Positions 1-39,826 of a stretch of DNA of 39,826 bases are shown in pieces. The notes beneath the pieces are model-generated. The model made no database searches, was not told where the DNA came from, and saw nothing but the letters and a program-made list of their open reading frames with translations. Origin of the DNA: Candidatus Iainarchaeum sp. (GTDB taxonomy: Archaea > Iainarchaeota > Iainarchaeia > Iainarchaeales > Iainarchaeaceae); NCBI GenBank assembly GCA_016202305.1, contig JACQPB010000034.1:91262-131087 (forward strand), written 5' to 3'. The translations under genes were made by a program, and so were the position numbers. Numbering within the stretch: position 1 is the stretch's first letter; every line of letters begins with the position of its first letter.

Positions 1-285
1 CGGGCATCTATCCGGCCTTGTCATAATCGCGACCGGCGCCACGCCTGAAAGTGTCCTCAGCGGCTTTATGGAGAGCATTTCCAACAGCTTCCTGGAGGGA
101 TTCTTTGCATTTGAAAGTATGTCCGGGTTTGATGGCATTTCCCGGATGATGGCGGTTCCTGCGGCAGCATGGATGCTTTTGGCAACACTGAGCTTTAGTA
201 TTTCAAGTTCGGCCTTTCCTTTAACCCTGCCGCTTTCGACTTCTTCAATCACTTTTTTGCAGAACTTTTTCACAGGGGCTTCCAT
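1..285 (-). CDS. elp3: Elp3-family tRNA uridine-34 modification enzyme, N-terminal part (runs off the window)
   Basis: Translating the minus strand from ATG at 285 gives 95 codons open to the window edge. The segment ending 'KPLRTLSGVAPVAIMTRP' followed by 'DRCP' matches the conserved entry to the radical SAM domain of archaeal Elp3 (R-T-x-SGVAxVAxMT-x-P, then CPHGxCxxC); the window ends just after the first cluster cysteine (Cys94). Elp3 is known to start the cm5U-type modification of the tRNA wobble uridine using SAM and acetyl-CoA. The start is supported by an A/T box (AATAAAAA on the minus strand, about 309-316) some 25-30 bp upstream and no Shine-Dalgarno, fitting a leaderless mRNA. The radical SAM core and acetyltransferase domains lie outside the window. 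Confidence 0.85.
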   Translation of the reverse strand, partial: MEAPVKKFCKKVIEEVESGRVKGKAELEILKLSVAKSIHAAAGTAIIREMPSNPDILSNAKNPSRKLLEMLSIKPLRTLSGVAPVAIMTRPDRCP

Positions 286-566
286 ACTAAGGCCCTGTGG
301 CGGAAAGGTTTTTATTCCGAGGAATACCGTGGTTTTTTCCGAGGCAAAAAAGACAAAATGCGCCATTTTGGCTGTTGTGCCTATTTTATACGGGTTTATT
401 CCTCAGTCAGGGGGCAATATTAAAGATTTTTTTCGCAGTGCTTGCCGCGCTCGAGAAAAAGAAAATAGGTTTCATGATAGTGGCTGCCTCCGTGAAGGCG
501 CGAAGCATTATCGGCATTCTGGCGGTTGAAGGGAAGACTTTTATTCCGCAACGGCCAATCTCTTGC
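286..566. other. Divergent intergenic region between elp3 and the resolvase-related gene
   Basis: No convincing gene is seen in these 281 bases. The string TTTATTCC occurs three times (near 310, 398 and 539). The first, read on the minus strand, lies in the elp3 TATA position, and the last lies about 25 bp before the ATG at 567, so they are best read as promoter elements. The plus-strand reading frame of the downstream gene stays open back to 297, but that part looks non-coding (Phe/Trp/Leu-rich, no family match). Confidence 0.4.
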
Positions 567-935
567 ATGGCTGATTTCCTGTTCCTCGCGGTTGTCATCG
601 CCACTCTCGCCCTTTTTGCGGTAGTGCTTTATCTTCTTGCACGTCTTTCCTCGCTCGAGAGTGCGCTTTCCATACTGCAGTTCTCCAAGGCGTCGCAGAG
701 CGTGAAGTATGGCAAGATGACCGAGCACTTCATGCCATTCACCAAGGACTTCCCTTTCAGCCCGGAAAACTTCAGGTTCATAGGCAATCCAGTTGACGGC
801 ATCGTTTTCGAGGATGACCGAATAGTTTTCGCGGAATTCAAGGCGGCTTCATCCCAGCTCTCGCAGAAGCAGAGGCGCATAAGGGAGCTAGTGGAAAAAG
901 GTAAAGTGGAGTGGTTCGAGCAGCGCTTGAAATGA
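567..935 (+). CDS. Holliday-junction-resolvase-related endonuclease-domain protein with N-terminal membrane helix
   Basis: 122 residues from ATG 567. Residues about 3-22 form one hydrophobic helix, followed by a short charged linker and a compact domain. That domain contains 'FIGNPVDGIVFEDD' and 'VFAEFKAASSQLSQKQ', the D...ExK pattern of the archaeal Holliday-junction-resolvase-related family (PF10107 type); Asp, Glu and Lys of the putative PD-(D/E)xK site are all present. The start was chosen because an ATG with a T-rich box (CTTTTATTCC) about 25 bp upstream precedes the membrane helix; the frame is open further upstream but without family features. These membrane-tethered proteins have no firmly established role. 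The gene ends 22 bp before convergent pelota. Confidence 0.7.
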   Translation: MADFLFLAVVIATLALFAVVLYLLARLSSLESALSILQFSKASQSVKYGKMTEHFMPFTKDFPFSPENFRFIGNPVDGIVFEDDRIVFAEFKAASSQLSQKQRRIRELVEKGKVEWFEQRLK

Positions 936-957
936 AGTGTTGCGGCCTTTTCACTCT

Positions 958-2004
958 TCAGGAATCCCACTTAACCTTGTACCTCAGAACAGCGGCAATC
1001 CCGCCTATGCCTTCGAGCTTTTTTCCTGCCTCGCTCTCCGGGTCCACGAACCTCGTTTTAGTGTTGTGTTTCTCCGCGGCGTCAAGCACGTCCATCGATT
1101 CCTTCCTATTGTCTGTCATCATTGTTTCCAGGATCGCTATTTCGGCCGCTGCTCCTGATTCGGCCGATTGCCTGACTTCGCTCATGCCTATCGCGGCGAG
1201 TCCGCCGGGAATGCCTGCCAGCACCCTCTCCACGGCTTTCGCCTCCTCGGCAGAATGGAACCCTCCTATGATCCGGTCTATTCTCCCGGACTTTATCAGC
1301 TCGTTCAGGCCGGTGGTTCCGACAGAGTTTGTTGACTCGAACACTATTTCGGTTCCGGTTTTTTTTCCCTTCAGGAATTTCTCGAAGTTCTGCTTCTCGA
1401 ATCCGGGGCCGGCAACCACGGCTTTTCCACCTCCGAGGCCCTGCATTTTGCCGAAAATCTCCTCAAAATAAGGATTGCCCTTCCGCTTCTCGCCCTTGAA
1501 CCTCTTGCCTTCCCTTTCTGCGCGTATGCGGGCCTTGACCTCGATTCCGGTGTCCTTCAGGAAAGCGAGCTCGGCTTCCTCGTCGTCCATCACGACGAGC
1601 AGGACTTTCTCTCGTCCGTCGGAATTCTTGGCTCTCTCAAGCCTTTCAATATGGAAATTCCTGAGCGCCTTCTTCCTCACAATGATTTTCCTTCCGGGTT
1701 CAGCTTCGATGGTGTGGTGTGCCTTGAGCGGCACCAGTTCCTCAGGGCTGGCTGCCGTGACAATGCCCTGTATCCTGAGCTGGCGGGAAACATCGTGGAA
1801 AATGGTTTTCTCAACTTCCACCTCCACGAATATGGTCTGCCTGAAAGCCTTGTCGCCCTCGTTCTCGGCCTTTATTTTCCTCTCCGATATTCCGCTGACC
1901 AGGTCCCCTGGCTCTATCAGGCGCTCGAGGTGCCAGAGGTCGTCAAAGGAGTCGGGTATGGCCTCGAACATGTTGTTCTTCCTGTCGACTTTCAGGATTT
2001 GCAT
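958..2004 (-). CDS. pelA: mRNA surveillance protein Pelota (Dom34)
   Basis: 348 residues, the normal length for archaeal Pelota. The N-terminal Sm-like domain begins 'MQILKVDRKNNMFEAIPDS' and includes 'DLWHLERLIEPGDLV'; the central domain carries 'VVAGPGFEKQNFEKFLKGK'; the C-terminal eRF1-3-like domain ends with 'FVDPESEAGKKLEGIGGIAA'. Pelota enters the empty A site of stalled ribosomes with aEF1A and, together with ABCE1, splits them. ABCE1 lies 890 bp away on the opposite strand. TTTAAA about 27 bp upstream of the ATG (2029-2034) together with TTTATAAG (about 2018-2026) gives a plausible promoter. The family call is firm. Confidence 0.96.
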   Translation of the reverse strand: MQILKVDRKNNMFEAIPDSFDDLWHLERLIEPGDLVSGISERKIKAENEGDKAFRQTIFVEVEVEKTIFHDVSRQLRIQGIVTAASPEELVPLKAHHTIEAEPGRKIIVRKKALRNFHIERLERAKNSDGREKVLLVVMDDEEAELAFLKDTGIEVKARIRAEREGKRFKGEKRKGNPYFEEIFGKMQGLGGGKAVVAGPGFEKQNFEKFLKGKKTGTEIVFESTNSVGTTGLNELIKSGRIDRIIGGFHSAEEAKAVERVLAGIPGGLAAIGMSEVRQSAESGAAAEIAILETMMTDNRKESMDVLDAAEKHNTKTRFVDPESEAGKKLEGIGGIAAVLRYKVKWDS

Positions 2005-2097
2005 GTAACAAATTTATCTTATAAATGTTTAAAAAGTTGGGGCATTTCACGGTTTGCGCTTTTGCGGGTATTCAGTGTGCCAGTGATTGCGCAACAT

Positions 2098-2466
2098 TTA
2101 TTTTACGTGTTCAACATTTGGCATTCCCGCAAATGCCCTGTCGCCAGTGAGGAACTTCACGTTGTTTTCGAGCGCCGCCTGGTAGCCAATCGAGTCAACG
2201 TAAGAGAGGCTTTTTCCCCTGTTGGCGAGCCTGAACTTCATCGCGTTTTTTATGGTGCTGTCATCAAAGCCGACAGCATCCGAAAGGAACGACTGGAAAT
2301 ACTTTTCCGCGAGCTCCTCGCCTTCATCCTTTAGCGTCCAATAGTATAGTTCCATGAGGTTTAGCCTGCTCGTGATTATACTGTGTTTCTCGAAATATTT
2401 GGTGTAGCCGCTGTTTCCTTTGAAGTATTCTACCATGGCATACGTGTCCGCGAAATATGTGGCCAT
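2098..2466 (-). CDS. vapC: VapC-like PIN-domain ribonuclease toxin
   Basis: 122-residue PIN domain. Acidic residues of the metal site are visible at Asp7 ('YFADTYAMVEY'), Glu39 ('LNLMELYYW'), Asp91 ('SYVDSIGYQAA') and Asp109 ('FLTGDRAF'). VapC toxins are Mg-dependent RNases that typically cut tRNA or rRNA. Its ATG follows the stop codon of the AbrB-type antitoxin with no gap (TGA then ATG at 2466), the standard antitoxin-toxin operon order. All four catalytic acids are intact, so it is probably functional. It sits between the ribosome-rescue genes pelA and abcE1. Confidence 0.88.
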   Translation of the reverse strand: MATYFADTYAMVEYFKGNSGYTKYFEKHSIITSRLNLMELYYWTLKDEGEELAEKYFQSFLSDAVGFDDSTIKNAMKFRLANRGKSLSYVDSIGYQAALENNVKFLTGDRAFAGMPNVEHVK

Positions 2467-2679
2467 TCAATCCCAGCCTTTCCTTATCTCCTTCATTATT
2501 TCTTCGGTCGGCTTTTTCGTCTTCAGGCTGCCGAAGAGTTCGCGCAGCGGCACCACCTTCTTTACGCTCACAATCACACTGTCATTCGGCCTTATGCCTT
2601 CCTTCTTTGCAAAATCCGCGGGAAAGGCCACCCCTACTGAATTGCCCCATTTCCTGACCACGACCATCTTCTCAGCCAT
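2467..2679 (-). CDS. vapB: AbrB/SpoVT-type antitoxin (VapB-like)
   Basis: 70 residues. The N-terminal swapped-hairpin DNA-binding fold is recognisable from 'VVRKWGNSVGVAFPADFAKK' through the 'IRPNDSVIV' strand; the basic and acidic tail (residues about 45-70) would wrap and inhibit the PIN toxin encoded immediately downstream. A near-consensus archaeal Shine-Dalgarno (AGGTGGTC) lies six bases before the ATG. A perfect 12-bp palindrome upstream suggests autoregulation. Confidence 0.88.
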   Translation of the reverse strand: MAEKMVVVRKWGNSVGVAFPADFAKKEGIRPNDSVIVSVKKVVPLRELFGSLKTKKPTEEIMKEIRKGWD

Positions 2680-2691
2680 ATTAGACCACCT

Positions 2692-2703
2692 GTATAATTA
2701 TAC
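2692..2703 (-). promoter_or_regulatory. Palindromic TATA/operator upstream of vapBC
   Basis: GTATAATTATAC is a perfect 12-bp palindrome containing the TATA-like core, 13 bp upstream of the antitoxin start. It is a natural binding site for the dimeric AbrB-fold antitoxin, so antitoxin binding would block the promoter. The palindrome is seen; autoregulation is inferred from the family. Confidence 0.6.
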
Positions 2704-2863
2704 GTTTGGTTATATTTAAGGGTTTGTTTTGGGAGCTTTGTCGCATAGCCGTCTGTTGAAATGAACCTGTCGCAATCGTCAGTTCCACGAGGTTAGAAGA
2801 ACTGCCTTTTGCTTTTTGTAGGTCTATATTGTTTTTTTTGCCGCTAATAAACCTTCGTTCGCA

Positions 2864-2871
2864 TTTTAAAA
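2864..2871 (+). promoter_or_regulatory. TATA box of the ABCE1 gene
   Basis: TTTTAAAA is centred about 26 bp before the ABCE1 ATG at 2894, the spacing expected for a leaderless archaeal transcript. No Shine-Dalgarno is present before that ATG. A second AT-rich block (CTTATAAT) at about 2874-2881 is too close to be the TATA box. Confidence 0.55.
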
Positions 2872-2893
2872 CGCTTATAATGAACATATCCCT

Positions 2894-4702
2894 ATGGTCC
2901 GTGTGGCTGTGCTGGAGAATGACCGTTGCATCAACGGCGATGGGTGCAATTTCATCTGCGGGAATGTCTGCCCCGTCAATCGTGTCGGCAAGGAGTGCAT
3001 AGTGCTTCCGGAGGAAGAGGCTGGTGCCACAGGGAAAGAGGCGCGCAGAAGAATACCTGTAATCAGCGAGGAGCTTTGCATCGGATGCAACATCTGCGTG
3101 ATAAAGTGCCCGGTGGACTGCATCTACATAGAGAATCTTGTGCAGGAGCTGGCCGAGCCGCCGGTTCAGCGCTTCGGGGAAAATGCGTTCCGCGTGTACA
3201 GGCTTCCGCTGGTGCGGAAGGGTGCCGTCACCGGACTCATAGGGAGGAACGGGATAGGCAAGTCCACAATCCTGAGGATTCTTTCAGGCCAGTTGGTCCC
3301 GAATCTCGGTGATTGGAAGGCAAAAGCGAGCTATGATTCGGTGGTTTCATTTTTCAGGGGAAGGGAGCTGCAGGGCTATTTCAGCTCATTGAAGGAGGGT
3401 TCTCTCAGGGTTTCATACAAGCCGCAGGACATCACAGGAATAAGGAATGTTTTCAAGGGCACTGCGGGCGACCTTATCAGGAAGGTTTCCGGGGAGGTCG
3501 GCGCAGAGCGTGTTGTCAGTGCCCTCGGGCTCGAAAAAGTGCTTGGCCGGGATGTTTCCGCCCTGAGTGGCGGCGAGTTGCAGCGTCTTGCCATTGCGGC
3601 CGCGGTGCTGAAGGACGCTGATTTCTACGCTTTCGACGAGCCTTCTTCCTACCTTGACGTGCGGGAGCGCCTGAATGCGGCAAGGCTCATACGCTCAGTT
3701 GCAGAGTCGGGGAAGCAGGTAATGCTCATAGAGCACGACCTCGCAGTGCTTGACTACCTCAGCGACTACATACATATCCTTTACGGCAAGAAGTCGGTTT
3801 ACGGAATTGTCTCCAACTCGAAAAGCGTGCGCAATGGCATCAATGAGTTCCTGCAGGGGTTCGTGAAGGACGAGAACGTGAGGTTCAGGCGTTCAGAGCT
3901 GAAGTTCGAGGCGAAGCCGCCGTCGGATTATTCGAAGAAGCGCATAATCGCCACTTATCCTGCAATGAAAAAATCCTTCGGGGAGTTCTCGCTTTCGGTG
4001 CGGGAGGGTGACCTCAGGGAAGCCGAAGTCATCGGCATACTTGGCCCGAATGGCATAGGGAAAACGACCTTCGTGAAGATGCTTGCCGGGATAGAAAAGC
4101 CGGACATGGGAGTGCCGGAGCTTTCATTGCGTGTTTCATACAAGCCGCAATATCTCACTGCGGAGAAAGGCGTCTTGGTCGGGGATTTCATTGCCGGGCA
4201 GGACATTGACAGGGGCGTTTTCAGGAACGAGGTCGACAGGCGCCTTGCCATAACAGCGCTTGAGAACCATCGCCTTGACGAGCTGAGCGGTGGCGAACTG
4301 CAGAAAGTGGCGGTCTCGCTGGCCTTGTGCAGGAACAATTCCGAACTCATTCTCCTTGACGAGCCAAGCGCCTTTGTTGATGTGGAGGACAGGCTGGCCC
4401 TTGCCGACGCTATCCGTTCCGTTGCCGATTCGCAGAAGAAGGTCTGCATGGTGGTAGACCATGACATCCTGTTCCAGGATTATGTGAGCGACCGGTTGAT
4501 AGTTTTCGAGGGCGAACCAGCAGTGCATGGCGTGTCCCTTGCGCCGATGGCGATGCGTGACGGCATGAACCATTTCCTGAAGCATCTGCAATTGTCATTC
4601 CGCCGGGACCACGAATCAGGGAGGCCGCGCGTCAACAAGCCAGGCTCCCAGATGGATCAGGAGCAGAGGAAGAGTGGAGAGTACTATTATTCCACAGGCT
4701 AA
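2894..4702 (+). CDS. abcE1: ribosome-recycling ATPase ABCE1 (Rli1)
   Basis: 602 residues, full length. The N-terminal Fe-S domain has Cys12, 18, 22, 26 and the ferredoxin-type set Cys62, 65, 68, 72. NBD1 has Walker A 'GRNGIGKST', signature 'LSGGELQRLAIA' and Walker B ending 'FDEPSSYLD'. NBD2 has 'GPNGIGKTT', 'LSGGELQKVAVS' and 'LLDEPSAFVD'. ABCE1 splits 70S-type ribosomes into subunits after termination or Pelota-mediated rescue. The stretch after NBD2 (about residues 560-602) is a basic and polar tail. The gene is monocistronic with its own promoter and converges on the membrane gene that ends at 4724. Confidence 0.97.
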   Translation: MVRVAVLENDRCINGDGCNFICGNVCPVNRVGKECIVLPEEEAGATGKEARRRIPVISEELCIGCNICVIKCPVDCIYIENLVQELAEPPVQRFGENAFRVYRLPLVRKGAVTGLIGRNGIGKSTILRILSGQLVPNLGDWKAKASYDSVVSFFRGRELQGYFSSLKEGSLRVSYKPQDITGIRNVFKGTAGDLIRKVSGEVGAERVVSALGLEKVLGRDVSALSGGELQRLAIAAAVLKDADFYAFDEPSSYLDVRERLNAARLIRSVAESGKQVMLIEHDLAVLDYLSDYIHILYGKKSVYGIVSNSKSVRNGINEFLQGFVKDENVRFRRSELKFEAKPPSDYSKKRIIATYPAMKKSFGEFSLSVREGDLREAEVIGILGPNGIGKTTFVKMLAGIEKPDMGVPELSLRVSYKPQYLTAEKGVLVGDFIAGQDIDRGVFRNEVDRRLAITALENHRLDELSGGELQKVAVSLALCRNNSELILLDEPSAFVDVEDRLALADAIRSVADSQKKVCMVVDHDILFQDYVSDRLIVFEGEPAVHGVSLAPMAMRDGMNHFLKHLQLSFRRDHESGRPRVNKPGSQMDQEQRKSGEYYYSTG

Positions 4703-4723
4703 TCGTTAATGCAGGTATCCCGG

Positions 4724-5371
4724 TTAGGGGGTTACTCGCAGGATTATTTCGCGTGAAACATCGAGATTCATAGGAACGTCGAGAATTGCATAAAGACGCC
4801 ATTCTATCTCGCCAATGGCTTTCGAGTTCAAATAATCCAATCCTAGCGAAACGAGCTTGTTTTGTCCGGCCATCTCTTTTATTTTTTCTGTCCCGTGTTG
4901 TATTTTGTCTAGAGTCTCTGGGGGTATCTGGATTTTAAAAGTGTAGCTAACTGGCGCTGAGCTTGGCGTGTATTCTTTTTCGCCTTCCAGTTCCTCCACA
5001 ACATCGCAATAAGTTATGGTCTTTGTCCGTTTGTCTGTCCGTACCTCGCTTTCGGCGATTAGGCCAACCTTAAGCGCACGGGCACTTATTGGCTTGCTCA
5101 CCGTCAATTGCACGTAGCCCTCTATAAATTCCCCTGGGTGAAAATCTATTTTGTTCGGAGCCAACTCCATTTTTACAGGCCCAATCTTGAAGGCGTTCTT
5201 TAACTCAATCATCAAATCAACGAGAAACACGAAGCCGATTGCCACCAGGATAATTATTGTAGGGAGCCGCATAGTCTTGTCTGCCAGTTCCCATGTGAAC
5301 GCTATGTTCACTACAATTGCGGCGACCAGAATATATGTTATAAAGCCCGCGATTCTTTTGAGTAATTTCAT
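4724..5371 (-). CDS. membrane-anchored arrestin-like protein, function unknown
   Basis: 215 residues. Two hydrophobic segments (about 8-26 and 38-54) anchor a C-terminal beta-rich domain (about 64-215). That domain has the look of arrestin/Spo0M folds: 'HPGEFIEGYVQL' and 'SARALKVGLIAESEVR', then paired strands ending with 'YTFKIQIPP'. No catalytic motif is visible. An AACTATTATAG box lies about 25 bp before the ATG and GAGG lies close to it. The neighbouring minus-strand genes also encode membrane or secreted proteins, but they are separated by a 116-bp gap. Domain assignment is by eye only. Confidence 0.65.
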   Translation of the reverse strand: MKLLKRIAGFITYILVAAIVVNIAFTWELADKTMRLPTIIILVAIGFVFLVDLMIELKNAFKIGPVKMELAPNKIDFHPGEFIEGYVQLTVSKPISARALKVGLIAESEVRTDKRTKTITYCDVVEELEGEKEYTPSSAPVSYTFKIQIPPETLDKIQHGTEKIKEMAGQNKLVSLGLDYLNSKAIGEIEWRLYAILDVPMNLDVSREIILRVTP

Positions 5372-5487
5372 ACTATCCTCTTATTGCTACTTCTATAATA
5401 GTTTTTCGGGAATTTTCCGTGATAGTTTCTGGATGCCTGCGGGCCTCTGGTGGCAAGTGTAAGATGTATTTCAACACAAAAGCCAAA

Positions 5488-5766
5488 TCATGCGAGGTCT
5501 TTCCTGTTTTTCGCGTAGGAAATTCCGAACCCAATGGCGATTGCGATTATTATGTTGAGCGCCATGTTCGCCGTGCTTGAGCGTGTGCAGCCATCCGCCG
5601 CGCCCGGCTGGCATGGCCCCCACCCTTCGTAATACTTAAGTGGAAAGCCGCTGCTTCCATAGTCAGTGGTGGCAAGCAGGCCGTTAATCACGAAGGCGTC
5701 AATCGTGACAAAAAATACGATTGCGGCAATGGTGAATATACTGCCGTCTTTCACAAAATTGCCCAT
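5488..5766 (-). CDS. small two-helix membrane protein, hypothetical
   Basis: 92 residues with transmembrane helices at about 10-32 and 67-85 and an intervening 34-residue loop containing Cys52 and Cys60, which could form a disulfide if the loop is outside the cell. The C-terminus 'AKNRKDLA' is basic and would be cytoplasmic by the positive-inside rule. GGTG lies upstream of the ATG. It follows the DUF4139 gene by 21 bp in the same orientation, so the two probably share an mRNA. I do not recognise the family. Confidence 0.65.
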   Translation of the reverse strand: MGNFVKDGSIFTIAAIVFFVTIDAFVINGLLATTDYGSSGFPLKYYEGWGPCQPGAADGCTRSSTANMALNIIIAIAIGFGISYAKNRKDLA

Positions 5767-5787
5767 TTTCGCACCGCTTTTTTTTGT

Positions 5788-7314
5788 TCAGTAATAATGC
5801 CTGTATTCTACAGTGTAGCTCACTTCGGCCTTGCCTTTTGCCGGCACTTCCACAATGAAGTCTATTTCGGTGGAACTCTTCTTTTCGTATGGCTGGCTGT
5901 TGCCGCTTATTGTCCAGCTTCCTCCGTAGAGGTGTTCCTTCACCCTTACCTTGACCGCCTCGTCCTTTTGGTTTTCAAGGGTTATCCTGTATTGCTCCTT
6001 TGTCACTCCTCTGCTCGTGTTGTCAGAGCTTACCTGCACCCTTTCTCCCGTAATGTCAAAGGCGTTTCCCACCAGGACGCTTACTTCGTCCTCCTTCTTG
6101 GTATTGTCCATGCTGTCCTCGCCGAGGAACTGCAGTTGCCCGTCGGAGTCCCTCTTGTAAACCCTTACGGTGCCCTTCGGCAGTGGAACCCCTAGCCCCT
6201 GGCTTTCAGAGTTCTTGAAGCTGAGCCTGACCTCCACCTTGCCATTGCCGCTGCCGCCATAATAATATGTCTGGCCGCCGGAGCCGTCAAACACGTATTC
6301 CTTGTTCACGGGCACGCTTTCGGCAGATAGCAGTGATATCTGTTTTGTCTCATTGTTCTTTATGGTAGTCCTGCCCTGCAGGGTGTAGAGATAATACTCG
6401 AAGAGGGCCTGGCTGCCGAACTGTTGGGGTGCGGCAGCCTTATTCGCGACTGCATAGTCGTACGCTTCCCTGTAAGGTGCGCCGTCTTCTACGCGGTGCA
6501 CTTCTCCCGCAACCAGCTTGAGCTTCGTGTCAGGGTAATCCGTGCCAGACGTGTTTGTTATGGTAGTCCATCCTCCAAAATCCATTTTCGTGTCGTCTGT
6601 GTTGGAGACCGCGACATAGTTCGCCTTCCATTCGAGGCCGCCTGTCAGGTAAGCTGTTTCAGTCTGCCTTTTTCCTGCGTCGTTGGAGTATATTTTCCAC
6701 ACCAGCGTGGGCTTCGTTAGCAGGCCCTGCGGCAGCTGCGGGAAGCTTACGGCGTCGTGGGAGGAAAGCGAAACAATTCCATTCCCTGTGTCTAGCACTA
6801 TGCCATCCGAGTAGCCGAGGAGCTTGCCCGCGTATCGCTTCGCTTCATTTCCTTCGCTCACTGAGACGCTTATTTCCTTCCCGAGGTACTTTTCGAGTAT
6901 CTTCTGGGTGTTCACGAGGTCATATTCGTAGTTCTGCTCCACAACATAAGTGCTCGGGAACGCCATGTCCCTGAACAGCACGCTTGTAGCGTCTATTTTC
7001 GATGGCACATCCGTGAACTTGACTTCGTTCACGCCCTTTTCAAGGCTCATTTCACGCACGTCCTTCACGAGCGCAAGGTCCTGGTTGTATATCGTGAGTT
7101 CTCCGGATGTTTTGGGCATGGGTTCTTCCGCCGCGTCAGCGAACATCGCCACTTCCGGCTTCCCTATCGATACCTTGTAAGAAACATCACTCACGTTCAC
7201 TATCGGCCTTTTATTCACTGTCTGTTGTTCTTTCCCGATGCCGGAAAAGGCGGCTATTCCAGCCACTATTATAATCGCGATTACCGCTCCTATGATGATG
7301 TGCCTGTTTTCCAT
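5788..7314 (-). CDS. DUF4139-domain secreted or membrane-anchored protein
   Basis: 508 residues from ATG 7314. Residues about 4-22 ('IIIGAVIAIIIVAGIAAFSG') are a signal anchor. The rest is beta-rich: 'GELTIYNQDLALVKDVREM' and 'GVNEVKFTDVPSKIDATSV' open the domain; 'LTGGLEWKANYVAVSN' and the C-terminal 'VEVPAKGKAEVSYTVEYR' are DUF4139 hallmarks. The start was chosen because AGGTGA precedes ATG 7314 by five bases and the signal anchor begins there; the frame is open upstream but that part is antisense to the asnB start. TTTATATCC at about 7344-7352 is the likely TATA box. Biochemical function is unknown; the family is extracytoplasmic. Confidence 0.8.
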   Translation of the reverse strand: MENRHIIIGAVIAIIIVAGIAAFSGIGKEQQTVNKRPIVNVSDVSYKVSIGKPEVAMFADAAEEPMPKTSGELTIYNQDLALVKDVREMSLEKGVNEVKFTDVPSKIDATSVLFRDMAFPSTYVVEQNYEYDLVNTQKILEKYLGKEISVSVSEGNEAKRYAGKLLGYSDGIVLDTGNGIVSLSSHDAVSFPQLPQGLLTKPTLVWKIYSNDAGKRQTETAYLTGGLEWKANYVAVSNTDDTKMDFGGWTTITNTSGTDYPDTKLKLVAGEVHRVEDGAPYREAYDYAVANKAAAPQQFGSQALFEYYLYTLQGRTTIKNNETKQISLLSAESVPVNKEYVFDGSGGQTYYYGGSGNGKVEVRLSFKNSESQGLGVPLPKGTVRVYKRDSDGQLQFLGEDSMDNTKKEDEVSVLVGNAFDITGERVQVSSDNTSRGVTKEQYRITLENQKDEAVKVRVKEHLYGGSWTISGNSQPYEKKSSTEIDFIVEVPAKGKAEVSYTVEYRHYY

Positions 7315-7414
7315 GGGTTTCACCTGCAATACTTTGCCCATTTGGATATAAATCATTTTCCTTTTACTGAGCCTTTTGCCTAATTTCTTAATCTTTTCCT
7401 GGCATCCAGCATTC

Positions 7415-8842
7415 ATGTGCTCTGTTATTGGCGTGTGCTCCCGCAATGGCGAGGACGTTTCGCACGATGCCATTGAACTGATGTCTGTCTTGCGGCATCG
7501 CGGACCAGAGGCTTTCGGCGTGAAATGCCGCGGCCGCGAGGTAAAGTCGCGCTCCTTGAACGAGCTCAAGGTTCCCGCAACTGATGTGGTGCTTGGGCAC
7601 TGCCTACTTTCAACAACAGGCTATGGCGTGCAGCCGATTTCCGCCGGGAATGTTTCCATTGCCCACAATGGCCAGATATACAATTATGAGGAACTCAATG
7701 CCAGCCTCGGCTTCGGCCAGCCAGTTTCGGATTCAGAGGTGATTGCACGCTTCTTTTCATCGCGGCTTGAAAAGTCCGGCGCGGGATTTCTCTCCGCGCT
7801 CAAGGAGTTTTCAAGGAGGACCGAGGGAGAATATGCAGTCGGCGCCCTTCTCGGCAAAAAGCTGTTTGCCTTCAGGGACTTTCTCGGGCAGAAACCGCTT
7901 TGGTTCGGTTCGAGCGATTCTGTCCTTGCTTTTGCCTCGGAGCCTGCCGCGCTGATGAAAATCGGCATCCAGTTCCCACAGCCGCTTCCTCCTGGGCATT
8001 TGCTGGAAATCTCGCGGTTTCGCATGAAAGCTTCCGAGGCGTACACGCTGACCGACTTCAGGAAAACCGTCCCTAAAAAACATTCCATGAATGCCCTTCA
8101 TGCGGCTTTCGGGCACGCTGTTTCAATGCAATGCGCAGGCCTTGGGCGCGCAGCCGTGCTTTTCAGTGGCGGCGTTGACTCATCGCTCATAGCGAAGGCA
8201 GTTTCGGGGTTGGTGCCAAAAACCAGGCTTTTCGTTGCCGGTGTTGACGGCAGCCACGACATCGAAAGCGCGGAGTCGGCTTCCGAGGAACTCGGCCTTC
8301 CGCTCGAAAAAATCTTGCTTTCAGAAAAGCGTGTCGAGCGCCTTGCGCTGCGCTCTGCGGGAATGCTTTCATTTTTTGATGTGATGCAGGTCGCTCTCGC
8401 GGTGCCGGAGCTGGCTTGCGCGGAGCGCATTTCACCGCAGGGCTTCAAGGTGGTTTTCTCCGGCCAGGGAAGCGACGAAATCTTCTGCGGCTATTCTAGT
8501 TATGCCGATTTATTGGCGAGGTCTGGCCAAAAGGCTGTTGGTCGGGAAATATGGTCTTCGCTTTCCCGCATGTGGTCCCGCAACTTCCATCGTGATGACG
8601 CTATTCTTGCGTCGCAGTCGCTTGAGCTTAGGCTGCCTTTCATGTCACGGTCGTTCCTCCGGGAAGCGATGGCGTTTCCCGCTGGCGAAAAGATGCTCTC
8701 GAAGGATGACAGGCTCCGCAAGCATCCTGTGAGGGGGCTCGCGAGGCTCTGCGGAATCCCGGAAAGCATCGCATCGAGGCCGAAGAAGGCCATGCAGTAT
8801 GGCTCCGGCACGCAGAAAGTGGTGTCGAAGCTTTTCGGCTGA
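7415..8842 (+). CDS. asnB: asparagine synthase (glutamine-hydrolysing)
   Basis: 475 residues from ATG 7415, which leaves Cys2 ('MCSVIGVCS') as the N-terminal nucleophile of the class II glutaminase domain after Met removal; this fixes the start. 'LRHRGPEAFG' and 'AHNGQIYNYEEL' are glutaminase motifs. The synthetase domain has the PP-loop 'LFSGGVDSSLIA' and 'FSGQGSDEIFCGYSSY'. It makes asparagine from aspartate, ATP and glutamine. It is somewhat shorter than E. coli AsnB (554), as in many archaeal homologues. It diverges from the DUF4139 gene with 100 bp between the starts and converges on the minor-pilin operon. Confidence 0.93.
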   Translation: MCSVIGVCSRNGEDVSHDAIELMSVLRHRGPEAFGVKCRGREVKSRSLNELKVPATDVVLGHCLLSTTGYGVQPISAGNVSIAHNGQIYNYEELNASLGFGQPVSDSEVIARFFSSRLEKSGAGFLSALKEFSRRTEGEYAVGALLGKKLFAFRDFLGQKPLWFGSSDSVLAFASEPAALMKIGIQFPQPLPPGHLLEISRFRMKASEAYTLTDFRKTVPKKHSMNALHAAFGHAVSMQCAGLGRAAVLFSGGVDSSLIAKAVSGLVPKTRLFVAGVDGSHDIESAESASEELGLPLEKILLSEKRVERLALRSAGMLSFFDVMQVALAVPELACAERISPQGFKVVFSGQGSDEIFCGYSSYADLLARSGQKAVGREIWSSLSRMWSRNFHRDDAILASQSLELRLPFMSRSFLREAMAFPAGEKMLSKDDRLRKHPVRGLARLCGIPESIASRPKKAMQYGSGTQKVVSKLFG

Positions 8843-8843
8843 T

Positions 8844-9350
8844 TTACGGGCAGCTGAATGCAGGATATTCAGTGCATCTGGAAATCGTGTCCTTGACTAT
8901 GCATTGGCCGCCGTCGTTCTCCACTTTCTTAGAGAAATTCAGGGTTCTGGTTTCACTGAATTCCTGCTCTCCGGCAAGTGTTTTGCACGTAAGGTTTCCG
9001 CTTACCTCGACAGGATTTCCTGCGGCGCTCGCTATTTGTAGTGTGCACCCTTCCATGTTTGCCTTGACTACAAAGGCAGTATTGACATCTCCAAGTGCTG
9101 TCCGAAAGGCATCCAGATTGATGATTGGGTTGCATGCAGAATCATTGTGATTGTAATAGTATTCCGCAGTCGCCCTGTCCAGAATCCTCACGAGGTTCTC
9201 TGTCCTCAGCGCGGTTTCATTCGCGGCCTGCATCCTCATGAAGGTAGTGTCGCCGCGCTGGACGCTATTCGCCGCGTTGATGCTGAACACGAGAAGCACT
9301 ATTGCCGCTGCGGCCGCGAGCACCGCTACCGAGCCCTTCCTGTCTATCAT
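8844..9350 (-). CDS. minor prepilin-like secreted protein (last gene of pilin chain)
   Basis: 168 residues. After 'MIDRKGS' comes a pilin-like hydrophobic helix (about 8-27, 'VAVLAAAAAIVLLVFSINAA') and a Cys-containing globular domain (at least five cysteines, including 'EGCTLQI', 'LTCKTL', 'GGQCIVKD', 'SRCTEYPAFSCP'). There is no Glu+5, so it is a divergent member of the group. The start at 9350 is chosen because ATG overlaps the upstream stop as ATGA. It is the fourth in a chain of translationally coupled pilin-like genes and probably contributes to a minor-pilin tip or priming complex (inference). Confidence 0.7.
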   Translation of the reverse strand: MIDRKGSVAVLAAAAAIVLLVFSINAANSVQRGDTTFMRMQAANETALRTENLVRILDRATAEYYYNHNDSACNPIINLDAFRTALGDVNTAFVVKANMEGCTLQIASAAGNPVEVSGNLTCKTLAGEQEFSETRTLNFSKKVENDGGQCIVKDTISRCTEYPAFSCP

Positions 9351-9637
9351 GGTACGCATTTGCTCACTCCTTCTTCCACAGGGTTGGAACTGCCATCATA
9401 CTTCCACACCGTGCTGCAGCTCCTGCTTCCTTGTGACTGGACGTGCGATTGTGGTATTGTGCAGTTGCCGCAGAGGAACCAGAGGTTCGCTTCGTCCGAG
9501 GATTTGGCGTACAGCATGCCCCTTGATGGCCCTCCGGAGGCCTGTGAAATGCCAAGCAGTGCGGCACCGGAAAGCAGCACTATGACTATTGCTATTGCCA
9601 GCAATGCATCGATGCTGAACACTACTCCCCGGCTCAT
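9347..9637 (-). CDS. minor prepilin-like protein
   Basis: 96 residues from ATG 9637, which overlaps the previous stop codon as ATGA. 'MSRGVVFSIDALLAIAIVIV' resembles a class III signal: Arg-Gly, then a short stretch ending in an acidic residue and a long hydrophobic helix. The ectodomain is short (about 65 residues) with four cysteines (two in 'FLCGNCTIPQ', then 'SRSCSTVW' and 'VSKCVP'), so it may be disulfide-stabilised. It follows the 188-residue pilin and precedes the 168-residue one in the same operon. Confidence 0.7.
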   Translation of the reverse strand: MSRGVVFSIDALLAIAIVIVLLSGAALLGISQASGGPSRGMLYAKSSDEANLWFLCGNCTIPQSHVQSQGSRSCSTVWKYDGSSNPVEEGVSKCVP

Positions 9638-10200
9638 CCTCTCCACACCTCTACTGTAAGCGTGTAAGTGTCATATGGGTTGTTGTTTCCGCCGCAGCCG
9701 GTTTCTATGCACTTCAGGTAAACCGCCTTGGTCAATTGGTTTCCGGGCGTATTTGGCCCCGCGAATATCCTCTGTACCGTGGCAATATCTTTCACCGTGT
9801 TGGGTGCCGGGTCTTTACATGCCGAGCCTGAAGCATCAATAGGTTCCTTGTTAGTGCTCCTGTCCCAATACACATAGCATCCGAACCCTTCGGGTATCAT
9901 GAGCCGTGCCTTGTTTGCCGGACTGAGTTTTGCAACGTCCCCGCACCCTCTTCTATCGTAGCCTTGCGAGTCGAAATCAGAGGTGCATCTCGCCATGTCA
10001 AGCGCGAGGTTGCTTGCGTTCAGCGCTATCGCGGAAAGCTCGTTCCTCGTGACGGCTTCCTTCTGCTGGTATGTCGTGCTTTCATAATAGTTGAGCAGCA
10101 TGCCTATTGCAAGCACGGAAAGCCCCATGGCTATTACCAGGTCGAGGGAAAACAGCTGGCCTTTTTCCGAGCTGTACTTTCGTGCATATTTCGGCCTCAT
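9634..10200 (-). CDS. minor prepilin-like protein
   Basis: 188 residues from ATG 10200, overlapping the upstream stop as ATGA; a longer frame to 10227 exists but would run into the upstream gene. The N-terminus 'RKYSSEKGQLFSLDLVIAMG' is a class III-like signal (Lys-Gly before Gln, acidic residue at the edge of the helix), with a membrane helix to about residue 40 and an ectodomain with several cysteines ('MARCTSDF', 'RRGCGDV', 'GFGCYVYW', 'KCIETGCGG'). Probable role: minor pilin cleaved by the A24 peptidase encoded 2.7 kb upstream. Confidence 0.72.
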   Translation of the reverse strand: MRPKYARKYSSEKGQLFSLDLVIAMGLSVLAIGMLLNYYESTTYQQKEAVTRNELSAIALNASNLALDMARCTSDFDSQGYDRRGCGDVAKLSPANKARLMIPEGFGCYVYWDRSTNKEPIDASGSACKDPAPNTVKDIATVQRIFAGPNTPGNQLTKAVYLKCIETGCGGNNNPYDTYTLTVEVWRG

Positions 10201-10622
10201 CCGGAAATCACCACCTTCTGGCCGCAATTGAATGGGCCTGACACATTACTGCCGTCAGGTTTCTTCACGGTTATCATGTCGGTGTCTATGGCAGTGAACG
10301 AAACGCTTTTAGCTCCGGACGAAACTTTTATGCTTTTGCTAGCTCCGATTTCGATTGTTATTGTGCATGGTGCTGGTGCTTGGCTCTCCGCAAGCCGCAG
10401 CAGCGGTGATGTGTAGGTTATGGTAGTCCCGCTGGCTTTTGCGGAAGCCACCGCCGTGTAAACATCCAGCCTTATTGACTTCAACCCGTTCATGGTTGAA
10501 TTGTCCGTGGTGTTGTTGGCAAGGTTCTGGTTGTAGGCCATTAATGCCGCGAAAAACACGAGCGCCACGACGAGTGCAAGCAGCAGGTCTATGCTTGATT
10601 GGCCGCGATTCCATGCTGTCAT
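10197..10622 (-). CDS. minor prepilin with class III signal peptide
   Basis: 141 residues from ATG 10622. GGTGG lies nine bases before this ATG, whereas the alternative ATG at 10631 directly abuts it, so 10622 is preferred. 'NRGQSSIDLLLALVVALVFF' is a class III signal: cleavage after Gly, Gln at +1, acidic Asp at +5, then the helix that packs the filament core. The beta-rich remainder has two cysteines. It begins 18 bp after phosphoglycerate mutase ends and heads the four-gene pilin chain, each joined by ATGA overlaps. Confidence 0.75.
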   Translation of the reverse strand: MTAWNRGQSSIDLLLALVVALVFFAALMAYNQNLANNTTDNSTMNGLKSIRLDVYTAVASAKASGTTITYTSPLLRLAESQAPAPCTITIEIGASKSIKVSSGAKSVSFTAIDTDMITVKKPDGSNVSGPFNCGQKVVISG

Positions 10623-10639
10623 GATTTTCATCCACCAAA

Positions 10640-11338
10640 TTATTCAAGGTAATAGTGCTTCACTGGCCTGAGTTTGGGGCCAAGTTCGTACACGAGTGGC
10701 CTGCCTGTAGGTATCTCTAGTTTCGGTATTTCGTCATCAGGTATGCCGTCAAGGTGTTTTACAAGTGCCCTGAGGCTGTTCCCGTGCGCTGATATCAGCA
10801 CGCGGCGGCCTTTCCTTATTGTTGGCGCTATTTCTTTTTTCCAGTATGGAAGCACCCTCTTTATCGTGTCCTCGAGGCTCTCGCATGCGGGAAGCTCGCT
10901 TTTTTTCAGTGCAAAGTATTTTGCCTCGTTGCCGGGGTAGCGCGGGTCGTTTTTTTCGAGCGCCGGCGGCCTGACGTCAAAGCTCCTTCTCCATTTCTGC
11001 ACCTGCTCCTGGCCCGCCTTTGCGGCCATTTCCTCGTGCCTGATTCCCTGCAGTGCGCCATAGTGCCTTTCGTTGAGCCTCCAGTGCTTGAAAACCGGGA
11101 GCCACATGAGGTTCATCTCTTCAAGCACGGCCCATGTTGTCTTGATGGCCCTTCTTAAGTATGAAGTGTATGCCAAATCAAACGAGTAGCCGTTTTCAAG
11201 GAGCTTCTTTCCGGCTTCCCTTGCTTCTTTTTCCCCTTCTCCACCAAGTTCTATGTCTGTCCAGCCGCAGAAAATTTTGTCCTTGTTGAACTGTGTCTTG
11301 CCGTGCCTCAATAGCACGAGCTTCGCGTTTTCAGTCAT
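10640..11338 (-). CDS. gpmA: 2,3-bisphosphoglycerate-dependent phosphoglycerate mutase
   Basis: 232 residues, within the usual length. 'LVLLRHGKTQFN' carries the phospho-accepting His12 in the RHG motif; 'WRLNERHYGALQG' contains Glu90; the second catalytic His185 is in 'ISAHGNSLRAL'. It interconverts 2- and 3-phosphoglycerate in glycolysis. Most archaea use the cofactor-independent enzyme, so a dPGM here points to transfer or lineage-specific replacement. The common RHGES is RHGKT here. It overlaps the JAMM gene by 8 bp and is followed closely by the minor-pilin chain, so all are probably co-transcribed. Confidence 0.92.
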   Translation of the reverse strand: MTENAKLVLLRHGKTQFNKDKIFCGWTDIELGGEGEKEAREAGKKLLENGYSFDLAYTSYLRRAIKTTWAVLEEMNLMWLPVFKHWRLNERHYGALQGIRHEEMAAKAGQEQVQKWRRSFDVRPPALEKNDPRYPGNEAKYFALKKSELPACESLEDTIKRVLPYWKKEIAPTIRKGRRVLISAHGNSLRALVKHLDGIPDDEIPKLEIPTGRPLVYELGPKLRPVKHYYLE

Positions 11339-11696
11339 CCACTACCCTCAGGGTAACATGCCTTCCCTTATTGTCAAAAGCCCTGACCGTATTAAAATTA
11401 TACGGGTGGCCTATAATGAGGTGCACTTCGCCGAACTTCGAGAATGACTCAAGGTCGGCGTCTGAGGGGTAGTTTTCCTCGCTTGGATGTGAATGTACTG
11501 TGCCTATTATGCTGCTGTCGAACGGCACGAGGTCAAGCCGGTAGGAGGAAAACGATTCTCCGTAAGTTGCCGGCACGACGACAAGCTCTTCTATTACTTT
11601 GTTCCTGCCGCCGAGCATTGAGAAGAATTCAAGCGGGTAAACGTTCTTCGCGGCCATTATTATTGACTCGAGTACCTGCCTCTTTATGCGGTGCAT
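11331..11696 (-). CDS. JAMM/MPN+ metalloprotease (Mov34/PAD-1 family)
   Basis: 121-residue single-domain protein. A complete JAMM zinc site is present: Glu23 in 'PLEFFSMLGG', then His68-x-His70-x7-Ser78-x2-Asp81 in 'GTVHSHPSEENYPSDADL'. Archaeal stand-alone JAMM proteases remove ubiquitin-like SAMP modifiers in Haloferax (HvJAMM1); by family this is a desampylase or related isopeptidase, but the substrate here is unknown. The frame is open 18 codons upstream without a start codon, so ATG 11696 is used. It overlaps gpmA by 8 bp. Confidence 0.88.
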   Translation of the reverse strand: MHRIKRQVLESIIMAAKNVYPLEFFSMLGGRNKVIEELVVVPATYGESFSSYRLDLVPFDSSIIGTVHSHPSEENYPSDADLESFSKFGEVHLIIGHPYNFNTVRAFDNKGRHVTLRVVDD

Positions 11697-11712
11697 GTAG
11701 AAACTATTTTGT

Positions 11713-11790
11713 TTAATCAGGTAAAAAACCTTTTGCCATGGTATTCCTATTCATGCGCGTTTCCATTCGCGGCCAATGGCTGCCTTGCAT
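11713..11790 (-). CDS. possible small protein or leader peptide before the JAMM gene
   Basis: A 25-codon reading frame starts at ATG 11790 with an unusually good Shine-Dalgarno, GGAGGTG, eight bases upstream and ends 16 bp before the JAMM start. The peptide is basic and Met/Arg-rich. It lies in a 265-bp gap (11697-11961) that otherwise shows no gene. It could be a translated leader coupling to the JAMM-gpmA-pilin operon or a chance match to the ribosome-binding consensus. Confidence 0.25.
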   Translation of the reverse strand: MQGSHWPRMETRMNRNTMAKGFLPD

Positions 11791-11961
11791 TAAGAACACC
11801 TCCGCGTAGATATGGAGTCACTGCCGCAAGCCCTTGAAGTGTCGGCGCAACCTTATCATGGCGTATTCTAAGAGCACGTCCCAGTGGTCGGAAGTTGTGC
11901 AAAGACTAGCTGTCAGGGCGGTTGTCGTGCAATGCCACAAGTCTATTGTGGGGTATAGGCT

Positions 11962-12354
11962 CTAAGGGCATTGCCGTGTTATGGTGGTGCATTTCAGCGC
12001 TTCCGGCTGGTTGAAGTAGACTTTTTCAGCTTGCGCTGACCTTCCCGAAGCGAGAGATACCGCTGTGGCGACTTTATTGGCAATCCTGCCGCAGTCTCCT
12101 GCCTTGGTGCCCGGCTGCATTATCACGCTTATCCTGAGCTCCGCGTTTTGGCCGCTTCCGCACAAGGCCGATTGCACGTTTTCCAGCGTGTACTTGGTGT
12201 CCAGCGAGCCAATCTCCTGTATGAGCGCCTGCCTTGCGGTCGCGTTGATGAATATGCCTTCATGCGAGTTCGTGTACTTCACCAGCACGAGGAACCCTAG
12301 GACCACTGTTATAGCCACTATGAGTATTAGCTCGACGCTTGCCTGTCCCCTCAT
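11962..12354 (-). CDS. prepilin with class III signal peptide
   Basis: 130 residues. 'MRGQASVELILIVAITVVLG' is a textbook class III signal: cleavage after Arg-Gly, Gln+1, Glu+5, then the hydrophobic helix. The ectodomain has four cysteines ('SALCGSG', 'AGDCGRI', 'LKCTTITRQCP'). The start overlaps the preceding pilin stop as ATGA (12354/12351), so the three-gene unit peptidase-pilin-pilin is translationally coupled. Confidence 0.82.
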   Translation of the reverse strand: MRGQASVELILIVAITVVLGFLVLVKYTNSHEGIFINATARQALIQEIGSLDTKYTLENVQSALCGSGQNAELRISVIMQPGTKAGDCGRIANKVATAVSLASGRSAQAEKVYFNQPEALKCTTITRQCP

Positions 12355-12935
12355 TGCACCACGCTGAAGTCAACGCTTATTGCCCCTCCCGGGAGCTTTG
12401 TGACAAGCACATTGTAGAGGCTGAGCTTGCTGTCGCAAGTGGCGATTGTGTTGCTTGGAAGGGAGGTGCTGGTGCCGCATGCTGTTGCAGGCTTTATTGG
12501 CACCGTGTCCTGCGTGCATGTGAAAATAGCACCCGTGCCGAACGTCTTCTTGCACGTCTTTCCTTCAGTGTCGCTTGCGTTGTCTTCATCTACGAGGCAC
12601 GATGCCGTGCCTTTGAGGCCTGTTGATGTGTAATTCATGACAATCGTGTTTTTTCCAGCTGTGGTTCCGCACGTGATGCTCGCATTCACGGGTATCACCG
12701 TCTGTATGCTTTCTTTCGTGCCAACCCCTGAGACTGAAACGTATTGTATCGTGTTCACTAATTTGTCTGCCGAAAGCCTGAGTTTCGCGAGGTTCTGGGT
12801 GTCATGCATGGCTCCTGTCGCTAGGTCCGCGTTAGGCTGGATTATTACCGCGAGGAATGTCACGGCAATGAGGAGCACGAGAATGAATTCCACAGTGGCC
12901 TGGCCTCTTGTCCCAGTTGCGTTTTTTTTCCTCAT
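12351..12935 (-). CDS. prepilin with class III signal peptide
   Basis: 194 residues from ATG 12935, which overlaps the prepilin peptidase stop as ATGA. 'GTRGQATVEFILVLLIAVTF' has Gly before the cleavage site, Gln+1 and Glu+5. The Thr/Ser/Asn-rich ectodomain has several potential N-glycosylation sequons (for example 'NAS', 'NYTS', 'NASD') and cysteines in 'SITCGTT', 'TASCLVD', 'GKTCKKT', 'IFTCTQD', 'TACGTS' and 'IATCDSK'. It is encoded with its likely processing peptidase. Confidence 0.82.
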   Translation of the reverse strand: MRKKNATGTRGQATVEFILVLLIAVTFLAVIIQPNADLATGAMHDTQNLAKLRLSADKLVNTIQYVSVSGVGTKESIQTVIPVNASITCGTTAGKNTIVMNYTSTGLKGTASCLVDEDNASDTEGKTCKKTFGTGAIFTCTQDTVPIKPATACGTSTSLPSNTIATCDSKLSLYNVLVTKLPGGAISVDFSVVQ

Positions 12936-14056
12936 TTCAGCAGGATGTTCCATATGATGTCACCCGTCAGTTGCAGGGATATGTAAGCCAGCAGCATTGC
13001 CGGCACGAATGCCATGGTTTTCCTCACGACCATTTCCTTCGGGGCTTTATTTCCCGATGCCATTTCCCTGAGGTGCTTTGCCTCGCTTTCAGTGAGGCCA
13101 CCAGCATTTCCCGGCCCGGAAATGACCTTGCCTTCAGGGTTTAGGGCCATCAGGGGCTTTTCAGTCCTATTAGCGATTAACTGCTTTATAACACTTATCA
13201 TGCCAGGGGCGTGTTCGAAGAATATGGTGCCTTTCCTTTCGACCACGTATGCATCCGGCACCATCCCCTCAGCGGCTTGGGAAGTTTTCACGGTTTCCTT
13301 GAAAGCGGCAGGCCTGCACCTGGCATAGAGTATCCATAATGTGTATGCCGCGGCCACCGGAATCGCTATCCATGCCGCGCCATATACGAACTCGCGGAGC
13401 GAAACAATTGCGCCTCCTGCTGAAACTACCACAGCCACAATCCTTAGTTTTTTTTTCTTCTGCATCACCAGCAAGAGGAGTATCGGGATGGAAAGAAGCG
13501 CATTTATCCCGAAATGCGCGAGTATCACGTTGAGCCCTGAAGCAATGGCTCCGGCAAGCAGCACGTATTCGGCTTTTGCGCGCGCTTCCTGCAGCGCTTC
13601 GGAAAGTATGTCCTTGCGCGCAGCGAGCACGGAAAAGGACATGGCCATTCCCAGCGGGAAAATCGCGAGCGCGGAATATACCACGAGGCTTGCCGAAAAT
13701 ACCGGCAATGCTATCGTGGAAAAAATCCCTCCGGCAATTCCGGCTAGTTCACCGAGGAAATTGTAATTCACGGGGTTCAGGATGGACACTGCCGTCACGA
13801 GCTTAACATCGCCGCCCGCCCATATTCCGAGCCTGTACAGCGCATAGCTGAGCGCAAACGCGATTATTCCCCCCTCAAGCGCGAGAATTGCCGGCACTGC
13901 GCTCCCTGAAAGATAGGATTCCGCGGCCTTCGCCGCAATGCCTATTGCCCCGAGGCCGTACACGAGCCTGTTGGGGACAATCCTCTCCCTTAAGTCTGTG
14001 TAAGTGGCGGCAGCGAGGCCAAGAACTGTAACGGCAAAATAAAAGGCCCCGAACAA
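12932..14056 (-). CDS. type IV prepilin peptidase (A24, FlaK/EppA-like) with C-terminal extension
   Basis: 374 residues, polytopic. The two catalytic aspartates of the A24 family are present: Asp21 in 'TYTDLRERIVPNRLVYG' and Asp83 in 'WAGGDVKLVTAV' (GxGD-type loop, with Ala in the first Gly position). Membrane helices follow. A cytoplasmic-looking insertion of roughly 100 residues (about 250-350, 'VPDAYVVERKGTIFFEHAPG') precedes a last membrane helix. It removes the leader from the class III pilins encoded around it. The first gene of a coupled unit with two pilins; a TTTTAAAC-like box lies 35-40 bp upstream. Confidence 0.85.
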   Translation of the reverse strand: MFGAFYFAVTVLGLAAATYTDLRERIVPNRLVYGLGAIGIAAKAAESYLSGSAVPAILALEGGIIAFALSYALYRLGIWAGGDVKLVTAVSILNPVNYNFLGELAGIAGGIFSTIALPVFSASLVVYSALAIFPLGMAMSFSVLAARKDILSEALQEARAKAEYVLLAGAIASGLNVILAHFGINALLSIPILLLLVMQKKKKLRIVAVVVSAGGAIVSLREFVYGAAWIAIPVAAAYTLWILYARCRPAAFKETVKTSQAAEGMVPDAYVVERKGTIFFEHAPGMISVIKQLIANRTEKPLMALNPEGKVISGPGNAGGLTESEAKHLREMASGNKAPKEMVVRKTMAFVPAMLLAYISLQLTGDIIWNILLK

Positions 14057-14148
14057 TTCCGCACCCGGAAATCTATGGAGCGGTTAAGTTTAAAACAAAG
14101 TTTGAGATGTATGCCCTCCAGCCAAGAGAAAAGGGCTGGGAATTTAAC

Positions 14149-14186
14149 TGACCAAAGCTTTATAAATAGTTGGTCATTATAATGAC
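14149..14186 (+). promoter_or_regulatory. Palindrome-rich promoter/operator of the DUF4143 ATPase gene
   Basis: The TATA box TTTATAAATA (14159-14168) is centred 26 bp before the GTG start. It is flanked by inverted arms TGACCAA (14149-14155) and TTGGTCA (14170-14176), and the region up to the start holds a perfect 14-bp palindrome GTCATTATAATGAC (14173-14186). A repressor bound to either element would cover the TATA box or the transcription start. A further hairpin, CCAGCC/GGCTGG, lies at 14118-14139. Confidence 0.6.
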
Positions 14187-14189
14187 TAT

Positions 14190-15527
14190 GTGCCGTATGC
14201 GGATTTGCTTCGCTTCAACCCCTGGTGGGAAAATGCAGGTGCCATAGACAATGACCCTGACATTGCGCGTTTCGGCAGCGAACCCATAAAGCATTTCCCC
14301 GTGTTTGAAACGTCAAGCGGGGTATATGTGATTAGGGGCCCAAGGCAGGTCGGAAAAACAACGCTGGTAAAGCTTAAAATCAAAGAACTGCTTGAAAACG
14401 GAACCAGCCCCCAGGACATATTTTTCTATTCTTTTGAGTTGTTGCACACTCCGCAGGATGTTTATGGTGTTGTGCTCGAGTACCTCGAAACTGTTGCATC
14501 CGGGAAAAAACGGCATTTGTTCCTGGATGAAACGACAACAATCAGCGACTGGGCCAGGAGCATAAAATTGCTGGTTGACAGGGGCGATATAAAACGTGAG
14601 GACGTGGTTCTCGTGACCGGTTCCAGCTCACTGGATCTGAAAAAAGGGGCGGAAAGACTGCCGGGAAGGGGCATAGAGGGAAACGAATTTTTTTACCTGC
14701 CTTCCTCGTTCAGGCTCTATCTGAAGCTCAAGGGCATCGAAGTGCCTTCAGCCGACCCGCTGGGCGAAAAAATTTTCTACGAAACCGCCAGAAAAAGCCG
14801 CTCAAAAATATTATTGCTCAACAAGGAGTTCGCTTCTTACCTGAATCATGGCGGTTTTCTCTATTCAATAAATCACGGCAAGGGCGAATTGGCCTTGGAA
14901 AAATATGCCCGCTGGCTCGAAGGCGATTTCATAAAATGGGGAAAAAACCCTCTCATTGCCAAGGAGATAGTGCAGGCAGTGATAAGAAAGGCCTGCTCCC
15001 AGTTCTCTTACCACGCAATCGCGAAGGAAACATCCGTATCTTCTCACAACACCGTCATAGACTACCTCGGCATGGTTGATGAGGAGCTTTTTTTGAGAAC
15101 AGTGAATAAGGTCACGCTGCCTTTCAAGGCTGAGAGGAAAAAAGAAAAGAAGGCGTTCTTTTTGGACACTCTGCTTGTTGCGGTGGCGGAGCGCTGGGCC
15201 GGCCAGAGCCTGCCTATGCCATGCAAAACAGAGCAGGTTGTCGGAAGCCATTTGTCCAGGTTGGGCCACGTGTATTTCTACGATGACGGCAAAAAGGAAA
15301 TTGATTATGTTTTGAAAATCAAGAATAAGGTGCTTGGCGTGGAAGTGAAATGGAGTGACAACATAAGCAGGGTGGATACATACGGCGTAAAAAGAACTGA
15401 TGTGCCGTATATCCTGAGCAAAGAAACGCTCAAAACAGAGAACGGCGTTCCGGTAATACCAGTGTCATTGTTTCTCGCAATGCTGGAAGCAAAAGAGATT
15501 GTGAAGAGGGATGTCCTGAATTTGTAA
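14190..15527 (+). CDS. AAA+ ATPase with DUF4143 C-terminal domain
   Basis: 445 residues from GTG 14190. Walker A 'RGPRQVGKTTLV' (about 49-60), Walker B 'HLFLDETTTISDW' (Asp113-Glu114) and sensor-like 'VVLVTGSSS' define the ATPase; a winged-helix-like middle and the C-terminal 'EIDYVLKIKNKVLGVEVKWS' (Asp...Glu-x-Lys, nuclease-like) fit DUF4143. The GTG start is supported by the TATA box 26 bp upstream and an in-frame stop at 14163. The substrate of this widespread, often mobile prokaryotic family is unknown. It lies on the opposite strand and splits the pilus cluster, consistent with an insertion. Confidence 0.85.
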   Translation: MPYADLLRFNPWWENAGAIDNDPDIARFGSEPIKHFPVFETSSGVYVIRGPRQVGKTTLVKLKIKELLENGTSPQDIFFYSFELLHTPQDVYGVVLEYLETVASGKKRHLFLDETTTISDWARSIKLLVDRGDIKREDVVLVTGSSSLDLKKGAERLPGRGIEGNEFFYLPSSFRLYLKLKGIEVPSADPLGEKIFYETARKSRSKILLLNKEFASYLNHGGFLYSINHGKGELALEKYARWLEGDFIKWGKNPLIAKEIVQAVIRKACSQFSYHAIAKETSVSSHNTVIDYLGMVDEELFLRTVNKVTLPFKAERKKEKKAFFLDTLLVAVAERWAGQSLPMPCKTEQVVGSHLSRLGHVYFYDDGKKEIDYVLKIKNKVLGVEVKWSDNISRVDTYGVKRTDVPYILSKETLKTENGVPVIPVSLFLAMLEAKEIVKRDVLNL

Positions 15528-15558
15528 TATTGCTACGGCCATTCCCGGAAATAAGGCA

Positions 15559-15729
15559 TCAGCTCATCAGCGTGGAAACCACGCTGTTCTTGTTGGAAAC
15601 AATCTGGGCCTGTGCCTTGTTGGCAATCTTCGTGATGTTGAAGGCTATTATAGTGACCGCGATAACTAGCACCACCCCGAACATTATTGTGAGGAGGTAT
15701 TCAATCGAGACCTGCGCGCGCTGGTTCAT
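15559..15729 (-). CDS. very small prepilin-like protein (56 residues)
   Basis: Read directly from the minus strand: ATG 15729 to TGA 15559. The N-terminus 'MNQRAQVSIEYLLTIMFGVV' is a class III signal with Gln+1 and Glu+5 (cleavage would follow Arg-Ala rather than Lys/Arg-Gly). After the helix only about 25 polar residues remain, so there is almost no ectodomain. GGTG lies five bases before the ATG and TTAAATACC at about 15767-15775 is a candidate TATA box. It could be a minor or archaellin-adaptor-like subunit. Its length makes it easy to miss. Confidence 0.72.
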   Translation of the reverse strand: MNQRAQVSIEYLLTIMFGVVLVIAVTIIAFNITKIANKAQAQIVSNKNSVVSTLMS

Positions 15730-15801
15730 GCTTGCACCACTCTGACTATAGTGTTCACTTCAGGTATTTAATCATATTTGGAAAACTGAAAAAGGAGGCG
15801 T

Positions 15802-15821
15802 GAACCGGCCGAGGCCGGTTC
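15802..15821 (-). terminator. Hairpin terminator after the 196-residue pilin gene
   Basis: GAACCGGCC and GGCCGGTTC form a 9-bp inverted repeat (an 8-bp stem with a 4-base loop in practice) directly after the pilin stop codon. On the minus strand a T-rich tract (CTTTTT...TTTT) follows. Confidence 0.55.
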
Positions 15822-15827
15822 CGGGGG

Positions 15828-16418
15828 TTATTTCCTGAGTATGACCATGTCCGCCGATGCTCCGCCGGTGCCATCCAAGTTCAATTGGATGCATTTCGTA
15901 GTGCTTTTTGTGGTGAAGTCTTGGCTGTATTTTGTCCAGTTGGTTGGGCTCACTCCGTTGCCGAGTGCCGGGGTGAAAATCTGGGTTGCCGAACTACAGT
16001 CAGCTGCATTACTTTCAAAGGCAGTGAGTGTCGCATCCCCTTTTTTATAGAACGCGACATGATACGGCGTGCTTCCGGTGGCTGATTTATACTGTGTATA
16101 CAGCTGTACGGGATTTTTTACGCAGTTGAAGCCATTGTAGCAGAGTACTTCCTTGGTTGCACTGCTACCTATTGTCCATCCATCCGGCCACGTGGGGGGC
16201 GGGTTGCCGGGCATTTCCTCTAGCGAGCCGTTGGCTATCAGGTTTCCGCCTGCGCCGGACTCGATAATCTTGTCCAATGATTCGCTTGATGTTCTTGCAG
16301 TCTGCTGCTGGCTGCTTCCGCCAGAGCCCAAAAGCAGCACTATCACTATTACTGCCACTACTATTGCTCCTCCTATGAGCAACAAATACTCAAGCGCTCC
16401 TTGTCCGGTTCTATCCAT
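15828..16418 (-). CDS. pilin with class III signal and carbohydrate-binding-like ectodomain
   Basis: 196 residues. The N-terminus 'DRTGQGALEYLLLIGGAIVV' is a class III signal (Gly|Gln, Glu+5) with a Val/Ile-rich helix to about residue 33 and a Ser/Gln linker. The ectodomain begins 'GNLIANGSLEE' and continues through 'PTWPDGWTIGSS' to 'GASADMVILRK', the layout of CBM4/9-like jelly-roll domains (NGSFE opening, Trp-rich strands, closing D-x-V strand). GGGAGG lies seven bases before the ATG. A similar architecture occurs in the pilin at 23115. Adhesion or glycan binding is inferred from fold resemblance only. Confidence 0.75.
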   Translation of the reverse strand: MDRTGQGALEYLLLIGGAIVVAVIVIVLLLGSGGSSQQQTARTSSESLDKIIESGAGGNLIANGSLEEMPGNPPPTWPDGWTIGSSATKEVLCYNGFNCVKNPVQLYTQYKSATGSTPYHVAFYKKGDATLTAFESNAADCSSATQIFTPALGNGVSPTNWTKYSQDFTTKSTTKCIQLNLDGTGGASADMVILRK

Positions 16419-16456
16419 TTTTTAGCCTCCCTAAATGCTGCTTGGGTTAATGGTTT

Positions 16457-16478
16457 GGAGCCGGTAGAAGCCGGCTCC
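16457..16478 (-). terminator. Hairpin between two pilin genes
   Basis: GGAGCCGG and CCGGCTCC make an 8-bp stem with a 6-base loop between the 138-residue pilin (ending 16491) and the next pilin gene. It probably terminates or attenuates transcription so that the upstream pilin is made in excess. There is no long T-tract after it on the minus strand, so partial read-through is plausible. Confidence 0.5.
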
Positions 16479-16490
16479 GATTTCTTGGTT

Positions 16491-16907
16491 TTAAGTGCAT
16501 GTAGTTGTGTTTGTTCCGTTCCAGAACTGGCCTTCCGCATGGCCGGTTCCCGAAGGCGTCACTATTGCAGTGCAACCCGACTTAGCTCCTCCTTGGCAGT
16601 TAAAGCAAGTCTGTCCCACTGCAACTCTTCTTGCTGCTCCAGTTGGTGTTACCCCGGTGATCGCATCCCTACCATCATCAGGAGTTGACTGGAGGTTTGC
16701 CGTTTCCTTAGCGCATGTATTTGCCGCGTCAGTGTCTATCGAGGCCTCGTTTGAGCATAATGATGCCGCGACCGATAGATTTGTCTGTGCGCTTCCGCTC
16801 TGTCCGGTTCCGAGCAGCAGCACTATCACTATTACCGCCACTACTATTGCTCCTCCTATTAGGAGCAGGTATTCGAGCGCTCCCTGGCCCTTGTTTTTCA
16901 TCACCAT
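16491..16907 (-). CDS. likely major pilin with class III signal peptide
   Basis: 138 residues. 'KNKGQGALEYLLLIGGAIVV' has Lys-Gly|Gln, Glu+5 and the same helix as the pilin at 15828. The Ala/Thr/Asn-rich ectodomain (about 100 residues) has six cysteines ('SLCSNEA', 'NTCAKET', 'QTCFNCQGG', 'SGCTAIV', final 'TTTCT'). GGGAGG lies eight bases before ATG 16907; ATG 16901 is an alternative. Strong Shine-Dalgarno, short size, low-charge ectodomain and a following hairpin suggest a major filament subunit, though abundance cannot be read from sequence. Confidence 0.8.
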   Translation of the reverse strand: MVMKNKGQGALEYLLLIGGAIVVAVIVIVLLLGTGQSGSAQTNLSVAASLCSNEASIDTDAANTCAKETANLQSTPDDGRDAITGVTPTGAARRVAVGQTCFNCQGGAKSGCTAIVTPSGTGHAEGQFWNGTNTTTCT

Positions 16908-16974
16908 TGTCTCTGCCTCCCTTTGTTTCGTGTTTCCCCTTTTTTTGGGGTTTAATCATAATTGTATATTCCTC

Positions 16975-17127
16975 TTATGAAAGTTTTTCGTTGACTTCCG
17001 GCTGCACTTTGTTGGTCACGAATGTCTTGAGGTAGTAGCCGACGCCTATTGCGGCGACCACTGCTATGGCTATTGCTATCAGTGATTCGGTGCCCACCTG
17101 TGCCTTTTCGTCTGCCAGAAGTTTCAT
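16975..17127 (-). CDS. very small prepilin-like protein (50 residues)
   Basis: Read directly from the minus strand: ATG 17127 to TAA 16975. 'ADEKAQVGTESLIAIAIAVV' has Lys-Ala|Gln, Glu+5 and a hydrophobic helix to about residue 32, then only 18 mostly polar residues. The ATG overlaps the stop of the platform protein gene as ATGA, so translation is coupled to the secretion machinery rather than to the abundant pilins. This supports a real gene despite its size and suggests a core assembly or priming subunit (inference). Confidence 0.75.
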   Translation of the reverse strand: MKLLADEKAQVGTESLIAIAIAVVAAIGVGYYLKTFVTNKVQPEVNEKLS

Positions 17128-18083
17128 GCTCCCGCTCCCACAAGGCTTGTGGATATAAGCCCTGATATGAGATAGGACATATAAGCCACAAATAAGAGGA
17201 TTGGGATGTATATAATACTTTTGCTCAGGTTGCCGTCCCTCATTATGCTTATCATTACGGCCGTGGCTATGGCTTCTATGAATATGTATGCCTGAATCGA
17301 GTCGTTTATTGTCTGGAGGGATTCCGCCGCGAATCCCCTGGTTTGCGCGTCGACTATCGCGGCGGATGCGTTTATCAGTATTCTTGATATGGTGGAGACG
17401 AAGCCGAAAATCATTGGCGCGATGAGGCCGCCTGCCACGAACATGAATATGACCTGCAGCACGGTTCTCGAGCGCCTTTCCTTGTGTATCCTGTGCGTTT
17501 CCCTCGCGTCCTCGGATATCTCCTCTAGCACGCTGGCCAGTCCCGCGCCGGCCGCGACTGAGTCTATTATTATCCTCACTGTCCTCTTGACGAGCCTCGA
17601 GTCGATGTTCTCGGAGAGCGTGAGGAGCGAGTTCTCGAAGTTTTCGCCTTCCTCGAGTTTCCTGAGCACATTGGTCATTTCCTTCTTGAGCGGCCCGTAC
17701 TCGGCTGCGGCGATTTCCTTGAGCGCGTATTCGTACGTGCCTCCGCTCCTCAGGGTGTCGGACATTTGCCTCAGCGCGTCAGGCAGGTCCTCCTCTATCT
17801 TGTCTATCCTTGAAAGCGCGGCGATGTAAGGGTAGCCGATGAGGATGTCCAGCGATACGAGGAAGAGCAGCGCGGAAAGCTGCACGTATTCCCCGAGCCC
17901 TATTATTTCCTTCACGGCAAAGAACGTGCCTATTCCCAGCAGCGCGGAAAGCAGGAGCGAAAGCAGTATCCAGAGCAGCGGGTCTATCTTGAACTCTATG
18001 CTCTCTATGTAATCCGCGTACTTCCTGAAAAGCCTGTTCCTCTTCAGGAAAGGGATTCTGTCAACAAGGTTCACGGCCATCAT
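17124..18083 (-). CDS. type II/IV secretion platform protein (T2SF, TadC/FlaJ-like)
   Basis: 319 residues. A cytoplasmic helical T2SF domain contains 'DLPDALRQMSDTLRSGGTYE', 'EYGPLKKEMTNVLRKLEEGE' and 'GAGLASVLEEISEDARETHR'. It is flanked by membrane helices (about 38-58, 65-85, 210-230, 255-275, 290-310). It is the inner-membrane rotor or platform on which the ATPase acts. Its ATG directly follows the stop of the upstream T2SF gene, and a 50-residue pilin overlaps its 3' end. Two tandem T2SF proteins of the Tad-like type suggest a heteromeric platform. Confidence 0.88.
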   Translation of the reverse strand: MMAVNLVDRIPFLKRNRLFRKYADYIESIEFKIDPLLWILLSLLLSALLGIGTFFAVKEIIGLGEYVQLSALLFLVSLDILIGYPYIAALSRIDKIEEDLPDALRQMSDTLRSGGTYEYALKEIAAAEYGPLKKEMTNVLRKLEEGENFENSLLTLSENIDSRLVKRTVRIIIDSVAAGAGLASVLEEISEDARETHRIHKERRSRTVLQVIFMFVAGGLIAPMIFGFVSTISRILINASAAIVDAQTRGFAAESLQTINDSIQAYIFIEAIATAVMISIMRDGNLSKSIIYIPILLFVAYMSYLISGLISTSLVGAGA

Positions 18084-19232
18084 TCACACCCTCGGCTGGG
18101 ATATGCTTATGTAAAGTATGAGGAATCCGAGCGCAATCGGCATCACGACGACATAGGTCATTGCTATTAGCAGCGGCGGAAGGCCTATGTTCCCTATGGA
18201 AACTGGCGCATTGAGCGTCGCTCCGAGTATGCCCAGGAACACGGGCGCGACGATTGCTATGAATATATATATCACTCCGAAGAAGTTCATTTTTTCCGCG
18301 AAGTCCCTTATCCTTATCCTCATCTCGAAGCTCACGTCCTCCGCTATTTCACCCATGACTTCGGAGAGGTTGCCGCCGGTCTTGAGCGCCCTCACCACAT
18401 GCATGAGGGCATTCCTCAGCGATTTTGACTGCGTCCTCAGAGCGAAATGCCTGAGAGCGTCCTTCGCGTCCGTGCCTTCCTCTATCTCGTTCACTGTCCT
18501 CGAAAACTCCTCGCTCAGGGGCCCGTAATCCGCAACGGCAATGGTCTGTATGGTCTTGTAGAGCCCTATCCCTGCCTTGAGTTCCGTTGCCATGTGCCTG
18601 AGGGCGAACGGCAGCTCGACACCCATTTCCTCGCCGCGCCTCTGCGCATTGCTCCTCGGGATGAGGGTCATGACCCCGAAAGTGAAGAGGCCCGCAATCG
18701 CGGCCACCGCTACCGAGACAAGGGGCGTGGCCTCGTATAGGTAGCTGAGGATGGCGGTCAGGGAAAAGGCGAGGAGAGCTACAAGAAAAGTCGCGGATAT
18801 GGTGAGGGCGAGCCACTGGCTGAGGGAGAACTTCATGTTGGCCGAGTAAAGGTAATACCTGAGGTCGGACGCTATTGGCAGTTTCTTGAGCGTATTGGAA
18901 ATCGCTTCCATCGGCGTCTTGAAAATCAGGTATATCCTTCCAAGCGACCTCACGAGGGGAGACCTGAACTCCTGCAGGTCCTGCACTGTCTGCACGTCTA
19001 TTTTTTCCTGTGTGTTGTCCGTGATTATGCCTCGCAGCTCCCCGAGTTTTCCGCCTGCTTTCTCGAACTCGACGCCTTCGGCCACGTACTTGCTTTTCAT
19101 CCTCTCGACTATCTTCTCCACCTGGTCGGAGTCAACCTTCTGCGGCTGCTTATCGGCCTTTTCCGCGTCGGGCTCGCGCTTTCCCTTTTCCACGTTCTCT
19201 ATTTTCTTCTTGAGGGAGTCAAGCGAAGCCAT
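18084..19232 (-). CDS. type II/IV secretion platform protein (T2SF, TadB/FlaJ-like)
   Basis: 382 residues. A charged N-terminal extension of about 75 residues (Lys/Glu-rich, probably cytoplasmic) precedes membrane helices and a T2SF domain with 'ELPFALRHMATELKAGIGLY', 'ADYGPLSEEFSRTVNEIEEG' and 'RALKTGGNLSEVMGEIAEDV'. More helices close the protein. It overlaps the ATPase gene by 14 bp and abuts the second T2SF gene. It pairs with the 319-residue T2SF protein as the platform. Confidence 0.88.
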   Translation of the reverse strand: MASLDSLKKKIENVEKGKREPDAEKADKQPQKVDSDQVEKIVERMKSKYVAEGVEFEKAGGKLGELRGIITDNTQEKIDVQTVQDLQEFRSPLVRSLGRIYLIFKTPMEAISNTLKKLPIASDLRYYLYSANMKFSLSQWLALTISATFLVALLAFSLTAILSYLYEATPLVSVAVAAIAGLFTFGVMTLIPRSNAQRRGEEMGVELPFALRHMATELKAGIGLYKTIQTIAVADYGPLSEEFSRTVNEIEEGTDAKDALRHFALRTQSKSLRNALMHVVRALKTGGNLSEVMGEIAEDVSFEMRIRIRDFAEKMNFFGVIYIFIAIVAPVFLGILGATLNAPVSIGNIGLPPLLIAMTYVVVMPIALGFLILYISISQPRV

Positions 19233-22200
19233 TCAGACCGCCCTTGCCTATCATGTAATCACGTATTTTTTCCGCGACTTCTTTCGAAGCCATTTCTTTT
19301 TCCGAAACGAGCTTCTGGAGGAAGTCCGCCCTGCGCGATATTTCCTGCTCAATCTGCTTCCTCGTCATGCCGGTCATGTCCTGCAGCGTGACCATGTATT
19401 CCATTGCAGCATCCGTCCTCTTTAAGGTGTCGCTCAACGCGTCGCGCTTGAATATCATCTCGGTCTTGGCCTTTCCCCTGAGCGTGCCTGTTACCTCGGA
19501 GATTTCGGTTATCCTCCTTATCGTCCCGATTTTCTTGTCGTGCAGCCTATGCTGTATTATTATGAAGTTCAGGCCGGAGAGCATCACTTCCGGCACGTTC
19601 ATCGGCGGGCTCGTGACCCTCACAATCGTTTCCTCGGCGGAGTTCGCGTGCACCGTGCCGAGCGAGTTTCCGGCAACAAATCCCTGCACCACGAAATTAT
19701 GCGGGTTTTTCATCGTAAGCTCCTTCTCGTTCAGCGTGAGGTCGTAAACGTACCCGCTGTAAGGGTGCGAGTGTATCGCAACTATCTTGTCCCAGAAAAT
19801 GTCCGCTTCTCCCAGCGCCTTGAGGGTTAGTGAATCAATTCCCGCGGATTCGAACGCTTCCGCAAGCCGCTTTACCGCTTCCGTGCTTGGAATCCTTTCC
19901 TTTCTCTTGTAGAAGCTCACAAGCCCCTGCGTGATGCCTGCCCTTCGCGCTATTTCAGAATTGCTGAAACCCTTTTCCCTGGCCTTTGCAAGCAGCTCTA
20001 TTATCTCGTCATTGCATTCGATAAGGTCCACGTTGGTGTTTGCCTCAATAGCCTTGTCGAGAATCTCCTTCAGCTTCTTTCTTTTTTCTACCGACCTTAT
20101 GGGGAAAATACGGCTGAATTTCCTCGCCTGCTCAAGGCCGTAGACATACACCCTGAACCATCTGCTGTTGTACGCGCGTGACTCATATTTCCTCGAAACA
20201 ATCCCGTCAGTGAGAAGTGCGTGCCGGAAAAAGTCAATGTAATTCTCATTTGCGCATGTAAACACGAGCGCATTGTTTTGGGTGTCAACATAGCCTTCGG
20301 CGTCGAAAAACCCGGCAACGAATTCCCTCAGGCTTGCGGTGAAGTGGGAATTGGACATTTTCGCCTTCGCGCGGCTCCCGCTTGGGATGTCAAGAAGCTC
20401 CTGCACCTGTTTCGATTTTCCGGAGCCGCTCATGTGAGCCTCATAGCAGTTCTTTCCCGGCCTTGGCCCTACAATCGCAACATGCTCGGCGTGGATTTTT
20501 TCTTTCATGAACCTGATGAAATCCGGTATCCTTTCCTGCTCCTCGCTGTAAAGGCTGACTCTTCCCTCGCTGCAGGTGTACAGCTTTCCATTTTTTTCCC
20601 GTATCCTTTTCTTGTCGAGTATGCTTCCGTCGCCGTGCAGCATCCCGCTCCAGTACTCTGTTTCAGGCTCGCTGGCATTTGCATCCCTTATAAGTTTCCG
20701 CGGGGTGGCTATCCTTTGGCCTTCAGTCATCTTGTCCGCCCGCAGTTGCACTATTCCTTTTTCCAATGTATAAAACGGGTGGTTCGGGGTGCATGTGATT
20801 TCGCTGCCGGAGGCTAGCTTCACGTGATAGACGTTTCCGGTGTAAGGCCTTCTCATTGCCTGGACGATTTCTGATTTCGTGATTTTGCCGCTTTCGTCAA
20901 TGCTGTTTATGTATTCATTCTTTACGCTGCACATTTCCCAGTCGCCGTTCTTTTCAGCTCGGTTTTTTGACATCTGCCAGTCTACAAATTCCCCGATTTC
21001 GCGGATTCCGGTGGTCAGCGCAAGCTTGCTCTCGCCAGTGAGGCAGCCATCATGTCCCGTGTTGAACGCCGTGAAGAGCGTGAACGCCTCGTCATGCCTT
21101 ATCTCTCCAACTATTATCCTGTCGGGCCTCATTCTCAGCGCGTTTTTAGTGAGGATGTCCATGGTAAGTTCGCCCGTGCCTTCGAGGCCCGGCGGCCTTG
21201 CTTCCATCCTTATCCAGTGCTTGAGCGGCAGGTTCAGTTCTGCCGTGTCCTCTATTGTAATTATGCGCTCGCTTTCGGGTATGAAGCTCGCGAGCACGTT
21301 AAGGGTGGTGGTCTTTCCTGAGCCTGTGCCGCCGGAGATGAGTATGTTGGCCGGCCTCGTGTTCATGCCGTCCGTGCACATCCAGAGGAAAGCCGCGGCC
21401 TCGACGTTCATCGTGCCGTTCCTGATGAGGTCTATGACGTTGTATGGCTCGGCGCGGAACTTCCTTATGGTGAGGGTCGAGCCCTGGACAGTGGAGGGCG
21501 GCATCGTGGCGTTGACGCGGCTTCCGTCAGGCAGCCTCGCGTCGAGCAGGGGGCTGCTGATGTCCACGCGCCTCCCGACCTGCCTCGCAATCCTGTTGAT
21601 GAGGTCCTGGATTTCGTTGTCGGACGTGAACTCTATGTTGGTGACCATCATCTCATATTTCCTGTGGAAGACGTACACCGGCGCATTGGGCCCGATGACC
21701 ATTATTTCCTCGAGCTTGTTGTCCTGTATCAGGAAGTCTATCATGCCGTAGCCCACCATTTCCCTCACCACTGCGTCGGCATAGAACTCAAACTTGGTCT
21801 TGGGGATGTTGAGTTCGGGCGCGTTGCGTATTATTTCCATTATCCTTTGGTAGTAGACGTTACGCCTCTGCTCCGGGTCGCGTATCTTGTATGGCGTGAT
21901 GCTGATTATCCTTGTCGCGGCCTCCCTTATCGTGTTTATGATTGCCTTTTCGCCGCTGCCAGGCCTCACGACCGGAGTCCAGTAATAGAGCAGGGGCTGG
22001 CCTGGTATGCGGTATATCTTGATGTTGCCGTAGGCGTCAATCTCGATTTTTTCCCTGCTGCGCTCAAGCTCCTTCTCCATCTGCGTCTTCTGCTCCACAG
22101 GCACCTTTTCAGGGCTGGTGAAAATCACTTTCTCCTGCGGCGGCAGCTCCTTCTTCATCTCCTCGATTTTCTTCGAGGCCTCCTCCGCAATCTTGGCTTC

Positions 22201-22533
22201 CTCATCCGCGCCCTTCCGGCCCTTTATCCTGCTCTCAATGAGCCTGTCAATCTCTTCGAGGCCGGACTTGTCAAGCGCTGGCAGGCCCTCGAAAGGCTTT
22301 TCATCGCCGCTGGCAGGTTCCACGGCCTGTTTCACTGGCGGGGGCGCGGCGGGCTTTGCGGCGGCCTTTTCCCGTGGTGCAGCAGGTTTCTGCATGCCCG
22401 TGCCTGTGGTCTTCACTGAAATCGGCTCTTTCGCAGGCGGCTTATCCGGTGCCTTGGCCTTTTCCGGGGCGGGCTTCTTGTCTTCCTTTTTGCCCTTTAC
22501 CTTCGCAAAAAGGCTGTCCATGTAATTGGCCAT
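19219..22533 (-). CDS. type II/IV secretion (pilus assembly) ATPase with intein
   Basis: 1104 codons, of which residues 497-956 are an intein, leaving a 644-residue ATPase. The N-terminal about 150 residues are Lys/Pro/Ala-rich and low in complexity. The ATPase domain has Walker A 'SGGTGSGKTT' (about 400-409), Asp box 'TIEDTAELNLPLKHW', Walker B-like 'RIIVGEIRHDEAFTL' and, after splicing, the His-box 'TGHDGSLGTVHANSAEE'. It is the motor for pilus assembly and heads the operon ATPase-T2SF-T2SF-small pilin. CTTTTAAAAT lies about 32 bp upstream of ATG 22533. KlbA-type archaeal ATPases are known intein hosts. Confidence 0.93.
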   Translation of the reverse strand: MANYMDSLFAKVKGKKEDKKPAPEKAKAPDKPPAKEPISVKTTGTGMQKPAAPREKAAAKPAAPPPVKQAVEPASGDEKPFEGLPALDKSGLEEIDRLIESRIKGRKGADEEAKIAEEASKKIEEMKKELPPQEKVIFTSPEKVPVEQKTQMEKELERSREKIEIDAYGNIKIYRIPGQPLLYYWTPVVRPGSGEKAIINTIREAATRIISITPYKIRDPEQRRNVYYQRIMEIIRNAPELNIPKTKFEFYADAVVREMVGYGMIDFLIQDNKLEEIMVIGPNAPVYVFHRKYEMMVTNIEFTSDNEIQDLINRIARQVGRRVDISSPLLDARLPDGSRVNATMPPSTVQGSTLTIRKFRAEPYNVIDLIRNGTMNVEAAAFLWMCTDGMNTRPANILISGGTGSGKTTTLNVLASFIPESERIITIEDTAELNLPLKHWIRMEARPPGLEGTGELTMDILTKNALRMRPDRIIVGEIRHDEAFTLFTAFNTGHDGCLTGESKLALTTGIREIGEFVDWQMSKNRAEKNGDWEMCSVKNEYINSIDESGKITKSEIVQAMRRPYTGNVYHVKLASGSEITCTPNHPFYTLEKGIVQLRADKMTEGQRIATPRKLIRDANASEPETEYWSGMLHGDGSILDKKRIREKNGKLYTCSEGRVSLYSEEQERIPDFIRFMKEKIHAEHVAIVGPRPGKNCYEAHMSGSGKSKQVQELLDIPSGSRAKAKMSNSHFTASLREFVAGFFDAEGYVDTQNNALVFTCANENYIDFFRHALLTDGIVSRKYESRAYNSRWFRVYVYGLEQARKFSRIFPIRSVEKRKKLKEILDKAIEANTNVDLIECNDEIIELLAKAREKGFSNSEIARRAGITQGLVSFYKRKERIPSTEAVKRLAEAFESAGIDSLTLKALGEADIFWDKIVAIHSHPYSGYVYDLTLNEKELTMKNPHNFVVQGFVAGNSLGTVHANSAEETIVRVTSPPMNVPEVMLSGLNFIIIQHRLHDKKIGTIRRITEISEVTGTLRGKAKTEMIFKRDALSDTLKRTDAAMEYMVTLQDMTGMTRKQIEQEISRRADFLQKLVSEKEMASKEVAEKIRDYMIGKGGLNGFA
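19666..21045 (-). other. Intein with LAGLIDADG homing endonuclease and extra HTH segment
   Basis: 460 residues, host positions 497-956. Block A 'CLTGESKLAL' begins with Cys1; block B has 'TCTPNHPFYTL' (Thr582, His585); endonuclease blocks C and E are 'WSGMLHGDGSI' (Asp635) and 'FVAGFFDAEGYV' (Asp744, Glu746), both with acidic residues kept; block F 'YSGYVYDLTLN'; block G 'NFVVQGFVAGN' ending in Asn956, with Ser957 as +1. A helix-turn-helix 'NSEIARRAGITQGLVSFYKR' (about 857-877) lies between endonuclease and block F. The penultimate residue is Gly, not His. Splicing rejoins GHDG to SLGT at the His box. Confidence 0.9.
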
Positions 22534-22744
22534 AAAACCAGCTATCTACATGCATTTTCCATTTTAAAAGGGTTGCTGAGAGGAGTGCGCCGGCTTTGGC
22601 CCGCGGACGAAACCACGGCTTGCCGGAAAATTCCGGCGGCCGGTGGACGCATGAATAGGATGCAAGAGCGTGTCCGCGGCATAAAAAATGGCCAGGACAG
22701 GGGCAATGATGGTTGCACGGCCGCCTGTCAGCACGAAGGCTGGG
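22534..22744. other. Intergenic region upstream of the secretion ATPase
   Basis: Contains the ATPase promoter (CTTTTAAAAT on the minus strand, about 22561-22570) and a palindromic element GCCGGAA-AA-TTCCGGC at 22622-22637. Short frames on both strands have no start signals or family features, so no gene is called. The phased repeat array begins at 22745. Confidence 0.4.
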
Positions 22745-22909
22745 TTGGTGACATCGGGGCGTGAACTGGTGACATGAGAAACATAGCCGGTGGCAAGTCA
22801 AGGGCTCTGGTGACAAAAAAGCGGCGCTGGTGACAAGCAAAACCGAGCTGGTGACACGGAAATGTGCGCTGGTGACAAAAAAGGCCTATTTCAGGGAGCG
22901 CTGGTGACA
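22745..22909 (+). repeat. Helically phased array of eight 9-bp direct repeats (CTGGTGACA)
   Basis: Copies start at 22745 (TTGGTGACA), 22766, 22787 (CCGGTGGCA), 22807, 22827, 22848, 22869 and 22901; the six others are exact CTGGTGACA. Start-to-start distances are 21, 21, 20, 20, 21, 21 and 32 bp, that is two helical turns, then three. The last copies are preceded by GCG or GAG and mostly followed by A. The mixture of 20 and 21 rules out a codon repeat. The array is almost equidistant between the ATPase start (22533) and the divergent pilin start (23115). It could be a multi-site operator or iteron-type element. Confidence 0.85.
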
Positions 22910-22912
22910 AAT

Positions 22913-22935
22913 CTGCTATTATATAATATGATGAA
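22913..22935. promoter_or_regulatory. AT-rich block next to the phased repeats
   Basis: A run including CTATTATATAATATG starts a few bases after the last 9-bp repeat. It could be a bidirectional TATA element or a melting region of the kind found next to iterons. No gene begins at a suitable distance on either strand; the pilin at 23115 has its own closer TATA box (TTTAATTA, 23083-23090). Confidence 0.45.
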
Positions 22936-23114
22936 TTGTTTCCTGTTAACGTGCAGCGGAAAAAAAGCCGTGAAAAGAGGCCAATTATTCTCCCGCTCTA
23001 CACCGCGATTTTTCAACGCTCCAACAGCACGGAAACAAGGAAGCAAAACGGAATTTTTCACGTTTTTTTGGGTGTGTAAAGATTTAATTAGGGAAAAGCC
23101 CATTCTGTTCTCTT

Positions 23115-23831
23115 ATGAAACCAAAAGCACAAGGTGCTCTCGAATACCTCCTTTTGATTGGCGGGGCAGTGGTAGTCGGCTCGATAGTGATAGTGCTCCT
23201 GCTAGGCTCTGCAAGTTCCGGGAAAACTTCTGCGATGTCAAGACTTGATTTGATTGAACAGAAGAAGGCTGAAGCGGGGGCGAATTTGAGCGGGCTTATC
23301 CTGAACGGTTTTTTCGAGCAGGGGTCAGGTACAGGTGCTACAGACTGGCCTTCGGATACTACTTGTGGCGATTTGTGCTTTTACCGCAGAAACGATCCCG
23401 GCTATTCAATCCCTGGCGCAGGGTACAGCTGGTATATGTTCTCGCCTGCCGGAAGCGGCTGGGACAACACGATGCAACAGAGGGTTAGCGGCATAAATCA
23501 GCCTTCAAAAACATTTAATCTCGAGTTCAAATACCTTTGCAGGACTGCAACATCCCCAAATGGCCTTGGCTGGATCATGCGCTTTAGGGACCACGCAAGG
23601 CCGTGCTGCGAAGATGTTTATTCCACTTCTGGCATTGCAACAAAATCCGACGGTTCGACGGAAACAAAAAGTATGACCAATTTCCTTTGCGCGGCAAATG
23701 AATCCGGGACATTCAGGGTCACCCTTACGACCCTTGCCAATGCGGGAAGTGATTACTATTGGGATTTGTGGGCTTATTCTGGTCACAGTTCAAATCAGGA
23801 GCTTATTGTGGACAACTTCAAGGTCAGCTGA
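23115..23831 (+). CDS. pilin with class III signal and carbohydrate-binding-like ectodomain
   Basis: 238 residues. 'KPKAQGALEYLLLIGGAVVV' has Gln+1 and Glu+5 (cleavage after Lys-Ala). After the helix and a Ser/Lys-rich linker, the ectodomain begins 'GLILNGFFEQGSGTG' and ends 'NQELIVDNFKVS', bracketing Trp/Tyr-rich strands in a CBM4/9-like jelly-roll layout; six cysteines are spread through it. TTTAATTA about 28 bp upstream indicates a leaderless mRNA. It is divergent from the ATPase operon across the repeat array and resembles the pilin at 15828 in design, though the ectodomains are not closely similar by eye. Confidence 0.78.
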   Translation: MKPKAQGALEYLLLIGGAVVVGSIVIVLLLGSASSGKTSAMSRLDLIEQKKAEAGANLSGLILNGFFEQGSGTGATDWPSDTTCGDLCFYRRNDPGYSIPGAGYSWYMFSPAGSGWDNTMQQRVSGINQPSKTFNLEFKYLCRTATSPNGLGWIMRFRDHARPCCEDVYSTSGIATKSDGSTETKSMTNFLCAANESGTFRVTLTTLANAGSDYYWDLWAYSGHSSNQELIVDNFKVS

Positions 23832-23840
23832 TTTAGTGGG

Positions 23841-25751
23841 TTATTTCCTTTCCCTTATCTGTGCAAGGGTCCTTTTTACAAATTCCTCGGTCTTAACACC
23901 GAACTCGACCTTGTTGTCCCGCGACCTCACCGCAACGGTGCCTGCCTGTTCCTCTTTCTCGCCCACGTTCACGATGAACGGCACCTTCCGGCCCTGCGCC
24001 TCGCGCACCTTGTACCCCACTGTTTCGGGGCGCACGTCAAGTTCGCTCCTTATTCCGGAGGCGGAAAGCTCGGAATGCACCTTCCCGGCATAGGATGCAT
24101 ACTTCTCGCTCACGGAAATGACCTTCACCTGCACCGGCGCGAGCCAGAGCGGGAAAGCCCCTGCGTAGTGCTCAATCAGTATCGCCATGAAACGCTCAAG
24201 CGCGCCGAATATTGCGCGGTGAATCATCACCGGCGGCCTTTCCTTGTCGTCTTTTCCTGTGTATGCCAGGCCGAATTTTTGCGGCATCTGGAAATCAAGC
24301 TGCACCGTGGCAAGCTGCCATCTCCTCCCCAGAGAATCGCGTATGTGGAAGTCTATTTTCGGGCCGTAGAATGCGCCGTCACCGGCATTGATTTTGTATT
24401 CCACTCCAGTAGAATCAAGCGCGTTTTTGAGGGCGCTTTCCGCATTCTGCCAGTCGTCGTCCGAGCCCATGGAATTTTCCGGCCTTGTGCTCAGTTCAAC
24501 CGAGTATTCAAACCCGAAAGTCCTGTAATAGTAATCTACCAGCTCGATGGTGCCCTTGACTTCCTGGCCAATCTGTTCCGGGGTGCAGAATATGTGCGCA
24601 TCGTCCTGCGTGAACTTCCTCACTCGCAAAAGCCCGTTGAGCACTCCTGAGAGTTCGTGGCGGTGCACCATTCCGAACTCGGACATCCTTATGGGAAGTT
24701 CCCTGTATGAGTGCTTGGAATCGGCGTAAATGAGCGTGTGGCCGGGGCAGTTCATAGGCTTTACCGCATATTCCTCGCCATCGATGTTCGTGAAGTACAT
24801 GTTCTCGCGGTAATGCTCCCAGTGCCCGCTCTTCAGCCAGAGGCCCTTTTTCATTATGAGCGGGGTAATGACTTCGATGTAGCCGCGCTTTCCCTGCTCT
24901 TCGCGCGCGAACTTTATGAGTTCGTTCCATATTGCGGTTCCGTTCTTATGGAAGAACGCTGTTCCAGGAGCTTCCTGCTGCATCGAGAACAAGTCTAGCT
25001 CCTTTCCCAGGCGCAGATGGCCGCGCTTTTCCGCCTCTTCCTTCTGCTTCACCCATTGCTCGAGCATCGCCGCCTTGGGAAACGCAATTCCGTAAATGCG
25101 CTGCAGTGACTCGCGCTTCGCGTCCCCGCGCCAGTAAGCGGAGGAAACCTTCAGGAGTTTTACCGCGCCGATTTTCCCGGTGTCGGATACATGGCCGCCC
25201 TTGCAGAGGTCCGTGAATTTTCCCTGCTTGTAAAGGGTTATGGTCTTTCCCGCGCCCGCGAATTCCTCTATGAGCTCCTGCTTGAAGCTGTTCCACCCGA
25301 ATTCCGCGAGCGCCTTTTTCTTGTCCACGACCTCGCGCACGATGGTCTTCTTCTCATGCAGTATCTCGTCCATCCTCTTCTCTATTTTAGCCAGGTCATC
25401 CGGAGTGAAAGGCCTTTCCACGAAAAAATCCTGGTAAAATCCCTCGTCTACCGGCGGCCCTATTGTATTCTTCGCATCCTTGTAAAGCGAGGTCACGGCC
25501 TCGGCAAGCACGTGCGCGCCTGTGTGCCACATGCTCTTCTTCCCATCCTCGTCATCCCATGTGAGGATGCGGAACTTTCCGCCTTCCTCAATCGGCAGGT
25601 CGAGCTCAATCACGCGCTCGCCGAGCTTCGCCGACAGTGCGTCCTTCGCGAGGCGCTGGCCTATGCCTGCCGCAATCTCCTGCGCGGTTATGCCTTTCGG
25701 GAACTCCTTCCTTGTCCCGTCTGGGAATTCGAGTGTGATTTTTCCTGCCAT
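23841..25751 (-). CDS. thrS: threonyl-tRNA synthetase, bacterial type
   Basis: 636 residues from ATG 25751. Order: TGS domain (about 1-65, 'ITLEFPDGTRKEFPKGITAQ'), second domain with the editing His motif 'HTGAHVLAEAV' and 'KFTDLCKGGHV', class II catalytic core with 'AVKPMNCPGHTLIY', motif 2 'RMSEFGMVHRHELSG' and motif 3 'PVMIHRAIFGALERF', and the C-terminal anticodon-binding domain. Most archaea have a ThrRS with an N-terminal D-aminoacyl-deacylase-like editing domain instead, so this form suggests transfer from bacteria. ATG 25751 places the TGS domain at the N-terminus; a longer frame to 25841 lacks support. Confidence 0.96.
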   Translation of the reverse strand: MAGKITLEFPDGTRKEFPKGITAQEIAAGIGQRLAKDALSAKLGERVIELDLPIEEGGKFRILTWDDEDGKKSMWHTGAHVLAEAVTSLYKDAKNTIGPPVDEGFYQDFFVERPFTPDDLAKIEKRMDEILHEKKTIVREVVDKKKALAEFGWNSFKQELIEEFAGAGKTITLYKQGKFTDLCKGGHVSDTGKIGAVKLLKVSSAYWRGDAKRESLQRIYGIAFPKAAMLEQWVKQKEEAEKRGHLRLGKELDLFSMQQEAPGTAFFHKNGTAIWNELIKFAREEQGKRGYIEVITPLIMKKGLWLKSGHWEHYRENMYFTNIDGEEYAVKPMNCPGHTLIYADSKHSYRELPIRMSEFGMVHRHELSGVLNGLLRVRKFTQDDAHIFCTPEQIGQEVKGTIELVDYYYRTFGFEYSVELSTRPENSMGSDDDWQNAESALKNALDSTGVEYKINAGDGAFYGPKIDFHIRDSLGRRWQLATVQLDFQMPQKFGLAYTGKDDKERPPVMIHRAIFGALERFMAILIEHYAGAFPLWLAPVQVKVISVSEKYASYAGKVHSELSASGIRSELDVRPETVGYKVREAQGRKVPFIVNVGEKEEQAGTVAVRSRDNKVEFGVKTEEFVKRTLAQIRERK

Positions 25752-25829
25752 GGCAATTACATTAATATTTGGGGCGGGAAGCAATAAAAACGCTTTCACA
25801 TCTGCTTGTTTATAAGTGTTGGTGGGTTT

Positions 25830-26513
25830 ATGAGGAAGCATCGCACTAGCAAACGAAAGGTTGTGAGGAATGTTGCCAGGGCTACACGCAGTTACGCTTA
25901 TCTCTCCTCAGAAGAGGCAAAATTGGGCGCAACCCCGGCTGTTTCCAGGTTCGCCCAGCTTCCCAGTCCGCACAATTTGCTTGCCCTGCTGAATGAAAGG
26001 CTTGCCGAGCACTCGATTGTCGAGGAAGCCAGCCACTGGATGAAGGTCTGCCCTTTCACGTACATTTCCGGCCAGGAAATACCGGAGCCGGCAAGGCGCG
26101 GAATGGCGCACTTCCTCATCGCAAATGAAATCCGCAAATCCGGCCTCGCACCACCTCAGTCCAGGGTGCTGGTTTCATTGCTCGGGTTCCTTGAGGAGGG
26201 AGATAACCTTGACTGGGTTGTGCACACCGCAAAACTTATTCGCAACGGAATCAGTCCGGAGGAGGATGCAAAAATGGCGAAATTTCGCAGGTTCATGCGC
26301 CAGTTAGGCGCTCCTGAGGATATGGCGCATATTGCAGAACATTCCCGTAAAATGAAGTTGGCGACACAATCCGACAAAGTGAATAATGTAGCGACGCTCA
26401 AGGCATTCAGTGCGGGTATGGGCCTTGGCCACATAGTCGCGCGTGGGGGCGGATATGCGGAAAGGCTCCTGAACGAGGTTGCGGAAGCAGTGGATATATA
26501 TTCACGTAAATAG
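25830..26513 (+). CDS. hypothetical protein
   Basis: 227 residues from ATG 25830 (GGTGGG four bases upstream). The N-terminus is strongly basic ('MRKHRTSKRKVVRNVARATR'), the remainder predominantly helical and soluble with alternating charge ('GISPEEDAKMAKFRRFMRQL') and a Gly-rich segment 'GMGLGHIVARGGGYAERLL' near the C-terminus. A basic tail followed by helices would suit nucleic-acid binding, but I see no known motif. It diverges from thrS with 78 bp between starts; TTTATAAG at 25809-25816 lies in the shared promoter region. Confidence 0.65.
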   Translation: MRKHRTSKRKVVRNVARATRSYAYLSSEEAKLGATPAVSRFAQLPSPHNLLALLNERLAEHSIVEEASHWMKVCPFTYISGQEIPEPARRGMAHFLIANEIRKSGLAPPQSRVLVSLLGFLEEGDNLDWVVHTAKLIRNGISPEEDAKMAKFRRFMRQLGAPEDMAHIAEHSRKMKLATQSDKVNNVATLKAFSAGMGLGHIVARGGGYAERLLNEVAEAVDIYSRK

Positions 26514-26541
26514 GGGCCATGCATTTTATTCGCACCGGCGC

Positions 26542-27051
26542 CTATCGGCCTTCCTTCCTCTTCCGGCGAATCATTTGCTCAACACGTTTCAAGTAATCTC
26601 TCGCATCGCCAAGTTTGAGAACTGCGGTGTGCAATTCGCCGCTGGAATCATTTTTTAGCAAACCCCGGGCTTTTTCGATACTTTGTTTCCCAAGAATTTC
26701 CTCTATTTCCTCAGGCGTATATCTATTTCTTTTCAGAAGCTGCTCAATGCTTTGCATTTCTTCCAAAACAATCTTTTTCTGGTTTATCAAGGCTCTCTGT
26801 AGCTCGGGCAATTTCCTAAAAGAGTCAGCCCCCGAAATTCTCTGCAGCCTTTTGTAGTCAAAATGCCTTCTCTCCCGAGGAGTTGTCCCAATAACCTCAG
26901 GAAACGGAAGCCGTGTGCCTCCAATAAGGCGAATCAGCCCTACTCCGTCTTCCAAATTTTTCTTCGCCACCTTCAGGTTGGCAATTCTCTTTGCGCGGTA
27001 ATCGAGTTCCGCCCCGAATTCTCCGGTATTCCGTGTTTTAAGTCTGGCCAT
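26542..27051 (-). CDS. hypothetical helical protein
   Basis: 169 residues from ATG 27051, chosen because TTTAATTATT (27071-27080) lies 25 bp upstream; ATG 27063 is inside that promoter spacing. The protein is soluble, highly charged and mostly helical with coiled-coil-like stretches ('LINQKKIVLEEMQSIEQLLK' and 'LKRVEQMIRRKRKEGR' at the end). No catalytic motif or family is recognised. It converges on the 227-residue hypothetical gene. Confidence 0.6.
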   Translation of the reverse strand: MARLKTRNTGEFGAELDYRAKRIANLKVAKKNLEDGVGLIRLIGGTRLPFPEVIGTTPRERRHFDYKRLQRISGADSFRKLPELQRALINQKKIVLEEMQSIEQLLKRNRYTPEEIEEILGKQSIEKARGLLKNDSSGELHTAVLKLGDARDYLKRVEQMIRRKRKEGR

Positions 27052-27120
27052 GCTATATATCATGTTGTTGAATAATTAAAACTTTAGCCAACCCGCACCG
27101 GCAACGAGGTCTCCTCTGGC

Positions 27121-27128
27121 TTATAAAC
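27121..27128 (+). promoter_or_regulatory. TATA box upstream of nreA region
   Basis: TTATAAAC lies about 25 bp before the ATG at 27150, so transcription should begin at or next to that ATG, well upstream of the nreA coding start. This implies a transcribed leader of roughly 90-160 bases. Confidence 0.5.
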
Positions 27129-27149
27129 GGGTGCATTCTAACTAATTTC

Positions 27150-27254
27150 ATGGGCAGGGAACCTGCCCTTGCAAGAGAATCGCCCTCTACCCTTGTAAGG
27201 CAAGGCAGTTCGATGAAGCAAGAAACCACGGCGCTGCAGTGGCTGCTGTCCTAA
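27150..27254 (+). other. Leader of nreA: possible 34-codon leaderless ORF with 5' hairpin
   Basis: An ATG at 27150, correctly placed for a leaderless start, opens a 34-codon frame ending TAA at 27254. Its first codons contain a perfect 7-bp inverted repeat, GGGCAGG-GAA-CCTGCCC (27152-27168). The peptide has no recognisable features and is in a different frame from nreA. It may be a regulatory leader peptide, a small RNA region, or simply untranslated leader. Confidence 0.25.
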
Positions 27255-27310
27255 AGGGCGTGGCCATTTCAGCGGTTGGTAGTTCACATACTCTGAACAA
27301 AGAGTTGTCT

Positions 27311-28594
27311 ATGAGGCTTCATATGCAGGAATCAGGGCCGAAAGGGGGCGGTTTTGTAAAGCCCTCCCCAGAGGTCTGCGTGCGCTGCAAGGGGCGCTTG
27401 TGGTGCGGGCCTAAGTGCTTTATCCTCGAGCGCTTCGAGAGGCGGCGGGCCGCGGTGAACACAGTTGACGGCAAGAGCCTCCAGAGCCATTCGCCGCCAG
27501 GCGTATTCGTCTCGTGGCACGGCTACCCAAAAGTCAGCCTCTCGCCCATGGCCCCGGTGCTCGAGCAGGGCGATGTGTGGCTCTCGGACGACACTGACAA
27601 GTGGTTCGGGCTTCCGGCCGAAAAGATAATCGCGTTCCGCGAGAACCTTGTGCGCGGAAACATTCCCGTAAACGTTTCAAGTGCTTCAGACCCGGATTAC
27701 AGGGTTTCGGAAATACAGGAAACGCTCATGGCTGCGAGGCCTGTCGGCATAGATATGCAGCTTGACGGCAGGCCGACCATACGCGGCGCATCATTCTCGG
27801 ACTTCCACGCGCCCATGGGGCCGCAGGCTGGGCTGCGGAAATTCTCCATGACTGAAAACCCAAAAGTGAACCGGAAAATAGATTATTATTACTCGGACAC
27901 TGACGCGAAGTCGATGGACGCGATGATAGCGCTCTACAAGGCCAGTGTCGGCGTGAACCAGCTGCACAAAATCCTCAGTGCAGGGATGCTCGGCGTGGGA
28001 AAGAACCGCAAATTTGTCCCGACGAGATGGTCGATCACTGCGATTGACAGCAACCTTTCAGAGCATTTCATTGAGGAGGAAATATGGTATTTCCCGCAAC
28101 TTTCCGAGGTTCAGGTCTTCCAGTCTAATTATCTGGAAAATTATTTTTACATACTCCTCCTTCCGCGCGAATGGGGTTACGAACTCATGGAAGTCTACAG
28201 GCCCGGCGCTTCATGGAACCTAGAGTCGAAGGAGCCGACTTTCATGGCAGACCACGAATTCCATGAAGGGCGCAGGTCATATGCCGACAACACGGCCGGA
28301 GGGTATTACGCAGTCCGGATAGCAGTCGCGGAGTACCTCATGCAAGCGCGCAGGCAGGCCACGGCAATAGTGTTCCGGGAGATAGGCGATTCGGGAACGC
28401 CAAGCTTGGGCGTCTGGAAGTGCAGGGAATGCGTGAGGGACGCGATGAAACGCAAGCCGCTTGAATTCTCCGATTTGAATCTGGCAGTGAAATACCTTGA
28501 AACGAAGCTAACTATTCCAATGCAACACTGGAAAAAGAAGTCAGCGATTCTGGACAATATTCTGAAGCAGAGAAGGATAAGTGATTTTATTTAA
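27311..28594 (+). CDS. nreA: NreA-family DNA repair protein (PCNA-interacting)
   Basis: About 427 residues from ATG 27311; the frame is open to GTG 27239 and the true start is uncertain. The zinc-binding N-terminus 'CVRCKGRLWCGPKC' starts close to the chosen Met, as in other archaeal Nre proteins, followed by the conserved core ('GVFVSWHGYPKVSLSPMAP', 'SASDPDYRVSEIQETLMAAR', 'FVPTRWSITAIDSNLSEH'). The C-terminus 'KQRRISDFI' is a PIP-box-like tail for PCNA binding, a known feature of NreA, which acts in DNA damage repair in Haloferax. It converges on the hypothetical gene ending at 28639. Confidence 0.9.
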   Translation: MRLHMQESGPKGGGFVKPSPEVCVRCKGRLWCGPKCFILERFERRRAAVNTVDGKSLQSHSPPGVFVSWHGYPKVSLSPMAPVLEQGDVWLSDDTDKWFGLPAEKIIAFRENLVRGNIPVNVSSASDPDYRVSEIQETLMAARPVGIDMQLDGRPTIRGASFSDFHAPMGPQAGLRKFSMTENPKVNRKIDYYYSDTDAKSMDAMIALYKASVGVNQLHKILSAGMLGVGKNRKFVPTRWSITAIDSNLSEHFIEEEIWYFPQLSEVQVFQSNYLENYFYILLLPREWGYELMEVYRPGASWNLESKEPTFMADHEFHEGRRSYADNTAGGYYAVRIAVAEYLMQARRQATAIVFREIGDSGTPSLGVWKCRECVRDAMKRKPLEFSDLNLAVKYLETKLTIPMQHWKKKSAILDNILKQRRISDFI

Positions 28595-28638
28595 TGGCTC
28601 AAAAATATGGGTGTTTGTCGTTTCGCTTGATCTGCTGC

Positions 28639-29196
28639 TTACTCGTTTTTATATCTCTCCAAATTCGCAAAAATTTTGGCGGTTTCTTCTGCGGCAGAAT
28701 TCCTGTACTTTGTAATGCCATTAGTGTCAGCCAATAAACCAGTCTTGATTCTAGACTCCACGATTTTCCTCAGTATTTTTTCGGCATATCCTGAGTTGAG
28801 TATTGCGGCCAAATCGGATTCGAATTTTCCGCCGGTTCTTTTTTCCGCGAGTTTATGGTAATGTTCGATTTTTGCATTTACTAATTCATTCATCCTCATT
28901 GGGCCATACAATTCTCGGGGAAAGCCAGCTGCCCTCAAGGTTGCCGGGTCTTTCGGGATTCTGTTGGTTTGTAGAATCTCCAAGATGTCCTGCGGGTATC
29001 TGACATTATCTTTCGTTACTCTTCCGTTTGCGTTTAGGATAAACCATTTTACAGTCCTGTTAGCGTGGTCCAAAGACAAGTGTATGCCGTCTTCTTGCCC
29101 AATCACGTGCGTGGGTCTGTGGCGCTCATCCTGCAATTTATCTATAATGTCTCTGGGTATTTTTCCGGTCTTAACAAGGATGCGTCTGGGCGGCAT
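28639..29196 (-). CDS. hypothetical protein
   Basis: 185 residues, soluble and basic at the N-terminus ('MPPRRILVKTGKIPRDIIDK'), then a beta-rich portion ('HLSLDHANRTVKWFILNANG') and a helical C-terminal half ('MRMNELVNAKIEHYHKLAEK'). No family is recognised. It lies 31 bp downstream of rfcS on the same strand and may be co-transcribed with it. Confidence 0.6.
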   Translation of the reverse strand: MPPRRILVKTGKIPRDIIDKLQDERHRPTHVIGQEDGIHLSLDHANRTVKWFILNANGRVTKDNVRYPQDILEILQTNRIPKDPATLRAAGFPRELYGPMRMNELVNAKIEHYHKLAEKRTGGKFESDLAAILNSGYAEKILRKIVESRIKTGLLADTNGITKYRNSAAEETAKIFANLERYKNE

Positions 29197-29227
29197 AGTT
29201 TCAGCTCAAGTATCATTTTCTATCCTT

Positions 29228-30196
29228 TCACTTCTTGTACTTCAGGAATTGCGCCAGCAGGGCCTCCAACTGCACGCGCTCGTTGGCCCCTTCGGCCATC
29301 CGGAAATTGTATTCGCCGATTTTGTCAATCAGCTCGATTTTTGTCCTGCCTGGCACTTCGTTCTCGTCCATTTCGACAAGCTCGCGGTGCATCTGCACAA
29401 TGACGTCCTCGCCGGACATGCCGTACTCGTAAATGAGTTTGTCGAGGAGCGCCCTCGCCTCCAGGAATTTCCCGGATAAGGCAAGCCTCATCATTTCCTT
29501 TATTTCCTCCGGCCTTGCACGCGCGCTCACCTCGTAAATAACCTTGTCGGTAATCTTCTCGCCTACGGATGCCGATGCCTGCAGAACGTTGATCGCCTTC
29601 CTCATGTCGCCCTGGCACACATAAACTATTGCCTTGAGCGCGCTTTCATCAATGCCAACTTTTTCCTTCTTGGCAACGTCGCCCACCCTTTCCTCTATGT
29701 CCTTGGCCGACAGCTGCCCGAACCGGAATATTACGCACCTTGATTGTATGGGCTCGATGATTTTGCTTGAATAATTTGCACTCAAAATAAATCTGCAGGT
29801 TCGCGAGTATCTCTCCATTGTCCTGCGCAGGGCCTGTTGCGCGTCGAACGTAAGGGCGTCGCTCTCGTCCAAAAAGATGATTTTGAATCCCTGGTTGAAC
29901 GCCAGCGTCCGCGCGAAGTTCTTGATTGTGTCGCGGACAACGTCAATGCCGCGGTCATTGCTGGCATTTAACTCCAGAAAGTTTTGCGAAAAGCTGTCCC
30001 CGAAGAATTCCTTCGCAAGCGCCACGGCGCAGCTCGTCTTGCCAATGCCGGCGCCTCCGGCAAAAAGCAGGTTGGGCATGGTATTGTTTTTCACGTAGTT
30101 GGACAGCCGTGAGGTTATTTCCTTCTGGCCAATAACATCCGAAAGCCTTTCAGGCCGGTATTTCTCTATCCATGGGAGTTCTATAGGGCTCGCCAT
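29228..30196 (-). CDS. rfcS: replication factor C small subunit (clamp loader)
   Basis: 322 residues, full length. 'LPWIEKYRPERLSDVIGQ' opens the AAA+ domain; Walker A 'AGGAGIGKTS' (about 46-55), Walker B 'IIFLDESDALT' (Asp110, Glu111), sensor 'ILSANYSSKI', and the Ser-Arg-Cys trans-acting arginine motif 'QSRCVIFRF' (152-154) are intact. The C-terminal collar domain completes it. RfcS with RfcL loads PCNA onto primed DNA. It transcribes from a TATA element shared with the divergent membrane protein gene. Confidence 0.97.
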   Translation of the reverse strand: MASPIELPWIEKYRPERLSDVIGQKEITSRLSNYVKNNTMPNLLFAGGAGIGKTSCAVALAKEFFGDSFSQNFLELNASNDRGIDVVRDTIKNFARTLAFNQGFKIIFLDESDALTFDAQQALRRTMERYSRTCRFILSANYSSKIIEPIQSRCVIFRFGQLSAKDIEERVGDVAKKEKVGIDESALKAIVYVCQGDMRKAINVLQASASVGEKITDKVIYEVSARARPEEIKEMMRLALSGKFLEARALLDKLIYEYGMSGEDVIVQMHRELVEMDENEVPGRTKIELIDKIGEYNFRMAEGANERVQLEALLAQFLKYKK

Positions 30197-30217
30197 GAAA
30201 GTTATGTCTGGGCTAAT

Positions 30218-30228
30218 GGTTATAAACC
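30218..30228. promoter_or_regulatory. Near-palindromic bidirectional TATA element between rfcS and membrane gene
   Basis: GGTTATAAACC reads as a TATA box on both strands (GGTTTATAACC on the minus). It is centred 27 bp from the rfcS ATG and about 33 bp from the plus-strand ATG at 30256. Only 59 bp separate the two start codons, and no other AT-rich box is present, so one element probably serves both directions. Confidence 0.55.
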
Positions 30229-30255
30229 GTTTTGCGGGAATTTCCGTAGGTTCAG

Positions 30256-30783
30256 ATGGCCTCGAAGAATCTCAAGCTGTTGTTCCTTTTTGCGCTGTCA
30301 TATATAGCGATTTTCATCATCAGCAACATTTCCCCCGATTCTTTTGGCTTCAGGAGATGGGTTTTCTCAGGCGACCTCTGGAAGCTCGATTACGAGCTTT
30401 TTCTGGTGCCGGTTTTCGGTTTTTTTGCCATTTATTACCTGGTGCCGTGGCTCAAGCAGGGCCTGGGGTTCGGCGATGTGTTTATTTCGATTTTCCCAAT
30501 AGTATTTACGTTGTTCTCTTACATAGCTTTCACCCTATCGGTTTTCTGGTATTATGCGAGCCAGATATACCTGGCTTACCAAGGGATAGGGTTTCCCGCC
30601 GAAGCAAAATGCTTCCTGTTCCTGTGCTTTGATGTTTCGCCATTCAAGCTTGATTACTGGCAGATTTTCGCGAATTCCCACTTCTTTTACTTTGTGCTTG
30701 CAGGGCTGCTTGGATGGCTTTCATGGCTCGTGCTGGAGCACCTTGAGCTTTCCGAATCAAAGCCTGCTGAAAAAAGCGCTTGA
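30256..30783 (+). CDS. hypothetical multi-pass membrane protein
   Basis: 175 residues with about four hydrophobic segments (roughly 6-24, 45-64, 76-100 and 142-160), rich in Phe and Tyr. A loop between helices 3 and 4 contains two cysteines ('EAKCFLFLCFD'). The tail 'LSESKPAEKSA' is polar. No family is recognised. It precedes mtaB by 27 bp on the same strand and is likely co-transcribed with it. Confidence 0.65.
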   Translation: MASKNLKLLFLFALSYIAIFIISNISPDSFGFRRWVFSGDLWKLDYELFLVPVFGFFAIYYLVPWLKQGLGFGDVFISIFPIVFTLFSYIAFTLSVFWYYASQIYLAYQGIGFPAEAKCFLFLCFDVSPFKLDYWQIFANSHFFYFVLAGLLGWLSWLVLEHLELSESKPAEKSA

Positions 30784-30810
30784 TTTCTTGAACCGTGTCT
30801 TGGTGATGGA

Positions 30811-32142
30811 ATGAAGATTTACGTTGAGGGTTATGGGTGCTCCATGAATCTCGCGGAAACCGAGTCAGTGCTGGGCCACGCGGCAAAAAACGGTTTCGAA
30901 ATCTCCGCAAAGCCGGAGGATGCGGACTTCCTCGTTATCAATACTTGCGCCGTCAAGGAGCAGACGGAATTCAGGATGCTTTCCCGGATAAAGCGCCTTG
31001 GGGAAATTGCAGACGCGAATGGTTCGCAGCTCGTAGTGTTCGGCTGCCTTCCAAAGGTGAATCGGAAACTTGTCGAGTCTGTGGCGCGTAACGCCATTCA
31101 AATGGGGCCTGACCTCGAGGCCCTTTCAGCCGTGCTCGGCATCTCCGGCGAGCAGTTTTCCCCCTCAATCGAGCCCTTGCGCTCCAATCCTTTCGTGTCA
31201 ATAATCCCTATTTGCAGTGGCTGCACCAACTATTGCACGTTTTGCGGGACAAAGCTGGCGCGCGGCAACATCAGGAGTTACCCGATACATCAGATAAGGC
31301 GGCGCATCGAATCGGAGCTTCCGGGCATCAGGGAGTTTTGGCTCACCGGTCAGGACACTGGCGCTTATGGCCTGGATTCAAAAAGCTCGCTTCCGGAGCT
31401 GCTCGCGTCACTTCTTGAAATAGAAGGTGACTTCCGGATACGCATCGGCATGATGAATCCGCATCATTTGGGCCGGATTTACCACAGGCTTGTTCCTCTC
31501 TTCAGTGACACCCGCCTATACAGGTTTATCCACATGCCTTTGCAGGCGGGCTCTGACAGGATTCTGAAGCTCATGAGGAGAGGTTACACTGTTTCCCGGT
31601 ACAGGGAGATGGAGGAAATGCTGCGGCGGGACGTGCCAGGCATAACCATTGCCACAGACATAATAGTCGGCTTTCCGGGAGAGACTGAGAAGGAGTTTCT
31701 TGAAACTCTTTCCGTGGTGAAGGAAACGGCTCCCGACATAACCAACATATCGCGCTTCGGTGTGAGGCCCGGTACTTTGGCGGCTGGCATGCCGGGGCGG
31801 TTGTCCGGCTCCGGCAAAAAGTCCAGGAGCAGGAGGCTTTTCCCTGTCTGCAGATTTGTTTCCCTTCAGCGCAACAAGCCAATGCTGGGTGTGCGCGAAA
31901 GAATTTACGTTTCCGAGAAAGGTGTCCGTGGAGGCTTCATGGGCCGGTCCTCAAACTACAAACCCGTGATAATAAACGAGGATTGCCGCGGTTCGTTTGT
32001 TGAGGTTGAAGTCACCGCGGTAACGGCCACTTACCTTGAGGGCAGGGCCATCCAGCCGCAATTTTCTGGCCAAGTCTTGATTAACAGGGCGCATGGTGAT
32101 AAGGCGTTTTCAGCCCTGAAGGTCCGTGGCATGGATTTGTAG
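30811..32142 (+). CDS. tRNA t6A37 methylthiotransferase (archaeal e-MtaB/CDKAL1 type)
   Basis: 443 residues. N-terminal UPF0004 domain with Cys10 ('YGCSMNLAE'), Cys46 ('NTCAVKEQTE') and Cys79 ('VFGCLPKVN') binds the auxiliary [4Fe-4S] cluster; the radical SAM motif is Cys138-x3-Cys142-x2-Cys145 ('CTNYCTFC'); 'MPLQAGSDRILKLMRRGYT' and 'TDIIVGFPGETEKEF' are MiaB-family motifs; a C-terminal TRAM-like domain closes the protein. It converts t6A at tRNA position 37 to ms2t6A. The closing 'SALKVRGMDL' is within the usual length. GGTGATG lies two bases before the ATG. Confidence 0.93.
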   Translation: MKIYVEGYGCSMNLAETESVLGHAAKNGFEISAKPEDADFLVINTCAVKEQTEFRMLSRIKRLGEIADANGSQLVVFGCLPKVNRKLVESVARNAIQMGPDLEALSAVLGISGEQFSPSIEPLRSNPFVSIIPICSGCTNYCTFCGTKLARGNIRSYPIHQIRRRIESELPGIREFWLTGQDTGAYGLDSKSSLPELLASLLEIEGDFRIRIGMMNPHHLGRIYHRLVPLFSDTRLYRFIHMPLQAGSDRILKLMRRGYTVSRYREMEEMLRRDVPGITIATDIIVGFPGETEKEFLETLSVVKETAPDITNISRFGVRPGTLAAGMPGRLSGSGKKSRSRRLFPVCRFVSLQRNKPMLGVRERIYVSEKGVRGGFMGRSSNYKPVIINEDCRGSFVEVEVTAVTATYLEGRAIQPQFSGQVLINRAHGDKAFSALKVRGMDL

Positions 32143-32331
32143 CCCTGGTTATTTTTCCCGGAGCCGGTGGCGGAAGATGCCGTCGTGGACATGTCAATGG
32201 CAAAACAACTGAAAAAACAAGTCATTTGCTGTCCTGTCAGGCGTCCATAAAATGCTCAAGAAACAATGTCGTCCGCTATGGCTTATGTATAAAATTCGTG
32301 TTTTAATACTTTCAGTGGGTATATCGGGTAT

Positions 32332-33081
32332 ATGGCCATTGTCGATTTTGCCGATTCTTTCCGGGTTTATGCCGGGAATTTTCCTACGGCTCTTTCTTTT
32401 TCGCTCCTGCTCGTTTTCGTTTTCCCTTTCATGTGGCTCTCTAATTCGTTCGTTTCCTCGGGTACAATGTTCATAAGCTATGGTTTCCTCAAGGCTCCGG
32501 TATTCAACTCTCTAGGCTTGCTTGCCCTGGTATTGGTGTTCCTTTTCTTTTACTCTGCCCTTGTCTGCCTCATGGTTCTTGCCGTCAGGCGCGACCTCAG
32601 CAGTGTCAAGACCGACTATTATCTCCGGGAGAAGATACAAAAGTTCGCGTTCAAATACTTCAGGTTTCTCGCGGTTTTCACATTAGGCTCCGCGATAATA
32701 TCTTCGGTTTTGCTGGAGTTAGGCCTCCCAGTGGAAGTGATAAACATAGTACTCCTGGTTGCATCATCCTCATTCATTTTCCTGCCGCAGACGCTCGTGA
32801 TTGATGAGGAAGGCCTTGCCGCATCAATACTTTCCGCATGGGAATACCTGCTCACTCACTTCTGGAATTATTTGCTGGTGGTGGTTTTCGGAATCGTAGC
32901 CATATTCCTGGTGCAAGTAGTGGAGTACCTTGCTGACTATTATTTATCGGGCATAGGAGGATTCGTTTCGCTTATTCTCTGCCTGTCGGTTTTCGTGCCT
33001 TTCTTCGAGGCCATGAAGACCCAGATTTACATGAGCCGTTTCGACATCATCAGGAGCTACGAGTCGCGGCTTCCACGATGA
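32332..33081 (+). CDS. hypothetical polytopic membrane protein
   Basis: 249 residues with about six hydrophobic segments (roughly 18-38, 58-84, 110-130, 135-155, 178-200, 208-228) and a charged cytoplasmic loop 'VRRDLSSVKTDYYLREKIQK'. It resembles archaeal DUF-type multi-helix proteins of unknown function, but I cannot name a family. TTTTAATA (32301-32308) lies 27 bp before the ATG, fitting a leaderless mRNA. It converges on the NrdD-like gene with a strong hairpin between them. Confidence 0.65.
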   Translation: MAIVDFADSFRVYAGNFPTALSFSLLLVFVFPFMWLSNSFVSSGTMFISYGFLKAPVFNSLGLLALVLVFLFFYSALVCLMVLAVRRDLSSVKTDYYLREKIQKFAFKYFRFLAVFTLGSAIISSVLLELGLPVEVINIVLLVASSSFIFLPQTLVIDEEGLAASILSAWEYLLTHFWNYLLVVVFGIVAIFLVQVVEYLADYYLSGIGGFVSLILCLSVFVPFFEAMKTQIYMSRFDIIRSYESRLPR

Positions 33082-33167
33082 ACTCGCCGCTGATTTCGAG
33101 GCGGTATGCAAAAGACGCATTTCTGCACTATCCAGCCAATTTTTCATAGAATCCTTCATTATATGGC

Positions 33168-33191
33168 CTATCTCGGCCCAAGCCGAGATAG
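33168..33191. terminator. Bidirectional hairpin between convergent genes
   Basis: CTATCTCGGC and GCCGAGATAG form a perfect 10-bp stem with a 4-base loop (CCAA). It lies 87 bp after the membrane gene and 63 bp before the 3' end of the NrdD-like gene. No T-tract follows closely on either strand, so it may stabilise 3' ends rather than act as an intrinsic terminator. Confidence 0.55.
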
Positions 33192-33253
33192 CCGTCGCTC
33201 CCAACAAATCTTGCGCCCTTCCGAGGCGCACTCTCGGACGAAACGGTTGTTTT

Positions 33254-34822
33254 TCATAGGGTGTGCTTCGAAAGCGAGTATTTCACGCATGGCACATCGG
33301 TGAGGAGTGTTTCCGCTTCTCTCGCTGTTTCCGCGGCATAAGCGAACCCGTAAGAGCGCCTTGTCTTGGCCGGCGCCTTGGTGAGCATTCCCTGTGTCCT
33401 GGTGGCTTCTCCAGGTATTCCGAAAATATTTTTTGATTCTTCCGCCCCGAGTTCGAGTGCCGAGAACCTCGCGTTCTGGAAAGTTTCTATCACTTCCGTG
33501 GCGCATTTTTCCGGTTCTGCCGGGTTTATGCCTGAACATGCGGAAGCCAGCCCTGCGAAAGCCACTGCGCTGCACGATTCCTTCAGTAGCTTCTCCGGAA
33601 TGTATGCCCTCGTTGCAAGGGCCTCCCTCTTTCTTTCGCACAGCTTCTCGCATTCCTCCACAACCTCCAAAATCATGGAGCGGAATGCCGATTCCTTAAA
33701 GCCTGAAGCTTCGGCAATCCTTTGCATATTTACTCCCACCAACTGGAGGACTGTTCCGCCATCGCAGGCAAGCGCTCCGAATCCGAACTTCAGTATTCGC
33801 TCGCGCGAATTATTGGCCACTATTACCGAGTATTTTCCGGCGTCTTTATCCAGGAGCTTCAGCTGATATTTGCTGTCCACTGAAACATACACTTCGAAGG
33901 ATTCCAGTTGCGATGAAAGCAGCTCGTTGGCAAGCATTATGCCGTGTTTCTTCTTTGACGAAAGCTCCCGCCATTCAAAATCGTTGAAAAGGCAAAGTTC
34001 GGCCTGCCTCTTCCTGCCGCTAAGCCTGAAAAGCCTGTCCACTGCACCGCATTCCTCCTGTGATTTTTTCCTGGACTTGCTTCCTGTGCCGGCAATCGAG
34101 AAATTGAATGCGCGCGGCAAAAGTGGCTCCGAGAGTATCATGTCAAGTTTGCTGGCCTCCAGCACAAGGCTGTCCTTCCCGCCTTCCAGGAATTTTGCTG
34201 ATGCAAAGAGCTTCGTGGAAAAGTCTTCCGGGGCAAAGACATGAATGGTTCCCTCGAAATGCATCTGCCTCGCCTTTGCAGGAATCACGGCCAGCCAGTT
34301 GTATTCACGGAGTATTTCAGGATTGTCAAAATGCCCCGCATCGAGTTTTTTCCTAACCTCAAAGATTGGTATCCCTATGCGCGCATATTCATTATGTATG
34401 GATTCGTGGCCATATTCCAGCAGCCTGACGTTGACCATTTCGCGTATGAGCTGGGTATTCAGGTAAGCTATGTTGAGGTCTTTTATCTTGTCCTCCACTT
34501 CCCCGCCTATTTTCTCCGCGACGTGCCTGCTTACCCCTGTTTCCTTGAGAAGTGACTTTATGATATTCCCGCGGTCAAATGGCTCCAGCTTCTCGCGTGA
34601 AGTATACACCTTGAGCTTCTCGAACGAGAGAAAAACCTTCGCTGCCTCGGGGTTCAGGCCGGCCAATATCTCTCCGGCCTTCCTCCTTAGCTGCTGTTCG
34701 TTGCCGTCGAATTGTGCCAGGGCCTGCACTACCTTGAGTGCCTGCCACTCGGATGCGCCGCTCTCCTCGCACTCAGAAGCTATCTGTTGCAGGGTTTCCT
34801 TTATTGTCGCGTCGTTTTCCAT
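33254..34822 (-). CDS. ATP-cone protein resembling anaerobic ribonucleotide reductase NrdD but lacking the glycyl-radical site
   Basis: 522 residues. An ATP-cone (about 68-165) has 'KVYTSREKLEPFDRGNIIKS' and 'NTQLIREMVNVRLLEYGHES'. The next part follows the NrdD order: 'NPEILREYNWLAVIPAKARQ' then 'MHFEGTIHVFAPEDF' resembles the NrdD 'NPExIHxY...AHLSGxIHIHD' segment, and 'VAFAGLASACSGI' with 'FGIPGEATRT' resembles its 'GLxEA' and 'xTPAExT' regions. The C-terminal glycyl-radical loop (RVCGY type) and its zinc cysteines are absent and the barrel is shortened. It therefore cannot work as a standard NrdD; an allosteric or regulatory role is a guess. Confidence 0.65.
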   Translation of the reverse strand: MENDATIKETLQQIASECEESGASEWQALKVVQALAQFDGNEQQLRRKAGEILAGLNPEAAKVFLSFEKLKVYTSREKLEPFDRGNIIKSLLKETGVSRHVAEKIGGEVEDKIKDLNIAYLNTQLIREMVNVRLLEYGHESIHNEYARIGIPIFEVRKKLDAGHFDNPEILREYNWLAVIPAKARQMHFEGTIHVFAPEDFSTKLFASAKFLEGGKDSLVLEASKLDMILSEPLLPRAFNFSIAGTGSKSRKKSQEECGAVDRLFRLSGRKRQAELCLFNDFEWRELSSKKKHGIMLANELLSSQLESFEVYVSVDSKYQLKLLDKDAGKYSVIVANNSRERILKFGFGALACDGGTVLQLVGVNMQRIAEASGFKESAFRSMILEVVEECEKLCERKREALATRAYIPEKLLKESCSAVAFAGLASACSGINPAEPEKCATEVIETFQNARFSALELGAEESKNIFGIPGEATRTQGMLTKAPAKTRRSYGFAYAAETAREAETLLTDVPCVKYSLSKHTL

Positions 34823-34893
34823 ACCTACGTTATGCCTAAATATTTCTTAATCCGTGCACAAACACGCCATTCATTCGGAAAATTAACTTTTTA

Positions 34894-35472
34894 ATGGTTT
34901 TGTGTTTGAATAGTTTAGGTTTTTTTGCCGGTAAAGCGCTTTCGTTCGTCTTTGCCGGGAACGAAACGTCTGCACGGTTGCGGTTGGAAGGTGTTTTGTT
35001 GGAAGTCCTTGACAAGGTTGATCATAAAATCCTGAGCCTTTTATTGGAGGATGGGCGGGCCTCTTTCAGCGCAATTGCGAATGAAGTCAGCCTTACGGAT
35101 GTTGCAATAAAAAAGAGGGTGGAGCGCCTCAAGCGGCGCGGAATCATCAACGCGATTACTGCCGACCTGAACCTGAAGGCCCTCGGCTATGAAAACCCGG
35201 TGCTTGTCCAGATACGTTCTGAATTGTCAAAGAACCGTGACGTGATAAAGAAGCTGAACGAAATGGATTATGTGCTGGAGCTTCACCAGGTCCTCGGGGA
35301 GTACAACATTTTCGCGAAGCTTGTGGTTCCTGACCTTGATTCGGCGGAAAAGTTCGTGGAGCGCCTCGGTACGCTTGACGGCGTCCTTGACATAAAGACG
35401 CTGGTCGTGATTTCCGAGGTGAAGAAATCCAAGATGCTGCCCACGCTTTCGCTCCAGAAAACCCTCGAATGA
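34894..35472 (+). CDS. Lrp/AsnC-family transcriptional regulator
   Basis: 192 residues from ATG 34894, but the family normally starts near 'VLDKVDHKILSLLLEDGRAS'. A TTG at 34999 (157 residues) has GGTG five bases upstream and fits both the family length and a TATA-like TTTTTAATGG near 34886-34894, so the shorter form may be the real one. The winged helix is 'FSAIANEVSLTDVAIKKRVE' with 'RLKRRGIINAITADLN'; the C-terminal RAM domain spans about residues 108-185. It probably senses an amino acid or nucleotide ligand. Target unknown. Divergent from the NrdD-like gene and 81 bp before topA. Confidence 0.88.
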   Translation: MVLCLNSLGFFAGKALSFVFAGNETSARLRLEGVLLEVLDKVDHKILSLLLEDGRASFSAIANEVSLTDVAIKKRVERLKRRGIINAITADLNLKALGYENPVLVQIRSELSKNRDVIKKLNEMDYVLELHQVLGEYNIFAKLVVPDLDSAEKFVERLGTLDGVLDIKTLVVISEVKKSKMLPTLSLQKTLE

Positions 35473-35553
35473 AATTTTCCGGATTTTCAGGAATGCTGCG
35501 GCCATCCGGGTGCGGTTTAAATTTTCTTTTGTCAGGAAAGTCACTGTGCATTT

Positions 35554-37650
35554 ATGCTTAAACTGGTTATTTCAGAAAAAGCCATCGCGGGAAAGAACAT
35601 AGCGTCGCTTCTTGCGGGGAAGGACGTTCCCCAGTCATTGCTGAATGGCGCACCTGTGTTCAGGTTCAGCATTCCTGATGCTGATTACATCGTGGTTCCG
35701 CTCCGCGGGCACATCACTGATGTGGAATTTCCAAAGAAATACAGTTATTGGGTCGGCACCGACCTGCGCAAGCTCATAAACGCCGAGATAGAGTACGTCG
35801 GGACGGAAAAGTCAATCATAGCGGCGCTCAAGCAGTCGGCTGTAGGCGCGCAGGAGGTTATAATTGCAACTGATGCCGATAGGGAAGGCGAAAGCATAGG
35901 CGTCGAGGCCCTGAACTTCATCAAGCAGTCTAACTCCGGCATAAAAGTGAAGCGTGCGTACTTCTCCGCCATCACCAAGAAGGACATCTCTGACGCTTTT
36001 GCAAAACTTGTCGATGTGGACTATAACTTCGCTGACTCCGCGGATTCGAGGCGTGAAATCGACCTGATATGGGGCGCGGTTCTCACAAGGTTTCTTTCCC
36101 TGGTTTCCGGCCAGCTTGGCAAGGATTACCTAAGTGTCGGAAGGGTGCAGACACCGGCTCTTGCCATATTAGTCAACAGGGAAAAGGAGAGGCTTGCGTT
36201 CAAAACCAGGAAGTACTGGGAACTGCTCGCGGTTTTCGAGAAGAACGGGAAAAAATTCAGCGCCGAGCACAAGAAGGGAAAATTCTGGGAAAAAGAAGAG
36301 CCTGCAAGGATAAGCGCGGCCAGCCATGATTACGGAATAGTGAAAAGCATCAAGAGTACGGAGCGTGTGCTGAAAAAGCCAACTCCGTTCAACACCACCG
36401 ACTTCCTTCGCCAGGCCACGGCAATAGGGCTGTCTGCCAGCCAGGCCATGGAGATTGCCGAGCGCCTGTACCAGCAGGGATACACTTCTTACCCGAGGAC
36501 GGACAACACCGTATATTCCAGCACCCTTGACATCGTGGGAATACTGGGGGAAATATCGAAAGTTCCTGAATTCTCGAGGGATGCGGAAGCGCTGCTTTCG
36601 CGCAAATCGCTTTCGCCGTCAAAGGGCAAGAAGGAAACAAAGGACCATCCGCCGATTCATCCCGTAAGCGCGGTGCCGAAGGCGAAGCTCAGTGACCGTG
36701 ACTGGAAGGTCTACGAGCTCATCGTGAGACGTTTTCTTGCCACGCTTTCTGACGATGCCGTGACGGAAAACCAGGCCGTTGAAATAAGCCTCGATGAAGA
36801 GCCTTTCATTGCGCATGGCCAGAAGATACTGGAATCCGGGTGGAAAGAGGTCTACCCTTACTCGGAGATTTCCGAGGTTATACTGCCGTCGCTGGAGGAA
36901 GGGGAAAAGGTGAAGCTGGAGAGCCTTGACATGCCTGAGAAGGAGACCCAGCCGCCTACGCGCTACAGCGAGTCCACTCTTATAAAACTCATGGAGGACA
37001 TGGGTATCGGGACGAAAAGTACTAGGCACACTATAATACAGAAGCTTTTCGCGCGCAAGTATCTTTCGGGCAGCAAGGCAATAGAGCCGAGCAAGATTGC
37101 CTTTGCGGTGGTGGATTCCCTGGAGAAGCACAATGTGGATGCCGTTAAGGCGGAGATGACCTCATTGCTGGAGAAGGAGATGGACAAGATTTCGACAGGT
37201 TCCAGGTCAAAGGCCGAGGTAGTGGAGGAGTCGAGGAAGCTTCTTTCCACGGTCCTTGAACGGATGATTCAGAGCAAGGACAGCATAGGTTCGGAGCTCA
37301 GGGTGGCGCTGAGGAGCGACTTGATTGTCGGGAAATGCGATGTCTGCGACGGGAACCTCAGGACTCTCATAAGCAGGAACCGGAAGCGCTTCCTAGGGTG
37401 CACCAATTATCCGAAGTGCACCAACACGTATCCGCTTCCGCAGAAAGGGAAAATAGTCCCGACCGGCGGGCTATGTGCAAAGTGCGGGACGCCTATGATA
37501 AGGGTTTTCGGCCAGCGCTATCGCTTCGAAATGTGCGTTGACCCGGAATGCGAAACAAAGGCCGAGTGGAAGGCCAAGGCGGCGGCGAAGGCCGCGGCCG
37601 CTGAAAATCCGGCCGTGAAATCGTCCGCTGCACCGGTTGCTGTCAAATGA
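35554..37650 (+). CDS. topA: DNA topoisomerase I (type IA)
   Basis: 698 residues. TOPRIM motifs 'LVISEKAIAGKNIA' (Glu8) and 'IATDADREGES' (Asp107, Asp109), then the active-site Tyr313 in 'GYTSYPRTDNTVY' and 'MGIGTKSTRHTIIQ'. Two C-terminal zinc ribbons follow ('CDVCDGNLRT' with 'GCTNYPKC', and 'CAKCGTPMIRV' with 'CVDPEC'), then a low-complexity Ala/Lys tail. It relaxes negative supercoils. TTTAAATTTT is centred about 34 bp before the ATG. No reverse gyrase helicase domain is fused, so nothing here points to a hyperthermophile. Confidence 0.95.
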   Translation: MLKLVISEKAIAGKNIASLLAGKDVPQSLLNGAPVFRFSIPDADYIVVPLRGHITDVEFPKKYSYWVGTDLRKLINAEIEYVGTEKSIIAALKQSAVGAQEVIIATDADREGESIGVEALNFIKQSNSGIKVKRAYFSAITKKDISDAFAKLVDVDYNFADSADSRREIDLIWGAVLTRFLSLVSGQLGKDYLSVGRVQTPALAILVNREKERLAFKTRKYWELLAVFEKNGKKFSAEHKKGKFWEKEEPARISAASHDYGIVKSIKSTERVLKKPTPFNTTDFLRQATAIGLSASQAMEIAERLYQQGYTSYPRTDNTVYSSTLDIVGILGEISKVPEFSRDAEALLSRKSLSPSKGKKETKDHPPIHPVSAVPKAKLSDRDWKVYELIVRRFLATLSDDAVTENQAVEISLDEEPFIAHGQKILESGWKEVYPYSEISEVILPSLEEGEKVKLESLDMPEKETQPPTRYSESTLIKLMEDMGIGTKSTRHTIIQKLFARKYLSGSKAIEPSKIAFAVVDSLEKHNVDAVKAEMTSLLEKEMDKISTGSRSKAEVVEESRKLLSTVLERMIQSKDSIGSELRVALRSDLIVGKCDVCDGNLRTLISRNRKRFLGCTNYPKCTNTYPLPQKGKIVPTGGLCAKCGTPMIRVFGQRYRFEMCVDPECETKAEWKAKAAAKAAAAENPAVKSSAAPVAVK

Positions 37651-37720
37651 GCCTGCTGATGGATTTGCCGAGAGTTTAAATTAGCACGAAAATTTCGGGT
37701 GAACTGCATGGGATAGAATT

Positions 37721-37788
37721 AGATTGGAGCAGGGCCGGAAGTGTTTTCCAATTGCAGCTTGGTGAGCCTAGTCCTGCTCCAATTTTTT
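37721..37788 (+). ncRNA. candidate structured small RNA or long-stem terminator after topA
   Basis: ATTGGAGCAGG (37723-37733) pairs perfectly with CCTGCTCCAAT (37773-37783). Flanking wobble and Watson-Crick pairs can extend the stem to about 15 bp. The enclosed 39 bases can form two small hairpins (GGAA/TTCC around 37737-37749 and GCTT/GAGC around 37757-37767), and TTTTTT follows at once. A TATA-like GTTTAAATTA lies at about 37674-37683, so transcription could start near 37704. The remaining part of this 291-bp gap (to 37941) is AT-rich and contains the next promoter. Confidence 0.4.
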
Positions 37789-37941
37789 GCTTGGTTTTGA
37801 TTCACTTTTTAGGATTGGATTCCCCCTTTGGTTATACAATCATAATAGCTGCTGTTATTCTTTATATAATCTCAGGGTTTTTTCATAGGCTAATTGTACA
37901 CTCTTAATAAAATTAATGTACCATTTCATTTATCGGTTGCC

Positions 37942-38481
37942 ATGAGCATAGTTCCGAAGCCTGATGACGAAGTTAGGCTGAATATTCTGGCCGCGCTGCT
38001 GAAGTACGGGTGCGTTTCCCCTAACATAAGGCAGATACAGAAGCAGACGGGGTACCACAAGGCGACCATAAAGTCCTCGATAGACTTCCTCGTGAAGGAA
38101 GGGCTCGTTACAGGTTTCGGCCCGAAAATCGACTTCAAGAAGTTCGGGTATAGACTGGAGGTGCTGTCGTTCCTGCAGGCGGATCTCGCGAACAAGAGGT
38201 TTCTCGCCAAGTTCCTCAAGGAGGCTAGGGCTGACCCGAATCTCTACTTCCTTTCCGGCCTTGTCGGCTCGGGTAACTGGAATCTACTCGCGAGGCACAT
38301 TTACAGTGACATAGAGTCATATCATGCCGGCGTGAACGCGAAGTATTTCGAGAAGATGCCCGGTATACACGGATTCATCAAGGATCAGAGGATATTCTAT
38401 GTTACCGACCCGTTCTATAAAAGCGATTCCCGCACGGATTCGCTGATTCATGTAGTCCGGAAATCAAGGGGCCGTGATTGA
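37942..38481 (+). CDS. HTH transcriptional regulator (Lrp-like)
   Basis: 179 residues from ATG 37942. The N-terminal winged helix is 'RLNILAALLKYGCVSPNIRQ' and 'IQKQTGYHKATIKSSIDFLV' with wing 'KEGLVTGFGPKIDFKKFGYR'; the C-terminal half ('YFLSGLVGSGNWNLLARHIY') resembles the ligand-binding part of Lrp-type proteins. The start is supported by AATAAAATTAA about 28 bp upstream (a second TATA, TTTATATAAT, lies at 37861). It precedes the NFACT-R gene by 7 bp, so the two are likely one operon. Confidence 0.75.
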   Translation: MSIVPKPDDEVRLNILAALLKYGCVSPNIRQIQKQTGYHKATIKSSIDFLVKEGLVTGFGPKIDFKKFGYRLEVLSFLQADLANKRFLAKFLKEARADPNLYFLSGLVGSGNWNLLARHIYSDIESYHAGVNAKYFEKMPGIHGFIKDQRIFYVTDPFYKSDSRTDSLIHVVRKSRGRD

Positions 38482-38488
38482 AGTGGGG

Positions 38489-39289
38489 ATGAAAATCGAG
38501 GTGAGCTTCGCAAAGTCTCTGCACGAGAATGCGGAGTCTTATTATGCGTTGGCAAAAAAATACCGGAAAAAGCTCGCGGGTCTCGAGAAAGGTGAAAAGG
38601 AGCTGGAGCGCAAAATCGGCAAGGCCTCGGAGGAGAAAACTCCGGCCAAGAAAGTCGTCGTGAAGCGCGAGCGCGGCTGGTTCGAGAAGTTCCACTGGTT
38701 TTTCACTAGTGAGGGGTTTCTCGTCATTTCCGGGCGTGACGCGAAGGGCAACGAGCTTGTCGTCAAAAAATATATGGAAAAGCACGACCTCTACTTCCAC
38801 GCGGATATACACGGCGCCCCGCACACTGTCGTAAAGACCGCGGGAAAATCCCCCGGCGACGCATCAAAGCGTGAAGCTGCTGTTTTTGCCGCGATTTTTT
38901 CGAGGGCGTGGGCTTCGCACCTTCCTGCGGTGGATGTCTATTCCGTGAGGCCGGAGCAGGTGAGCAAGAGGGTTCCGACTGGCGAGTCTATAGGCACGGG
39001 GGCGTTCATGATATACGGCGAGCGTGAATGGTACAGGAAAACCCCGCTGGATTTTTCTGTCGGGCTGAAAAAAGAAGGTGGTTCGTACGTGGTTTTTTCG
39101 GGACCGTCTTCCGCGGTTTCGGCAAACGCGGTTTTTTCGCTGAAGGTGGTGTTCGGCCAGGGTTCAAAAGGCGAGGTTTCGAAGAAGATTGCCTCGCGGT
39201 TCAGGGCATTTGCAGGGAAGGAGGCGCAGGTTTCGGTGGACGACATAGTTTCCGTGCTTCCTTCCGGCGGTCTTGAAGTGCAGGGCTGA
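38489..39289 (+). CDS. stand-alone NFACT-R (RqcH/NEMF C-terminal half) RNA-binding protein
   Basis: 266 residues from ATG 38489. A short helical coiled-coil ('SLHENAESYYALAKKYRKKL' to about residue 45) is followed by the NFACT-R domain: 'WFEKFHWFFTSEGFLVISGR', 'DAKGNELVVKKYMEKHDLYF' and 'HADIHGAPHTVVK', then 'ESIGTGAFMIYGEREWYRKT'. Full-length RqcH/NEMF has an NFACT-N domain first; that part is absent here and the upstream gene is a regulator, so this is a split or naturally short form. Known full-length relatives bind 60S/50S-tRNA complexes and add C-terminal tails. Confidence 0.85.
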   Translation: MKIEVSFAKSLHENAESYYALAKKYRKKLAGLEKGEKELERKIGKASEEKTPAKKVVVKRERGWFEKFHWFFTSEGFLVISGRDAKGNELVVKKYMEKHDLYFHADIHGAPHTVVKTAGKSPGDASKREAAVFAAIFSRAWASHLPAVDVYSVRPEQVSKRVPTGESIGTGAFMIYGEREWYRKTPLDFSVGLKKEGGSYVVFSGPSSAVSANAVFSLKVVFGQGSKGEVSKKIASRFRAFAGKEAQVSVDDIVSVLPSGGLEVQG

Positions 39290-39447
39290 TTTTTCCTTCT
39301 TCGTCATGTGTTCGCACGCGGCAGGTTTTTTTTGTTGTGGGAAATAGACACGCACAGGGGGCTTTCTTCGCTTGCCGGGCGCAGAACGTGCTTGATGACA
39401 TGTTGAAATGTCGCCTCTGACGTAATAGCTACGGAGGTGGCTTTGCC

Positions 39448-39690
39448 ATGGATAATACCTGTATTGATACGCACAAGGAAACTGTACAAATTCATAGGGT
39501 TGATGAGAATACCAATCTTGTTTTGATGGAGCGGTACCCGACTACTCAGGGGGGTTTGGAGAAACTTCTTGCTGGTGTTCGTGGTTCAGTGTGTGTAATG
39601 GAAGCTTGTTCCACAAGCTACCCAATATATGATTTCCTTATAGCCAATGGTGTTGAGGTTAAGGTTGCCAATCCAATACTCTTGAAGTGA
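39448..39690 (+). pseudogene. IS110-family transposase, N-terminal fragment
   Basis: 80 residues with the IS110 N-terminal DEDD-nuclease pattern: 'CIDTHKETVQIHRVDENT', 'VCVMEACSTSYPIYDFLI' (Glu of the catalytic set) and 'GVEVKVANPILLK'. Intact IS110 transposases are about 300-400 residues, so three quarters are missing. GGAGGTG lies eight bases before the ATG. The frame stops at 39690, a few bases before an IS200/IS605-like end hairpin, so interruption by that element is the likely cause. Confidence 0.75.
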
Positions 39691-39694
39691 ATTA

Positions 39695-39716
39695 CCCCGC
39701 CGCAGAGACGGCGGGG
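39695..39716 (-). mobile_element. IS200/IS605-type terminal hairpin
   Basis: CCCCGCCG-CAGAGA-CGGCGGGG is a perfect 8-bp hairpin, followed on the minus strand by GGTAATTCAC. This resembles the subterminal hairpin and TTCAC-like right end of IS200/IS605 elements and lies 22 bp downstream of the stop codon of the TnpA fragment on the minus strand. Confidence 0.55.
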
Positions 39717-39737
39717 CATCCCCGAACTACTACTACA

Positions 39738-39826
39738 CTACTTTAGAAACTCCGTTATTTTCATTTGATTTGAATCGTATTTTTGCCCTTGTTTCTCAAT
39801 ATACCTGCGGATGATATCTGCATTAA
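39738..39826 (-). mobile_element. tnpA: IS200/IS605-family TnpA transposase, C-terminal part (runs off the window)
   Basis: The minus strand encodes 28 residues open to the window edge and ending TAG at 39738. 'NADIIRRYIEKQGQKYDSNQ' is the C-terminal helix of Y1 HUH transposases (the I-x-x-YIE-x-Q pattern). The catalytic HUH and Tyr residues would lie outside the window. With the hairpin at 39695-39716, this identifies the right end of an IS200/IS605-type element. Confidence 0.6.

Follow-up and report, generated by a model that had tools for sequence, protein, structure and literature searches.

An array of repeated 9-bp words in the window (the whole stretch of DNA analyzed here, 39,826 nucleotides from Candidatus Iainarchaeum sp.) is part of a non-coding paralogous element of approximately 300 bases that lies at four unrelated chromosomal places in one genome. 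The element is probably the remnant of a mobile element and not a pilus switch. We tentatively favor a reading, which is unproven, in which initiator molecules bind the array as one part of an iteron-type replication-origin module. The module would have come from a mobile replicon of this archaeal lineage (a plasmid, a virus or a satellite), and the four copies dispersed in the chromosome would be what persists of it. Much is known of iteron origins in bacterial plasmids and phages, and little is documented in archaea; if the reading is true, the four-copy non-coding origin-like module in this archaeal chromosome would mark an undescribed extrachromosomal partner.

In the window copy, we found eight 9-bp words between positions 22745 and 22909, all on the plus strand and six of the eight exact copies of CTGGTGACA, with an AT-rich stretch next to them. 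The start-to-start distances of the words are 21, 21, 20, 20, 21, 21 and 32 bp.

22745..22753, plus strand: word 1, TTGGTGACA, inexact
22766..22774, plus strand: word 2, CTGGTGACA, exact
22787..22795, plus strand: word 3, CCGGTGGCA, two mismatches
22807..22815, plus strand: word 4, exact
22827..22835, plus strand: word 5, exact
22848..22856, plus strand: word 6, exact
22869..22877, plus strand: word 7, exact; 32 bp to the next word, as in all four copies
22901..22909, plus strand: word 8, exact; last of the array

Coordinates and sequence agree fully with the preliminary description of this region in the number of words, their exactness, their spacing and the AT-rich neighbor. Within 230 bp there are seven words that deviate from CTGGTGACA at one position or none, as compared to a maximum of two in 20,000 mononucleotide shuffles. 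The words had also been said to face the same side of the helix, and their phase coherence bears this out (R of 0.87 at 10.5 bp and 0.95 at 10.4 bp). Across the whole genome, the word is not rare: exact CTGGTGACA occurs 20 times, 13 times within the four elements and seven times as scattered singles, and a reversed control word occurs four times. Only two open reading frames of at least 80 aa touch the array (22442-22840 on the minus strand and 22862-23248 on the plus strand, the latter with no Pfam match); each overlaps part of it, and no convincing gene traverses it. A coded repeat, which the preliminary description had already discounted, was rejected because of the non-triplet spacing, the lack of any frame that spans the array and the block indels between copies.

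When we searched the intergenic region of the window against its own genome (1.04 Mb in 56 contigs), we found three further sites with 85-87% identity over 230-250 bp. The similarity between copies runs from the left words to approximately position 23042, and the array is thus part of a longer element.

22745..23042 (contig C16), plus strand: whole repeated element, window copy; the right edge is where similarity is lost and the left edge is uncertain
C23:29129-29370, plus strand: element copy, match to the window region
C56:3347-3577, plus strand: element copy, match to the window region
C17:10386-10614, minus strand: element copy, match to the window region

The C16, C23, C56 and C17 copies have eight, six, eight and nine words, respectively, spaced mostly by 20-23 bp apart from one gap of 44 bp in C23; the last gap measures exactly 32 bp in every copy. 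One layout is common to them: the array is followed by AATCTGCTAT, then by the AT-rich TATAATATGATGA stretch and then by a conserved segment of approximately 110 bp. When 28 units were aligned, T-G-G-T-G-A/G-C-A was invariant or nearly so and was followed by an A-rich linker. The spacing that the copies have in common is inherited, so it is not independent evidence. Over the last three homologous units, 6 of 27 sites vary in the words and 7 of 35 in the linkers; the words are not better conserved than the linkers since the copies diverged, and no selection on them is visible. The last three words of the window copy carry private changes at 0 of 27 positions as compared to 4 of 35 in the linkers, which are too few to conclude from. 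Because word variation equals linker variation, the chromosomal copies may be relics.

To the right of the array, the window copy contains the following features.

22916-22930: AT-rich block CTATTATATAATATG
22916..22940, plus strand: CTATTATATAATATGATGAATTGTT, AT-rich (16% GC); a candidate for the unwinding element, or else for a TATA box
22936..23046, plus strand: conserved imperfect stem-loop segment of approximately 110 bp, about 92% alike with C17, C23 and C56
22936-22954 and 23027-23042, plus strand: stem-loop arms TTGTTTCCTGTTAACGTGC and GCACGGAAACAAGGAA, from pairing compared with shuffles

The AT-rich stretch is kept in all four copies save for indels of 2 bp and 4 bp. The ends of the conserved segment form an imperfect inverted repeat (TTTCCTGTTTAACGTGC / GCACGGAAACAAGGAAA), and the pairing of its arms has p values of 0.001-0.003 against mononucleotide shuffles. 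Folded as single-stranded DNA, the segment has z values of –3.1 in the window copy and –2.2, –1.2 (C56) and –3.3 in the others, a modest stem-loop that folds better than shuffles in three copies and less clearly in C56. We detected no base-pair covariation in the segment across copies and no Rfam match to the element, and the RNA folds of the C56 block are near those of shuffles (z of –0.46 on the plus strand and –1.75 on the other strand), which led us to reject a structured RNA.

Iteron origins contain two to seven repeats, each 17-22 bp long, that lie in helical phase beside an AT-rich element and are bound cooperatively by winged-helix Rep proteins (PMC4980987, PMC5043065). The four copies have six to nine direct repeats of this kind, in helical phase, and an AT-rich candidate unwinding element that adjoins them in every copy. 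The element resembles bacterial iteron plasmids such as RK2, F, P1, R6K and pSC101, which have a winged-helix Rep and phased direct repeats of approximately 20-22 bp by an AT-rich opening element (PMC4980987, PMC5043065); unlike them, it has no adjacent rep gene, is present in four chromosomal copies and has an archaeal host. The Sulfolobus plasmid pRN1 has as its essential origin a stem-loop of approximately 100 bp, encodes a Rep with a winged-helix domain and is described as lacking iterons (PMC4234260). A stem-loop of similar length is predicted here; however, in contrast to pRN1, the element has an iteron-like array and a weaker stem-loop whose sequence is conserved between copies. No primase-helicase gene was recognized beside the copies.

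By analogy with these systems, several winged-helix initiator molecules would bind cooperatively on one face of the helix, at the core T-G-G-T-G-A-C-A of each ~21-bp unit. Their assembly would bend the DNA and strain the adjacent AT-rich stretch until it opens, and the ~110-bp segment could then extrude as a stem-loop that serves as a loading or priming site. The chromosomal copies would be non-autonomous or degenerate descendants of such a module. Among the open reading frames that we scanned for domains, there was no initiator gene beside any copy; in the genome as a whole, HTH_36 gave no match above the cut-off and PHROG 270 gave weak matches only, in a search that covered these two families and an assembly that is approximately 80% complete. 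Weak matches to winged-helix proteins lie at C22:20.5 kb, C17:5.3 kb and C30:1 kb.

Arrays of at least three TGGTGACA, the core of the word, are widespread in the sequences scanned, among the matches listed. Arrays with all spacings in multiples of three were set aside as likely coding repeats. Phased arrays of TGGTGACA in no fixed reading frame were found in 92 of the first 120 viral contigs among the matches listed; a complete scan with the reversed control word gave 2 of 49. Many of the 92 are related prophages, and the reading frames over their arrays reduce to 22 representatives at 70% identity, which with four others make 26. Among these, PHROG 270 (replication initiation protein) is matched by 16, PHROG 391 (O-like) by 13 and Pfam HTH_36 by 14, and relatives of one array region are annotated as 'replication protein O' in named phages, e.g. 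Sf101 and SEN22. In phased arrays, TGGTGACA thus appears to be mostly the iteron of phage O-like initiator genes. End repeats of IS21, Tn7 or CAST elements were rejected for these widespread arrays, since the overlapping frames are replication initiators. At spacings of 20-24 bp, TGGTGACA recurs inside diverse phage replication-initiator genes (L162, L042, L087, L132, L239, L387 and others); the survey suggests that HTH_36/O-like initiators use it repeatedly as their iteron word, which makes it handy for locating such origins.

The archaeal and phage arrays have the core word and a spacing of 20-24 bp in common. In contrast to the archaeal array, which is non-coding, has no inverted half and is spanned by no reading frame in the window, the phage arrays lie inside the initiator gene and the iteron often has a TGTCAC half. 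Beyond the 8-mer, we found no conservation across TGGTGACA arrays elsewhere. The archaeal word was the seed of this survey, which therefore supports the view that the array works like an iteron array and does not support common descent. Lambda-O systems load bacterial DnaB, and archaea, to our knowledge, lack DnaB, so the common word may reflect convergence. Why an archaeal element and phage O-like initiators would have one repeat word in common is a question that these data raise. One speculative reading, which we regard as quite improbable, is that the element is a mobile, protein-free 'origin cassette' made of iterons, opening element and stem-loop only, which is non-autonomous, spreads by exploiting the initiator of a virus or plasmid or by titrating it as a decoy, and uses the TGGTGACA word as phage O-like initiators do, across the domain boundary.

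The preliminary description had placed the array among pilus genes. The window copy is indeed flanked by a T2SSE pilus ATPase gene (minus strand) and by the gene of a class III signal peptide protein, the pilin (plus strand), which is followed by thrS.

22534..23840, no strand: interval from pilus ATPase start to thrS stop, including the element and the pilin; 1307 bp, approximately 155 bp in G001, G004 and G005

The other copies have different neighbors: the C17 copy lies between rpl12 and an opposite-facing lon-like gene (Lon C-terminal domain), the C23 copy adjoins a PAC2-family gene and the C56 copy adjoins a gene without a Pfam family, so that three of the four neighborhoods are unrelated to pili. 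In G001, G004 and G005, the thrS-T2SSE interval of approximately 155 bp contains neither array nor pilin. The pilin has a TATA-like box of its own (TTTAATTA, 23083-23090, read from the sequence), outside the repeated element. The proposed link to the pilus genes is not supported by these contexts or by synteny in the relatives, a conserved pilus operator was rejected on these grounds, and the pilus setting is incidental. The gap at the C23 site measures 1434 bp; among five relatives, it is 29-340 bp in four and 1264 bp in the fifth, G006. The gap at the C17 site is 766 bp here and short in G003, and in other relatives lon and rpl12 stand in tandem. At the three sites with readable synteny, the element therefore occupies enlarged, mostly lineage-specific intergenic DNA. 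The long gap of G006 at the C23 site counts against the iteron-origin reading, as does our inability to define an insertion junction or a target duplication. The orientation of the lon-like gene relative to rpl12 flips between genera of one family, being convergent in G003 and the window genome and tandem in G007 and G002 (L318 versus L315 and L320).

The related-genome search called for in the preliminary description was run, and word pair, element and array were absent from relatives. The exact word pair does not occur among 52 relatives, the triple array does not occur in 86 other genomes of the phylum, and blastn found the element in none of the relatives beyond one 24-base match (G036) that we took as noise. 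A sequence profile of the block, run on 75 genomes of the order, recovered only its own four copies, with E of 0.004 for the next match down, and matches of the R1 model in other genomes of the order, with E of 0.004-0.009, were treated as noise. The block has no match in phage and plasmid records, and its patterns have none in IMG/VR apart from short ones; a 16-base pattern is found in 21 viral contigs, which match over 16-22 bases only. Transfer from a known phage or plasmid was rejected on these grounds. A literature search on the repeat word itself found nothing relevant. Absence from close relatives, which the preliminary description had named among the findings that would refute it, removes a conserved host operator and leaves a lineage-specific mobile element in place. 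The preliminary description had offered a cooperative operator or an iteron-type element; the iteron part gains from the four like-built paralogous copies and from a core word that elsewhere is mainly a phage-initiator iteron, and the operator part, as a conserved host element, falls away.

The main rival to an iteron-type origin is a non-autonomous transposable element (MITE-like) or a transposon end, in which the ~21-bp repeats would be bound by transposase, like those of Tn7- or IS21-type ends, and either the stem-loop block or the TTATGTAGAAGT repeats would be the ends. We consider this unlikely. In its favor, there are four dispersed intergenic copies in one genome and none in relatives, the gaps are enlarged at three sites, and the arms of the block look like imperfect terminal inverted repeats. 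The C17 and C23 copies, moreover, are alike over approximately 500 bp, reaching further upstream and including TTATGTAGAAGT/ACTTCTACATAA inverted repeats, and C17 has a further ACTTCTACATAA copy just past its right end. The element is like prokaryotic MITEs in being short, dispersed, non-coding, multi-copy, intergenic and lineage-specific; however, it has no defined terminal inverted repeats, target duplication or parent insertion sequence and has a phased array that resembles binding sites. The similarity between copies has no clean left end and extends 140 bp past the last word in all four, the TTATGTAGAAGT repeats are absent around the window copy and at the right end of C23 and C56, and neither a target duplication nor a cognate transposase was identified; the relatives, which are too diverged, gave no empty site. 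Phased arrays of the word elsewhere lie mostly in initiator genes, in a survey dominated by viral contigs.

An operator or enhancer with multiple sites, controlling a promoter at TATAATAT for a small non-coding RNA or for the downstream gene (the pilin in the window), would fit the AT-rich stretch, which lies a few bases past the last word and resembles a TATA box, and plus-strand reading frames start within approximately 70 bp of the block end in C16 and C23. In C17 and C56, however, no gene follows closely in that orientation. The separate TATA-like box of the pilin and the RNA folds, covariation and Rfam results given above also speak against this reading, which we regard as improbable. Several similar, non-coding, helically phased sites per chromosome would also be expected of a parS- or ORB-like site for chromosome segregation, replication or organization. 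That the element is such a site is very unlikely, as it has no match in relatives from the genus, family, order or phylum, Orc1/Cdc6 (Cdc6_C) matches lie at C22:50285 and C23:60366 and none is beside a copy, and GC skew has no clear change at 22.8 kb. A chromosomal origin of the ORB / Orc1-Cdc6 type was rejected for the same reasons.

The TTATGTAGAAGT / CTACATAATAGGTTTTTGTCCGG repeats recur in this genome at L036 4850-5420, L035 4920-5010, L337, L334, L342 and L344, and in C17 they flank the array element on both sides. On C28, TTATGTAGAAGT inverted repeats adjoin the end of a reading frame that looks transposase-like by eye. The inverted repeats of TTATGTAGAAGT that lie close to C17 and C23 may belong to a separate family of mobile elements, and the TTATGTAGAAGT / CTACATAATAGGTTTTTGTCCGG repeats are possibly the ends of another mobile element.

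The pilus ATPase gene (19219-22533, minus strand) contains an intein with LAGLIDADG and HTH_3 domains. Upstream of its start, at 22563-22616 of the window, we observed a second dispersed motif, TTTAAAAGGGTTGCTGAGAGGA..GCTTTGG, which recurs at C18:38655 and C23:9040 and in shorter form at C31:140. The motif resembles a TATA box with a conserved start region and is perhaps a shared promoter or a small RNA.
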